A stretch of DNA of 64,000 bases from Picocystis sp. L7 (lineage: Eukaryota > Chlorophyta > Picocystophyceae > Picocystales > Picocystaceae): the NCBI GenBank assembly GCA_020975725.1, contig QXJR01000027.1, forward strand, positions 496,001 to 560,000, written 5' to 3'. A program made the position numbers and the translations under genes. Within the stretch, counting starts at the first letter, position 1. Each line of letters begins with the position of its first letter. Below, one piece after another: positions 1 to 64,000 of this stretch. Under the pieces are notes generated by a model. The model had not been told where the DNA came from. It saw nothing but the letters and a program-made list of their open reading frames with translations, and did no database searches.

Positions 1-154
1 GCGTGATGCCTGGCTCCGAGCCCTTCCTGCGGTGCTCTACGACCACTTCCGCTTGGAACTCGACCTGCCTTTCCGCCATCTGGATCCCACGGTTCTCTTT
101 GTCCTCCCAGGACGTTCCTGAGGCGTCCATTTCGGCGCTGGAAGGCGTCTCCAT
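1..154 (-). CDS. Unidentified protein, N-terminal exon (partial at window edge)
   Basis: On the minus strand an ATG at 154 opens a reading frame that stays open to the window edge (51 codons). The start reads METPSSAEMDASGTSWEDKE and is followed by a charged, probably helical segment rich in Glu, Arg and Gln. The composition is protein-like rather than low-complexity, and the frame is divergent to the thioredoxin-like gene, which fits the alternating layout of the window. I do not recognise the family. The fragment is too short for a functional call, and the start could move to the internal Met at residue 9. Confidence 0.4.
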   Translation of the reverse strand, partial: METPSSAEMDASGTSWEDKENRGIQMAERQVEFQAEVVVEHRRKGSEPGIT

Positions 155-590
155 GGCGTCTTTCGATGGAACAGAAAGAGGTGGGAGGCGTGTGGACGCG
201 TCTCTCAACTGAACGCCCATTCGACGTGTGGTGCACCTGCCTCCAGCCCGAACCCCCCACGCGCGAGTCCCCGTTTCTTCGAGCCAAAACGATCGCCGAT
301 CGAGGAAACGGGGAGGGACGCGAGTCCTCGAAGGGACACGAACGAGGTTCCCGAAGAGACGGGACGGGCTCGGACAAGAGGGGCGAGATTCGAGGATCGA
401 ACGCAGAGGAAGATTCCCCTGGGGGGGGCTGACCTGGAAAGACACCGAACCGTCCCCGCTGCAGCCCCCCTCCCTCCCTCGACGATCCCGAGGTTCAGGG
501 ACAGCGGTCTTTTGCGGTCTTTCTACGGTCCACAGACGGTCCCGATGCGACCGGTCCATCACACCGAACCCCTTCGGTGTCGCGAGCGAG
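155..590. other. Intergenic: putative divergent promoter
   Basis: 436 bp between the unidentified minus-strand gene and the thioredoxin-like gene. It is GC-rich with pyrimidine runs around 466-480. Overlapping open frames exist here in several phases, but none resembles a protein. I see no RNA gene or repeat. Confidence 0.5.
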
Positions 591-1122
591 ATGGACCTCC
601 GCACCATCGTGCGCTCGGAGTTCTCCAAGCCCAAAGAGAGGTTCCGAAAGATGGAGGCAGAAGAGACCCAAGCGTGGAAGGAACCGAAACCCAAACGGTT
701 GCAACCCACCGAAACGAGGCCGAACCTCAAGTCAGCACACAACGACGAAGAGCTGCGTGCAGTCCTTCAAGGAGCGGATGGACGACCGACCGTGGTGGAT
801 TTCGGAGCGTCCTGGTGCGAGCACTGCAAGGGAATGCTTCCGTGGTTCGCAGAATCCAGTGGAAAGGTGGGCGTCAGATCAAGCCTCGCTCGAACCCGGT
901 GGAGAGGACCACGAACAACCACTGACGGGTCGCTCGCCGTCGGGAACGCAGTTTCCAAACATGACGTTCGTCATGGCAGACGTGGATCGCATGCCTGAGA
1001 TGGCGCACGACATACGGTACACGCCCACCTTCTCCTTCTACGTCAACGGCAAAAAGGTGGACGAGATTTTCGGGTCCAACCGGAGGCAAATCGGGGATCG
1101 CATGTGGCTACATGCAGACTAA
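591..1122 (+). CDS. Thioredoxin-like protein (thioredoxin-like 3-3 type)
   Basis: Predicted 148-aa thioredoxin-fold protein. Exon 1 is 591-866 and exon 2 is 952-1122; the 85-bp phase-0 intron has GT/AG ends and a CTGAC at 922-926. Exon 1 encodes a basic N-terminus and the active site GASWCEHCK. Exon 2 encodes the second half of the fold, with ADVDRMPEMAHDIRYTPTF (which includes the cis-Pro segment) and an ending in WLH. This layout closely follows plant thioredoxin-like 3-3, known from plants and green algae, where the redox centre is also a non-WCGPC variant. WCEHC keeps both cysteines, so redox activity is plausible; the substrate is unknown. No clear transit peptide is seen. The ATG at 591 is chosen because it opens the frame holding the active site. 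The gene is convergent with SLBP, with 115 bp between stops. Confidence 0.85.
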
Positions 1123-1237
1123 CTGTTGCCGGGAGGGGCGAAGATGCTCCACACCCTATTTGTTCGCACACTTCATCGCATTATTACTTTGCGGTGCCTG
1201 CCAAAGATCGCTGGCCGGGAGAATACAGAGGCACCTT

Positions 1238-2056
1238 CTAGAACCCCTGCTCTTCCTCGAACCAACCGTCGAAAATGCTTGGCACAGGCGCTGGAACAGG
1301 AGTTGCCTGCTGCTCTTGTTCTTCCTGGACTGGTGCGATTCTTGCTCGCTTCGTTCTTTCGGGTGGTGCGGTTTGCTGGATGGGTGATGAGGTTGGTTCT
1401 GGCGTTTTTTCCAAGGCGGGTGCGTTGTCCTTCTGTGGATTCCACTTGTGCAGTTGCCGCCTCCAGCTCTTCAGCAGGCCATCGAAGCACCTCTTGCTGC
1501 ATTTTTTATTGATGTCCGGTGTCACCGGATCGATGGGATACCCTTTCCTGTGCACCTTTCGTTTGTGTTTGGGGACTGCTTGGATGTAGCACTGGTACGC
1601 TGGCGTATTTTTCCCAATCTCGATCTGTTTCTTCCGATAGGCGAGCTTCGTTGGATCTGCTTCCACTTCTTCTTCTTTGTTCGCTTGCGGGACCACGTCA
1701 CCAAGATCGAAGTCGGCCGAGCAATCCTTCACTCGCGCCCTCCGACCTCCCCACAGCAGCTTGGTCGCCCTTTCTCTCGTAGCTTCGACTTCATCCGCCT
1801 CCCGTTTCCGCTTCTTGCCAACGCCTTCCCCCTTCCACGCCGCCTGTCTGCGTCCAGGATCCCTTCTGTCCTGGACGTCGCCCTTCCATCGTCCACGTGG
1901 CGCCGCGACAGCGTCCATCCGCCGCGCCTTGGGCTTCGTCCACCTTCCCCTTCTGGCCTTTTCCCTTCTGTCCCGAACCCAGCCCGGGTTCGATCGGAAC
2001 TCCACTTCCAATCGAATGGGGAGGCTTCCCATCAACCCGTCCTTTTCCATCCCCAT
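1238..2056 (-). CDS. SLBP: Histone RNA hairpin-binding protein (SLBP)
   Basis: 272-aa single-exon protein. The central 70 residues match the SLBP RNA-binding domain: the run RKKQIEIGKNTPAYQCYI, then VPKHKRK, a TPDINKKCSKR segment corresponding to the TPxK phosphorylation region, and the closing FDGLLKSWRRQLHKW. In the family this domain grips the 3' stem-loop of replication-dependent histone mRNAs for processing and translation, acting in nucleus and cytoplasm. The N-terminal 120 residues are basic and Arg-rich, and the C-terminus is Pro/Gln-rich ending in FDGWFEEEQGF. Metazoan SLBP has Tyr-Ser-Arg-Arg where this protein has Cys-Ser-Lys-Arg. The start at 2056 is the first ATG of the frame; it overlaps the possible 5' end of the divergent PQBP1 gene, so the two share a promoter. 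The identification is firm and the start is less so. Confidence 0.9.
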   Translation of the reverse strand: MGMEKDGLMGSLPIRLEVEFRSNPGWVRDRREKARRGRWTKPKARRMDAVAAPRGRWKGDVQDRRDPGRRQAAWKGEGVGKKRKREADEVEATRERATKLLWGGRRARVKDCSADFDLGDVVPQANKEEEVEADPTKLAYRKKQIEIGKNTPAYQCYIQAVPKHKRKVHRKGYPIDPVTPDINKKCSKRCFDGLLKSWRRQLHKWNPQKDNAPALEKTPEPTSSPIQQTAPPERTKRARIAPVQEEQEQQATPVPAPVPSIFDGWFEEEQGF

Positions 2057-2216
2057 GGATGTCGCTCAGAACCGACGCATTGCGCGACCAGGAGGCGATG
2101 GACGCGCGTCGCAGCCGCGCCACGTGAAGCCAAGACCGCGCATTCGCGATCGAAAGGGTGCAGGACGCGTTCAGGAACCTCGTGCCGCTCCTGGAGACGG
2201 GAAAGGATCGAGTTCC

Positions 2217-2606
2217 ATGGCGCATCCGACGTCCGAGCTGCCGGATGGATGGTGGTCGTACGTGGATCCGCGCACAGGCGCGCCGTACTACTACTGCATG
2301 CGGACGGGAAAGACGCAGTGGGAATGGCCACAAGAGGTTCCTTCTACGACGCACGATGGCACGCGTCCTCGAACCCAGGACACTTCTCGCAGGCGTGTGC
2401 TTCGCGATCCACATCGCAGCACGAGCGTGTTGGATCGGGACGCCGCGACGCGCGAGCACCATTCCGCGTCGCGTGGAGGACAACGCAGGCGTGTGATGGA
2501 CAAGAAGTGGACGGAAAGGTCGACGAGCGATCCCATGGATCCGTCCTCGTACTCGGACGCACCTCAAGGGGATTGGAGCCGTGGATTGAACGCTGCGAAT
2601 CCGTAG
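2217..2606 (+). CDS. PQBP1: WW-domain protein, PQBP1-like spliceosomal factor
   Basis: 129-aa product from the ATG at 2217; in-frame ATGs at 2055 and 2016 would lengthen it but overlap the SLBP start. A WW domain lies at residues about 6-37 (LPDGWWSYVDPRTGAPYYY followed by a TQWEWP end). A charged Arg/Asp-rich middle follows, then DPMDPSSYSDAPQGDWSRGL, a near-exact copy of the conserved C-terminal block of polyglutamine-binding protein 1. PQBP1 links transcription and pre-mRNA splicing through its WW domain and its binding to the U5 snRNP 15-kDa protein. Here the protein stops soon after that block, so the distal YxxP-type U5-15kD-binding motif of animal PQBP1 is not visible. Only 30 bp separate its stop from the stop of CEBPZ on the other strand. 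Confidence 0.8.
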   Translation: MAHPTSELPDGWWSYVDPRTGAPYYYCMRTGKTQWEWPQEVPSTTHDGTRPRTQDTSRRRVLRDPHRSTSVLDRDAATREHHSASRGGQRRRVMDKKWTERSTSDPMDPSSYSDAPQGDWSRGLNAANP

Positions 2607-2636
2607 CGTTGTACCAAGGTGGAACGTGTCCTTTGT

Positions 2637-5600
2637 TTATTGTGGTTGTTGCTTGGAAGATCTCTTCCCGCGCTTTCGGACGTCGTTCTTCCCGTGGACG
2701 TCTCGACCGCGTTTATTCTTGCCCGTGCCTACCACCGCAGATGGAGAATCAACTGCACCTTCTGCGCCGATGAGGTGGGCGTAGTCTTCGACGGACGCGA
2801 ACACGTTGCTACCATCGCCACGCGCCTGCCTCCTGACCTTCGGCGTGACCTCGTCGTCGCCTTGGTCCAATTCGGAGCTCGCCGCCTCCTCGTCGCTCGT
2901 GTCCAAGGCGATGTCGTCGGACATGTCCTCGACGACGTGGTCGTCCAACAGAGACTCGCCGGAATCCGAACCTCCCTCCACCATGCGCGCCAGCTGCGCG
3001 TAATCGTACCCGACGTCGTCGGCATCGGCGTCCCTGTCTTCGAGCTCCTCCTCCGATTCGCTTGCCGACATGGCGGCATCCCAAGCCTCCTCTTCCTCGT
3101 CGGAACCAAGTTCAGGTCCGCTCTCTGCACTGTCGCTGTCCTCCTCCGAACTCTCCTCGCTGCTGTCCTCCGAGGAGCGCTTCTTGAGAGATCTGCGCCT
3201 CTCGGAACCCGCCTGACGCTTCGCCGTGAAGAAGCGATGGAAGAACACCTCGTCCGGTGGCACTTCAGCTTCCGCCAGAGCAGCGAACTCAGGAGAACCC
3301 ACCGTCAACCTCGTGGGTGCAACAGCTTCAGGTTGCATGAGGGAAGAGCCCTTCAAGTTCTGCTTGGCAATCTTCGGCTTCTTCTGTATGAAACGGTCCA
3401 GAAACACGGAGAGGGGAAACTCACGGATCGGATCCCCGTCGTACACCACTGGGTTGCCAGTGAGGAGGGACCGAGCCATCGCGGCCACCGAAGGATGGTA
3501 GTGCTCGGCCAGGGTGTTCAACTCCCACAGACAAGAGCACTCAGCATGGCTGTATTCGGGATCTCTCTTCCTCATGTCGTACCTTCCTTCCACTGGCTTC
3601 GGAACATGATGCACAGCTCTGCCAGATCGTTCCGGCTGGTTCGCAAGAGTCTTCTTGTGAAAAGAGTCCCTTGTATCAGAATCAAAAGAATCCTCGCTTC
3701 CATCCACAGTGACCCTTTCCAACATCCCTTCCCCACCTTCAGATTCGATTTCGTCCTTGTCCTCTCCGTCGTGGCTCCAACTGTTGCCATTTCGGACTTG
3801 CCCCTCCCCGTGCACCTCGGCAGGGTCCTGCACTTTGTCAATGTCCTGGAAAATTTCCCTCCCCGCGTCCTTCTCTTCTGGCTCAAGGATAGCGGCAAAG
3901 ATTGCTCTCTTTGTCTTGGCAACCTCGCTAACAAGCATCAAACACCCACACGTAAAATTGGGCTGCATCCCTACAGCAACTTGCAGCAATCTTTTCACAA
4001 AGGCAATCACTCTGGCATTGTTCACATCAGCCTTGATGGCCTTGAACAGCAGTGATAAGAACAGAGATGCCTTGGAGGACTTTGGAAGCGAGGGCTGCAA
4101 AAGGGACACATCAACAGGTCAGCAGACGAACCAGGCTTTTCCAAGCAAACGTGCCAATCAGGATGGTGTCATTCCGCCTGTCGCTCAAAGATAATAATTC
4201 CCCATAATAGTGGTAGGATTTTGCCCTATCTTTTTTATAATCATTCACCAACGAAAAGGATCAACAGTCGATTCGGAGCGAGTAGACTTACCGAAAGCAG
4301 AACAGCATAGAGTGCCCTGTAAAATCTATCAGACACGGCATGCTGCGAGGATTTTAGCTGGAAGAGCAGCATGAGCGCCTGGACAGAAACGTTGAACGAA
4401 TCTCCATGTATCATCTTGAACAGAGAGGGGGTGTGCCTTTCCAAAAGAGGATCTACCTCGTCTTTGTGAACATATGGGAATGCTCTATTCACCCCTGTCA
4501 AAATTGCTCCGAGCATGCGTGCATCCATGCCTGATTCTTTCTCTTTGTTCTCTTCCGGTTTTTCCTGCTTGGTCCCTTTTTTAAACTTCCTCGCCATTTT
4601 TTGAGGTTTTCTCCGTACCTTCTCCTTCTCTTTCTTTACGAGCATTTTGTCTTGCACACGCTGAAGAAGCAGCAGGGGGGAGCAAGGTCAGCTTTCATTT
4701 CCTTGCATCGAAGACAATGGTAGCGGTTGTGTACCACCTCGCACCGGGTACCTGGCTTACCGTAAAAAGTGAAAAATAACAATCAATCAAGTCCTTCGCA
4801 AGCGCACCGCCCCCCTCGGCCTCCTTGTCACTCAGAACCATTTGGTTCAGAAAAATGATAGAGTAGTACTTCGCCCTATCAGAGAGGTTCGGTCGGAAGA
4901 CAAATCGCCTCACTTCTTTGAACACAATGGGCTTCATCATGGGGTGCTCCACCAAGAGGCAGGATAGAAGATACCCAGCTTTGGAAGCAACCTGGTACGC
5001 ATTAAAGCAAGATCACACGGTCAGAACCAGGGTCACAGTTGATTACGCAACGACCTCGGACAACCACTCTTCTCCCAAGCACTTGATCCAACGGGTGTCA
5101 TCCAGTACGAATACATGGCAATCATCTTCCAAGTCATGTGAGGACTTGGAACTCAATCCATTGTCTTAATCCTTCACCCACTGGGCATATCCTCCAGACC
5201 TGTTGCTTACCTTTCTCTCCTTATCTCCGTATTTGTTCACCAGAATGCTCAAGAGCAACTGTTCTTGTTCAGGTTTTCGAACCAATAACTCGAAGCATGC
5301 TTTTACAGTCTTCTCGCGCACGAACTGCAAGGGGTGCTTTGCTTTTTCTTCTAGGTCGACAACAAATTGACCATACTTTTTCTTCACGGCATCTTCCATG
5401 TACCACATAAGCAGTCTGACCTCCCCATCTTCTGTGTCCGCATCGCATTGTTCAAGAGGTTGCTCGTGGAAGTAGCGTAGCTTTCTGTCCGGCAGCAGCT
5501 CAGATGTGAACAAAGCTGTCAATGCGTCCAGTGCATCGCCGATTACCCGTGCATGGCCACGCGAGACCATCCCAGCCAGTGCGTCCAAGCTCCGCAAGTT

Positions 5601-6236
5601 CCCACATGCAGAAGCTCGGAGAAGCAGTGCGTGCGCAGCCACGCGATCTGCCGTGGTTCCGCTGCGCTGCGCTGCACGCAGCCACGTCGCGTCTGCGTCC
5701 TTGGAAGCAGCTGCCGTGGCTGCTGCGACTTTGGCCATGGCTCTTTCTGCCTTGTCCCGCAGTTGGACCACATTGCTAGAGGTGGGCAGTCTCGGTGTCG
5801 TGGACGGATTTCCTTTCCTCGCTTTCTCTCCTGGTAAGGGTCCCAGTTCTTCCGCGACTTGATGCCAGCAACCGGCCACGCGTTCGGCGAGGCGTTTGGC
5901 GTGTGCGTCCACTGGCACCCGTGGAGGCCGTTCCCACCCCTCGGACTCGCTCGATCTCTTGCGAGGTGCGTCTCCTAGCTTTTTGCGCGTGCTCTTCCCA
6001 TCCCTCCTGCCATCTTTTTCCCGCGTTCGTCCTTTGACGTGCTTCTGATCCTTCTTCTTTGCTTCGGTGCGAGGCACCTCTCTGGCATCCTCCACGCCTT
6101 CGACCGGCGCCTTCGGCCGAAAATCGCGGTCGTCGAACCCTCTGGCACCTGGTCCGGTTCCTGCCAGTCCCAGATCGGCCGCCACGGCCGCCACCTCGCG
6201 GTGGAGCTCGGATTGGCGCGCCACGTCCGCCGCCAT
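2637..6236 (-). CDS. CEBPZ: CCAAT/enhancer-binding protein zeta / Noc1-Mak21 ribosome biogenesis factor
   Basis: Four exons on the minus strand: 6236-5211, 4991-4761, 4660-4292 and 4094-2637, all phase 0, giving 1027 aa. Each of the three introns has GT/AG ends and a CTGAC shortly before the acceptor. Joining across introns restores family motifs, such as KERK followed by VASKAGYLLSCLLVEHPMMK, then RFVFRPNLSDRAKYYSIIFL. The CBF/Mak21 domain is in exon 4 with KRDPEYSHAECSCLWEL. The C-terminus is very acidic and then Lys/Arg-rich, as usual. In yeast, Noc1 with Noc2 escorts early pre-60S particles in the nucleolus. The Met at 6236 is the first plausible start and is followed by a charged region leading into the HEAT-like body. 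The final TAA overlaps an AATAAA signal. Confidence 0.93.
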
Positions 6237-7089
6237 CGCGCCGCCACAACCGTCGACACGAAGCACTGAGGCACCTTCCCTCGGATTCGTGTGGTGAGGA
6301 GAGAGGGACCGTGAAGACCGCAAAAAGACCGCGGTCCACGCGGGCATTCGTGGGGGGATGGGTCCAGGTGGACGGTGGGGATCCACTGGGGTCCATCGCT
6401 GGAGAGACCCCGAAAGAGGTCCCCATGGGATGGATGCACAACTGCATGGAGAGCATGCAGGCGACCAGATGGATGCCCTTGTTGGTGAGGGGAGAAGAAC
6501 GGGGAGGAACGAACAGGACAATCCAGGGCTTCGTGCGCGAAAAGGATCGATGGGGAACCAAAGCCTTGTCCTACTCCCCACGTGGATGTCAGCGGGGCTA
6601 AACAGACTGCCTTGACTTCGCATGCAAGTGATTGTAGCGCTTGGCTTGCCGGGAAATGGAGGAGACATGGGCATCGCCTCGTTCTTCGGTGTTTGTAAGC
6701 ACAACCGGCAGGCCTTCAACGAGCGTGACCATTAGCTGGGACAGGCACGTAGACGTCACCTGCGTTTTTCAGAGCTACAGGTCCACGTACACGTCATCGC
6801 TGTGCAAGTTCTGCTTACGACTCCCGGTGGAAAGGAAAGTCAACCTCCAATCATTTTACAGACACAAATACAGAACAAGTGGATAGGAAATTTGGGTGCT
6901 CAAGTCGCTGGTGCCGCGAGGAATCACCAAACAGACAGCACTTGCAACTCCTCACATGTACACTCTTACCAGTCACTCTAAGAACGGGTAGGATTGGCTT
7001 ATTAAGAGGGTGCTTCATACTCTCCGAAAGGCATCTGATGCGAACCGCCTTCCGGGGCGTGCCCTGGAAAAAACAGGCGAAAGGTACCG
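6237..7089. other. Intergenic
   Basis: 853 bp between the CEBPZ start and the stop of the first RNase III gene. The first 350 bp are GC-rich and probably promoter/5'UTR of CEBPZ. The remainder is closer to 50% GC and probably RNase III 3' flank. I found no protein-like frame, tRNA or repeat. Confidence 0.5.
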
Positions 7090-8028
7090 CTATAACGGCA
7101 AGGGTTCGTCTTCCCGAACCCTTTTCTGTCCCTTTCCTGCCGATTCAAGCAAGTAGTTGTGGTCCGTGTGCAGTTTGCGGATGGCCTCTTTCGCAGCCTT
7201 CTGTTGCGCTCCTTTTTTGCTCGCTGCAGTCCCCGTGCCCAGGAGCATCCCATACACTTCCACTTGGCATGTGAACATCTTTTGATGATCCGGTCCTTCT
7301 TCGGACATGTCGATGTACTTGGGTAGGTCACCGGAGTTCTTCAATACTATTTCTTGCAGGTTGGACTTGTAGTTTTCGTTGAAGGAGACCGAACCAAACC
7401 TGGGATGGATGAACTTGTAGAAGAACTCTCTGGATGCAATGATCCCTCCGTCGAGGTAGATGGCCGCCACGATGGCTTCCACGCAGCACGCCAGGATCCT
7501 GCACTTGTTCCTTCCTCCGGTGTTTTCCTCTCCACTTCCCAGCAGGATGTATCCACCGAGGGCAAGCTCACGGGCCACGGACGCGAGTGCCTTTTGATCC
7601 ACGAGCCCCGACCTCATCTTGGTCATGAAGCCTTCTTGCATCTGGGGGTACTGCTTGAAGATCTGTTCGGACACGTTGAGCTGTATGACGGCGTCACCGA
7701 GGAACTCGAGCCTTTCGTTGCATTCCAGCAGTCGGTTTTCGTGTCGGTAGGAGCTGTGGGTCAAGGCTTGCACGAGCAGCAGGCGTCCTTCGTCCGAGAA
7801 GGTGTATCCCAGCCTGGACTGCAGCCTTTCCACCTGCTTCAGGTACGTTTGGTCCAGGTGCGACAGGGCTTCCAGCATGGCCGTGCGCACGTCTGCGCGT
7901 GATCCTGTCGGTTCCAACTCTCGAATCCACCTCCACTTCCGCCCCTGGAGCAGTTCGCCAGGGTCCTCCCCCCCTTCCTCTTCTCTCTTATGGGGGAAAG
8001 GGGGGGGGGTCGTTTCGGAAGGGAACAT
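7090..8028 (-). CDS. RNase III family protein with dsRBD (copy B), altered active site
   Basis: 312 aa from the ATG at 8028, chosen because it is the first ATG after the neighbouring gene's stop; a start at 7878 is also possible. The RNase III domain contains the signature NERLEFLGDAVIQL and the region ILACCVEAIVAAIYLDGG. A double-stranded RNA-binding domain follows (NYKSNLQEIVLKNSG through GAQQKAAKEAIRKL). Class I RNase III enzymes cleave dsRNA as dimers using two Glu and two Asp. Here the Asp of the ADxxEA motif (D114 in E. coli) is Cys, while the other three carboxylates are kept. The protein may therefore be catalytically impaired or work as a structural or RNA-binding factor. Its tandem paralogue lies immediately upstream in the same orientation. 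Location and substrate are unknown. Confidence 0.85.
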   Translation of the reverse strand: MFPSETTPPPFPHKREEEGGEDPGELLQGRKWRWIRELEPTGSRADVRTAMLEALSHLDQTYLKQVERLQSRLGYTFSDEGRLLLVQALTHSSYRHENRLLECNERLEFLGDAVIQLNVSEQIFKQYPQMQEGFMTKMRSGLVDQKALASVARELALGGYILLGSGEENTGGRNKCRILACCVEAIVAAIYLDGGIIASREFFYKFIHPRFGSVSFNENYKSNLQEIVLKNSGDLPKYIDMSEEGPDHQKMFTCQVEVYGMLLGTGTAASKKGAQQKAAKEAIRKLHTDHNYLLESAGKGQKRVREDEPLPL

Positions 8029-8066
8029 GTGGGACGGTGTCGCAGGACGGACGAGTGGACGATGCA

Positions 8067-8870
8067 TTACCGAAACACGAGGCGTGGATGGTGGCGTGGA
8101 CGGAAGGCACGCAGGTGGGGACGGATTGGACGTGGAGAATGCCTGGACAGGCACATCCGTGGACCGCGATCGAAATCCATCGAATCCAAGGCCTGACGCG
8201 CCGCTTCCTGTTGGGCCAATCGACGCCGTCGAGACGTTCCGCGACCCAACACCTCGCCTTTCACTTTCACCAAAGAAGTGTGGATGCGATCGTGCGCAGG
8301 ACCCTCCGGCGGAAGGTCGACGTACGTCGGCAGCTCGTTCCCGTGCTTGAGGAGGAACTCCTGGAGGAGGGACTTGTAGTTGTCTTCCACGCTGGCGGTG
8401 TGGATCTTCGGGAACAAGAATCGCTTGCAGAAAGTGCGTGCAGATTCCAATCCCCCGTCCAAGTAGATGGCCGCAACCAAGGCTTCGAAGCTGCAGCAGA
8501 GCACCCGATCCTTGTTGCTGCCGTTGGACGTGGTTTCGCTGGGTCCCAGCAGCAGGTAACGGCCCAGGTCGAGCTCTCTTGCCACGTTCGCGAGCCCTTT
8601 TTGGCTGACGACGGCGGATCTCAGCTTGGTCATTTCTCCTTCCTGCATGTCGGGATAGGTTTCGTAGATGTTTTCCGCCACCAGCAGCGAGATGACTGCG
8701 TCTCCCAAGAACTCCAGCCTTTCGTTGTTGTATCCCGGCACCAGGCTCCCCACGGACGCGTGCGTCACCGCCTGCACCAGCAGGGACATCCCCGTTTCGC
8801 TGAACGCGTATCCCATGGACCGTTGCAGCACCTTGAGGTTGGCCATCAGCTTCGGCATCCCTTCTCCCAT
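8067..8870 (-). CDS. RNase III family protein with dsRBD (copy A), altered active site
   Basis: 267 aa from the ATG at 8870; the frame is open further upstream, but that part is low-complexity GC-rich sequence. Residues about 8-150 form an RNase III domain with NERLEFLGDAVISLLVAENI and RVLCCSFEALVAAIYLDGG; a dsRBD follows (NYKSLLQEFLLKHGNELPTY to LAQQEAARQALDSMD), then a short basic tail. The catalytic Asp position of LADxxEA is Cys, the same substitution as in copy B. The stop at 8067 lies 38 bp before the chosen start of copy B, so the pair is a tandem duplication and could share a promoter. I considered one fused two-domain protein but saw no convincing splice sites joining the frames. Confidence 0.85.
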   Translation of the reverse strand: MGEGMPKLMANLKVLQRSMGYAFSETGMSLLVQAVTHASVGSLVPGYNNERLEFLGDAVISLLVAENIYETYPDMQEGEMTKLRSAVVSQKGLANVARELDLGRYLLLGPSETTSNGSNKDRVLCCSFEALVAAIYLDGGLESARTFCKRFLFPKIHTASVEDNYKSLLQEFLLKHGNELPTYVDLPPEGPAHDRIHTSLVKVKGEVLGRGTSRRRRLAQQEAARQALDSMDFDRGPRMCLSRHSPRPIRPHLRAFRPRHHPRLVFR

Positions 8871-9563
8871 CCTTCCCTTCCCTTCCCTATCCCCTCGTCC
8901 CCAAGGCGCACTGGACGTCTTTCGTGCTTGTTTGTGGTGGTTCCCTGTCGCATCCCCACCCCTCCCCTTCCCTAGGTTCCCTCGATTGGGTTCGGTTCTT
9001 CTCCCCCCCTTTCTCGACCGACTCCACCCGCCATCCTTCCCTTTCGTCGGTTCCCTTTTGTCCCCCTTTCCTGCGGAGGATCCAGGAGGGCAGGGGGGCT
9101 TCCACCAGGCCCACCCTTGCTCCGAACCCGGACGGAAGACGGAACAGATGCCGAAGAGGACGAGGCAGGGTGCCCGTTGTGAGGTTTGGAAGGAACCCCG
9201 CGTCCTCGACGGCGATCGCCATCGGAGGGAGGATGATTTCAGACGATGCGGAAGGCACGATCTCCATGTCTCGGGACCGTCTGACATCGATCCGTCCGTG
9301 TCTTCGTCCTCGCACGAACCTGTCTTCCGAACGCCCACTCCCTCGATCCTTCCTTCGATCGAACCCCGTCGAGACGGCCATCCACCGCAGAACGGGGCGC
9401 CGCCACCCCGCCCCGGTTCGGTGCTCCCTCTTCGGCGTCCGTCGTTCGCCCCGCCTCCCTCCCTCCCCTCCCTCCCTCGCATCCCCCACGACCTCTGCGC
9501 CCGTGCTCGTCGCCCCGTTCCGTTCCCCGCAGAGGAACCCCACCTCGTCCCTCCTCGCGAGGA
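8871..9563. other. Intergenic: divergent promoter with pyrimidine tracts
   Basis: 693 bp between RNase III copy A and the BET gene. It holds strand-asymmetric pyrimidine runs, especially 9452-9481, and a CCGCAGAGGA motif at 9527-9536 that recurs in other gene-free or uncertain stretches (29202, 55591, 55619, 57619). Long open frames on both strands are due to high GC. No gene is recognised. Confidence 0.5.
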
Positions 9564-11522
9564 ATGGCTACGATGAAGACGTCACAACTGCGCGTGCGCC
9601 TGGCGCACGCGCGCGCACGAACCGCGTCCACGAAGGCGAGAGGAAGGCGCCGAGGAGCACGTGGGCAGGCCGAGGAGGGACAGGAGGCCATGAACGGGAG
9701 GCACGGTCCCGCCGGAGAGGATCAGGAGGCGAAGAAGCAGATCCGAGAGAGGCTGCGCAAGGAGATCGAACAATGTCGCGCCGCACTCCTCGAAGCAGAC
9801 AAGAAGCTGATGGAGCTGCGGCAGTCCGAGCCCGCAGAACGCAGCACCGGCTCGAGGGAAGGCAAACGTCCCCACAAGGCCAACACGCACTACACCTTCC
9901 AGCCCGGCGAGGAAGCCGGGCAACGCAGCGGAAAGAAGAAGTCCGGACAGAAAGAATCCAGCGGCACCAAGAGGAAGACCCCCTCCCGCGCCTGGGACAA
10001 CCCCAGGGAGCAGAAGCGTATCAAGTTTGCGCAAGAGAGGGACAGGAGGATGCACAACATGTGGAACTCCTGCCTGTCCATACTCAAGATGCTCACCAAA
10101 CACCGCTATGGCTGGCCGTTCCTGACGCCGGTGGATGCAGTGAAGCTGAACATACCGGACTACTACGACATCATCCAAAACCCGATGGATTTTGGAACCA
10201 TAGAGAAGAGAATCCAGGACGGGTACTATGATTCGCCCTTGAAGTTTAGAGACGATGTGAGGCTTGTGTTCAGCAACTGCAGGATCTACAATAAACCAGG
10301 ACAGGACGTCCGCTTCATGGGAGACTCCCTGGAAGCTGTGTTTGAGAAGCGGTGGGACAACTCTAGAATTGAATCCAAGCTAGAAGAGGAAAAGTCAAGA
10401 CTCGCAGCCGAAGAGGAAGAGATCGCAAACACTCCCATCATGTCAGACAGCATCCCAGATGCCCAGGCACTGCAATCTCAGCTGGCCAACCTTTCCCGGG
10501 AACTGGAAGAGATTAAGGGCGGAAAGAAGGGTCAAGTGAAAAGCCCAGACATGGACTTCCGTCCGACGAGAGCGATGACGTTCGACGAGAAGCGTACGTT
10601 GTCGGTGAATTTGGGCAACCTGCCAGGTGAGAAATTGTCCAGAGTTGTGGAGATCATTCAGCAAGGGACCGGTGACATCAACCAAGGCGAAGACGAAATA
10701 GAGCTGGACATCGATGCGCTTGACAACGACACCCTTTGGCGCCTTGACAGGTACGTCAAGTCCTGCTTAAAGATCAAGTCAGGGAAGCGATCCAGGTACT
10801 CGGATGGGGAAAAGATGGGTCGAGTGCAGAGCAACCTGGAGGGTACCGTCAACGAGCTGGCCCAAGTCGAAAGCAAACTGGACGGCCGGCGGGAGGACGA
10901 GGTGGACATCGGCGGCGTGGCTGCAACTGAGGGTGGCGATGTGGAGATCGAGCAGGACAAGAACATGGACAGCAGCTCGAGTAGCAGCGACTCCGAATTT
11001 TCTAGTGATCTTGAGGATGGGGGTTCCAAGAAACCCGAGCCAGCCGGTGAAGAGGGTGGTGATTCGAAAGATTCAAAAGAAGCTGGGTTGAACAAGCCGG
11101 CCGCGTTTGATGTCAACGAAGCTTCAACCTCCTTCCCCCTCACTACGAACAAGGCGGACACTCCCAAGTATGGCAGTCCGCAGGGGGGAGCCGAGCAGAC
11201 CAATCACGGGGGTTCCGGTGAGGTCGCCGGAGCCCAAGGAACCCCTGCCGCTCTGCCTTTGCAGGAAGAGCACGAGGTGCATGCGACCAATCCAACTACT
11301 CCCTCTGTACCAATGGAGAAGCAGCAGGATCTTCCGGCAACGGATGCAGGGGAGAACAACAATACCTCCCCAAGGGCTGACAATGCGGATATAGCCGGGA
11401 GAACAAGCACCCCCGTTACGGATGACAATGTGCAGCCATCCCAGCCCTGTACCATGAAGGAGCCCCCCCATCAAGAGCAGCAAGCCGCTGCTAATGGGGA
11501 CGCTCTTGCAAATGCCACGTGA
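9564..11522 (+). CDS. BET-family bromodomain protein (GTE/BRD type)
   Basis: 652-aa single-exon protein. Residues about 160-270 form a bromodomain (WPFLTPVDAVKLNIPDYYDI, then NPMDFGTIEKRI and NCRIYNKPGQDV, with the acetyl-lysine-contacting Asn in the last motif). An acidic helix follows, then an NET (extra-terminal) domain at about 335-415 (MTFDEKRTLSVNLGNLPGEK to DIDALDNDTLWRLDRYV). One bromodomain plus NET is the plant and algal GTE arrangement; animal BETs have two bromodomains. Family members bind acetylated histone H4 and recruit transcription factors in the nucleus. The C-terminal third is Ser/Glu/Pro-rich and probably disordered. The ATG at 9564 is first in frame and is followed by a basic N-terminus. 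Confidence 0.93.
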   Translation: MATMKTSQLRVRLAHARARTASTKARGRRRGARGQAEEGQEAMNGRHGPAGEDQEAKKQIRERLRKEIEQCRAALLEADKKLMELRQSEPAERSTGSREGKRPHKANTHYTFQPGEEAGQRSGKKKSGQKESSGTKRKTPSRAWDNPREQKRIKFAQERDRRMHNMWNSCLSILKMLTKHRYGWPFLTPVDAVKLNIPDYYDIIQNPMDFGTIEKRIQDGYYDSPLKFRDDVRLVFSNCRIYNKPGQDVRFMGDSLEAVFEKRWDNSRIESKLEEEKSRLAAEEEEIANTPIMSDSIPDAQALQSQLANLSRELEEIKGGKKGQVKSPDMDFRPTRAMTFDEKRTLSVNLGNLPGEKLSRVVEIIQQGTGDINQGEDEIELDIDALDNDTLWRLDRYVKSCLKIKSGKRSRYSDGEKMGRVQSNLEGTVNELAQVESKLDGRREDEVDIGGVAATEGGDVEIEQDKNMDSSSSSSDSEFSSDLEDGGSKKPEPAGEEGGDSKDSKEAGLNKPAAFDVNEASTSFPLTTNKADTPKYGSPQGGAEQTNHGGSGEVAGAQGTPAALPLQEEHEVHATNPTTPSVPMEKQQDLPATDAGENNNTSPRADNADIAGRTSTPVTDDNVQPSQPCTMKEPPHQEQQAAANGDALANAT

Positions 11523-11940
11523 AGTGGAGCCAAGGCCAAGGGGATGTGGACTCTTTTGGGTCCATCCCTTCTCACGGGAATAGGACAGCCACTCTTGGTG
11601 GATTGGCATGCTTGGGCTCTTGCAACAAACTCTGTGTGGGCACTTGAAAGGATGTCGCTCAACGCCATTTATCTGTGAACAGGTCAATGGGCGGTAGTGT
11701 CGCAGAAACAGGCAGGAACCTTGATGTAGGAACCTGGATCGAGTCACCCCTGCAGAAACTCAAAGGGTGAACAGAAAAGAATAAGTTGGTGATCGACCCA
11801 TGCCAAAATCCTAGAGGTGTTTTTTGAATAAATGTTGCTAAAAGTTCTGTAGTATGAATTACATGCATAGGTATCTTGTAACTGTGTCTTCATTGTGATG
11901 CACTGTGCATCCATTTCAACGGTGATAGACTTGTGTTTGC
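11523..11940. other. Intergenic: convergent 3' flanks
   Basis: 418 bp between the BET stop and the acetyl-CoA carboxylase stop on the opposite strand. An AATAAA at 11828-11833 on the plus strand could be a distant poly(A) signal for the BET gene. No gene is seen. Confidence 0.5.
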
Positions 11941-14900
11941 TTAGCTGTCCGAACTCCCAGACATTGAAGCAGCAAGATTTCGAATTGCTCGAAACAAGGC
12001 TGCATTGTTCGTGTCCAAGGGACACTTTGAAAGCACGTCTCGCGCTTCATCCAGGATACTTGAAGCCTCCAAAACGCGATTGGAGCAGCTTTTGTCTGCA
12101 AAAGACTCCATCCAAAGAGCGGTGGATCTATCATCGTCCCAGGACGACCCTGACTCAGAGGCAACGAAACGCGCCTTCAGCATGGACAGCTCATCCTTCC
12201 TTGTCCTCAGAGCACTGGTGCAATTGCTAAGATAGATCTCTTCTGCCATTCTACGCCGGAGCCTCCAGTAGAAAAACGTGCGGGCAGAATGCCATGGAAC
12301 CGTGTCTCTTATAACATGCTTTTGCTTCATGCGCCAGGGTGTGTCATGCATCTCTGCAAAGTGGATTGCAGCACTTCGGTACAGAGGCAACAGCTCGTTT
12401 TCACGTTGCATTGCCATGCGCCGTTTCGAAGTGGCAACGTCATCACTAGTTGCAGTTGCACCCGCTTCATGAAGCTCCCTCAATTGGGTGTCCAGTCTGC
12501 GCATGGCTTTGATAAGGTCATTCTCTCTGAACTTGATCTCCACAATCCCTTCAGGTTCCAGAACACCCCCTCGGGCTGATGGATCCGCATACATCTCTAT
12601 CATTTTGTTGTTGATTTGTGCATCTACAACAACCCATGCACCGCCCCTCAGTTCTCCACCTGGAGGGACATATACGAATACTGGTTGTTTGTACTCCCTA
12701 AGGCGATCGACGATATGTGACCCAGCTTGTAGCACTCCTTCCAGGAGATCGCGCTGCCCGCCGCTAAAACCACGCCAATTGGCAACCACAAACAGTGGAA
12801 GGGATTCCTTCCCAAACTCTTCAATGGCCTGCGCAGTTTTTTCCGCGCTGTCCGGGAACCACACTTGACCTGCCTGGGGCACAACTCGCTCAGAAGAATC
12901 CGGCATCCCAGGATCTGCAGGTACAGTAACCATGACAGTGGAGGTCTCCACAGCTACGACACCAATCGGTATCCCACCAAGCCTTGCCCGACCAGTGATA
13001 ACTGTGCGTGCCCAACCCGACTGTACTTCATTCCAACTTCCCTGGTCAAAAAGGCCTGTGACGGATTCCTGCATGTTTTCCGAACTGTCTGAACCTGCAA
13101 TTCCCAACCTGGCGTCAAAGGCGCCTCCCCGGGGAGAATATCCCACCGGCCTATCCACAGGGTCTTGAGCAGCAATCACTGGTGGAATACCACCTACATG
13201 GATAGGCATGTAGCTGATCCATTGCAGTATAGAAAGAGCTCCGGCAAGGTCATCTTCAACAGTAATGTGCGAGACACCATTGACACCCATGACCTTATGC
13301 CCACCAAGTTGCATGTGAGAAGTGTAAACTTCTCTACCAAGTACTTTGTTCAAAGCGGCATAACCTGTAAGTATGATTGGCTGGTCTAAGCGTTGAATGA
13401 CACGCCGACCAAGGCGTGCAAGGTAAGCTCCGATTCCAACAGTACGACCCGTCACCATCGTGATGGTGAGTCCTTCAGAGAAAGCACGTGAGTAGGCACC
13501 TGCAATTGCACCAGAAGCTGATAAGCACTCTACGCCCAGTCCTTCGTCCTTGCCCACAATGTCCCGCAAAACAAAGTGCTTAGAGCCCCCTACATACTTC
13601 TCTTCAAATCTTGCAACATCCGAACCGTGCTTCTCCAAAACCTCTGTGTAGTCAGCCTCGTCCAAATACAGGTATTCAAAGCCTTTAGAGAGATTGTCCT
13701 CCTCCACCCAGTGAATTTTGAACTTCTGCTTCAGTTCCTCTGCAAGGCCTATTCTTGCTCCGGAATTCGCAGCCAGATAAACGCACGGCAGTTTTGCCTG
13801 CAAAGAGTACTCAACTGCTGCCTTGAAGAGGGCGTCCTCATAAGGGCCGAAGGATCCAGCCTTAAAGGTGACATCATTAGCAACCACAACCACGCGGCGC
13901 CCTTCTGGTGCCTCCGGTGTGCGCATAAGAATATTCCATGCAACCATACCTATGTCATTCTGGCCGGGCAGCCTTGCAACTGGGCGAAGTGCATCCACGG
14001 CACTGCCGTTAAGGACATCGTCCACGTTGACGTGATCATTCAATGCAAGCTCTGTAGCTTCGACCAGTTTTATGGAGGAATCTAAGTTCTTTCCATGGCG
14101 CACCCAGAGCTCTCCCAAAGCTTCCTCAAAAAGTGCGGGAAAGTCATAGCAGTAGGTAGTGTTCTGTCTCCTTGCAGCAATCCTCTTTGTCATCAGGAAC
14201 TCCAAAGGCTCGTAGGGTGCGTTCAGTGGCTTCCCTTGCATGGGTCCAGTACCCGCGTAAGTCCCATTTACTTCTCTGTACACGTCCGCAGAGGCTTCAT
14301 GCCCAGACAGGTTGGAAACAACCAGGCGCCATGCGGGGTGGTTGTCAGGAGCACGTAACCTGACTTCAACTTGCGAAACCGCAGTGTGGCGCAGCATCGA
14401 TCTGCGTCTTTCTGCCAATGCCTTTGCTGCACACCTGAGAGACTCTGCAACCACAGTGTCATTCTGGTTAGTAACAGTCGGTAACTCAGGCAAGGACGCA
14501 AGGAATATGCTAGCCCAATCTGCGCCTCGAACACGGCTGTCCTCGTCGTCATACATAGCGCGTTCAAGTTCGGTGAGGGCATCAGCTAGAGATTCTTCGA
14601 CTTCTTCGACAGCGGCAAATGCGCATGCTTCAGCAATCTTCAGTTCGTCATTGCCGCCAGCTGCCGCAAACCTTGCAGCAGCATGCGTAGCTGCCATACG
14701 CCTTACCAAACCTCGTAGAAAAACCCTTCTGGCAAGAGGCGCCTTTGGATGTGGACGCTCGTTGACCACGTACAGATGCCACTGTCTATTTCTAGACAGG
14801 CAGTGCTTTGGTCCAGAGGGGATTGACGAAAAACGTAGCAGTTCCAGAGCTGCAGAAACAGGTGGTTCTACATGACGAAGGAGGGGATCCTTGCAAAACG

Positions 14901-17900
14901 TTTGGCTGTCAGAATCGAACCTAAAACCACATCGCCATGGCACCAGCATTGCAAGAGGTAGATTTCTCGAATTGCCACCTGAGCAACAAAGCAGGCTTAA
15001 GGTTTGAACCCCAGCACTTCTCAAGTGCCGGCTATTAGCCAGAACTGTTTGTGTAAGAACCTCTGAACGGGATTCTGTGGCCTCGTCACCACTACTCGCA
15101 TCAGATGAAAATGAGCTATGTCTCCTGTGTGCTCGGGACATGCTACCTGATCCATTTTCCAGGGCATCTTCATGGCCAGTCAGAGCAACGTGCAAAACAC
15201 CCCTCTGCGTCTTTTCTTTGCATTCTGAGAAAGCGGCGAGCACGGTTGGCATAGCCTCACGAAGCTGATCCACTGACTTTGCAACAAGCATGACGTGGGG
15301 TGCAACACTGTTGCTCGAAGCACTGAACTCGTCAACGTACTCATTTGCCTTCCACGTTGCAAGGAAGCAGCCGGATGGGATCCCTTCACGAGTAACAATC
15401 ACACTGTCACAAAGAAGCGGATGATAAGCTCTCCGGATATACACTTCAAGCACCCGCATAACAAGGGTGACATCTGGGCTATCAAGCAATGAGGCCAGTG
15501 CATCTTCCATTGCTGCTGGGGCCTCAACCAAGTTCGCCATCCGCTGTTCCAATGTAGGACCTGCAGCTCTCTCAAGTCCGGCATACAGTCCCTCATCTTT
15601 GGTTGCTTTCCGGCACACTGGTCCAACATCCCTCGGTGACTTGACTCCAGCTTCTCTAGGAGAACCATCTTCGAAGATGTCCAGCCCAGTGAGTGCGCGA
15701 GCAGCCACGGTCCTTAGCTCCCCTAGAAGACTGTGCTCAAGCATTTGACGAGCTGTAGCTGCAAGGGTGTGGTAGGCACTTCCTTGCAGGGCTGCAATCA
15801 GTCGCAGCTGCGATCGAAATGCTGACGGATTGGTCAGGGCTACGGAACCAAGCAGTGCACTTACAAGTGCACACTTCCTCTGAACCCCCTGGTGACTGAC
15901 AACAATGTCTACCACAGATTCAAGGTCATCTTTGAAATCTAATCTCAGTCGGTCGATCACCTCGGATTCAGTCTTGTTGGTCTCCCCGCCAAACAGAGAC
16001 TCAACATCCAGGAAATGCTGAATCAGCTCTGAAACAACATGGTGGGTGTAAATCTCCCGTCCGCCAGCATGCGCAGCAGCTAACGAAAACAGAGGCTTCA
16101 GCACATTGGAAAGATTAGCTTTCTCGAAGGAGTTTGCAAAATGAATAGCTTCCTGCATGACGGTCGTCAAACTAAGTGCAGGGAACTTCGGAAGGCATAG
16201 ACCTCCATAGTATTCTTCATCGATGCCTTCCTGCACTCCAATTTCAGCATTGGCATTCGATAGCATTGCTGAACCCAGTTGGCTTTCAAAGTTCTTCACA
16301 AGCCGGTCAAGGTCCGAGTACAAAGAAGCAGGGATGTGGGACTTGATGGCACAAACTTCCTCTTTCCACTGCAAAAGTGCAAGGCATGGCTCTGCAAGCC
16401 CTGACAGCAACTGCTCCATAACTTGGTCGACATCCACATCATATCCCTTGAGCAGATCGTCAAGCTGATTCATTGTAACTTTGAAACGCTGATCGACACG
16501 AGCCTCGACAACTTTTGGAGGGCCAGTAGCAACAGGCCAGGGCTCTACAAAGGGGGAAGCTTTTTTTACTGCTGTCGGGTCGTCAAGTTCAAGCTCACCG
16601 ATCATATCCCCTGCCGCCATAGCGTAGCCCTCGACCATGTGAAAGCTTATTCTCCCAGCAGCGGGCGACAGTAAAGGCATAACCATTTTCATGACTTCCA
16701 CTTCCGCATACAACTGATTTGCTTCTATGTGCGCTCCATCATCCACAAGCTTGCGAACCAACTTTCCAGTGGTAACTGCCATGAGCTTAGATGGGTCGTG
16801 CTCATTTTGCAATAAGCATGTCTTTCCATCAATGGACAAGCGAGTGCCTACTGCCTCCTTTTCCCAGTGGATGACATGTGCCCTTCCATCGAGTTGCATC
16901 AGGATACCCCCGTCTCTCAACGTTCGAGCCTCGACATAGATTGTACTGTTGTTGAGATGTAGACCAAAGCTCCCACGCCCCTTCTGGGTAACCTTAACGT
17001 GATACTTGTTTCCATCAATGAGAATAGACTCTTCATACGCTGTGAGGCTGAGTCTGCTTGGTGGAATCTGCCCCTTGCTTAAGTACCCAAGGTAATCAGA
17101 TCTTCTCTCTGCACTGTGCTGCATTGCCCCACGAAGGGCACCTGCTGCCACAGCAACATGCCAGGGAACTGGCTCGGAGCGCACCTGGGCAGCGATACGG
17201 CCATCAAGCCAACCAGTATGAATATTGTTTCCAACGAATTCTTCGCTTTTGATCATATCCACTGCGTAATCCACGATGGTACGAATTTCTCCTCGAATGT
17301 TGAGCTCACGCAGCGCCACTACCATGTTCTTGATGGCCTGCGTCCTTGTATCACCATGCGCAAAGAGATGGCCGAATTGGCTATCGCTATACTCGTGAAT
17401 GGCACCATGAGATCCCACAGAAAAATATCCCCATACTTCCTTGCTGCTTCGAAAATTCAAGGCATCAATCGCACCACTTGTTGGTTTGAATCCATCGTCA
17501 GGGTCCTCTGAAGTAATGCGGACGGCGACTACATGCCCCTGCGGAGCAACAGCTCGTGCGGTTGTAAAGTCAATCTCTTTGCTACCCTCTACATCAAACC
17601 CATACAACGAGCGAATGTCAGGGATCCTACAGAGTGGAATGCCCATTCCTATCATGACTTGAGCAGCTGGAATGTTGACCCCACTTATCCATTCTGTCAC
17701 TGGATGCTCAACCTGAAGGCGTGGATTCAGCTCCAAGAAAAAGAATTCCTGAGTTTCTATCAGAAACAAATACTCCACCGTTGCAGCTCCAACATAACCT
17801 ACTTGGCGGGCCAACTCACACGCTTTCTCTTCCATCAGCCGCAACACCTCAGGAGCAGCAGCAGTGACTGGTCCTTCTTCGATGATTTTTTGGTGCCTGC

Positions 17901-18849
17901 GTTGTACTGAGCAATCTCTCGAGAAGATGCTGCAGACATTGCCATACTTGTCTGCCAGCAACTGGACTTCTAAATGCCGAGAGAGTGGAGCGAGCTTCAT
18001 GGCAAACACCGGAGAGCCTGGAACCTCGCCTTGGACTTGCTTGAATGCATTCATAACATCGTCATCGCTTTGAACCTTCCGAATACCTTTTCCGCCACCG
18101 CCCCACGACGCCTTCAACATGATGGGGTATCCAATATTGCGGCAAGACTCAAGAGCTTCCTCTGGAGTCTTGATGCAGGCCTTGTCATAAACGTCTGTAG
18201 GAATGACACCATCACATGCCTGATAACTAAGACGGACACCTGACCCGCTCCATGGAAGGGTTGGTACTCCAGCAGCTTGGGCCAGAATGCAAGAACCAAC
18301 TTTGTCACCCAAGGCGGCCATTGGACCGGCAGGAGGGCCCAAGAATGCAATGCCAGAAGCTGTCTCTGACAAAGCATTCGGCAGGTCTGGATATTCAGAT
18401 GCATGCCCCCAACCTGGCCATACAGCATCCACGCAGCTTCTTTCTGCAACTTGGACAATGAGGGGAACGTTGGCATAGTTGTTGTTGTTTGTTCCACCTG
18501 GCACTTCTACAAATTGATCAGCCAATCGGATGTGCTCTGCATTGGCTTTCATGTCCTCTGGGGAGGCCATGACCACAATTGGTAGTATTCTCTCATTTCC
18601 AAAAGTTTTGCTAGCCCACATGCGGATGCTTCTAATGAACTTCACGCCAGCGATCCCGTTGTTAGCCACCAGGACACTTCGAATGACTTTATCACCGCCA
18701 TTGGTTTCCACAAATCTTTCCAGGATCTGCGCATTGAGTTCTGATAGCTTGAATCCACTTTTGTGTCTCTGCAAGGACCTACGGTTCTCTGCCAAGGGTG
18801 GCAGCGTGGAAAGAGAGTTTTTGTAATGGAATTCCATATTCCCCGTCAT
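11941..18849 (-). CDS. ACC1: Homomeric (multidomain) acetyl-CoA carboxylase
   Basis: 2302-aa uninterrupted frame. Acetyl-CoA carboxylase makes malonyl-CoA from acetyl-CoA, bicarbonate and ATP. Domain order: biotin carboxylase from residue about 50 (SVLVANNGIAGVKFIRSIR, then the ATP-grasp loop SWGGGGKGIRKV), the biotinyl domain with EVEVMKMVMPL (biotin-accepting Lys at 721), a long central linker region, and the carboxyltransferase halves (including NDVTFKAGSFGPYEDALFKA and GYSPRGGAFDARL). Length matches eukaryotic homomeric enzymes (about 2200-2300 aa). The N-terminus is short with no obvious transit peptide, so a cytosolic enzyme supplying fatty-acid elongation is favoured. A plastid form cannot be excluded without transcript data. 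Absence of introns across 6.9 kb underlines how intron-poor the genome is. Confidence 0.97.
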   Translation of the reverse strand: MTGNMEFHYKNSLSTLPPLAENRRSLQRHKSGFKLSELNAQILERFVETNGGDKVIRSVLVANNGIAGVKFIRSIRMWASKTFGNERILPIVVMASPEDMKANAEHIRLADQFVEVPGGTNNNNYANVPLIVQVAERSCVDAVWPGWGHASEYPDLPNALSETASGIAFLGPPAGPMAALGDKVGSCILAQAAGVPTLPWSGSGVRLSYQACDGVIPTDVYDKACIKTPEEALESCRNIGYPIMLKASWGGGGKGIRKVQSDDDVMNAFKQVQGEVPGSPVFAMKLAPLSRHLEVQLLADKYGNVCSIFSRDCSVQRRHQKIIEEGPVTAAAPEVLRLMEEKACELARQVGYVGAATVEYLFLIETQEFFFLELNPRLQVEHPVTEWISGVNIPAAQVMIGMGIPLCRIPDIRSLYGFDVEGSKEIDFTTARAVAPQGHVVAVRITSEDPDDGFKPTSGAIDALNFRSSKEVWGYFSVGSHGAIHEYSDSQFGHLFAHGDTRTQAIKNMVVALRELNIRGEIRTIVDYAVDMIKSEEFVGNNIHTGWLDGRIAAQVRSEPVPWHVAVAAGALRGAMQHSAERRSDYLGYLSKGQIPPSRLSLTAYEESILIDGNKYHVKVTQKGRGSFGLHLNNSTIYVEARTLRDGGILMQLDGRAHVIHWEKEAVGTRLSIDGKTCLLQNEHDPSKLMAVTTGKLVRKLVDDGAHIEANQLYAEVEVMKMVMPLLSPAAGRISFHMVEGYAMAAGDMIGELELDDPTAVKKASPFVEPWPVATGPPKVVEARVDQRFKVTMNQLDDLLKGYDVDVDQVMEQLLSGLAEPCLALLQWKEEVCAIKSHIPASLYSDLDRLVKNFESQLGSAMLSNANAEIGVQEGIDEEYYGGLCLPKFPALSLTTVMQEAIHFANSFEKANLSNVLKPLFSLAAAHAGGREIYTHHVVSELIQHFLDVESLFGGETNKTESEVIDRLRLDFKDDLESVVDIVVSHQGVQRKCALVSALLGSVALTNPSAFRSQLRLIAALQGSAYHTLAATARQMLEHSLLGELRTVAARALTGLDIFEDGSPREAGVKSPRDVGPVCRKATKDEGLYAGLERAAGPTLEQRMANLVEAPAAMEDALASLLDSPDVTLVMRVLEVYIRRAYHPLLCDSVIVTREGIPSGCFLATWKANEYVDEFSASSNSVAPHVMLVAKSVDQLREAMPTVLAAFSECKEKTQRGVLHVALTGHEDALENGSGSMSRAHRRHSSFSSDASSGDEATESRSEVLTQTVLANSRHLRSAGVQTLSLLCCSGGNSRNLPLAMLVPWRCGFRFDSDSQTFCKDPLLRHVEPPVSAALELLRFSSIPSGPKHCLSRNRQWHLYVVNERPHPKAPLARRVFLRGLVRRMAATHAAARFAAAGGNDELKIAEACAFAAVEEVEESLADALTELERAMYDDEDSRVRGADWASIFLASLPELPTVTNQNDTVVAESLRCAAKALAERRRSMLRHTAVSQVEVRLRAPDNHPAWRLVVSNLSGHEASADVYREVNGTYAGTGPMQGKPLNAPYEPLEFLMTKRIAARRQNTTYCYDFPALFEEALGELWVRHGKNLDSSIKLVEATELALNDHVNVDDVLNGSAVDALRPVARLPGQNDIGMVAWNILMRTPEAPEGRRVVVVANDVTFKAGSFGPYEDALFKAAVEYSLQAKLPCVYLAANSGARIGLAEELKQKFKIHWVEEDNLSKGFEYLYLDEADYTEVLEKHGSDVARFEEKYVGGSKHFVLRDIVGKDEGLGVECLSASGAIAGAYSRAFSEGLTITMVTGRTVGIGAYLARLGRRVIQRLDQPIILTGYAALNKVLGREVYTSHMQLGGHKVMGVNGVSHITVEDDLAGALSILQWISYMPIHVGGIPPVIAAQDPVDRPVGYSPRGGAFDARLGIAGSDSSENMQESVTGLFDQGSWNEVQSGWARTVITGRARLGGIPIGVVAVETSTVMVTVPADPGMPDSSERVVPQAGQVWFPDSAEKTAQAIEEFGKESLPLFVVANWRGFSGGQRDLLEGVLQAGSHIVDRLREYKQPVFVYVPPGGELRGGAWVVVDAQINNKMIEMYADPSARGGVLEPEGIVEIKFRENDLIKAMRRLDTQLRELHEAGATATSDDVATSKRRMAMQRENELLPLYRSAAIHFAEMHDTPWRMKQKHVIRDTVPWHSARTFFYWRLRRRMAEEIYLSNCTSALRTRKDELSMLKARFVASESGSSWDDDRSTALWMESFADKSCSNRVLEASSILDEARDVLSKCPLDTNNAALFRAIRNLAASMSGSSDS

Positions 18850-20630
18850 TCTGTTGGTTCTGTCCCGAATTCACGCTGCACGACATCCCCATCGATCCAG
18901 ACGCCAGCCATTGGTGTACCGGGTCATGTAAAACGATGCGAATCCAAGTGTGCGACGTCCAATTCTTCTGTCAGTCCCTCGTTCGCTCGCAAATCGTTCG
19001 AAGTTTGTCGTGCGGTGTCGGCCTCTCCCAACAGGTCCACGCCCTATCCTCGCCCCAACGACCCTCCTGCAATAACTTTCGAATTTCTCGAACCTCTGCG
19101 CTTCATCCTCGTTCTTCCTTCCGAGATGGTCAACCTTCCACCATCTGGTCTGTGGAAGGCAGGAAACGCAAAGGATACCTCGTTGCAAAACGACCGGGCC
19201 GATAACGACGACGCACCTGGCCACTTCGTTCACTCAAGGACGGTTTCGGGAGGTGTACTACCAGGTCTTGAATCCTGCACGTTGCATGTGACGCCACTTG
19301 AAATCGGAGAAGAGCGCAGAGGCACGCGCCTTGGTGTCGCAACGCGTCGGCAAATGGCGTCGAACATGTTCCTGCGACCCGAGGAAATAGGGTGCAACTG
19401 GAAAGAGAAGGTGCATCTGCGGAAAACGATGCCAGTTCGAGGGGGGAAAAGGGGTGCATCTGGACCCTTGGGTGTGGCTTTTGAGAACTCGGCGCAGCAG
19501 CGGGGATGAAAGGGAGTTCGATCGGGTTTAGAGCGGACCAGACCTCGGGTTCGAAAGGACCTTGGCCCGGTTTCGAAAGGGGACGTCCTGGACGGTCTGG
19601 CGAACGGTCGGGGAGGTCCAGGTCAGAGCTACCTCGACGGTACACGTCCAGAATGGGGCCAAGGTATCAAAGGAAATGCCCAGGACGTGCGCGTCACGTG
19701 TCGAATACCGCAGAGGGATCCTCGACTTCATCGTTCAAGTGTCGGGGCGCACGTCATCCCCGAAGGCCGTCCGATGTCCTTTTACCGTGGAGGATATCGA
19801 TCAGCAGCCCAGGATTCCTCGACGGGAAACATCCATCGATGTGTTTTAGGCGGGGGTATCAGTCTTCCGAGACCCCCGAAACTGGCGGGTGTTGCATCTC
19901 CTCAAGGACACGAAACGGAAGAACACACATGCGACCAGCAGAGATACACCGAGCTCGTACGGATTTCCGTACATGCCAGGTTGGATGTGTCCTCTCCGCC
20001 AGCTGGGAGAACCAGCGCCGCCCTTCCATGTGCACCCGGCCGAAGCCGGGAAGAAACAACAGCCACGATCTGTTTTCGCCTTCAGCTTCTCAATGTAAGG
20101 TCGGCCAATTCCGATGATGAGTACTCCGATTGCTCTCCCAGAGGGCTGGAATGACACTGCATGGGTCTATGCCACGATCGGCGACGTGTGCACGGCAATA
20201 AAGTGAACGAACCAAGTGGTTTGTTGCACACTGGTGCAGAGAGGGGCCCTCAAGGCAATAGGAAGAGTCTTTCCGCAGGGCATCGTACCACAGGGAAACG
20301 GATGAAGATTGGAAAATCGTTTCATTTTGTTCACACCGTAATGCAGCGACACGGTGCGTTCGGTTCCTGAAGCTGTGTATGCCTCCTAGCTGATGAGCAA
20401 TTGTTGCTGACATCCACAGTCAAATTGGATGCCAAATTCCAGTGTTTGTCAGCAGTTACCAACCAATATGCTATTATCTTGGCTGAAACACACGTAGCGC
20501 GGTTCTACGGACAAAACCCCCAGATGGAAGACCAGGCAAGTACAGCTGTGGCTTGCAGGAAGCCAACGTGTGCTTTCAAGCGTAGGTTCCAGTTATTCAT
20601 GTGTGCAAACAATACCAGCCTGAGAGAACA
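18850..20630. other. Intergenic, no recognised gene
   Basis: 1.78 kb upstream of the acetyl-CoA carboxylase and downstream of SLD5. Frames of 100-250 codons are open on both strands, but none shows family motifs or convincing composition. The stretch 19690-20110 has several weakly protein-like frames that could hide a small spliced gene. A 6-bp stem with a CGAA tetraloop lies at 20035-20050, and a near-match to the recurrent promoter motif (GATATCGAT) is at 19794-19802. No tRNA or known RNA fold was found. Confidence 0.45.
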
Positions 20631-21761
20631 TTACACAAGCTGCACAGAATCTTCCTTGAGTAAGTTCTCAATGTAATTGTACCTGGTGACAAACAGGTCA
20701 TTCGTACGAATATTGATGTAGCTACTCTCCACCTGATAATCTCCGACATTCTCTTTTGCGACCACGAATACATGTGATCTAGCATTCGGTTCAGGAATCA
20801 TATCAAAGTCCGTGCTCCCCTGTGCTGTCTCTCCTTCGTCACTGTCCTGGTACTGCTTCAGCATGTGCTGGTAAGCATAAGGAAACCCGTTGAGTACAGT
20901 GTCGTAGAAAAGCCCACCCATAGCATCAACAAATCCCTTAAGAAAGTCCTGTTCTTTGCCGGAAAGCCTTGCATACAGGTGCATGTTTCTACGATCGAGA
21001 ATGTGCAAGCAGTAGGCTTGTATTTTTTTCAGCCTATCCCTCAAGTACGACCGCAGCAGGTATTTCACCCTGTCCAACTCCATTCGGTAAAGGGTATGGG
21101 ATAGCTCTTCCCTTCTTCCGGCACCCATGCTTTGTATGAACTCTTCCTGACTTGCGATCCTCGACCCTATGCGTTCCACTAGGTCTTCTTTGTAGGGCAG
21201 AATGACGGGTGCGTTTTTCTCGTTGATCCAGGCCTTGCGTTGCGTTCTCGGTCAGTTACGCCATCCTCTGGTGTTTTCTTGCGTCACTCGTGCGTGCAAC
21301 AATCCCCTCTCGTCGTTCTCGAAGGAACTCCGTGTTTTCGCACGTCTTCGTTGGCGTTTGTCTTCCGTCGCTCGCTTCCGGATCGTTCGTCTCGATCTCG
21401 TTCTGTGCGTATCCCTCGGTTTGGTTTCGTCGTCCGTTTAGACAGATCGGTTCTACGACGTCTTTGTTTGCATTTCCGTTCGCCTTCCACCATCTCCTTC
21501 GTTCCTAATCCGTCCATCCATTGACCCGGGATCACCATTCTTCTCCTGCATGCTTCCCCATTTGTTCGTTCGTCTTGGTCTACGTCCAGTTCGTACGTGT
21601 TTGTTCTCGTTTCCCGCCTTCTCGTTGGTCCCTATCCCACGCACCTGTTTGATCTCTTGCACGTCGCTTTCTTCCATCCCCGTCCCTCCTCCGTCTTCGC
21701 CATCGAGCAGCTCCTGCGTGTTGGCCCAAGGCGTCTCCATCCCTGCGCTCTTCCTTGCCAA
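20631..21761 (-). CDS. SLD5: GINS complex subunit SLD5
   Basis: Two exons: 21761-21645 (39 codons) and 21233-20631, joined across a 411-bp phase-0 intron with CTGAC 20 bp before the acceptor; 239 aa in total. The junction restores the conserved start of the family, DVQEIKQ then AWINEKNAPVILPYKEDLVE. Further motifs are VKYLLRSYLRDRLKKIQAY in the A domain and, in the small B domain, MIPEPNARSHVFVV and a final FVTRYNYIENLL. SLD5 with PSF1-3 forms GINS, the partner of MCM2-7 and CDC45 in the replicative helicase. Two in-frame Met codons (residues 1 and 8) could start the protein; the longer is given. A CT-rich repeat lies just upstream. Confidence 0.9.
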
Positions 21762-21801
21762 CCACGCACACCTCGTTTCACCACCAACGTAAACGTCGAT
21801 C

Positions 21802-21929
21802 CACTCTCCACCTCCCTCAACCCCTCCCTCTCCCTCAACCCCTCCCTCAACTCCTCTCCACCTCCCTCAACCCCTCTCAACTCCTCTCAACCCCTCCCTC
21901 AACCTCCCTCAACCCCTCTCAGCCCCTCT
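21802..21929. repeat. CT-rich minisatellite upstream of SLD5
   Basis: About 128 bp of imperfect tandem repetition built from CTCCCTCAACCCCT and CTCCACCTCCCTCAACC words. All-pyrimidine blocks on the plus strand are separated by AA dinucleotides. It lies 40 bp upstream of the SLD5 start, so it belongs to the 5' flank or 5'UTR. The rest of the 21762-22272 gap holds GC-rich sequence without a recognised gene and the short 3' flank of RAPTOR. Confidence 0.75.
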
Positions 21930-22272
21930 GTTCCCAGGAAATTGGGGCTCGGGTTCCGGCCCTCCCTTGGATGGGAGACCCCGCGGGGTCTGGGATCCCC
22001 CTTTCCCTTCGTCCGGGTCGACGTCTGGGTCGGACGAAGGGTTCGTGTCGGGGTTAGACCGGGACCTCTTCCCTTCAGACCGGGGCGGTTCGAAGGGGAG
22101 AGCCGAGGCCGGGTGGGGACAAAGATCGCAAAGATCGCTGTCTGGAAAAGGAAAGGAGGGGGGGTCCCCGAAAGGATGGAAGGGGAGGATGCAGTCCCAC
22201 CACGGCAGAAACAAGGCCAACATGCAGCATGAAAGAACGGAGACAGGAGGTGCAGTGGACAGAGATGGATCC

Positions 22273-25200
22273 TTACAAACCTGAATAAATGGCCAAGTGA
22301 GCGTCGGTAGATGCAGATGCCAACAGTGGCTGAAAAGGATGGAAACGGAGTGCTGTCACCGGTCCCACACGGTTGGAAAGGAAACTCGAATGCGAACGAA
22401 CCGCAGCAATCTGCTCCCCATCCGCGGACCAAATGCGAACCAACTGACTGCGGTCGCCAGTGGCCACGATGGGAAGGCCGCGGTGCTTGCAAAGGGCACT
22501 CATGGAACCCTTGTGTGCCTGAACACGACGAAGGACCGTGTCGCTGCGGTCGTCGGCAATGGCCAAGTCTCCACGCACAGAACCAGAGATCTGACGACCA
22601 GACAAACCCCCTGGCTCCGGCAATACCTGCACGACTGCAGCGCGATGCACACGAGTGCCCGCCACCGGAGTGTTCTGCTGACGCGTGTCGTACTTGAGAA
22701 TGGTGCCGTCGTCGCAACCTGCCAACACCAAAGGCGAATTCTCCAACCCACTCAAGCATGTCAGGCGAGGCAACGAACCGTCGCTACGACGAGGCACGTT
22801 CAACCTGGCGCAGCAAAACTCGTTCTGCACGTCCCAAATGTAGATGCTAGGCGTGCCACCTCCTCCACATAGCAAGTGACCTTCCCGTTCCACCCAAGAA
22901 AAGACAGCCGGAGGAGTGCGTTGGACCGCCAGCTGCAAACCAATCTTGACCATCTGAGTGGTGTAGGATTCCCCGACACGAGGGAGGGCCTGCCATGCAG
23001 ATGCCAAGACCTGGTGCCCTGGTTGCAAAAAGTCACGCCAAACACGCACCACGCCATCACGTGCACAGGTCAACAGGGACGGCTTCTCCAAATCGTTCAG
23101 TATGTCTAGCAGAACCAAACCCACTGCCCCACTGTACACGCTCTTACCCATGAAAATGCGATGAGTCTGCAGATCTACCTGGCCCGGTTGCGGCTGCTGC
23201 AGAGGGGCTACCCGAAACTTGTTTAAACAACTGCCCTCTTGGTAATCGTGCACACGTATGGTGCCAGTCAAATCCCCCGAAACAATCAACCTAGACAGCG
23301 GCTGGAAGCAAATGTCTGCTATCCCATCAGAACTCTCAGTGTCTACCTGGAGAGTCTGAGCCCCAAAGTTAGCAATCGACTCCCTAGCGTTGAGTTTCAC
23401 TAGTTGCTCCGATGCGGCGTGTCGTCGTTCCACCCACTTCCAAACATCCTTTTGTAGTGAGCTAGGGACAAGCGGTAGCCCGCTTCCCTCGCTTTTGCTT
23501 GGATGGGAAAATTGGCGACGGCTCTGCTCATATATCCTAGAGCTTGGGAGCTTCAAACACAACGTTGCTTGGTCTGAACCGTTGTCAGTATCCTTCTTGG
23601 CACCGGCCACCAAATCTCCCGCGACAGACACACACGATCTGGTGCCATGAAGTTGACCCTTGCTCTCGACATGGCGCCTCATCATTGTGGATGACGCACT
23701 CGAAGGGGAGGCAGATTTGGGGTAGGAAGACCCACCCTTCCAAGAAAAGCTCCAACTGTTTGTACGATTATGGCGTGAGCTTGTTGGTACAGAGGTGCTA
23801 ACAGGGTAGAAACCCGCCATGGTCTTCAATGTTTCTTCTGCAACATCTCCCACCCTTGGGGAAGGGTCGTGGGCAAGGGCAACAGTGGCATCCACCAAGT
23901 GATGGTAGAAACCGCTTCCCACTAAAGCAGCATCCATTGATGCGTAGTGTCCTGCGCTGCCCTCAGAGTCTGGATAAACTGCTTCAAATGTGCCTCCTGG
24001 TGCAGACTCCTTCACACATGGTGCCATATCCAGCACCGTCGGCCAAAATCCTGTTTTACGTCCACCGTTCGGAGAACCTGCTGCGTCTGGCTGGCTGCTG
24101 CCATCACTGTCCATGGACTTGATGGAGGATGAACTCAAAGTAGGATAGAGGCCTCCACCCCTGATGCTGCCATCGCGTACACTGCTGCCATTTTCCTGCC
24201 TCAAAACCATCTTCATGCGTGCTTGGTATGCTGCACCATATAAAAGATTGTGTGCAGCCGCGATACGCGCTAGAGCAACAGCAATCTCCAGCCTCACACA
24301 AGGACTACCATCCTGTAGTGCATGCAGAAGGTGCAAAATAATGGAGCGCTCTTGGGCAAAGCGGGTTTTCTCATCCACTACAAAATTTGGATCATTCACT
24401 GGAATGCTCATCTCAACTGCCTCCCCATTTTCATCTCTAAATCCAGTGCTATCATCGACGCGGATCAAACCACCCATGGCGTACGCTGCAGCTGCCCTCA
24501 CGTCTGGTGACGAGTGCATCAAAAAAGGTGATAGAACCTCAATAACTCTGTGCTGCAAGATTGCAGCGGCAGCAATGTCCGGTGATCCTTCCCAAAGTTT
24601 GGCCAGCAGCAGAACAAGCCACTGAAGTAGGAGAGAAGAGCCTTCGCCAGCAGTTGATTTCAGAAGGCTTATGCATGTAGGAAGCAAGCCCGCCTGCAAG
24701 CACGCAACGGTACCCCTTGGGTGTGCATCACATATAGCAGCAAGCACAAAAGCCGACATGGCACGGTGCAAACTATCACAACTGGATGAGTCCAAGAACT
24801 TGATGAAGTAAACATGGCCCCCGTCTTTGACTAGATCAACCTGACACGTCCGATCTAGGGCAAGTATCTTTGTCCAAATAAAGACAAGAACGTCTCGCAG
24901 CTCAGCAGCTGTGGTCTGGAGCAGTTTCAGAACATAGGGAAATATGCCCACTGAAAGTGCAAGATCTACCGCCCATGGTCCAAGATCCAGGAAATCAGAC
25001 AGAAGGACCAAAGCTTTCAATCGGTGAGACTGTGACAACAAAACCTGAAGAACAATAGGTAGCTGCTCCGGGGGGGAATTGTGTTCAGAGCCGTTCTCAA
25101 GCCAGACCTCAAAAGCTGTCAGCTGCTGTGCGAAAAATGGTGAAGGGGTGAATTCCGTCCCAGGATCTCCAGAAAGTAGCCGAGGAAGTTGTGCCAGACA

Positions 25201-26600
25201 AATTTCAGCTGCCAGGTCCCATGCATCCCACATTGGATGCTGGTGAGTGGATGGCAATGATGGGTATGAAATAGGGGTGCAATTAGCAGCCTTCATAATT
25301 CTTTCCGCAAGCAAAAAGTTTCTGAAGAGAGAAGCAACCAGCAGATCTTGACGAAATAGTTTTTGAAAGAGATCCCGTGGAAGAGTGTTCCAAGCGATAG
25401 TGTCGGTCACAGCAGTAAAAATCCAATTCAGCTCGCCCAATGGTGTCTTGCGGTCAGTTTGCCTGCCAGGGATCTTGTCAATCAAGTCAAGTGAAAGGCC
25501 ATGGTCTTTCAGGAGGGATCGCCCACAAAACCATCGCAGTGCCATGCTAATTGGGGTGGTGAGGCAAGAAGAGAAAACATCTGCAGGTAGTTCCGCTGAC
25601 TGTGGCAGGGTTTCGTTGGCACTGCATGCCGCCAAGAGGATACAATCTTGCATGGCTTCTGGGCGAATGGATCCCTTTAATATTCCAGGGGGGTGGGATG
25701 GGATGCTGATTGCAGCCCCTTCCAGTTCCTTCAATCTTTGTTCAGCAAAGTTCTGGAATGCATTGACAACCAAACCAGCTGCAGAACAGTCAAACACGTA
25801 AATGCCTGGATTGCCCACCCATGTTTGCAAATCATATATGCTTAGAGGAATGTATTGGGTGTATCCTTTGTTGAAGACCCAGATCTCTCCGTTGACAGTT
25901 GGTTTGGGCACCCCGTGCCCGTTGTAATGGTACAGGACGCGCTCATTTTTTGCATTTCTCCTACATCCAACACACAGCTTCTTCACATCATCCACAGTCG
26001 GGTCCAACACCATCCTATACCTAGCTCTAGGTTGCCACCTCTCATACTGTGCCTGTAGCATTTTCCCAATGGCGTCCAGTGCTTTCTGCGGCTGCATGCT
26101 GGATGGATCCAACCAACACTCCAACCTAGCGCATGGCGAAATTTTGATGACATCAGGTGGGTCTACGCCAATATTAAGGCACAGTACCAGAGCTACCGAA
26201 GTGGTTTTCATTTTGTCTCGCAACCTCCAGCTGGAGATTCGCCCAAGCTCCTTCTCCGGCTTGGTTGTCCCAGACTCTTCCCCGTGCCTTTCTTCACAGA
26301 AGTAGACCGGATGGATGCTGGTGTATTCCGCGTACGTCGAGGCACATGTCTGATTTCTCACAAGATTCGTGCCGCAATTTTTCGTCCCGTCGCGGTTCGC
26401 ACTCGTCGTCAGCTTCTCCTAACTTCCTTTGGCAAGTCGTCGGTCGGGTGCCTCCTTTTCGCCATCTCGCACGCAACCGCTCCCACCTCCAGGTCTTGCG
26501 TGCGTGTCACCCTATCTTCTGTTTCATTCTCATTCCCTGTCGCCTCGCGTGCGCCCAATAGACTCGCGGTGGAAGCGTGCGCGTGCGTGTCGGTAGCCAT
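22273..26600 (-). CDS. RAPTOR: Regulatory-associated protein of TOR (RAPTOR)
   Basis: Two exons: 26600-26487 (38 codons) and 26349-22273, phase 0, 1396 aa. The large frame has no good ATG before conserved sequence, so an upstream exon is needed. The one proposed ends at a GT, and the intron holds CTGAC. Exon 2 then gives PVYFCEERH and WRLRDKMKTTSVALVLCLNI, the raptor N-terminal conserved domain, a caspase-like fold (HYNGHGVPKPTVNGEIWVF, then IYVFDCSAAG). HEAT-type repeats follow (ALQDGSPCVRLEIAVALARI) and then a C-terminal WD40 propeller ending SASTDAHLAIYSGL. RAPTOR recruits substrates to TOR kinase in TORC1, the nutrient-sensing growth regulator. Exon 1 rests on phase and motif logic only. 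Confidence 0.93.
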
Positions 26601-29469
26601 AGCCACCGGTCCGACTCCACGAAGCGACCTCTTCCACCAGCAGGCCAGTCCCAGGGGAAGACCTGATCGAACCCGAAACTCATTCCTTTTTAAACCCGAT
26701 TGAACGCGGGATCAATCGTCGGGAAGATGGGGTCCGCAGCCAACCCTAGATAGAGATGTGTGGTTGGCAGCAACGTCTGTCGTGGAAAACGCTACAGTCA
26801 TCCCATACCCCTGCATCAACATGGAAGAAAGATGGTCAGCAACGGTGGGATGGCTGAGCAGAGGGTGAAAAGAAATGGGTTGGGCGAGGCGGGTGTGCAT
26901 CATTTGCTCCAACCCACACTGCAAAATTCAAGGATCACCATGGATGACCCCGCGAGCAACACAAAAAGATTCACACGGGCAATCGCATCTTATGTTGCAC
27001 GATACTTGTCACGTGTGGTGTAGATGAATGTGCGAGGTACGTACAACGCAATGGAACCGATTGGATTCGAAATAAATGGGGAATCTAAGTGCACCACATG
27101 CATCTTCGCTAATGTCCTCTGAGCACAACATCCCCATGTGATTGAATCCAAGTACAACGTGGTATGGTCTAGAGCAAAAACGCGAACAACGTGGCCGGTA
27201 ATGCAATTCGACCCCACGACATTTGTTGCAAATGGTTCTTTAAAGTCTCCCGTTCAATAGCCATGAGGCACAACGGCATCTTCAATGATGATTTGCATAT
27301 TGCCCTCTACTTCTCTTGTTCGTGGACAAAATCGCCCATTCACCAAGCTCGAAAGTGCGACGTGCTTTCACGAAGTGCGACTCCAAAAGGTGTTGTGCCA
27401 AAAATGTGTGCGATGCCGACCATTGTGGAGTGCCTATGTGGGTTAGGGCCCTCTTACAATTAAGGAGTTTCTTTGCGTTGGGACCAAACAACATAGAATA
27501 AAGTATTCTTGCAGATCATTCTTATCTCCAAGACGTTTGACCTTGGCCTTTCATTGCTGCCAAGCAGGCTGCCCATTTGGACGAAGTCAATTTAAGTTTC
27601 TCATACTAAGCCGGGGAAGCCCGGTACCCCCATACTCATCTATACGTACCATTGGCCAAAAGCTTGTAAAAAGTGCATCTAGATATTGTCAAGCTTTACG
27701 GTCCTTACCAAATGTCTTGGCTCTCTTTGTCCATCGAAATGGTAAGGATTGTGACAAGAAGACCAAGGGTTCTAACCAACGCAACAAACAAAATCGAGGA
27801 TAGTTTATTATCTTACGCAGTGCGTATATTTTTTTTTTCAAAAGCTCTAAGAAATCCAATTCAATGCAACCTCGTGCATAGTGTTGCTCAACTTGGAAAA
27901 ACCGTTCACCTACGAACTTGCAAGGTTACCGACTCAAACGTCTCTATGTTCTCGTTGTTTGGGCTCTCACGATCAAGCCCCCGCTTGATTTGTAAAACAC
28001 CAATGGTTGTGGCGCTTGAGCATTGCATTTTGGGCTAGAACTAGCTTTGTCTAGGCACCAAGAGGATCAACTGAGGTGAACTGAAGATAGTGATAGCTTG
28101 AAGCTTCCACCGCTCTCTTGCCCCTAGCACAGACAAAGGGCGCATACACATAGCCACTCGATTCATTTCAAGACCTTTTTGCGTAGAAAGTGATACGCCA
28201 CACAAGTGCTCGATGTGAACTCGTATGAAATTTACTATTCACAATAGAATATGCCAACGTTGCAAAGATAGACATTGCCAAGCAAGACACGGCTCGACTC
28301 ATCCCCCCTCCCGCCGTTTGAAAACCATGGTTCACACATCAATAGCTCTCGCACAAAGCAATACCATGGCAACGTTCAAGAGATGCTTTGCATCCAACGT
28401 CTAAACTATCACAAAGAAGAAGAGGAGAGTTGACTTCGACTATCCGCGTTGAGCAAGGCGGCCGAGTAAAGATACACTAGCTATTTTTTAAATTTATGTG
28501 GGAATCCAACGTCATGGAAACTTAAGTAGACTTGGGGGTCCTGTTTCACCATTTCATCTTTGACGCTTGTGCGATACTCCGCCTCCTCAATGAAATGGTT
28601 GACGTGATAGATGTGTGTGCTTGAGCAATAGGTTTGTTCCTTTCAGAAGTCACTTGAGAAAGGCACATAGTAGAAATATTATTGGCTCCATACAAGAGAA
28701 AGCGAAATTTTCCTCCTCTAGACCGAGGAGGAGAGCACTGCCTTGGAGGAATGTATTGAGCAATCCTTCTTGTGCTACGGCATCGGTGAAACGATGCTGC
28801 TTATTTCAACAATGTAACTCTGATCGATAATAAGTCATGCGCCCAAGAGACAAGTCCTTTGCATGCATGAATCATCATGCAAAGCCTATTTTTGAATCGA
28901 TGAGAGTCAAGAGCATACGATTCTCATCATGATTTGCCATGATGTATTGAATGCGCGTTTGATCTTCCCACAAAAGTTGCTACGAATCACCTTGGCTTTT
29001 GATTCATCGCCTCCTACCATCGTCGGCGAACCATCCCCATTGCTTTTCGGACATCTTCTGCCCGTCTTCGCCTCGACTAGAAAACCCTCTTTCGTCGCCC
29101 GAGGGGATCGGACCGATCCCCCTCCAACGGCTAGTGATCGAAAGGCTGGGACCGGTACGTGACCCGTCGAGGAGGGACTTTTCTACCCTGTTCACTCCGC
29201 ATCCTCTGCGGTAAACAATTTCCGGCGACCGATCGATCGTCCGTTCAACTCGGACGGGGACAGACGGGAGTGGGGGCGACACGCCGATCGATGCTTCCGA
29301 AAAAAGACATCGAACACATAGCGATATCTCGGGAGAAAGATTGCGATTGGATTTGCGAAACAGGCTACCATCTGCGATCCGAAGCCGCGCATTCTCACGT
29401 CGTCGAGCGCACAACACACACTCACGAGTGGTCTCTCGCCAACGAGCGGGAAAAGACAAGTTTCGCGGC
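26601..29469. other. AT-rich gene-free block
   Basis: 2.87 kb without a recognised gene. Roughly 26.9-29.0 kb is clearly more AT-rich than the flanking genes and resembles the interior of the transposon at 32-41 kb in composition. Frames are short and broken on both strands. I could not find terminal repeats or a transposase motif, and by eye I saw no long match to the 31-42 kb element. The last 450 bp return to host-like GC and should contain the promoter of the coiled-coil gene, with TCCTCTGCGG at 29202-29211 and GCGATATCT near 29320. Confidence 0.5.
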
Positions 29470-30900
29470 ATGGAACTTCGGCGAATGTCGTCTTACGACC
29501 CGAGAGGCGTGCGCACGCCGGAGAACGCAGCGGAGGCGAAGGAAAGCTTGTCCAGGATGCTGTCGGAGAACGAGGAGTTGAAAGACATGCTCAACAGAAC
29601 GCTCGACGAGCTCGAAACCGCGTGCAAGAGGGAGGATGATTCTTTCGACAAGTTGAAAAAGTTGGAGAAAGGGCTAGGCGTGCAGCTGTCCCAGGGAGAA
29701 GACAATCTCCCCAATACCATCGACACTGTGTGTGCCAAGCTATCTAGCAGGCAGAAACTCTCGCAGCTCGAGCAAGAGTTCCAGTTCGTTGGAGTCAAGA
29801 TCGATGGAACAGAAAAAAAGATTCAAGCAAAGCTTTTACAAGTCTGTCTTGCCTCTTCACAGGACGACTTGGAAGATATGCTGTGGAACCAAGATATCCT
29901 CCGGCTGGAAGAGAGGGCAAGGGAGAATCTCCGCCAAAACGTTATGGAAGAAGCCGCAGTGGATTTAGCAAGACAACAAATCCTCGTATCGAACACCGAA
30001 AAGCAAGTGCAACGTTTGACAGATGAAGTTGAACGGCTTAGAGGAGAAAAAGCCAAGTACTCCCGGCTAGAAGCAGAGCTGGAGAGTCTACGGACCAAGA
30101 CAAGCAAGATGCAATCAGACAAGGAAAAAATTGTGCTTCTTGAGAAGCAGGTTGCTCTGTTAAAAAACAACAAGGGCCCCAGGGAGAGACGATGGCAGGT
30201 ACCGGATCGTAGGCGGAACGAAGACTCTACCCCTTCCTCACCAGATGCATTCGAGAACTGTGATGCTGGGGCTGTGCAAGTCACCTCGATGGTGGAAGCA
30301 ATGAAGACTCCGCTCCGTCAGAAGGGCAGAAAAAACGCCCCGCAGGGCAACGAACGGCAAGGAAAAGCAGGAGATAGAGAACACGACACATCCCCGTCGG
30401 ATTATCCCACCGATTCTCCGTACACTCCTCCATCACCACCATGTCATGGACTGGCACGCGTAGGTACAGGGCGCATCATAACGGACGAAGAGTACATTCC
30501 CTTGTCCACAGACCTTGAGAAGACAGACACTGAGTACGAACCCGACGCGTTCTCGCCAGAAGAGGAAGGTCAGAAATCGAAGGGTCAGAAAAAGCCGGTG
30601 GGTTACAAAAGCCAAGGTGCACTCAAGGGGAAAGAGAACTTGAGGCCGAAGCTCCAAAACAGGCCAAAATGGAAGCCACCTGCGCAGGCCAAGCCAGCTG
30701 AAGAGCCCCAGTCTGGGACCACCATTCACACACACCTGTCGAGGGACAGGCAGAAAGACGACAACAAGCAATTCGGCCAAGGGAAGAAAAAGCGAAAGCT
30801 CCTGAGCAACCAGCCAGGGCAAGAGTACGCAGACACCTTACCCACGAATCTCCTCTTTGGGGACATCCACAACTTCAAGATTCCAAAATTGCGTAAATAG
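29470..30900 (+). CDS. Coiled-coil protein of unknown function with a KEN-like box
   Basis: 476 aa from the ATG at 29470; the frame is open upstream, but that part is GC-rich and Arg-biased. The N-terminal half is a long predicted coiled coil with heptad-like Leu spacing (ENEELKDMLNRTLDELETA, later LVSNTEKQVQRLTDEVERLR). The C-terminal half is polar, Pro/Lys-rich and probably disordered, with SP/TP sites (DSPYTPPSPP) and GKENLRP, which resembles a KEN degron. The tail FKIPKLRK is basic. This mix suggests a cell-cycle or chromosome-associated protein, but I recognise no family, and a shugoshin-type C-terminal motif is not visible. Function is not assigned. Confidence 0.8.
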   Translation: MELRRMSSYDPRGVRTPENAAEAKESLSRMLSENEELKDMLNRTLDELETACKREDDSFDKLKKLEKGLGVQLSQGEDNLPNTIDTVCAKLSSRQKLSQLEQEFQFVGVKIDGTEKKIQAKLLQVCLASSQDDLEDMLWNQDILRLEERARENLRQNVMEEAAVDLARQQILVSNTEKQVQRLTDEVERLRGEKAKYSRLEAELESLRTKTSKMQSDKEKIVLLEKQVALLKNNKGPRERRWQVPDRRRNEDSTPSSPDAFENCDAGAVQVTSMVEAMKTPLRQKGRKNAPQGNERQGKAGDREHDTSPSDYPTDSPYTPPSPPCHGLARVGTGRIITDEEYIPLSTDLEKTDTEYEPDAFSPEEEGQKSKGQKKPVGYKSQGALKGKENLRPKLQNRPKWKPPAQAKPAEEPQSGTTIHTHLSRDRQKDDNKQFGQGKKKRKLLSNQPGQEYADTLPTNLLFGDIHNFKIPKLRK

Positions 30901-31143
30901 ATGAAATCACTGCTTGCATTGTACATGAATCAGGTGCGTGAAAAATGTCTGCAGCAGCTTTGCTGCGTCTGCGACGTTCCCCTTCTTCATGTTCCCAGCA
31001 TAGGATTCACGTCTTCCATTCGTTCGTCGACCGTTGGAATGATCTGAGTCACAATCTCATCCGTTGACCCAGCCACCAACAAAGAGCGAAACTCAACGAA
31101 AGCACCATCACTTTCGCTTTACATGCACGGAGCGTACTTGTCG

Positions 31144-31323
31144 TCACCGCATCTTCTGTTCGGAGAAGAGGACGTGCTGCTTTACCCTAGGATCGTACTT
31201 CCGGAGCTGCAGTTTCTCCGGCATGGTGCGCGGGTTCTTTTTCTTCACGTAGAAGAAACCGGTCCCTGCCATGCTTACCAGCTTGATGAGCACGGACGCG
31301 CCTTTCTTGGTTTTGTTTCCCAT
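31144..31323 (-). CDS. Mitochondrial ribosomal protein bL33m
   Basis: 59-aa protein starting [20 protein letters not shown] and continuing with [20 protein letters not shown] and [12 protein letters not shown]. This is the full bL33 family pattern, including the length and the start seen in plant mitochondrial L33. It is a component of the large ribosomal subunit of the organelle. A longer in-frame extension upstream runs into the 78-bp minisatellite and is not expected to be translated. The neighbouring transposon begins 138 bp upstream of this start codon, so much of the original upstream region is displaced. Confidence 0.9.
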
Positions 31324-31376
31324 CCGCGAATGCCAGATCAGACCGTCGATGTCCGCTTCCCATTCTGTCCGCTTGC

Positions 31377-31460
31377 TCCGGTTTCCTCCCTTCTTGGAGG
31401 GACCGTTCATGGACCGTCGATTCCCGTCCATCCATACGGTCTATGGATGGGGTCCGGTTG
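31377..31460. repeat. 78-bp minisatellite, left remnant
   Basis: One unit plus a few bases of a 78-bp tandem repeat, directly left of the transposon, in the same orientation as the copies on its right. It ends in TCCGGTTG (31453-31460), the left copy of the 8-bp target-site duplication. Its first part is 2 bp shorter than the right-hand units. Confidence 0.85.
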
Positions 31461-31465
31461 CAACT

Positions 31466-32061
31466 AGGCTTGGTCCATTTTTTCGTGCTGTTTGGAAGCA
31501 TCTTGGCCTGAGGGATCGTGGGGCGAACCATTCCCCAGATAGGGGTAAATGGGACATCGATCCCGTTGCTCCCCGGTCCCGTTTCGGATGGGCAAATGGG
31601 CCCCCTCTTTCTCTCCCTGTCTCTCCTCTCTCTCAAACCCACACAATCGTACAGCCGGGACATCCAGGCGACTGGACGACGTGCAGGACGAACGTCGGTG
31701 GCAGCGCGTGTCCATGCGCACCAGGGACGGAGCCAAGGAAGGTCGAAACGCGACATCCGAAGCGTGGAAACAGATGCGAAGGGAATGGAAGGAGAAAAGT
31801 GGAGAGGAAAAGAGGACGGGAGCCGCGACGCCGCGACGTGGTCGAATCTTGCCTGGACGACACTGCGAGGAGGACGAGGGGCTGGCGAAGCAAACAAGGG
31901 TGCGTCACCAGTCTTCCTGACACGCAAAAGTATCAGGAAGAATGGTCACGTAGACTAGGGGGGACTCGCGCGAAACGTGTTGACGTGATGGAAGGATGGG
32001 AGGGGAGAGCCCATCCTGGGACTGCGGATGAAAAAAAAAACTGGCAGGTTACATGATGCAT
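31466..32061 (+). repeat. Left terminal inverted repeat of the transposon
   Basis: 596 bp beginning AGGCTTGGTCC, inverted relative to 41445-42039. By base comparison I count one substitution near 31521, one near 32028, and ten rather than nine A residues at 32031-32040. GC-rich, unlike the element interior. Long frames run through it on both strands but have no family features. Confidence 0.93.
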
Positions 32062-32136
32062 AGGTTGGGCAATGGAGAAAACTGCAATATGGTACACTCT
32101 AAAATGGGTGGTATGTCTATTGAAATTTGGGATCCA

Positions 32137-34887
32137 TCAGAGCTCCCTCAACCTTTGTTGCTTCTTGGCATTCCAATACAGAGCTTGAGCGCAAATCAAG
32201 GTAACATATCCAACTTGGGAGCTGAACATCATGCTGTTTTGCCGGCACCGAACAGAAGCATTGAATTGCTCACTTAGAGGACCATTGATGCTTTTGTTGT
32301 GTTTGGAATTGTAGTGCTCAGGAGCAGTCGTATGATTTCTGTGGTGCATTTGATCTTGATAGTAGCGAGTCCTCCCGAAAAAGGACGGCTCACGGAGGCT
32401 GGCTGCCAACTCAAGTTCCTTGCCATTGTCATACACAATTTCTTCAGGTGCATGCTGGAAGAAGGCATAGAGGTACTCCACAATCTCAATTGTACTCTCC
32501 GCATTCTTCTCGTTGATGACATGGAACCCCACAACATTTTCACACCCTCCACAAAGGTAATAAACGAGACCAGGGGTGAAGCTGAAGCTTCTTGCATGCT
32601 CTTTCTCTGGTTCGACCGCACTATCTCTTCCATATTGTCTCGCTGATCTTACCCGTCTTTTTCTTGGCCCCATGGCTCCTACCTTTGTCATTAAGTGTAG
32701 GTTTGAAGTACCCTCAAAAGAGTCCAAGTATGTTGAATGAGACCTACCCTCTCCAGTCTCAACAAGACGCTCTTCAACTGTGCTTCGTTCTACCCGCAGA
32801 AGCAAATACTTTAAGAAGGGGTACAGTTGCTCTTCTTCTGTGAGCTTCATCAGAAATTGCATAGATATACCCAAGAATCTACTGCTTGAAAAAATTCTAG
32901 CAACCAATGGATCCGTGGCCTCGCACATGGACTCCATGGCACAAATTTTCTCCAATATCTTGCGGCAATCTAGAGGTATGAGCGAGTTTAATGGGTAATG
33001 CGATCCAACGGCCATTCCTAACTCTCTGAGGTCCCTCACTAGGTGCCAAAGGTGAAATTTATCCTCCACAAGGCACCCATCCAAGAGCAATATTTGTAGT
33101 TGCCAAGGACATTGAAGTCTCAACTCCAAAACATCTCGATGCTCAAGTCCACTAGTCGCAAGCTTCCATAGCAAATCTCTGGCCTTTTTGTGTAAGTAAT
33201 TTTGCGTGAATGGCTTCACGAAGGTTGGGTTTCTGCAATTCAACCATGGTTGGTCAAATCTTGCAGCCCGCCTTTTCACGCCTAAAACCAACCCATCAAT
33301 GTGAATTCTTTTGCAATTCTTGTCGTCTTGGCAAACGCATTCAAATGGGCAATACTTGTCTATGTCAATGGATGCTATCAAACCTCGCATAGCCTGGCGA
33401 AAGCTGTCTCTTGACGCCTTGATCAATAGCCTTGGGTTCAGGCCTGCAGAAGGAGATGAGTATTGACCTTGTCTCACGAGCGTTGTCAACAAGCTTATGA
33501 ACGAATGTTTTGTCTCCGAGAAGGAATTCCAGCAAAGCATTAGGTCACGCACCAAATATACGTACTGATGATAGCTGACACTCTCTCGTGCACTGCTCTT
33601 GGGAACGAAAAACAAGCCACAAGCCCTCGGGTCGCAAGCACATGTAGGACAAACCCGAGCTCCTTGTAGTTGCACAATCCCGTATTGGCTCACAATTAGA
33701 AAATCATTTTTCGGCTCAAAGGATGAGGTTTGGCACCTTGAACAAACGGTTGAGTCCATAACCTCTCCAAAGCAATTGTCCATATTCAATGCCAGGGTCT
33801 CGCGGTGCTCGCGAATGCTTTCAGCCATAACCCTACTTACTGCTTCTGTTATTTCGTGCATACCAATCGCGACCTCCGTTTGTGTTGAATAGAAAAAATT
33901 TCCAAGTTGTCTCCTTTTGAAAATCATCTCCAGCTTTGCAAATTGTTCAACTTCATTTGCTCGTGTATCCATCGCAGGATCGTTTGGTTCATATGCGCCG
34001 TTATCTAGGAGGATGTCTGTGCAACAACGGCTAGCACATTTTGCATGCACACATGTGCTTGTGTGCCTCTTGCAAGTCAAGCAGATCTCTTGTCCACGTG
34101 TCCCATATTGCCTTGTTAGTCCCCAAGCATGTGCGTTCTCTTTCAACCCACAACAAACTGCCTTGAATGCAAGTCCATTCTCCTCTAGCTCAAACTCGAA
34201 AGCAATGCCAGCCATCGTTCTCCATTGCTCTAGATGTGCTTCGTCGATGGTAGACTTGCCCAAAGGTCTAGATGTCATGTCATGCACAATATCTTCTACT
34301 TCATCTATTCCTAATCCATCACTAAGCATTGTCATCGCACGTTTGAATGGAATCTCTACGTGAAGAATGCGAGGGAATACGCGCATCAAGCTCTGGGCAC
34401 AAGAGCACAATTTCCCGATACCACGGGTCGCCATGTCCATGTGTGCCCAATCGCTTCCCTGACAACCATCAACACTGCAATGGCTCATCAACATACCATC
34501 TACTTTCTTCAAGCTACACACTCCCATTGGCGACACTGTACGATTGCCCATCAAACCCACCACGACAAACACCACCTCATCCATGCCTCTATATATTGTC
34601 GCCACACCATTTGTGGAGAGATACGATTGAAAAAAAAGTTGTGGATGCGACCATGCAGTCAAGTCATCCTCCAATTGCACATCAAGAAGCTCAATACCCA
34701 CATGTTCATCTCGACTATCACTCTCGTGATCAACCACCAATTGTGTTGGAGTGGATCCTTCGGGCACATCCAAGTCCTTTTTTTCACCTTGAAGTGCCGG
34801 ACTCGCATTCTTGGGTCTTTTACTTATATTGACTCTAGCAACATATCTCTTCCTTTGTGACTTCTTGAATCCAAGGTGCTTTGGCAT
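32137..34887 (-). CDS. KDZ-superfamily-like (CxC-type) transposase
   Basis: 916 aa from the ATG at 34887 (MPKHLGFKKSQRKRYV); the frame is open to 35010 without a better start. A Cys/His cluster at about 269-289 (CLTCKRHTSTCVH, then CASRCC) resembles a SWIM-like zinc site; further clusters follow (CPTCACDPRAC, CPFECVC). The C-terminus has the layout GFHVI, then a PEEIVYDNGKELELA segment with Asp about 820, REPSFFGRTRYYQDQMHHRN, and a PLSEQFNA segment with Glu about 873. It parallels the YDNACNL / HWxxH / SEQ layout of the HMG-box/CxC5-CxC6 proteins linked to Kyakuja-Dileera-Zisupton transposases. The usual Cys after YDNA is absent here (Lys). No internal stop is seen, so the ORF appears intact. 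It stops 75 bp before the left TIR. I did not locate the first catalytic Asp with confidence. Confidence 0.78.
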   Translation of the reverse strand: MPKHLGFKKSQRKRYVARVNISKRPKNASPALQGEKKDLDVPEGSTPTQLVVDHESDSRDEHVGIELLDVQLEDDLTAWSHPQLFFQSYLSTNGVATIYRGMDEVVFVVVGLMGNRTVSPMGVCSLKKVDGMLMSHCSVDGCQGSDWAHMDMATRGIGKLCSCAQSLMRVFPRILHVEIPFKRAMTMLSDGLGIDEVEDIVHDMTSRPLGKSTIDEAHLEQWRTMAGIAFEFELEENGLAFKAVCCGLKENAHAWGLTRQYGTRGQEICLTCKRHTSTCVHAKCASRCCTDILLDNGAYEPNDPAMDTRANEVEQFAKLEMIFKRRQLGNFFYSTQTEVAIGMHEITEAVSRVMAESIREHRETLALNMDNCFGEVMDSTVCSRCQTSSFEPKNDFLIVSQYGIVQLQGARVCPTCACDPRACGLFFVPKSSARESVSYHQYVYLVRDLMLCWNSFSETKHSFISLLTTLVRQGQYSSPSAGLNPRLLIKASRDSFRQAMRGLIASIDIDKYCPFECVCQDDKNCKRIHIDGLVLGVKRRAARFDQPWLNCRNPTFVKPFTQNYLHKKARDLLWKLATSGLEHRDVLELRLQCPWQLQILLLDGCLVEDKFHLWHLVRDLRELGMAVGSHYPLNSLIPLDCRKILEKICAMESMCEATDPLVARIFSSSRFLGISMQFLMKLTEEEQLYPFLKYLLLRVERSTVEERLVETGEGRSHSTYLDSFEGTSNLHLMTKVGAMGPRKRRVRSARQYGRDSAVEPEKEHARSFSFTPGLVYYLCGGCENVVGFHVINEKNAESTIEIVEYLYAFFQHAPEEIVYDNGKELELAASLREPSFFGRTRYYQDQMHHRNHTTAPEHYNSKHNKSINGPLSEQFNASVRCRQNSMMFSSQVGYVTLICAQALYWNAKKQQRLREL

Positions 34888-35693
34888 GGTTGAAGGGTAG
34901 GAAGCAAACGTCTCAACCCAAGCAATAACCCCGTTGAAGTAACCTCCTACAACAAAAGAGCAGCCAAGAATTAGTACAACACCACGCTCCTTCATTGTCA
35001 GATCTACCACGCCATCCCCGTCGAATTCTTTTCCGAATACTTTTCAATATTCATGCAACGGACTGGGCAATGTTGACCCCTTCAAGGAAGGTTACTTCCT
35101 CAAGCGCTCATCAACAACCTATGGCGTGCGGCACTCATTTGTCCCGTTCTCTCGTGCAAACTAAGGACACTGTTTGAAACTCCTCGCACTCACCGTCGTC
35201 TGTTCGTCTCAGCGCGGTATTGTGTCCGCCGTCCGCCGTCCGCCGCCCGCCGTCCGCAACCGTTGTTGTGGGACCGGAGCCGGGGTCCCGAGAGGAAACC
35301 AACGCTTTGCTACAGGGGCGGTATCGTCCGTTCGTCGTTCCGAAAGGAGCGGGATCGCCTCGCGTCCACGTCGCGGAAACGTCGACGCACGGTGATCTTA
35401 GGCGTCGCGATCGAATGGCCTTAGTACAGTAGATCCCGTGGTGTTGTGAACGACGTGACGATGGCGTTTAGGCGCGTCTTCTGATGCGTCGACATGCTTC
35501 TGCACCGACGCATCGGAATCAAAACGACGCGTCGGTGCAGCAGCACGCAATCGTGCACGGAACGAGACGGTCAAGCTCAGGCGAGGTTATGTAATGCCAC
35601 GTAAGAACATTACACAACGTGGTTGGTTGCATACGCCTACGCCCACGGAATGCGTCGACGTCGGGCCGCAGGTACACCGACTCGGACGTGTCA
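34888..35693. promoter_or_regulatory. Putative central promoter region of the transposon with CCGCCGT repeats and hairpins
   Basis: 806 bp upstream of the transposase ORF. From about 35170 it becomes GC- and CpG-rich, unlike the rest of the interior. CCGCCGT-type tandem words lie at about 35222-35262. Two overlapping hairpins can form at 35483-35539: GATGCGTCG (35483-35491) with CGACGCATC (35507-35515), or TGCACCGACGC (35501-35511) with GCGTCGGTGCA (35529-35539). The position between outward-facing ORFs suggests a promoter or transposase-binding region. That role is inference only. Confidence 0.45.
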
Positions 35694-35723
35694 CTACCGG
35701 ATGGCGATCGGTGAATGGATGGA

Positions 35724-36053
35724 TCATGTAGGGTGGTAAGGTCCCAACTCACCACAATACATCCATACGTTCGTCTTTTGAACCAGTCTACCGGATTTGG
35801 TAATCAAGTGCCTCCGGCAATGGTTCTCCCACGAGAAAACGAGGCTTTGCCTGGAATTGGCATTGCGATTTGAAATAAGTTCTTCTTGTTCCGCGTAGGT
35901 ATGGTTTTCAACGATAGGCTTCATAGTTTCCATTCCTATTTCTACCGATTCCGCGGAAGAAAAGAGTGCTCGATAGCTTTCGTAGCCACCTCCGCATCTT
36001 TGCAAACATTTCAATCCCATGCACCTAAATTCACGTTGATTGGCGGTGACCAT
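35724..36053 (-). CDS. 109-codon ORF in left foldback arm, duplicate of 37193-37522
   Basis: Same translated sequence as the right-arm ORF, on the opposite strand because the arms are inverted. The companion frame is at 36011-36202. The ORF points toward the transposase gene, while its twin points toward the right-hand ORF, so each half of the element carries one copy. Function is not recognised. Confidence 0.3.
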   Translation of the reverse strand: MVTANQREFRCMGLKCLQRCGGGYESYRALFSSAESVEIGMETMKPIVENHTYAEQEELISNRNANSRQSLVFSWENHCRRHLITKSGRLVQKTNVWMYCGELGPYHPT

Positions 36054-37192
36054 GGACGATGGAAATAGGCAAGCATCTTTTCGGCAATGTCCTTGGCAGT
36101 AGCATCAAGACGCAGAAGACATTGACGACGGGAATTCTCACGCTTCTCCGTGCTAATTCGGTCATCCTCGAAGGGAGTAAGGTATGACCGGGAATCCATC
36201 ACAGTACGTCATCGAACTTCTCCGCAACTAAGTGAAGCGGAAGTTGAATCATCGAAAAACCTTCGGTCCCAAAAAAAACAAACTTGTGGGTCCACTTCGT
36301 GTGGACCCGCCCAATCAACAGAGAGGATTACGGGGAACGTGCAAGCCATTGTGCATGTCCAAGTCCAATGTCCATACTTTTTGCGTCGTCAAGAACGCCA
36401 TCTTCTTCTTCCGCACACTGTCTTCTTCAAGGGAACTAAACGCCAACATGTAAGGGAAAGGATGATGTTGGTGTATGGTTGTAGAATAGGCGTGCTAAGT
36501 ACCGACAATGTGACACCACATTTATGTGAATATTTGCAGTATACGCGAGGGGAACGAAACCATAAAGGGGTTTGCAACCATAGAGGAGGTAACTCCTACA
36601 TATGCAAAGATTTTAGAGCCATACCCTTAAAAACCATACGAGTAAACCGAAATCAATACTGGTCTTCACTAAGCTTACACGAGAGCGTTCACTTGTAAAA
36701 GCTTGGTCTCTTTGTAGTGAAGGGGCTCAAGCACGGAGGAATACCATTGGAAACCCGTGGAGTGTAAACATACACCAACATCATCCTTTCCCTTACATGT
36801 TGGCGTTTAGTTCCCTTGAAGAAGACAGTGTGCGGAAGAAGAAGATGGCGTTCTTGACGACGCAAAAAGTATGGACATTGGACTTGGACATGCACAATGG
36901 CTTGCACGTTCCCCGTAATCCTCTCTGTTGATTGGGCGGGTCCACACGAAGTGGACCCACAAGTTTGTTTTTTTTGGGACCGAAGGTTTTTCGATGATTC
37001 AACTTCCGCTTCACTTAGTTGCGGAGAAGTTCGATGACGTACTGTGATGGATTCCCGGTCATACCTTACTCCCTTCGAGGATGACCGAATTAGCACGGAG
37101 AAGCGTGAGAATTCCCGTCGTCAATGTCTTCTGCGTCTTGATGCTACTGCCAAGGACATTGCCGAAAAGATGCTTGCCTATTTCCATCGTCC

Positions 37193-37522
37193 ATGGTCAC
37201 CGCCAATCAACGTGAATTTAGGTGCATGGGATTGAAATGTTTGCAAAGATGCGGAGGTGGCTACGAAAGCTATCGAGCACTCTTTTCTTCCGCGGAATCG
37301 GTAGAAATAGGAATGGAAACTATGAAGCCTATCGTTGAAAACCATACCTACGCGGAACAAGAAGAACTTATTTCAAATCGCAATGCCAATTCCAGGCAAA
37401 GCCTCGTTTTCTCGTGGGAGAACCATTGCCGGAGGCACTTGATTACCAAATCCGGTAGACTGGTTCAAAAGACGAACGTATGGATGTATTGTGGTGAGTT
37501 GGGACCTTACCACCCTACATGA
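37193..37522 (+). CDS. 109-codon ORF in right foldback arm, unknown
   Basis: Starts MVTANQREFRCMGLKCLQRC and ends CGELGPYHPT. It is rich in Cys, Arg and Glu with a balanced composition, so it could be a real peptide. An overlapping frame at 37044-37235 (63 codons, MMDSRSYLTPFEDDRIS) lies just upstream and might belong with it through splicing. The identical ORF exists on the minus strand of the left arm at 35724-36053. No family is recognised, and expression is unknown. Confidence 0.3.
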   Translation: MVTANQREFRCMGLKCLQRCGGGYESYRALFSSAESVEIGMETMKPIVENHTYAEQEELISNRNANSRQSLVFSWENHCRRHLITKSGRLVQKTNVWMYCGELGPYHPT

Positions 37523-37552
37523 TCCATCCATTCACCGATCGCCATCCGGTAG

Positions 37553-40451
37553 ATGAGTTGTAAAATCTCCCATGGCACCTCATCATCGCATCCACCAAGT
37601 GTTGCCACTACGTTGCCTATTGTTGAGCAAGCTTGCCACTGATGGGCTCGTTTAGATGAATAGCACGTTGCTATCAACAATCTTAAGCAATGTTATAGGA
37701 TGTTAATTCACTAGACTTAATGTGTTGGGTGAGTAGCAAAAGCTTTTTGAAAACCATGTTTCACAAGGTTGCGGAGCGTCGAGGTAGCTTCCTCTTTTTT
37801 CGTACCTCACTACTTTCATTCATTTATCTCTGGTATTATTCGCCATATCTGGCTTCTGGTTGGGGCGTAACCTTGCCGAACGTGCCTCCCTAACCCTCAT
37901 GTACCTTCTCTGAAGTGTGTGTGGTTGTTGTCATACACAATTGCTCATGAGATGTGTTGGTCCATGCTAGTACTACCATTTTTAAATGCGATGCAAGGTC
38001 CACTTGGCTATCACGCGTACTTATGAAGCGATCATGTGCTCGATTTGGAACGAGTACAAAGATGTGCACGTAAATCTCTAGTAGTCCTTGACGTGGCAAC
38101 AGACTCGAAGGGTATAACAAGCCACATTGCTTTAGCATTGACAATGAATGGCTTTTCAGGTGATCTCTCGGCTTTGAAGACATGCAACGGTAGAAAGGTA
38201 GGAGCGCTTATTGATGGGCAAGAATTTAAGTAGTCTTTCAACGGACATGCAAGTACATGCACACATTCCGCATGGGGCCACCGTAGGTACGGCCTACTAT
38301 ATGAGTCATTGGCCCGATACAAATGTAGGAACTATTGTGTTGCATATTAGTTTCATTCGTTCAATGATATTTGGCCGAGTATCACTTGATGAATTTAAAC
38401 TCAGGCATTTTTCTATATCCATTGCCTTTTGTCTAGACGGCAAGCCAATGATAAAGCGATTCTCTATCACCTATCCCAAGCTCAAATCTTTGAGCAATCC
38501 TAGCGGTCACTCGCTATCCGAGTTTACATTGGATTAGGGAACCAACTACATGATTGCGTCTCTTCATCGAAGCCTTCGTGGTTGCCGAAGAAGTAATCAA
38601 ATTGGTCGAAACTCCCACTGCAATCTTGTGCCTTTTACTTCCCGGGAGACAAATTGTGGATGCTTGGTGGGGGCCAACAACGCGTCGAATAGTAACCAAA
38701 GTGTGCAAGGGCTTCCTACGAAAAAAAGAATGAAGCATGGCACCTCAAATGTGCATAGGAATGATTGTAACGCGCATCCTAGTCGGAAAGAAGGGTCCAT
38801 GCCATAGATAAGGATATTGTTATATGTACGGCTAACACGATGGCCAAAAGGCTATGCTTCCATACATCAGCGGGTGCATGGAATAGAGTTCAAGTGCGAC
38901 GCATAGTACAAAAAATTTCGGAATGAATTTGGACAACGATGAAATGAGTATTGCATGAAGAACACATACAAATAAAAATGCAATTGACTCCTTGGCCTAC
39001 GTGGACAAGCGCATGCAGGCTCACCAAAAAGTGCCGGGCATCCTTCTCCAACTTTTTCCAGCGGGCAATGGAGGGATGCATGTGCACGTATCCGTAGTTT
39101 GCGAGGACGTTCGAATCCTCGTAGAACGCCATTCATCGACTGGCGTTCCACGTGTCACGTTTTACCTGTTTGATCGAGAGAGCTTAACTTGAAACTCGGT
39201 TCCCCGTCCGTGATGCGACGTTGTTGTCCGCATCAACGGTGGGGTCCGTCGGTGTTCCCCTTCTTGCTGGTGAGGTAGATGAACGTTGTCCCTTTGTATC
39301 TCTCAAACCGCGGTTTGGATTGACACGTACAACCTGTCATTCAGTAGAACTTACAGTGTAATATCGTACTATGTTACTTGTACGCTTCAAAACGCTTTTG
39401 GTGAGATTTTACATGCCATAAGCAACTGTCACTTCAAAGAAGGTACCTCATACCGTTCGATAGACACGCTTTGCCAAGTAGCTCCCCAACCACGAAATCT
39501 ACCACAGCGATCAAGACGTTCAAAGAAAGAACGGAAGTTGAAAATATGGCGTGAAACAAAAAGTACAGCAAGATGCGTTGTTCATTCCGAACACGCAATT
39601 TGCCAATTGGCGTCTCAAGCACGCAAGGAAAAGCATGGTTTGTGAACGTCACGTCCCCCACCGAGGCCGAACAAAGCATGGGTCACGAGGCTACTGGTGA
39701 GGAAAGACCGTCCCAGTGAAAGAGCGTTCAAGACGATGGAGACTCATGCCAAACTCACGGGCAAGACATGACTTAGTGGCACTGGAGCACTTGGGACTCC
39801 TCCGCCCACAAAACTGCCACAAGGGTCCCCCGACCCTTGTGGGTCCTTAGCCTTGAGTCGGACAGGATGAGACTCGTTTGGTGTCATTCGACCCATATAC
39901 CTTGCCCGATCGAGTGAATCATAAACTTGGTACGAATAGAAGAAAATGTGATAGTGGCACATCAAGGGTCGATGCTTGCCACAGTTGCTTATACACATTG
40001 GGACTACCAAACCCCAGTGCAGCTTCGACTCACGGCCAATAGTCAAGCATAAAGCTCGTGGCTTAGTGCATGGTACAAAATTAGCTCCAAGGTACGAATC
40101 TTTTAGAGAAAGTCATTCTTCATGAGACGTAGGAGGTTGCCATCGATTGGCTCCACATCGTTGCAAGCAATTTCATCCACTCTGATAGAGTGGTAGAAAA
40201 AGGGATCGAATCTATAAGTCGAGGACTTCAAAAGCCATTTCTTTTTGTGTCTTTTGAATAGCCTTTATTGGCATTCTATTGTGCAATGTAAGCTTGGAGA
40301 TTGTTGTAGAAATCGCGCGAAATGCATGTGTAAACTGTGTTGAAGGATTGGGATTGAATGTGGACCGCGTCGAAGGGTCAATAGGATATCAACATGCTCT
40401 TGCTTCAATGCACCACTACATGTGTAAGGAGATCGTGAAAATCCATCCTCG
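37553..40451. other. Transposon interior without recognised gene
   Basis: 2.9 kb of AT-rich sequence between the foldback and the right-hand ORF. Only short frames (under 125 codons) exist and none resembles a known domain. It may contain introns or upstream exons of the right-hand gene, or decayed sequence. No tandem repeat or RNA gene is evident. Confidence 0.45.
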
Positions 40452-41372
40452 ATGGATGGTACGACGAGGGAGAGGTGTTTGTCACCGCAAGGGGTCTTCC
40501 AACTAAAAAGTATGCATAGAAAGGGCCAGACTTCCTTCTATTGCCCATCTATCTTCTCCGTGATTAGACGAAACAGATCTCGATTGGCCCCCTACGAGGT
40601 AAAAGGCTTCTTCGGTTTCGTGGTGCGGTCATCGGACTTCGACGGCATTGCAAGCAACTCCAGCGTTCGAAAAGCATCAGCGCTTTACTTGAGAACAGTG
40701 CAGACGAGAAGGAGTATGGAAGGCTACGTTGAGCCGGTGCACAACACATCGTTGGGCCTCCCATTGAGGGCCACCACCTTCTCTCACTTGGTCAATGCTT
40801 TGAAGTATCTTGAAAAGGCAAAGAAGAAAGAAGAAAGGTTACATTATGTTTTGTTGCTTTGCAAGGACAATCATTCTTCTACAGTTCACTCTGAAAGCCT
40901 AGAGCATTTGCCGATCTTAGGGTATTGGATGAGAGAAGCACCGGACATGATCCGCACACACCTCGCCATGCAAGTCGAGATCGATGCTAGGCGGTCTCGA
41001 AATGGCACACAGAGGACCCTCAGCTTACAGCAGAATTGTGTTGCTATTAGATATGTGCAAAAAGCAATTGTATCGAACATTCCGAGAAAATCAAAGGCAC
41101 TGCCCCTTGAGCACGGCGGGACTCGTCCAACCTTACTCTCCGCACGCCAACGGGATTTGTTGAGCAAGGAAGCACCATGGTGGCCATATGAAAAAGTTGG
41201 GTGGTACTCCTTCACCAAGCCAAATGCAAATATGCAAAGGGAGGCTGCTGAGGTCTTGAGGCTGTGCATGGCCAACATGAACGAGGCACACTACCAATTC
41301 GCTCTTGCACTTTCCGTGGGAGAAGGAAATGACCATGTGTCACTTTTTATGCAAGAGCATTGGAGGAAGTAA
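40452..41372 (+). CDS. Second transposon ORF, unknown function
   Basis: 306 aa from the ATG at 40452 (alternative Met at 40512). The protein is basic with well-mixed composition, for example LVNALKYLEKAKKKEERLHY, SLEHLPILGYWMREAPDMIR and APWWPYEKVGWYSF. No zinc cluster, catalytic triad or helicase motif is visible. It ends 72 bp before the right TIR and points outward, mirroring the transposase at the other end. It is probably an accessory protein of the element or the last exon of a longer gene. Codon use and AT content match the element interior, not the host. Confidence 0.6.
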   Translation: MDGTTRERCLSPQGVFQLKSMHRKGQTSFYCPSIFSVIRRNRSRLAPYEVKGFFGFVVRSSDFDGIASNSSVRKASALYLRTVQTRRSMEGYVEPVHNTSLGLPLRATTFSHLVNALKYLEKAKKKEERLHYVLLLCKDNHSSTVHSESLEHLPILGYWMREAPDMIRTHLAMQVEIDARRSRNGTQRTLSLQQNCVAIRYVQKAIVSNIPRKSKALPLEHGGTRPTLLSARQRDLLSKEAPWWPYEKVGWYSFTKPNANMQREAAEVLRLCMANMNEAHYQFALALSVGEGNDHVSLFMQEHWRK

Positions 41373-41444
41373 CATACCTCCTGGTAACACATGGTCATAT
41401 CCTCCTCAAGCTTTGTCACCGGCAGTGTAGATTTAAGTGGAAGA

Positions 41445-42039
41445 TGCATCATGTAACCTGCCAGTTTTTTTTTTCATCTGCAGTCCCAGGATGGGCTCTC
41501 CCCTCCCATCCTTCCATCACGTCAACACGTTTCGCGCGAGTCCCCCCTAGTCTACGTGACCATTCTTCCTGATACTTTTGCGTGTCAGGAAGACTGGTGA
41601 CGCACCCTTGTTTGCTTCGCCAGCCCCTCGTCCTCCTCGCAGTGTCGTCCAGGCAAGATTCGACCACGTCGCGGCGTCGCGGCTCCCGTCCTCTTTTCCT
41701 CTCCACTTTTCTCCTTCCATTCCCTTCGCATCTGTTTCCACGCTTCGGATGTCGCGTTTCGACCTTCCTTGGCTCCGTCCCTGGTGCGCATGGACACGCG
41801 CTGCCACCGACGTTCGTCCTGCACGTCGTCCAGTCGCCTGGATGTCCCGGCTGTACGATTGTGTGGGTTTGAGAGAGAGGAGAGACAGGGAGAGAAAGAG
41901 GGGGCCCATTTGCCCATCCGAAACGGGACCGGGGAGCAACGGGATCGATGTCCCATTTACCCCTATCTGGGGAATGGTTCGCCCTACGATCCCTCAGGCC
42001 AAGATGCTTCCAAACAGCACGAAAAAATGGACCAAGCCT
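41445..42039 (-). repeat. Right terminal inverted repeat of the transposon
   Basis: 595-bp inverted partner of 31466-32061. The inner end begins ATGCATCATG and the outer end is GGACCAAGCCT. The five bases outside it (TACTC, 42040-42044) do not pair with the matching five on the left (CAACT), so the outermost bases are not inverted. Confidence 0.93.
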
Positions 42040-42044
42040 TACTC

Positions 42045-42190
42045 TCCGGTTGTTCCTCCCTCCTGGGAGGGACCGTTCATGGACCGTCGATTCCCGTCCA
42101 TCCATACGGTCTATGGATGGGGTCCGGTTGTTCCTCCCTCCTGGGAGGGACCGTTCATGGACCGTCGATTCCCGTCCATCCATACGGTCT
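42045..42190. repeat. 78-bp minisatellite, right part
   Basis: About 1.9 units with an exact 78-bp period (the word GACCGTTCAT is at 42071 and 42149). The first eight bases, TCCGGTTG, are the right copy of the target-site duplication. The second unit carries the undisrupted junction at 42122-42129. As 78 is a multiple of three, the repeat keeps a 26-codon open frame, but it lies upstream of the SEC15 start and is probably untranslated. Confidence 0.9.
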
Positions 42191-42234
42191 CCTCATCCCC
42201 GTTCATCTCTCATCGATACTTTGCGTTCCGTTTG

Positions 42235-42244
42235 ATCGATATCT
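42235..42244 (+). promoter_or_regulatory. Recurrent motif ATCGATATCT upstream of SEC15
   Basis: Exact ten-base word 150 bp before the SEC15 start codon. The same word, or its reverse complement, occurs at 54028, 54062, 61557 and 61642, all in short gap regions next to gene starts. It contains TATCGATA-like symmetry. A role in transcription is inferred from position and recurrence. Confidence 0.45.
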
Positions 42245-42393
42245 TTGTCGTTTTCATCGCAACGATTCGTTCGTTCCTTTCGCGCGTAGGGCTACGTTCA
42301 TCTCACACTGGCGCGCGCGTGCTCGGCACTCGCTTCGATCCCACCGTCGCGTCGTCCTCGCAGGAGGAGGAAGAGCGAAAGGTACGAGCGAGG

Positions 42394-44901
42394 ATGAGCA
42401 CCCTCGCCAGCACCGCACAGCAGGCGCCTGCCACGCCTACTTCGGTGGGCAGGAAGTCTGTCCACGACGTGGTGCACGAGTGTTTGGCGCAAGGGAACCG
42501 AGCCAGGCTGGTGCGACTGGCGTTCGAAGAACACCGCCTCGAAAGCGTGGTGGAAGCTCTGCGACACGCTTCTGCTTCGAGAGGAGAAGACATACGTGGC
42601 ATCTGCGAAGAGCACAGCGAAACCTTCTTCAAATGGATCGCAGACCTCAACAGCATGAGGGAAGAGGCCAAGAGCATACGAGCATTCGTTGCACAAGGAA
42701 ATCAGGAACTGCAAACGAACGGGAAAAAACTGCTTACCATACTCCTCCAGCTTCAAAAACTGAACACGGGATGGAACAAAGCAGAATCGTACCGGAGCAT
42801 CCTGAAGAAGTGCCTTCAAGTGACAGAACTCTGCGTCAAAGCTAACACACTGGTGGAAGCTGGACAGCTGCTCGAGGCTGCAAATGTGCTCCAGAAGGCC
42901 GAAGGTAAATGCCGAGATGGACTGCCAAGCAAATCCTTTACATTGTTCATGGAAAAGGAAATGTGCAGATGCAAAGAAAGCATCCAAGGGGCTGTGATGC
43001 AACGATTCAATCAGTGGCTGTCCAGTATCCGCTCTCAAGGGAAAGAAATCGGATACAGTGTCTTACAGCAAGCATCCGAAGAGCAAAAGGAAAGAGATCA
43101 GTACTGCGAAAAGTACAAAAATCTCTCAAGAGCTCTGCAAGATAATAGACAGTTCACTGAACGACTGGGGGAACTGGTCTTGAAAAACACAAAGTTTGGA
43201 GAATCCCTCCAGAAGAGAATCAAGGGAAGTACTTCCCATTCACAGAGTAACACGAAAAGCCTGGTACCCTACGAAGTTCTATCACAAGCACAGCTTTCCT
43301 GGCATTTGCACTCCATGCTCGACAAGAAAGTTGAGCTTAAGAAGTATTACAGGGAGAACAGGAAACTGCAGCTGTACTCGGATCTGAATATCTTGGAAAG
43401 CCAACCATTCTTGGATGTGTACCAGGCCTACTTCAAGCAGCTCTTGGGATTCTTTGCAATTGAAAAGCGCATGCACAGGGTGCTGCCAGAGCTAGTTCCT
43501 GAAGATGACGTGTCTTCCCTCTGGGAACTGGCATCCACCAGCACAAGTCGAATAGTCAAGGCAGAGTCTCAAAAGCTTGATGATCCGTCAGTGCTTCTTC
43601 TTATCCATGACTACTTCAAGCTGGTGATGACAGGGTTTGCTAATTTGGAGATCAAGAGTGGAGCTTTCGATAGCATGTTCAAGGCCCTGCGGGAAAGATA
43701 CTACATGCTGCTCTCTCATAACATAGATTCGAAGTTGCAGGGCATTCTGCAGAATGTCCATTCAGCAAAGAAGTTACAGATTACCAAGGATGACCCTGAA
43801 TGGAAGGAAGTGAAGCGCATGGGACTAAACTTTAAGGTTGAAACATCGTGGGGTGCCATTGAATACCAAGAAAATGTGAAGCTGCCGTGGACCGCATCTT
43901 TCTCCCCAAGAGTTATGGAGATTCTACATCTCAGCTACTCCTTTGTGGAAGACTTTATGTTCTTCCTTTCTTCGTTTCAGTTGCATGATCTGCACCAGCT
44001 CTTGCGGCGATACAGGAACCGTCTGGTCATGGAAGTATTGGTAAAACGTATGGAAGAGCATTTGCAACATTGCCAGTCCACTTCAGCAGACTTCCAGGCA
44101 GGACTTTTGGCAAGTGATGCGCATGCTTTGGCATGCTCCATGGGGGCACTTGACCAGCACATAGAGCAGCTATGCACGGGCAACAATTACCAGGTTGTTC
44201 TTTCCACCGATCGTACCAACTCCGGAAACCCCCTTCTCCAGCTTGAAGGCCAAGCTCAAGGTGTTTTTGCCCAGACATTCCTCAGGCAGCTGGAGCAGAT
44301 GGTAGATTCCATGGTTAAGCAGGTGAATTGGTCCCCACCCATACTACCGGAAAGCGCCTCCGTTCAGGCTGTCAACATTGCCACAAGCATCTCCAGTAAG
44401 TTTGATCTCATGCGAGATTTTCTGCCGGCCCCCGCACGCCAACAGCTCTCTGTTACCGCTTTTAGAAAGATGGGACAAGCTTTGTTGGGTGTGTTCACGA
44501 GTAAGGACGTGAAAAAAATCAACACATACGGCTTGATTACACTGCACCAGGATGTACTCTTCCTCAGGGAGCTTGCAGGAAACACTCTGGGAGATGCTGC
44601 AGCTGAAGGCATGAACGGACCGAAGCAAATGCTAGAGCTGGTTTTGTACCGGGCAACCGACCTTGTAGGGTTTGCTACGGGGCAGATTTCATACGAAGAA
44701 TGCTTTGCCTGTGTGAATCCTACGCCGATCCTTTCTTTGGCGCGCAAATTCGATGACCAGAAGGTGGGTGCTAGGTTTGCAAAAGCACAGCAGAGCACGT
44801 TTTCTTCACTCTGCCAAGGTCACATGCTGGAAAGACTTATTACAGCTCTAGATGAATATGAAGCAATGGAAGAAAAAAAGCTGGGTCAGAACACCGATTA
44901 G
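42394..44901 (+). CDS. SEC15: Exocyst complex subunit SEC15 (EXOC6)
   Basis: 835-aa single-exon protein from the ATG at 42394. The frame is open further upstream into the minisatellite and TIR, but conserved sequence begins only after this Met. The exocyst tethers secretory vesicles to the plasma membrane, and SEC15 is the subunit that binds Rab GTPases. Matching regions include the N-terminal helical part (QGNQELQTNGKKLLTILLQL), YSDLNILESQPFLDVYQAYF followed by GFFAIEKRMHRVL, LLLIHDYFKLVMTGF, and PRVMEILHLSYSFVEDFMFF in the C-terminal Rab-binding half. Length fits the family (about 800 aa). The transposon insertion ends 350 bp upstream, so its promoter may be altered. Confidence 0.9.
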   Translation: MSTLASTAQQAPATPTSVGRKSVHDVVHECLAQGNRARLVRLAFEEHRLESVVEALRHASASRGEDIRGICEEHSETFFKWIADLNSMREEAKSIRAFVAQGNQELQTNGKKLLTILLQLQKLNTGWNKAESYRSILKKCLQVTELCVKANTLVEAGQLLEAANVLQKAEGKCRDGLPSKSFTLFMEKEMCRCKESIQGAVMQRFNQWLSSIRSQGKEIGYSVLQQASEEQKERDQYCEKYKNLSRALQDNRQFTERLGELVLKNTKFGESLQKRIKGSTSHSQSNTKSLVPYEVLSQAQLSWHLHSMLDKKVELKKYYRENRKLQLYSDLNILESQPFLDVYQAYFKQLLGFFAIEKRMHRVLPELVPEDDVSSLWELASTSTSRIVKAESQKLDDPSVLLLIHDYFKLVMTGFANLEIKSGAFDSMFKALRERYYMLLSHNIDSKLQGILQNVHSAKKLQITKDDPEWKEVKRMGLNFKVETSWGAIEYQENVKLPWTASFSPRVMEILHLSYSFVEDFMFFLSSFQLHDLHQLLRRYRNRLVMEVLVKRMEEHLQHCQSTSADFQAGLLASDAHALACSMGALDQHIEQLCTGNNYQVVLSTDRTNSGNPLLQLEGQAQGVFAQTFLRQLEQMVDSMVKQVNWSPPILPESASVQAVNIATSISSKFDLMRDFLPAPARQQLSVTAFRKMGQALLGVFTSKDVKKINTYGLITLHQDVLFLRELAGNTLGDAAAEGMNGPKQMLELVLYRATDLVGFATGQISYEECFACVNPTPILSLARKFDDQKVGARFAKAQQSTFSSLCQGHMLERLITALDEYEAMEEKKLGQNTD

Positions 44902-44999
44902 GAGCAATAACTAGCCATGCGGTTGTGCCCCCCTTGCCTTCCCAATGTGGCTCCACAGTCCATGCAAGTGTGCATGCACGGGCAACCGTTGGGTTTAGA

Positions 45000-46354
45000 C
45001 TAGGATATCGTGCATCCACATTGGGAGCTTCCTAGGTCAGCTGGTTTACCAAGCGCTTCTTTGCGCATCAGGTACAACCTATCTACACAGACATAGAAGT
45101 CTGGACGATGGTCTGGGTCATCGTCCCACATTTCTTCAACCAATTCCACAACTTCGGGGGGCACCCTCCTGGACTCAAACTTTGGTCTGACCCCTTCGCT
45201 AGCTTTTTGGGCTGCAACTCTGAAGTTTTCCTCGTCAGCAAATGGTCGACGGCCTTCGAACATTTCGTACATGATCATGGCAAAGCTGTACACATCGATT
45301 TTTTTCGAATAACTTTCGTCTCTTGTAATTTCAGGAGCGACATAGAGAAGTCTCGCCATACCCCCCGGCAAGTCATCCAAGAACTTTGGCTCAGATTTGA
45401 CAACCAAAACGTTCCTAGACCATCCAAAGTCTGAAATTTTCGCTTTTCCTCCCTCGTCAAACAATATGTTGTCTGGGGTGAGGTCCCTATGAATAATGCC
45501 ATGAGGATGTTTACCATGCAAGTACGCCATGCCGCGACAGCAGTCCAGGCAGATCGCCAAGGCTTTGGTTATCGGAAGGAAGGTCCCACTTGCCTTGTGC
45601 CGTGCAAGTAGCTGAGCCAGCGAACGACCTCCCATATATTCGGTTACGATGGTGTAGGGTTTAGAAGTTGTGCATGCCCCTAGGAACTGCACGATGTTGG
45701 GATGGGCAAGAGAGCAGACAATTCCCAGTTCCAGGCGGAACAGGGCAAGAGCTTCCGCGTCACCCACGAGGTCGTCATTCAGCTGCTTCACCGCCACGAC
45801 CGTACCTCTCCACCTCATCTTGTACACGGAGCCAATTGTACCCTTCCCAAGCTTAGTACTGTGCATCGTCTCGTCCTCGACTTCTTCCAGGTCAATCTCC
45901 CACTCGCGTCCGTTGGCCGGCGTGAGTGCGCTATGTTCCTCGAGCGAGAGGAACTTCCCATTCTCGTAGAGTTTCCCACCCTTGGCCAGCAGCGTCTTGG
46001 CCGTTTCTAGCTTTCCTTGTCGCAACGCATCTTGCAGAGGGGTCCCCTCGTATCGGTCCAGTGGGTTCGGATCTGCTCCGTTGTCGAGCAGCCATTGCAC
46101 GACGTGTTGCTGCCCTTCGCTTGCAGATAGATGGAGCGGCGTCCTTCCGTCGTAGTCCTTGCACTTGGCAAGTCCTTGCTTGTCGCCATCCACCACTTCT
46201 TTCAGTTGTTCCAGGTCTCCAACGCTGCCCTTCGGTCAGCTTCAGGACCCACGCCTCGCCGCACGCGCCTCTCCTCCGCCACTTACCTTGCCAGATAGAG
46301 CCACTGGGCGTACTTGACGACGTCTGTGGACCCGCTCAAGTGGCGGTTCAGCAT
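45000..46354 (-). CDS. Ankyrin-repeat Raf-like protein kinase with C-terminal CaaX box
   Basis: Two exons: 46354-46287 (68 bp) and 46224-45000, 430 aa. The 62-bp intron has GT/AG ends and CTGAC. The join gives MLNRHLSGSTDVVKYAQWLY, then LASVGDLEQLKEVVDGDKQG. Two or three ankyrin repeats follow (DYDGRTPLHLSASEGQQHVV). The kinase domain (about 135-405) has GKGTIGSVYKMRW, VAVKQL, HRDLTPDN, DFGWSR and VAPEI, so all catalytic residues are present. The layout matches the plant VIK/ankyrin group of Raf-like MAPKKKs, which act in the cytoplasm in signalling. The last residues, CGCTIS, form a CaaX-type prenylation motif with a possible palmitoylated Cys, suggesting membrane anchoring. Its stop lies 98 bp from the convergent SEC15 stop. 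Confidence 0.9.
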
Positions 46355-47393
46355 GGCGGACTTCGTGCGCTTGGTGTTCGCCAATGCGCCGCCTGGATCT
46401 TCCCTGCGACCGTTCCCATCGAGATCTCCTCACGAAAGATCTCGATTCATCGGGGAAGATCGAGGGATTCAATAAGACATCATCTTCTTACCCCTCCTTC
46501 AAACGGTCGGGTGGATGGGGCTGGGGAGGAGATCGCCCCAGTCACGTGACGACTCGTGGAAACGTGACCTGGGGGCGTGCCAGGGACAGGGTACGGAGGG
46601 GGCTGGGGGCATCTGCCCGAGGATCTCACGTGATCGGGAACCAATGGGAATGCGAGGAGGTCGGTGGGGAGGGGTGGACCACGAGCACCAGCCGAAACGT
46701 TCTCAGGGAGGGCACCATGGAAGATCCGATTTGGGAAGCAACACTTGACGCAGGTGAGAGAGCGATGTTGGCTTCGATTGCAGGAAGGCAAGGTCGAGGT
46801 GCAACCTGAACGATGCACCTGAAAACGGATCCGCTTCATCAGAGGATGACGAAGACGACGGCGGTCGATCTGGTCCATGGAGATGAACGAGGAAGAGCCA
46901 CGGAAAGATCTGTCGAAGGAACAGACTGTCCCGTCGCCTAAACATCACCCCGCACCACGTGCACATGGATGTGCAACTCCAAGCGATGGGCAAAGCATAG
47001 AGCGCTGGCATGCTGTCGAGAACGTTGCATCACAAGACGTGTGATCCTGACATTCTTCGTCTGCTTCGTCAAGGATGAGTCTCGTCGACGTAGCAACCCT
47101 ACGACTTCCTTTCTTGCCTGTGCGAGCGCACAGAGGATCGCACGGATCGTCCATTCTCTCTGCCGTTCACCTGGACCCATTGGAAAGCGATGGCGATGGC
47201 GAACTCCTACGCGCCACTCCCCCCTTTCCCATACCGCTGGCAACACTCTCCCGATTCGTCCGGTTCACAACCCGTTTCTCCCAACCGACGAGTCGGGTTT
47301 AGATTTCGTTTCATCGGGTGGCGACTCTGCATTGAAGGGAAAGGCGTCGAAGTGGAGGCAACCAGCGCGCATGTCCGAAAGCGAAAGCGACGC
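46355..47393. other. Intergenic, with a possible small acidic exon
   Basis: About 1.0 kb between the kinase and the pseudouridine synthase. ATCGAGATCT (46418-46427) and AGATCTCGAT (46437-46446) form an inverted pair resembling the recurrent promoter motif. An ATG at 46717 opens MEDPIWEATLDAGERAML, and a nearby frame reads NLNDAPENGSASSEDDEDDG. The two could be exons of a small acidic protein, but I could not find a credible intron between them. The pseudouridine synthase frame is also open from an ATG at 47190. Confidence 0.35.
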
Positions 47394-48326
47394 ATGAATC
47401 TCTGCATGCGCCAATGCAGCGCTTTTAGACGGAACAGACATATGAGTGTACCTGCAAGCCGGACAATCCCCGAAGATTGGCGTGCGACTCATGAACAAGT
47501 AGCAGGAGGCAAGGACAAAAGCCAAAGCAACGTGTACTGCCTGTGGTTGGCCTACGACGGCACGAGGTTCGGAGGCTGGCAGCTGCAGAAAAACAGCAGA
47601 AAAGTCATCACCGTTCAAGGAGAAATTGAAAAAAGGCTGACGCAAATCACGCAACTCGACCGCGACTCGCTCTACATGCAAGCGTCTAGCAGGACCGACG
47701 CCGGTGTGCACGCCCGGGGACAGGTCGCACATTTTTACACAGGAAATGAGACGATCGACGACACTCAAGCTCTACGGATGTCGCTCAATCGAATGCTTCC
47801 AAACGATGTCGTCGTTCTCGATGTTCGACAAGCCCCGCGAGGGTTCTCCGCAAGATTTCATGCGCAGGAGAAAATATACAAGTACTACATTTACAATGGG
47901 GAAAAGGTGGACCCTTTTCGCAGGAACTATTGCCTTCACGTATGGAAGAAATTAGATCTGGAAAGGATGAGAGATGCGGCCACCTGCTTTGTTGGCCAGC
48001 ACAATTTCAGTTCGTTCGCAAACTACAGGGTGAACATGCCCAAGCGCAATCCCATCAGAAGAGTAAAGCATGTGCGCATATCTGAGGGCGGTGGATACAT
48101 CGACATTGAAATCCTGGGCGATGGATTCTTGTACAAGCAGGTCAGGAACATGGTGGGCGCCTTGCTGTCAGTTGGGCTTGGAAAGACGGACAAGGAATCC
48201 ATCCGTGTTGCGCTCGACGAAGGGGAGACCTTCAGGAGGGGCCGGGGAAGCCCGCCGCCATGGAATGTAGCAGCGCCACATGGCCTGTTTCTAGAGCAGG
48301 TCTTCTATCCTGGCATATTCGATTGA
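47394..48326 (+). CDS. tRNA pseudouridine synthase, TruA family (probably organellar)
   Basis: 310 aa from the ATG at 47394; an in-frame ATG at 47190 would add 68 residues. TruA enzymes convert uridines 38-40 in the tRNA anticodon arm to pseudouridine. Motifs: YDGTRFGGWQLQ near the N-terminus, SSRTDAGVHARGQVAHF with the catalytic Asp, FSARFHAQEKIYKYYIYNG, and GDGFLYKQVRNMVGALLSVG in the C-terminal half. Size and motifs are bacterial-like. The first residues (MNLCMRQCSAFRRNRHMSV) are Arg-rich without acidic residues, consistent with a mitochondrial or plastid presequence. The stop is only 25 bp from the convergent prohibitin stop, and TGTAA follows within 10 bp, like the green-algal poly(A) signal. 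Confidence 0.9.
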   Translation: MNLCMRQCSAFRRNRHMSVPASRTIPEDWRATHEQVAGGKDKSQSNVYCLWLAYDGTRFGGWQLQKNSRKVITVQGEIEKRLTQITQLDRDSLYMQASSRTDAGVHARGQVAHFYTGNETIDDTQALRMSLNRMLPNDVVVLDVRQAPRGFSARFHAQEKIYKYYIYNGEKVDPFRRNYCLHVWKKLDLERMRDAATCFVGQHNFSSFANYRVNMPKRNPIRRVKHVRISEGGGYIDIEILGDGFLYKQVRNMVGALLSVGLGKTDKESIRVALDEGETFRRGRGSPPPWNVAAPHGLFLEQVFYPGIFD

Positions 48327-48351
48327 AGATTGTAATTACACGAGCCATCAC

Positions 48352-49563
48352 CTATTGGCCCGAGTTGAGGCCAAAGAGCATGTTGTTGCCCTCAGGGATA
48401 TACACAACATTCCGGCTGCGGGACAGCGTGTCTGCAATTTCTTTGGCGGCTTCAATGCGCCTCAGCTCGATAAGCCCGACACCGGCCTGCTTGGTCGCAT
48501 CTGAAATAAGCTTCGCAGATTCACTTTCTCCCTCTGCCCTGATCACTGAGGCTTTTCGCTCCTGTTCAAACCTCTCCACCACAAACTTCTGTCGGAGCGC
48601 TTCTTGCTCCGCCACCTGCTTCTGCTCGATCGCCTTTGTGAATTCCACGCCAAAGGACAGGTGCGTGATCGCCACGTCGTCGAGGATGATGTTGAAATCC
48701 GCCGCTCTTTTGCGCAGCGTAGCGGAGATCTGTCCGGACACCTTGTCACGCTGGGTGATGAGCTGAACGGCATTGTACTGCGCGACAACCGCTTTCAGGA
48801 CCTCGTTCACGATCGAAGGCAGAACCCGCTCATCGTAATCTTGACCCAGTTCCTTGAATATGGTCGGCAGTTTATCTACATCCGGCTTGGAAAGCACCCG
48901 GATGGTCAGGTTGACCATTTGCAAGTCTGTTTGGGTTCAGGGGTGAGAATGTCAGCACCTATTTCCGCTCGTCCGTCGCATGCATCCGTCCGGTCGTTCG
49001 CCAACGCACCTTTGGTTCCGGTGACGGAGCTGATGGATCGCGGTCTGGTCCTGATGTCCATGACGTTAGGAGATTGGAGCCAGGGGACGAGGAAATGCGT
49101 TCCTTCTCCGCTCGTTTTTTCCAGCACCCCGCTGATTTTGTCGAACATCACCACGCGTTCGCCTCCGTCCACTTCAGGCGAGGATCGCATTCGCGAAAGC
49201 ACGCGTACGTGGCAACGTCAGCTTCTTTCCTCCTGTCTGGGTGGAGAACTTCCGGGCGTCCACGTTCGTTTCGCCTTCGTTTCCGTTCGCGAGCGCATTC
49301 CAGTTTCGTTTGGTCTTTCGATCGAAGATCCTCGTCTCACGCCTTGGTTTCCTTCGAGGTTTGCACGCGCGTTCGTTCGTACGTTCGGTTTCCTGGTTCC
49401 CTTCGATCTCCGCGTTTCGCTCCGTGGGACGTCTTCGCGGCGCACCGTTGTACATGGAGGCCTGTGCCACGCTTCCTGCGGCTCCCAGGACCACCGCATA
49501 GCGCGCCACCTTCGTGAGCAGGTTCGCAAGTGCCGCTGCGCTCTCCGGATTCGGTGCGGCCAT
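48352..49563 (-). CDS. PHB1: Prohibitin (PHB1-type)
   Basis: Three exons: 49563-49446, 49171-49010 and 48926-48352, 284 aa. Both introns have GT/AG ends and CTGAC. Exon 1 gives a short matrix-facing/membrane segment ([20 protein letters not shown]). Exon 2 gives [16 protein letters not shown] and [12 protein letters not shown]. Exon 3 gives [33 protein letters not shown], then a coiled coil. Prohibitins form ring complexes in the inner mitochondrial membrane that guard membrane proteins and cristae. VDGGER and [10 protein letters not shown] place it in the PHB1 (type I) rather than PHB2 class. It is divergent from the ubiquilin gene, sharing about 600 bp of upstream sequence. Confidence 0.95.
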
Positions 49564-49780
49564 CGCGCCGCCTCGCGCCGCGCTGTGCGCCCTCTCCCTC
49601 CGGCTCCCCTCAACCGTACCTCGGACGCACCCTTTCCGTACCCCACCGTACCCCTCCTTCGCGGACCGCGTGGACCGCTTGTCTTTTCGGTCTTTGGATC
49701 GGTGCTCGTGGTCCGTCCCCGGGTCCCACCGGGACCCCAGCACGAGATCCACCGGCTCCCTCCCTCTCCCCCTCCTGACT

Positions 49781-49881
49781 GGGGGAGGGGGATCGAGAGG
49801 GAGGGGGAGGGTGGAGAGGGATCGAGAGGGAGGGAGAGGGGAGAGAGAGGGATCGAGAGGGAGGGAGAGGGGAGAGAAGGG
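49781..49881. repeat. Purine-rich tandem repeat in the PHB/ubiquilin divergent promoter
   Basis: About 100 bp of almost pure purine on the plus strand, made of three units of about 30 bp, each starting GATCGAGAGGG (49791, 49820, 49851). It is preceded by a complementary pyrimidine run, so it can fold back, and its G-runs could form quadruplex or triplex structures. It lies between prohibitin and ubiquilin; the rest of the 49564-50167 gap is GC-rich with no recognised gene. Confidence 0.75.
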
Positions 49882-50167
49882 TTCGTGGTCGAGAGACGCG
49901 GATCGGATCGACACACGCACACACGCCGGTGCGAAGGACCTGCAAGGACGAGAAGGAAGGATCGAGGCGATCCGAAAGAGGGAGAAACACGCCAGGAAGA
50001 CCGACAAGCGGATCGGAAGGGAAAAAAAAACGAGACCGCGGCGAGGAAAGGGTCGTGCACGTACGAGAAAGAGACGTACACGCCACTGCAGGGACGTGTG
50101 GGAGGGAACAGAAGTGGGTGGTGGACGCGTGGAAGCTGGTCGAAAAAACAAAAAAAAGGCGTACGAC

Positions 50168-51721
50168 ATGGCTCCGGTGTCCGTGTACGTCAAACAAACC
50201 GGTCCCTCGGGAAAACTCGAGGTCCAAGTCGAACTCGACGGCACCGTCGGTGACGTCAAAGAAATGCTCGCCGCAGAAACGCTCGCCGGCGTGTCCGCAG
50301 ATCGACAGAGGCTGATCTACAAAGGACAGATCCTGAAGGACGAGCGAACGCTGAGCTCCTACGGTGCGAACAAACCAGCGATTCGAGACGTGCGAGGAGA
50401 CGAGCGAACGAAAGGAACATCAACTGACGCGAGTTGCACCGCTTCGGGTGGAGTAGGCTTGGAGGCAGGACACACCATCCATCTTGTGAAAGGTGCAGGG
50501 CAAAGTTCCCAACAAGCCAGTCCGGCTGCAGCAACCCCAGCAGCGCCGACCTCCCAAGGCCAGACGAACGCACCCACCGGACAGGGCGGTGCCCTGGGGG
50601 ATGGAGCCGGATTCCAACAGTTTCAAGAACAGATGATGCAGAATCCGCGGATGATGTCGGACCTGATGGAATCCCCGTTGATGCAGAGCATGATGAATAA
50701 TCCCGAACTCATGCGCTCCATCATGATGAACAATCCACAAATGCAACAGATCATGGAGAGGAACCCAGAACTCGCGCACATATTCAATGACCCAAGCGTC
50801 CTGCGTCAGACTATGGAGATTGCACGAAATCCAGATTTACTGCGTGAACAGATGCGCAACACAGATCGAGCAATGAGTAACATCGAAGCACACCCGGAAG
50901 GGTTCAACATGCTCAGAAGAATGTATGAGAATGTACAGGAGCCCATGATGAGTGCATCGGTAGCACCAGAAGACACAGAGAATCCTTTCTCGGATCTTTT
51001 CCAACCCCAGCAGTCAGTGGGTGTACCGAGCCCCAACGGGTCACCCAACACCACTCCCTTACCCAACCCCTGGGCCCCTGCAGGGAATCAAGGAAGGCAG
51101 CAAGCCGCCTCAAACACTGCCCAGGGAACCCCAGCCTCAGGAACACAAGGTTCTGGTCCAAGGGGCGGGGGGGTAGCTCCTGGCCTGGGTGTGAGTCCGG
51201 AACAGATGCAGACAATGATGCAATCCCCCATGATGCAGCAAATGCTTCAGTCGCTCTCCAGCAACCCCCAGTTGTTCGAGTCCATGTTGAATGCTAATCC
51301 GCAGACTAGGGCTCTACTTGAGTCCAACCCAGAAATGCGAAACTTGCTTGCCAACCCGGAGTTTTTGAGGGTCATGATGGATCCAAACAACATGCAGGCC
51401 ATGATGCAGATGGAGCAAGCCATGGGACAGTTGCGCGGAAACGGCTTTGAGTCCTTGTTGAACGGATCCCAGGGTGCAGGTGCAAATGCTCCAAGCGGTG
51501 GCGCTGGAAACCCGCCCGACCTAAGTGCTTTGATGGGCTTGCTAGGATCCGGCGCTGCAGCTCCGCCTCCTCCGGAGAACCCAGAAAGTGCATACGCTAC
51601 ACAGTTGCAGCAACTGAAGGATATGGGATTCTACGATGTACAAGAGAATATCCGCGCATTAGTAGCAGCTAGAGGGAATGTGAATGAGGCGATCGAGAGG
51701 TTGCTATCTAGTGGCCACTGA
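50168..51721 (+). CDS. DSK2: Ubiquilin / DSK2 ubiquitin receptor
   Basis: Two exons, 50168-50363 and 50457-51721, 486 aa. Domain order: N-terminal ubiquitin-like domain (VELDGTVGDVKEMLA, RQRLIYKGQILKDERTLSSY joined to GLEAGHTIHLVKG), STI1-type Met/Asn-rich repeats (QNPRMMSDLMESPLMQSMMN and a second set around residue 310-400), and a C-terminal UBA domain (LQQLKDMGFYDVQENIRALV). Ubiquilins shuttle ubiquitylated proteins to the proteasome and chaperone membrane proteins. The 93-bp intron is a multiple of three with no stop in frame, so a retained intron would insert 31 residues into the UBL domain; splicing restores the family sequence exactly. AATAAA lies at 51794-51799. Confidence 0.95.
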   Translation: MAPVSVYVKQTGPSGKLEVQVELDGTVGDVKEMLAAETLAGVSADRQRLIYKGQILKDERTLSSYGANKPAIRDVRGDERTKGTSTDASCTASGGVGLEAGHTIHLVKGAGQSSQQASPAAATPAAPTSQGQTNAPTGQGGALGDGAGFQQFQEQMMQNPRMMSDLMESPLMQSMMNNPELMRSIMMNNPQMQQIMERNPELAHIFNDPSVLRQTMEIARNPDLLREQMRNTDRAMSNIEAHPEGFNMLRRMYENVQEPMMSASVAPEDTENPFSDLFQPQQSVGVPSPNGSPNTTPLPNPWAPAGNQGRQQAASNTAQGTPASGTQGSGPRGGGVAPGLGVSPEQMQTMMQSPMMQQMLQSLSSNPQLFESMLNANPQTRALLESNPEMRNLLANPEFLRVMMDPNNMQAMMQMEQAMGQLRGNGFESLLNGSQGAGANAPSGGAGNPPDLSALMGLLGSGAAAPPPPENPESAYATQLQQLKDMGFYDVQENIRALVAARGNVNEAIERLLSSGH

Positions 51722-52245
51722 TACAAGGCATCTTGGGTTGTCAACGTGCATTTGGAAAGCCACATATTGTGCCAGGGCCATGCGAGGAGACTGAATAAAT
51801 TGACAATTGCGTTCCTGTACATCCTTTACCCATCCCTTTCATGGAGCATTTCGAATGCAGTCTGGCTGTGGATGGGTTCCTGTCTCGTGCCGGTAGACGA
51901 CCTTGAATCAAGGCCTCTCTGAACACCATGTCTCCAAGACCTTCTTGTCCATCACTAGGACGGCGCAGTTTGGACAGTGCATTGGTGTGGTTGCTCGCAC
52001 GCAAGGACCCCCTTGCCACTGCGCTGTTTTTCCAGCGCACACGATCCCATCGTTCTGCTCTCTCTAGGCCGTTGCATTGGAATCAATCCTGGTTGGACGT
52101 TCCTCTTCGTGCTGTAGTTCCTCGACATCCCCTTTCCGCTGGGCACCGTCTCCTTCCATCCCTTCCGTTTCCCTCTACCCCCGCCTCGTCCTGGTTTTCC
52201 AGGGTCCTCACCCCGGTTTCGACGTGCAGGGCTGGGGCGACCCTG
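51722..52245. other. Intergenic
   Basis: 524 bp between the ubiquilin stop and the proposed start of the J-UBL gene. The ubiquilin poly(A) signal is near its left end. The rest is GC-rich, with frames open in several phases that look non-coding. If the J-UBL start is at 52516, this gap is longer. Confidence 0.45.
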
Positions 52246-53949
52246 ATGGGACGCCCCACTGGGGTCGTCCCTGGGGAGACTGGACCAGGGTCGGTCCTGG
52301 TGGAGAGGCTGGAACAGTCCGCGCCCACGCGCCAAAAAAGCCGCCGAATCCAACCGAAGAAAGAGTCAGGAAGCGGCCAATCGAAGTCAAACGAAAGGAA
52401 CGTGTCCATCACCAGTCTCTTGAACTGGCAGCAGGACCGTTCCGGCATCAAAAAGGAGCGCACATCGCGGACCAATCGGTCTACGGTGGAAGAGACCCTG
52501 CTTGGCCAAGAAAAGATGGACGATGGTGTCAACGCGTACTTCGGAGCTGGAGGACAGGACGGATCCGTAAACACAAGAGCAAATGGCAGGGTGACGAGGG
52601 GAACCTATTCGACGGACGTGCCCCAGGACGTGGAGGAATTGGTGCAACAAGCCAAACGCGCCCTCAACACCGCCGAAAAACAACTCGAATACGTCGAAGC
52701 GGATGAAAGCGAGCAGCTGAAGGCTTTGGCTCAAGCAGAGAAGCGGTACAACGTGGCGAACAAAAACGTACATGATTGCTACAACAAACTGCAGGATGCA
52801 AGGCGAGAGGCTCAGGCATCCTTAGAAATGCTGGAATCTGTGAAAGACTCCTTGACTCGTGCAGAATTGCGAAAAATGGAGGCAAACCGGGAGAAGGAAA
52901 GGTGCATTTTCATGCTCGATAGCACGAGAAAGGTGGGTGGGATGCAGAATGTACCGCCAGCGCCTACAGCGCCTGCACCGCCGAGGGATTCTGCGCCTGC
53001 ATATCCTCCCCGGCACCAGCCCTATTCCAGCAATACTCAACAACCATACTCGCAACATCCAAGCCAGGCCGGGGTGCATTTTCAGGACGCCCCAGATGAA
53101 AGACAAATGTACGGTACGGGTGCTGGCCGGCGGAACATGTCAGCAACACTAGCCAGTCGTCTTGCATCAGTTCGATCCAAGTCGAATGTGCCGGAAGATC
53201 CACGTGCCAACAATCCTTATGCCCCGAAACCAAGCAGGGACTATGAGCAGGCCTATTGTCCACCACCTCCTCCAGTCCCACCCCAGACCAAACCGGAAGA
53301 TGAGGCTCCTGTGGAATTGAAAGATTCCACTCGCACAAAATTGGAGCAGACAATGGAACCATTCATGCCTCGTGCACATTACCTTAAAAATCATCTCAGT
53401 ATGCTGCCTGGCATCCGAGAAAAGATCCCAAGACCTGGCTTTATTTGCAACCGCACATGCGACTTGGCATGCCTTTGCCAGAGTGCAACGGGATTTTTGG
53501 CCATGGCAGACATAGAGATCTTACAAGACAACGCCCCGCCAGATATGCTCATCACCGCCCTGACAAAAGCAAGGCGCAAATACCATCCAGACAAGAACAG
53601 GATAGAAGTGGTAGGAGAGGAAGAGTTTCACCATGCTGAAGAAATGTGCAAGATCGCATCGTCGCTTGTCAATCTGTTCAAGGAAGCTGAAAACATAAAC
53701 ATTGTGGCACATCTCCTGCCTCAAGATTTGAAGCTGAAGTTCCAGATGAGCATGAAGGACACAGTTGAAACCATCAAGCACCGCATTGAAGAAGAGGAGT
53801 CCATTCCAAGGGGGACTTTGACCGTCACCTTGGGACAGCACCCTTTAGCCGATCACCTGACCCTGAATCAGTGCAATATCATGGAGATGGCTGTCGTCAC
53901 TGTGACCTCGGGCAGACCCGTGCGGGACGGCCGCAGGCCTCATTTTTGA
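52246..53949 (+). CDS. Coiled-coil protein with J-like and C-terminal ubiquitin-like domains
   Basis: 567 aa from the ATG at 52246; the ATG at 52516 (MDDGVNAYFGAGGQDG) is the conservative alternative, giving 477 aa. From the N-terminus: a basic stretch, a coiled coil (QQAKRALNTAEKQLEYVEAD and following), a Pro/Gln/Tyr-rich linker, a J-like segment (PDMLITALTKARRKYHPDKN), and a ubiquitin-like fold at the C-terminus (LKLKFQMSMKDTVETIKHRI to MEMAVVTVTSG). The HPD tripeptide needed to stimulate Hsp70 is intact. J domains recruit Hsp70, and UBL domains bind the proteasome or p97-type partners, so a proteostasis role is likely. I do not recall a named family with this exact order. It follows ubiquilin in the same orientation. 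The stop overlaps AATAAA (53949-53954). Confidence 0.75.
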   Translation: MGRPTGVVPGETGPGSVLVERLEQSAPTRQKSRRIQPKKESGSGQSKSNERNVSITSLLNWQQDRSGIKKERTSRTNRSTVEETLLGQEKMDDGVNAYFGAGGQDGSVNTRANGRVTRGTYSTDVPQDVEELVQQAKRALNTAEKQLEYVEADESEQLKALAQAEKRYNVANKNVHDCYNKLQDARREAQASLEMLESVKDSLTRAELRKMEANREKERCIFMLDSTRKVGGMQNVPPAPTAPAPPRDSAPAYPPRHQPYSSNTQQPYSQHPSQAGVHFQDAPDERQMYGTGAGRRNMSATLASRLASVRSKSNVPEDPRANNPYAPKPSRDYEQAYCPPPPPVPPQTKPEDEAPVELKDSTRTKLEQTMEPFMPRAHYLKNHLSMLPGIREKIPRPGFICNRTCDLACLCQSATGFLAMADIEILQDNAPPDMLITALTKARRKYHPDKNRIEVVGEEEFHHAEEMCKIASSLVNLFKEAENINIVAHLLPQDLKLKFQMSMKDTVETIKHRIEEEESIPRGTLTVTLGQHPLADHLTLNQCNIMEMAVVTVTSGRPVRDGRRPHF

Positions 53950-54027
53950 ATAAACAACCCAACGGCACGTTCTCTCTTGGACCCTTGCAACTTGGAAGCC
54001 TGTCCCCTCGTCCCCCCCTCCACTCCC

Positions 54028-54071
54028 ATCGATATCTCTTTCGGATGTTCTCGATCACGTTATCGATATCT
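54028..54071 (+). promoter_or_regulatory. Two copies of ATCGATATCT upstream of the ankyrin gene
   Basis: Exact copies at 54028-54037 and 54062-54071, 34 bp apart and about 140-180 bp before the proposed start of the ankyrin-repeat gene. See also 42235 and 61557. Probable promoter element by position. Confidence 0.45.
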
Positions 54072-54207
54072 TTTGTCGGGGTCGTTCGTGGACGAGTTGC
54101 AGGGGGGATGGCTGGGCTGGCGTTACGTCCCACGAATCCATTGGTTTCGTGTCGAACTTCGAGCGCGTCGCAGACCCATCCAACGCCTCCAGAACGCGCT
54201 GCAAGAC

Positions 54208-54994
54208 ATGCCGTTCGATCTCATCGTACGTTTCAGAACCGAGGAAGAAGGAAGTCGCGCGACGGGCGCGATCCGGCAGGGTAGGGATGGCGGACGAAAC
54301 GCATGGAAGGCGAAGCTGACCGGGGAAGCCATGGCCACAACCTACGTCCTGTTGGCGAGAGAAGACGGGGAAGTTCATCCCTGAGAAGTCCAACATCTGG
54401 CGTGACTGCGTCGATGGATACTACGATTGGGTCAAAGAACACATCGAAGAGGTGAGTCGGGACGAATACCAAGGCGTCGGCAGGGTGTCGATTCGAGTTC
54501 TCCGACGGAAGGGGAGGAGCCTCGACGACACAACCCGCATCGGGACAACCACTGACGCCACTGCTTTACCACACGCGTGAGTTCAACAGGGAGCTCCATT
54601 AAACGAAAGGGACCATTGCGGCGATCCACCCCTGCTCTTGGCGGCAGGAAACGGGCATTTGGCCGTGTGCAAGCTCCTGATGCAAGAAGGGGCAGACATC
54701 GAACAGCGCGGTGTCATGAAGGAGACACCCTTGCTTCGGGCAGCGCACAATGGACACCTTCACACCGTCATGTACCTCGTTGAGCAGGGTGCGGATGTGA
54801 ATGCGTTGGATCTCGGAGACAACTCCCCTGTCCATTGGGCTGCAATGCGGGGCCATGTAGAGATCGTGAATTACCTGCTGCAGAAAGGAGCAGACAAGCG
54901 AATCACTAACAAGCAAGGCAAGATTCCTATTGACATGTGTCAACCCTGCTGGTCCAATGCATACAAGTACACAAGGGAGGTCCTTGCTGACTGA
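54208..54994 (+). CDS. Small ankyrin-repeat protein
   Basis: Exons 54590-54994 and (about) 54365-54451 are well supported; a first exon of six codons at 54208-54225 (MPFDLI before a GTACGT donor) is tentative. The 138-bp intron 54452-54589 has CTGAC, and joining gives DWVKEHIEE then GAPLNERDHCGDPPLLLAAG. Three to four ankyrin repeats follow (NGHLAVCKLLMQEGADI, NGHLHTVMYLVEQGADVNAL, RGHVEIVNYLLQKGADKRIT), and the protein ends KYTREVLAD. Ankyrin repeats bind proteins; no other domain is present, so no specific function can be given. Estimated length is about 170 aa. Confidence 0.7.
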
Positions 54995-55771
54995 TCGGAC
55001 AGACGAATTTCTTGATACAACTGCGTTCTGAAGCACAGCACGTGCAAACCCCCTCAAAACCTCCCTACCCCTCCAGTCTTTCCGTCCGGCACCCTTCAGC
55101 AACCTCGGTAGGAAACAGTTGCTGGCCCATGTTATGGGCGGCATAGACTGGTGGCTTACCTCGAACGGAGCTTTGGTGCAGGCCTCTTGGCGCAATTCCC
55201 ACATCCAGGTTGCAGGCTCGATCACAAGCATCACTGCCCACTTGGATTGCCTCCGCCTTCTCTGCGAGGACGGTCTGGGAAACTGCAAATGGCACGCCAA
55301 GCCCCGTCCTGAGTCGCACCTGCATTACCCATTTCATCGTTGCCTCCTCTTCCTCCGGGTGTCACGGTCCCTGTTCCCTCGTTTGGCCATCGGCGGGATT
55401 ACCAGGCATCCACCTCCCTTGTTTGCACCGTTCCTTCCATCCATGTCCATAAGCTTGGACATGTGTGCACCTGGTCATCCTGCCTGTGTGTGTGGTTGTG
55501 GTTGTGTGTCTTTCTCCATGGTCCTCTCGGGTACACGTGACGCCCTTTCCCCCCCGACTCTTCGTGGCATCGCCTCGGGAGATCCCGTCCCCGCAGAGGA
55601 GGTGGGAGATCCGAACCATCCTCTGCGGTCGCTGCGAGATCCGGGGCTTAGGGTTGGGTGGTTGGTGCACTCGGAGGCCCCCAACCGACGTCGAAGACCA
55701 ACCGCTTCGACGAAGCAAAGCACGATCGATCGGATCGAAGGCGCGTCCAACGAAGCCATCCGAACGACGAA
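54995..55771. other. Intergenic: GAPDH promoter side
   Basis: 777 bp without a recognised gene. It contains CCGCAGAGGA at 55591-55600 and TCCTCTGCGG at 55619-55628, an inverted pair of the motif also seen at 9527 and 29202, within 200 bp of the GAPDH start. Confidence 0.5.
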
Positions 55772-57302
<1,531 letters not shown>

Positions 57303-57563
57303 GTTCGCCTCCTCCTGCGCCTGCATCAAGACGTGTAAGGGATTTTCCACGCCGCCATTTCACACCTGCCAACGCACTGGTGAGTGACCTTCGCTATACA
57401 GCACATTCGAATACTTCCCTCCCAGACGTAGACCGTACAGCTCGGATTTCGGCTCCATACGATCCGGGATAGGAAGCCTCCTTTCCCGACTCCCATCTGA
57501 TCTTCCTTTCGAAAAGGGAGAGATTCGGGGATAGAAAGGAGATCGGTTCAGCTTTAACGTTGG

Positions 57564-58082
57564 TCAGAAACCCCCCACCCGAAAATCTGGGATCTTATCT
57601 GCGAGCGGATTCTCTTGCTCCTCTGCGGGCCGTGCCGGGAGCTTGTACGATTCCACAGGAGCATTGAGGGTCTGGGGCACTTCCTCGACGTGCAATGATC
57701 GAAGATCTCCCTTTCCCTGGGAGAAAAGAAGCCCCTCCCCGGAAAGGGCAGGAGTATCCACGTTCCCCCTGAAAATCCCCATCTCCTGCAGAGGAGGATC
57801 CCAATTTTCCTCTGGCACTCCCACACAATCCTCTGCGAGAACAGCCTCTCGATCTCTCCCCTTTTTCCCCGACGAATCGGCCGCATCATCTCCATCTCTC
57901 GCATAGGCCCTCTCTGTGGAGTCCCACCCGTCCTCTGCGCGATCGCTCACCCCGTCCTCCCCCGCATCCCGGGTCTCTTTTCCTTTCTGACCCGTTGGAT
58001 GGTTCGGTTCGTCCCCTTTCGACCTCGATTTGATCGGGGATTGTCCTCCCTCATCCATCCACCACGTCCCATCCGACACCAT
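57564..58082 (-). CDS. Hypothetical protein (uncertain)
   Basis: 172-codon frame from the ATG at 58082, rich in Asp, Glu, Gly and Lys. It ends VEEVPQTLNAPVESYKLPAR and then ADKIPDFRVGGF, which looks more like protein than the antisense frames. The start is 62 bp from the divergent geranylgeranyl reductase start. Against it, the region repeats the word TCCTCTGCG (57619, 57829, near 57930), which suggests non-coding repeats. No family is recognised. If unreal, the gap 57303-58144 is simply gene-free. Confidence 0.4.
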   Translation of the reverse strand: MVSDGTWWMDEGGQSPIKSRSKGDEPNHPTGQKGKETRDAGEDGVSDRAEDGWDSTERAYARDGDDAADSSGKKGRDREAVLAEDCVGVPEENWDPPLQEMGIFRGNVDTPALSGEGLLFSQGKGDLRSLHVEEVPQTLNAPVESYKLPARPAEEQENPLADKIPDFRVGGF

Positions 58083-58144
58083 TCGACCTCTGCACGGACG
58101 CAGAAACGACGTATCCACCGCGGTTGGGAGCGCAAAAGAGAGCC

Positions 58145-59614
58145 ATGAAGACCACTGCGATGCAAAAGCAGATGCATGGAAACGCAACCCGCGGGAAGGC
58201 GTCCGTTTCTCGCGTCCAGCACGCGGCCAAGGGCATGCGAGCTGCACGCTCGAGCTTCGCGGGCGCCCAACCCAGCGGTTGGACCACCGCCACGTCGGCG
58301 CGAAGCTCAGTAGCCCGCACACGTGCCACCGGAGTGGAGGTGGTGGCCACGGGAGCCAAACTGCCGGAAGGAAGGAAGCTGCGTGTGGCGGTGATCGGAG
58401 GTGGACCCTCCGGAGCATGTGCTGCCGAGACACTGGCCAAGGGAGGCGTGGAGACTTATCTGATCGAAAGAAAGCTGGACAACTGCAAACCGTGCGGTGG
58501 TGCCATCCCGTTGTGCATGGTGGACGAATTCGACCTGCCCACTGAGATCATTGATCGCAAAGTTACGAAGATGAAAATGATCTCCCCGTCGAACCGCGAA
58601 GTCGATGTTGGAAAGACTCTCTCCGAGACAGAGTACATTGGAATGTGCAGGCGCGAAGTGATGGATGATTTCCTCCGTAAACGTGCCGATGCAATGGGCG
58701 CCAAGGTCATCAATGGGTTGATGACAAAGTTGGACCTCCCTTCCTCCAAGGACGCACCGTACGTCGTCCACTACAGCGACTACTCAGATAAGTCCACCAA
58801 GGTGGGCAAGCCTTCCTCTCTGGAAGTCGATGTCGTAATTGGCGCAGATGGCGCCAACTCTCGCGTGGCCAAGGCCATAGATGCCGGTGAGTATGACTAT
58901 GCCATCGCATTCCAGGAGCGTATCCGCATTCCCGACGACAAGATGGATTACTACAAGAACCTGGCAGAGATGTACGTGGGAGATGACGTCTCTCCAGACT
59001 TCTACGGCTGGGTGTTCCCCAAGTATGACCACGTAGCAGTGGGAACAGGGACAGTGGTGAACAAGACAGCCATCAAGGACTACCAAGCAGCCACCCGGGC
59101 CCGTTCCTCCAAGCGATGCGAGGGGGGCAAGATCATCCGTGTGGAAGCCCACCCTATTCCTGAACATCCACGCCCACGTCGCGTGAAAGAAAGGGCTACC
59201 CTGGTGGGTGATGCTGCAGGGTATGTGACGAAGTGCTCCGGTGAGGGCATTTACTTTGCCGCAAAATCAGGCCGCATGTGTGCTGAAGCAATTGTTGAGA
59301 AGTCTCGGCAGGGACAGTACATGGTCGAAGAGTCTGATATTCGCACGTACCTCGACAAGTGGGACAAGAAGTACTGGGCCACCTACAAGGTCCTGGACAT
59401 CCTCCAGAAGGTTTTCTACCGCAGCAACCCTGCTCGTGAGGCGTTCGTAGAGATGTGCGATGACGATTATGTACAGAAGATGACCTTTGATTCTTACCTG
59501 TACAAGACTGTCGTGCCTGGCAACCCAGTTGACGACTTGAAACTGGCTGTGAACACCATTGGGTCCCTGGTCCGTTCCAACGCACTGCGCAATGCTGCTG
59601 CTGCAAAGGCCTAA
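58145..59614 (+). CDS. CHLP: Geranylgeranyl diphosphate/chlorophyll reductase (CHLP)
   Basis: 489 aa, single exon. The enzyme reduces geranylgeranyl to phytyl chains for chlorophyll, tocopherol and phylloquinone in the plastid, using NADPH and FAD. The N-terminal 65 residues are rich in Ala, Arg, Ser and Thr (targeting peptide). The FAD dinucleotide fold begins LRVAVIGGGPSGACAAETLA, followed by the conserved NCKPCGGAIPLCMVDEFDL. Further blocks are VVIGADGANSRVAKAIDAG, YGWVFPKYDHVAVGTGTV and LVGDAAGYVTKCSGEGIYFA, all typical of oxygenic phototrophs. The ATG at 58145 is the first true ATG of the frame. It is convergent with RIO1, with 125 bp between stops. Confidence 0.97.
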   Translation: MKTTAMQKQMHGNATRGKASVSRVQHAAKGMRAARSSFAGAQPSGWTTATSARSSVARTRATGVEVVATGAKLPEGRKLRVAVIGGGPSGACAAETLAKGGVETYLIERKLDNCKPCGGAIPLCMVDEFDLPTEIIDRKVTKMKMISPSNREVDVGKTLSETEYIGMCRREVMDDFLRKRADAMGAKVINGLMTKLDLPSSKDAPYVVHYSDYSDKSTKVGKPSSLEVDVVIGADGANSRVAKAIDAGEYDYAIAFQERIRIPDDKMDYYKNLAEMYVGDDVSPDFYGWVFPKYDHVAVGTGTVVNKTAIKDYQAATRARSSKRCEGGKIIRVEAHPIPEHPRPRRVKERATLVGDAAGYVTKCSGEGIYFAAKSGRMCAEAIVEKSRQGQYMVEESDIRTYLDKWDKKYWATYKVLDILQKVFYRSNPAREAFVEMCDDDYVQKMTFDSYLYKTVVPGNPVDDLKLAVNTIGSLVRSNALRNAAAAKA

Positions 59615-59739
59615 AAGTCACATGCGGGAACTTCGGGCTACATACAGGACTATGGGGCCACATATGTACCTGAAAAATCACAAAAGGCTTAAGTCACACA
59701 TAAAGTTGTAAATTCAACCGTAACATTTCTATACATATG

Positions 59740-61548
59740 CTACTTCTTATGCTTGGAGTGACCTGCCTTCTTCCTCTTCTTTTTCTCGTACTTGGGGGTT
59801 TTAGTCTTTCTACGCTCTCGGTTTGACTCTTTCACTGCCTTCTTGTGTGCTTTTCTTTCCTCCTTCTCCCCTTGCTTATCCCTGGCTTGTCTAGGCTCCC
59901 TGTCCCCGTCGATGTCTGCTGAACCTCCACTCTCACTTTCGCTGCCATCTTCGTCATCTGTCGAGCTGGAGCCTCGATCTTCCACTGAACCACAGCAATG
60001 ATCACCGGCCCCGCCACCATGGGAACTTTCAATGTTGCCTGCCACCGAATTCGCCCCGTTTTCCAGAATTTTGGGGATGAGCTGAACTCCTGTGCCATCC
60101 TCCTTCATGCCCATAATGGTTTGGTAGTATATGTGCTCTGAATCTTCCCCGGTCTTCATTCGCGTTGCGTCTCTCTCGTACTTGTGGATGTCCTCCATGC
60201 GTCTAGGGATGTAGGCTTTTCTGAAGACATTTTCTTCCACCTCTTCCTCCGTAGACTTCGCCATGGGGCGGTTTGCGACGATCTCCCGCATCCTGTCTAG
60301 GTAGTCGCCGACCTGCTCGTCCTGTATGGTTGGATCCGTGCAGAAATCGAAGAGCTCCCGCACCGTCAGGGTCGCCACCCCGCTTTTTCGAAAGTAATCG
60401 TTCACGTGCGTGCAATCCTCTCGCAGGAAGTCTAGCGCATGAGGGTGGTCCAGATCCACAGATTGGGAGACGTCGATGATTGCCAGTTTCCCTTGGTGGT
60501 ACAAGATGTTGTACTCACTGAGATCTGCATGGACCAGTCGACACTTCTGAAACATGATTCGCATGTCTTGGATCAGCTCCCTGTACAACGAGGAGAGTTT
60601 GGAGGTCGGCAGGTTGGCGTCCTTCAGCCTCGGGGCGGCCCACCCGTCCATGCCAAAGAATTGCATCACCAGCACGTGCATCCTCAGCAGGATTGGCTTG
60701 GGAGCGTTGATTCCTACTCCGCGAAGTCTGTTGAGATTCCTCATTTCTTTCTCGGCCCAAGTCTTCACCATCTTTCTTGGGTTCCCCTTGCCGTATCCGT
60801 TCCTGAATCGAAAGTCGCCCGACACGTAGCGGTCCCTGTCCTTGAACACCAGGATCGAGGTCTTGTATATTTTGATGGCCAGATCCTCCCCTTGCTTGGT
60901 CACCCCGTGATACACGTTCGCCTCCTTTCCGGTGGAAACGCATCCGTGAATTTGGTCGAAGACGCCTCGGTTGAGCATCTTGAAGAGCACCATCCGGGTC
61001 CTTGGATCGATGGCCTGTTCCACCGTGGCCCTGTCGCTCTTCTCAGTGACGCGGATCCTCGTCGCGTCTTCCCGCCTTTCGTTCTTCCGGACCGAATTCG
61101 CGACCTTGGAGGAGAGGTTTCCCACGTTGGATTCGGTGTCGAGCGGTCGTTTCGGCAAATAGCACGGGTTCATCCTGGATTCCAGCTTCTGCGTCTGCTT
61201 CGATTTGGGCTGCATGGCGCTTTTGTTCGCCACGCCTCCGTGTGCGTTGGGTCTCACCGCGTTGATGGCCCTTCCCGTGCTGGAATTCGGTCCGTTTCCA
61301 CCTCTTGCGGCCATGTCTTCGCACATGTCCACCCAGTCCATCGCCGCGGAGAGCTCCTCGTCGCTGCCTTCCTCGCTCCATCCGTCCTCGCTCCCCTCTC
61401 CAGGCGTGCGTGGACGTTCCTCCGGGTCCAACGGCTCCTCTTGGATCGCCTTCGAGACGCGAGACTCGCTTCCTCTTGCCGCCACGCCGCGCGCCATCGC
61501 GTCCATCGCGTCGGTCTGCCGCACCGTCCCATGGCCTTCCATCGACAT
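59740..61548 (-). CDS. RIO1: RIO1 serine/threonine kinase-ATPase
   Basis: 602-aa single-exon protein. RIO1 acts late in 40S subunit maturation, releasing assembly factors from pre-40S particles in the cytoplasm. Motifs: STGKEANVYHG (the RIO flexible P-loop), LAIKIYKTSILVFKDRDRYV, LVHADLSEYNIL (catalytic Asp) and IDVSQSVDLDHPHALDFL (metal-binding Asp). The N-terminus is acidic and Ser-rich, and the C-terminus is strongly Lys/Arg-rich with SD/SE stretches, as in other eukaryotic RIO1. The start codon lies 9 bp from a reverse-complement ATCGATATCT motif. Confidence 0.96.
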   Translation of the reverse strand: MSMEGHGTVRQTDAMDAMARGVAARGSESRVSKAIQEEPLDPEERPRTPGEGSEDGWSEEGSDEELSAAMDWVDMCEDMAARGGNGPNSSTGRAINAVRPNAHGGVANKSAMQPKSKQTQKLESRMNPCYLPKRPLDTESNVGNLSSKVANSVRKNERREDATRIRVTEKSDRATVEQAIDPRTRMVLFKMLNRGVFDQIHGCVSTGKEANVYHGVTKQGEDLAIKIYKTSILVFKDRDRYVSGDFRFRNGYGKGNPRKMVKTWAEKEMRNLNRLRGVGINAPKPILLRMHVLVMQFFGMDGWAAPRLKDANLPTSKLSSLYRELIQDMRIMFQKCRLVHADLSEYNILYHQGKLAIIDVSQSVDLDHPHALDFLREDCTHVNDYFRKSGVATLTVRELFDFCTDPTIQDEQVGDYLDRMREIVANRPMAKSTEEEVEENVFRKAYIPRRMEDIHKYERDATRMKTGEDSEHIYYQTIMGMKEDGTGVQLIPKILENGANSVAGNIESSHGGGAGDHCCGSVEDRGSSSTDDEDGSESESGGSADIDGDREPRQARDKQGEKEERKAHKKAVKESNRERRKTKTPKYEKKKRKKAGHSKHKK

Positions 61549-62176
61549 CTTCCTCGAGATATCGATTCAGAAGGGCGAAGCGTTCGATACCCATCGGCGG
61601 CGGATCCGGTTTCCATCCATCGAGATTCCGGGTTCCTTCGTATCGATATCTTCACGAACCCCATCGACACCTTTCCCCTCCCCTTCTGTGACGGGATTGG
61701 CCTGCTCCTGGATCCCCGACCACCCGGGATCCATCCTTTCGAACCCGGATTCGTCCCCGATCGTTCCATCCCACAGACCCGTGGGTCTCGGGTTCGAACC
61801 CGGGGTGCCTTCCCCTTTCCGAGCCGACCTTCGAGGCCACATCGACGAGGCGGCGCGCGCGTGTGCGGTGCGTGATGGCGGACGCGAAGGCGCGAGACGA
61901 GCCCACGAGGCGCTTCGGGAGGACGTGGGAGGCACCGGGAGACGACGAGGGAGGTCCTGGACGAGGGGAGAAGGAGAGGCGGACGGATCCGAGGGGAAAG
62001 GAAAAAGGGAGGGTTTGGGCATCCGGACGACGTGGTGGACGGCGCGCAGGTGCGCTTGGATGGCGCTGACCGGAACACCGCACGTGGATCCGCCAACGGG
62101 AGGTTCCTGCTCGCGTTTCCCCTCCCCCCTCGGAAACGCACCGTTCCTCCTTCGCAGGTGATCGCAGGTCGCAGCG
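61549..62176. promoter_or_regulatory. Divergent RIO1/eL24 promoter region with two ATCGATATCT motifs
   Basis: 628 bp between two divergent ribosome-related genes. The recurrent word occurs as its reverse complement at 61557-61566, beside the RIO1 start, and directly at 61642-61651, so one copy faces each gene. A palindrome around GGTTCGAACC near 61791-61800 resembles a tRNA T-arm, but the stem fails (see rejected). Long frames here reflect high GC. Confidence 0.5.
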
Positions 62177-62685
62177 ATGGTGCTCAAGTACGTGGACGCG
62201 AACGCGCTCCTTTCGCACGCGTGTTTCGGAAGCGCAGGTTGGAGCGGACGTGGAGGCTGACCTGTGGGCGGCGTGCGTGGATCAGGACGGAGACGTGCCG
62301 TTTCAGCGGCCTTCGGATCTATCCGGGAAAGGGATCCCGGTTCGTGCGCGGCGACGGACAGGTGTTCATCTTCCTGAGTCGGAAGGTGAAATCCATGTTC
62401 TTCCAGCGCAAGCGACCTTCCAAGCTGGCTTGGACCACCCAGTACCGCAAGGCACACAAGAAGGACCAGGTCTCGGAACAGGCGCGCAAGAAGCGACGCA
62501 CACGTGCAGGTGCAGGCGCACGTTCCATCGGCAACGTGTCGGTGGAAGTGATCCAGAAGAAGCGCCAAGAGAAGACGGAAGTGCGTGCGGCAGCTCGCGA
62601 CGCCGCCCTGCGTGAGATCAAGGAACGCAACAAGAAGATGAAGGAGGCCAAGAAGACGCAGACCAAGAAGGCGGGCAAGCGCTGA
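62177..62685 (+). CDS. RPL24: Cytosolic ribosomal protein eL24
   Basis: Two exons: a tiny 11-bp exon 62177-62187 (ATG GTG CTC AA) and 62286-62685, 136 aa. The join restores the canonical start MVLKTETCRFSGLRIYPGKG, continuing RFVRGDGQVFIFLSRKVKSM and SKLAWTTQYRKAHKKD, and ends in a Lys-rich tail. This is a 60S subunit protein at the intersubunit face. The 98-bp intron has GTACGT, CTGAC and ATCAG. An intron right after the first codons is common in ribosomal protein genes. It shares a promoter with RIO1. Confidence 0.95.
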
Positions 62686-62875
62686 GTACGCTTCCCACGC
62701 GTGGAAACGGAACCCACGCCGCGCGTAATCCCACCTTTCCTTACACCTCTGTTTTTCCGCTCCCACCACGTGTGCGTGCTCGTTGTGTCGTGCATCGGAA
62801 GGCCATGGACGTTCCCGTGGAAGGGAGGTGCGTGAGGCACACCCACACCTCGTCCCACGACACGAGGGATGCGCT

Positions 62876-63421
62876 TCAAGCACCTTCGCCACGGCGGACC
62901 GCGCTTGCGCCTTCCTCGGCTTGCAGCTGCGCCAAGACCACGGCCACCTGGACACAGGCCTCGAGTTCGTCCGCGTCGCGTCCATCCACTCCTTCCAGCG
63001 CCAAGGAAAGCAACACGCGAGAGACGTCCGAGAGGGACGCCTGGCCTTGCGCCACGCGATCCGGCGGTGGGAAGCGCTCGGACGTCGCGCACTGGGAGCA
63101 GATGCAGAGCACGTCGTGTTCGTCTCCGGACGCGTACGATCGCAGCCTCAAGGCCGCGTTGACGGCCTTCCGCTCTCCGTGCGATTCGCACACCGTCCTG
63201 GCCGCCAAGCGGATGGCGTCTCGATCGAAACGCAGCAGCGCGTCTTTCGGCTGCGCCTGTGCGGCGGCCACGAGCGCACGCTTGGCGTCTCCCTTGGCTC
63301 TTCCTTCCTTGGGTTCTGGCGCGCCTGCCGAACGCAGGAGGTCGGCGAAGGCCTCCTTCCACCGCCTCGTCGCCTCCACGGACGACGCACGCACCGCCCA
63401 ACCCCGCACCGCCATGCCCAT
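62876..63421 (-). CDS. Hypothetical helical protein (uncertain)
   Basis: 181-codon frame starting MGMAVRGWAVRASSVEATRR. It has amphipathic, helix-like composition (ALVAAAQAQPKDALLRFDRD, VCESHGERKAVNAALRLRS) and ends AEEGASAVRRGEGA. The antisense frames in this GC-rich block are also open for over 300 codons, so length is not proof. The frame extends upstream of the ATG and could be the 3' exon of the C2-domain gene, but no CTGAC or phase-compatible splice pair links them. Function unknown. Confidence 0.35.
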   Translation of the reverse strand: MGMAVRGWAVRASSVEATRRWKEAFADLLRSAGAPEPKEGRAKGDAKRALVAAAQAQPKDALLRFDRDAIRLAARTVCESHGERKAVNAALRLRSYASGDEHDVLCICSQCATSERFPPPDRVAQGQASLSDVSRVLLSLALEGVDGRDADELEACVQVAVVLAQLQAEEGASAVRRGEGA

Positions 63422-63450
63422 CGCGTGTCGGAAAGCGTCCTTGACCACGT

Positions 63451-64000
63451 CTATGGACGTCCCTGGGGGTCCTGGAACATCCCCATCCCTGCTTCTGAGG
63501 GAAAGGAACCGGGATGGAGCCAGGGAAACACGGGCTCGGAACGAACCGCTTGTCTCCAGAAGAAACCCACCTGCAAGGTCAAGCCTTCCTCGCCCTTGGT
63601 CCCCGACAAAGGAATCTCCTGCACGCGGAAGAAATGGAGACGGTCCAACAAAGGGGCCAATGGCAAGGAAGCAGAACCGACCAAGCTCTCCCGTACCAAT
63701 GGCTTGCGATGGAGCTCGAAACGTATGGACTCTTGGAACCCCACCTGATCCAACACAAAACGACATTCCTGGTTCCAACCCACACGGGTAGATCTGGCCT
63801 TCTTACCCACGCTGCGTGTCTTGTGATGGGTCTGACCAGGAACGGATGCGATAATGTAATGACGCCCGGTGAGCGTCTTGGAGAACCCAGAGACGTGGAG
63901 GATACGCACAAACAGGGCACCGAAAGGAGCCATCTTCTTGTCCGTACGAATGGAATCCATGCTCAGCAATGGGGTGAAGCTCATCTCCATATGTACCCTG
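63451..64000 (-). CDS. C2-domain protein (partial at window edge)
   Basis: The minus-strand frame enters from the right edge and reads YMEMSFTPLLSMDS, then FGALFVRILHVSGFSKTL, KTRSVGKKARSTRVGWNQE, SLPLAPLL and EGLTLQVGFFWR. This is a full C2 domain of eight strands. The opening YMEMSFTPLL resembles the closing strand of a preceding C2 domain, so the protein probably continues beyond the window with tandem C2 domains, as in plant synaptotagmin-like proteins. C2 domains bind phospholipids, often with Ca2+; the acidic Ca2+ loops are poorly kept here. The stop at 63451 follows a less protein-like tail, so the true 3' end may be spliced differently. Confidence 0.6.
   Translation of the reverse strand, partial: RVHMEMSFTPLLSMDSIRTDKKMAPFGALFVRILHVSGFSKTLTGRHYIIASVPGQTHHKTRSVGKKARSTRVGWNQECRFVLDQVGFQESIRFELHRKPLVRESLVGSASLPLAPLLDRLHFFRVQEIPLSGTKGEEGLTLQVGFFWRQAVRSEPVFPWLHPGSFPSEAGMGMFQDPQGRP

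Follow-up and report, generated by a model that had tools for sequence, protein, structure and literature searches.

The window analyzed here is a 64,000-nucleotide stretch of DNA (positions 496001 to 560000 of contig C25) that carries, from position 31461 to 42044, an element of 10,584 bp. At least nine full-length copies of this element, referred to as family A, are present in the 20.5-Mb genome (30 contigs). The features of the window copy and its borders are as follows.

31453..31460, no strand: left target site duplication (TSD), TCCGGTTG; perfect 8-bp TSDs, all different, in nine of nine copies
31461..31465, plus strand: left outer cap CAACT, non-inverted relative to the right end; in nine of nine family A copies
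31466..32061, plus strand: left terminal inverted repeat (TIR), 596 bp; 594 of 596 positions identical to the right arm
32137..34887, minus strand: ORF1, 916-amino-acid transposase-like protein; intact in eight of nine copies
32269..32271, minus strand: encodes E873 of the PLSEQ motif, invariant; putative third residue of the catalytic site
32428..32430, minus strand: encodes D820 of the VYDN motif, invariant; putative second residue of the catalytic site; covered by a weak rve match
33295..33297, minus strand: encodes D531 of the IHIDG motif, invariant; putative first residue of the catalytic site; strand b1 of the structure model
35694..36480, plus strand: central inverted repeat, arm 1, 787 bp; in nine of nine copies
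36481..36765, no strand: loop between the central arms, 285 bp; inverted relative to the window in three of nine copies (C7, C10, and C4)
36766..37552, minus strand: central inverted repeat, arm 2, 787 bp
40716..41372, plus strand: ORF2, 218-amino-acid conserved second protein; intact in nine of nine copies
41444..42039, minus strand: right TIR, 596 bp
42040..42044, plus strand: right outer cap TACTC
42045..42052, no strand: right TSD, TCCGGTTG
42101..42150, no strand: paralogous empty site in the neighboring 78-bp tandem repeat

Open reading frames recognized by eye in the window include those for a homomeric acetyl-CoA carboxylase, GAPDH, and geranylgeranyl-reductase-like, RAPTOR-like, and Sec15-like proteins, and the host therefore looks photosynthetic.

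Insertion sites and element ends

The original prediction had described a precisely bounded, two-gene DNA transposon flanked by an 8-bp direct repeat, with near-identical TIRs of about 595 bp and an apparently intact 916-codon transposase-like ORF. These structural claims were borne out by the borders and repeat arms listed above and by an ORF that runs from an ATG at 34887 to a stop codon at 32139 to 32137. Absence of the TIR from the rest of the genome, together with an identical locus in all distant relatives, had been named as evidence against the prediction. A genome search for TIR copies and 8-bp duplications instead returned at least 25 TIR matches (the counts being lower bounds), which represent both ends of the nine full-length copies as well as relics. 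The nine copies are spread over eight contigs: C25 (the window), C13, C21, C22, C27 (twice, C27a and C27b), C7, C10, and C4. Each has its own TSD: TCCGGTTG, CATTTTGG, GGGGATTG, CCCGGGTG, GGGAGGGG, GGGGGAAG, CAGGACGA, TGGACCGA, and TGGTAGAG. The window copy is inserted in a 78-bp tandem repeat, the next unit of which retains an empty site; this downstream unit, with its junction at 42130/42131, preserves the site without a single difference across 50 compared bases.

Immediately inside the TSDs, all nine copies read CAACT-AGGCTTGG...CCAAGCCT-TACTC. The 5-bp caps CAACT and TACTC do not form an inverted pair, and their presence in every copy assigns them to the element. A sister family, B, whose proteins are 62 to 63% identical to those of family A, leads to the same conclusion, since its four examined full-length copies carry the caps CAAAT and GACTC even though alignable DNA of the two families, confined to the two genes and the ends, is about 70 to 75% identical. 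The ends of both families consist of inverted repeats (596 bp in A; about 140 bp in B, which measures 5.9 kb in its C8 copy) capped by CAAMT...KACTC. All four family B copies are also flanked by perfect TSDs, TCCCCCCC, CGTCCCGC, GGCACGGG, and GTCCTGGT. Perfect 8-bp duplications in nine of nine full-length copies, different from one another, and in four of four sister-family copies exclude chance.

Segmental duplication or an assembly artifact could be suspected from the fact that four copies are letter-identical. Exact 8-bp duplications that differ among the 13 insertions examined, together with the paralogous empty site, make this explanation extremely improbable, and we consider it refuted in substance by the TSDs.

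The two genes and their relatives

The start of ORF1 was set by a conserved MPKHL/MPKYL/MPKHF motif, and its dN/dS ratio between the window and C10 copies is 0.20. D531, D820, and E873 are invariant in a seven-row protein alignment in which one row is a fragment. Since further acidic residues are invariant in the same alignment, the assignment of these three as the catalytic triad is a prediction from sequence. The YDN/HxN/SEQ layout reported previously is present and is conserved across the family; its tie to CxC proteins is putative. In a Pfam scan of ORF1 and six relatives, the best match was to rve (E value of 0.086, in five of seven members), and two further families each gave a weak match in a single member, which we discarded. 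No match was obtained with NCBIfam profiles or in a PDB search with an ORF1 profile, and ORF1 alone gave one weak PDB match, to a CHORD-containing protein (E value of 0.58). A structure model of full-length ORF1 reached a pLDDT of 39.9, and Foldseek returned no match for it at an E value of ≤0.001. KDZ is missing from the structure entries listed, which carries no weight. The order of secondary-structure elements suggests a candidate RNase-H-like core, itself weakly modeled. In this order it is weakly similar, at the fold level, to retroviral integrase, Mos1, and TnsB, but about 240 residues separate the first and second core strands.

Judged by stop codons and ATGs, ORF2 would comprise 306 to 314 codons; conservation places its start at 40716. 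It is more conserved than ORF1, with 170 of 221 aligned positions identical between families A and B. The genome contains 31 ORF2 matches, own copies included. Some stand head to head with ORF1 homologues, namely, in a third lineage (L024 plus L056; 35% identity) and in three decayed copies on C4, C6, and C12 (28 to 29%), so that the gene pair recurs down to about 28 to 35% identity. For the other ORF2 homologues, no ORF1 match lies nearby among the matches listed. ORF2 proteins of four lineages align throughout, with invariant residues in, for example, APWW and IPxKSK. No fold or family could be assigned from Pfam, NCBIfam, or PDB searches. PDB matches to a flavoprotein and ribosomal L22 were weak, and matches to UbiD, Stb3, and PRAS were rejected, as they fell below the cutoff and, in one profile scan, each appeared in one of four members. 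The recurrent pairing suggests that ORF2 is probably a partner of the transposase.

Contig C6, which carries relatives of the element, also holds a RuBisCO small-subunit gene, and this gene is probably nuclear for that reason. A nuclear rbcS argues for a green-type plastid.

The long TIRs and the weak rve resemblance raised the question of an integrase-bearing virus or virophage-like element integrated in the genome. Apart from that resemblance, Pfam revealed no viral domain in the two genes or in 10 other interior ORF readings, the latter giving nitrile hydratase (E value of 0.07) and UbiD (E value of 0.094), both far below the cutoff. At the DNA level, alignment with family B is limited to the two genes and the ends, and none of 113 pattern matches in viral_contigs, obtained with two peptide patterns, was confirmed as a relative. 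With no viral domains in what was scanned, we rejected this reading as highly improbable.

Age of the copies and behavior of the inverted repeats

Four copies (window, C13, C21, and C27b) are identical across all 10,584 bp and lie at different sites. The C22 copy differs from the window copy at 13 of 10,438 aligned positions, besides a 2.6-kb insert; the C27a and C7 copies are about 99.4 to 99.5% identical to it, and the C10 and C4 copies 97 to 99%, depending on the segment. ORF1 is interrupted by two stops in the C4 copy, and both genes are open in the other eight. Because of the identity between copies and the openness of ORF1 in eight and ORF2 in all nine, the sequences indicate that amplification was very recent. 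The earlier suggestion of a young and perhaps still active element is thus upheld, on the strength of the four identical copies.

The argument originally given for youth, the near-identity of the two TIRs, fails. TIR pairs were measurable in seven of nine copies, inserts being present in C22 and C4. Both C27a and C7 have identical TIR pairs (595/595), and on either side these differ from the TIRs of the window copy by three mismatches and one gap. The 787-bp central inverted repeat, which had gone unmentioned in the original prediction, behaves similarly: within each of the nine copies, its arms differ by one to three mismatches and up to four gap columns, while the arms of C10 and C4 differ from the window's arm by 24 to 25 mismatches. 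From these comparisons, TIRs and central arms appear to evolve in concert within copies. TIR identity was therefore rejected as a measure of age, since arms are homogenized within copies while the copies diverge.

In addition to the inverted loops listed above, the C10 copy has its whole interior inverted relative to the caps. Intramolecular recombination or conversion between arms may explain both the likeness of the arms and the inversions.

Central inverted repeats are found in two of the three lineages examined. Between its two start codons, the third lineage has inverted arms of about 440 bp that match almost perfectly and show no significant similarity to the family A arms, and both flanks bear 54-bp minisatellite arrays in inverted orientation. 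The center of family B is a 57-bp minisatellite; apart from imperfect self-matches of this array, no extended inverted repeat was found there. Within the central 2.9 kb of the window copy, one part has 66 to 68% DNA identity to C4:870k and C4:758k.

Relationship to known transposons and proposed mechanism

Dispersed copies with TIRs and fixed-length TSDs, together with three conserved acidic residues, are the marks of a DNA transposon. TSDs, TIRs, and protein suggest that the element works like a cut-and-paste-type DDE transposon. We consider it very probable that it is an autonomous, recently amplified DDE-type DNA transposon that is assignable to no catalogued superfamily with the profiles used and that may have a remote tie to the KDZ/CxC group.

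This group is possibly its nearest kin. The D-G...YDN...SEQ order of ORF1 may resemble the C-terminal motifs of CxC5/CxC6 proteins, including those of Pleurotus, but no CxC5 or CxC6 profile matched. The KDZ label of the original prediction, which had itself named the lack of a profile hit as evidence against it, was not sustained. PF18758 (KDZ), PF18718, and PF18721 were absent from all seven proteins (the window protein and six relatives, one a fragment) at an E value of ≤10, in a scan in which HMMER filtering removes the majority of matches above about 0.1. The KDZ, CxC5, and CxC6 profiles also failed to match a majority consensus spanning 519 C-terminal positions and, at an E value of ≤1, the genome, where 14 control genomes were equally silent, which makes the genome search a weak test; CxC1 to CxC4 were covered by the general Pfam scans.

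In structure, the element has much in common with KDZ1 of Cryptococcus neoformans, which is about 11 kb long, with 241-bp TIRs, 8-bp TSDs, and likewise few full-length copies (PMC12810828). The earlier view that long TIRs are unusual for KDZ elements does not hold given this example, although 596 bp exceeds the TIR lengths given in the available excerpts of PMC12810828 and PMC12477816. The two differ in that KDZ and CxC1 domains are recognized in the Cryptococcus element and none in ORF1, and no conserved second gene is mentioned in the available part of that report. Zisupton and Dileera also generate 8-bp TSDs, and Zisupton has TIRs, according to PMC12730594; no profile similarity to them was found, and no TET/JBP domain was matched in the proteins scanned here. 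The same paper describes Kyakuja of Laccaria, with 7-bp TSDs, no TIRs, and 5'-CA..TG-3' termini. Our element shares the 5'-CA start but has 8-bp TSDs, 596-bp TIRs, and CA..TC termini. KDZ elements occur in green and brown algae (PMC8226300, PMC10828217, and PMC12477816), reaching up to 30.3 kb in Ectocarpus (PMC12477816) and including Kyakuja-3_cRei, mobile in Chlamydomonas, a green alga (PMC10828217). CxC5/CxC6 proteins of Pleurotus are associated with repeated 6.8-kb inserts with a 739-amino-acid ORF (PMC7641404).

That the element is a very divergent member of KDZ, or of the CxC5/CxC6 group, missed by current profiles would fit its TSD length, its size and long TIRs, the algal host, and the motif order. 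The absence of profile matches, although the controls were silent too, and the TC right end, in contrast to the TG of Laccaria Kyakuja, argue against it, and we lean away from this reading while regarding it as possible. The 8-bp TSD, found in 13 of 13 insertions, is shared with hAT and is hence not diagnostic, nor are TIRs, which Laccaria Kyakuja lacks; no hAT family was among the three Pfam families listed for the seven proteins. Because the KDZ profile tests fail but are uncalibrated and the shared features are not diagnostic, we left the element without a superfamily name.

That the element belongs to a new eukaryotic superfamily of DDE transposons with two genes, no closer to KDZ than to other RNase-H-like transposases, is a serious possibility that falls just short of being probable. 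Neither protein matches a curated family above the cutoff, and a conserved second gene and non-inverted caps are found in both families whose ends were seen. Searches among 5.77 billion proteins returned three, two, and two proteins, which amount to five distinct relatives, none with a Pfam domain, but a relative can be reached in this way only if it has exact 5-residue words in common with the query, so that absent matches are weak evidence; the putative layout likeness to CxC proteins also speaks against a separate superfamily. One distant relative, labeled Pavlova lutheri (Diacronema lutheri, a haptophyte) in EukProt, is identical to an ORF of this genome, a label at odds with the probably nuclear rbcS. 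Among the literature matches listed, no title or abstract start describes the element.

For a DDE transposon of this kind, we propose that ORF1, with an RNase-H-like core (D531, D820, and E873), would bind the TIRs, cut the element at its CAACT/TACTC ends, and insert it into host DNA cut with an 8-bp stagger. ORF2 would assist in this reaction as a required accessory protein, e.g., in end binding or complex assembly, since it is paired head to head with ORF1 in families A and B as well as in the third and the decayed lineage. After insertion, the long inverted repeats would pair; gene conversion would maintain the similarity of the arms, and crossovers between arms would flip the central loop or the whole interior. 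It is possible rather than probable that the element stands for an undescribed superfamily of eukaryotic DNA transposons with two genes, one for a DDE-type transposase whose first catalytic strand is followed by a very long insert and one for an obligatory partner of 218 amino acids. In such a superfamily, non-inverted 5-bp caps would close the TIRs, and long inverted repeats, matched through concerted evolution, would allow the interior to flip. If this is true, one insertion can exist as several isomers.

For elements with long TIRs in general, the internal controls available here show that identity between TIRs is no valid basis for dating. The conserved second gene represents an unclassified protein family whose role is directly testable. 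With four identical copies and intact genes, this apparently live, precisely bounded DNA transposon in a compact algal genome is a natural start for a transposition assay in a microalga.

Insertions in family A copies, and adjacent sites of families A and B

The left TIR of the family A copy on contig C22 holds a 2.63-kb insert (L040:721-3351, numbered on the locus of that copy), for which TIRs were not evident. It encodes a 715-aa protein that, judged by eye, resembles a Crypton-type tyrosine recombinase; a comparison with Pfam yielded no matches at an E value of ≤1. About 0.8 kb of unrelated DNA is inserted in one TIR of the copy on contig C4 (G000:C4:375.65-376.44 kb, in host genome coordinates), with an apparent 5-bp duplication.

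One copy each of family A and its sister, family B, were located at G000:C13:9.9 kb and G000:C15:664.9 kb. Their surroundings, which have GGCACGGGCATTTT in common, look like two copies of a single host sequence. The two insertions occupy adjacent 8-bp sites of this apparently duplicated sequence.

Relics and fragments

A relic of the family was observed at G000:C24:1175886-1178217, with one TIR at 91% and an ORF2 interrupted by one stop; the second TIR and ORF1 were absent among the matches listed. Pairs of ORF2-like fragments in opposite orientation, approximately 0.9 to 1.3 kb from start to start, were found at four sites:

G000:C1:747-749k, opposite orientation
G000:C11:272-274k, opposite orientation
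G000:C14:5-7k, opposite orientation
G000:C4:1136-1139k, opposite orientation

No ORF1 match lay near these pairs among the matches listed. They are perhaps non-autonomous relatives.

Host genes and a database record

Two adjacent RNase III-like genes, judged by eye from the ORF list, lie at window positions 7090-9482 (minus strand) and probably represent a tandem duplication.

EukProt assigns the protein P0004 to Pavlova lutheri; its sequence is the same as that of an ORF in the Picocystis sp. L7 genome. However, a RuBisCO small subunit is encoded in the same genome, on a contig also bearing these transposons, and therefore the record is likely mislabelled or contaminated, or else the host is unexpected.

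Gene arrangement in the third lineage

In the third lineage (L024+L056, G000:C10:571617-578700), the two divergent genes are separated by an inverted repeat with arms of about 440 bp. Since it sits ~90 bp from the start codon of either gene, both genes may have promoters in mirror image.
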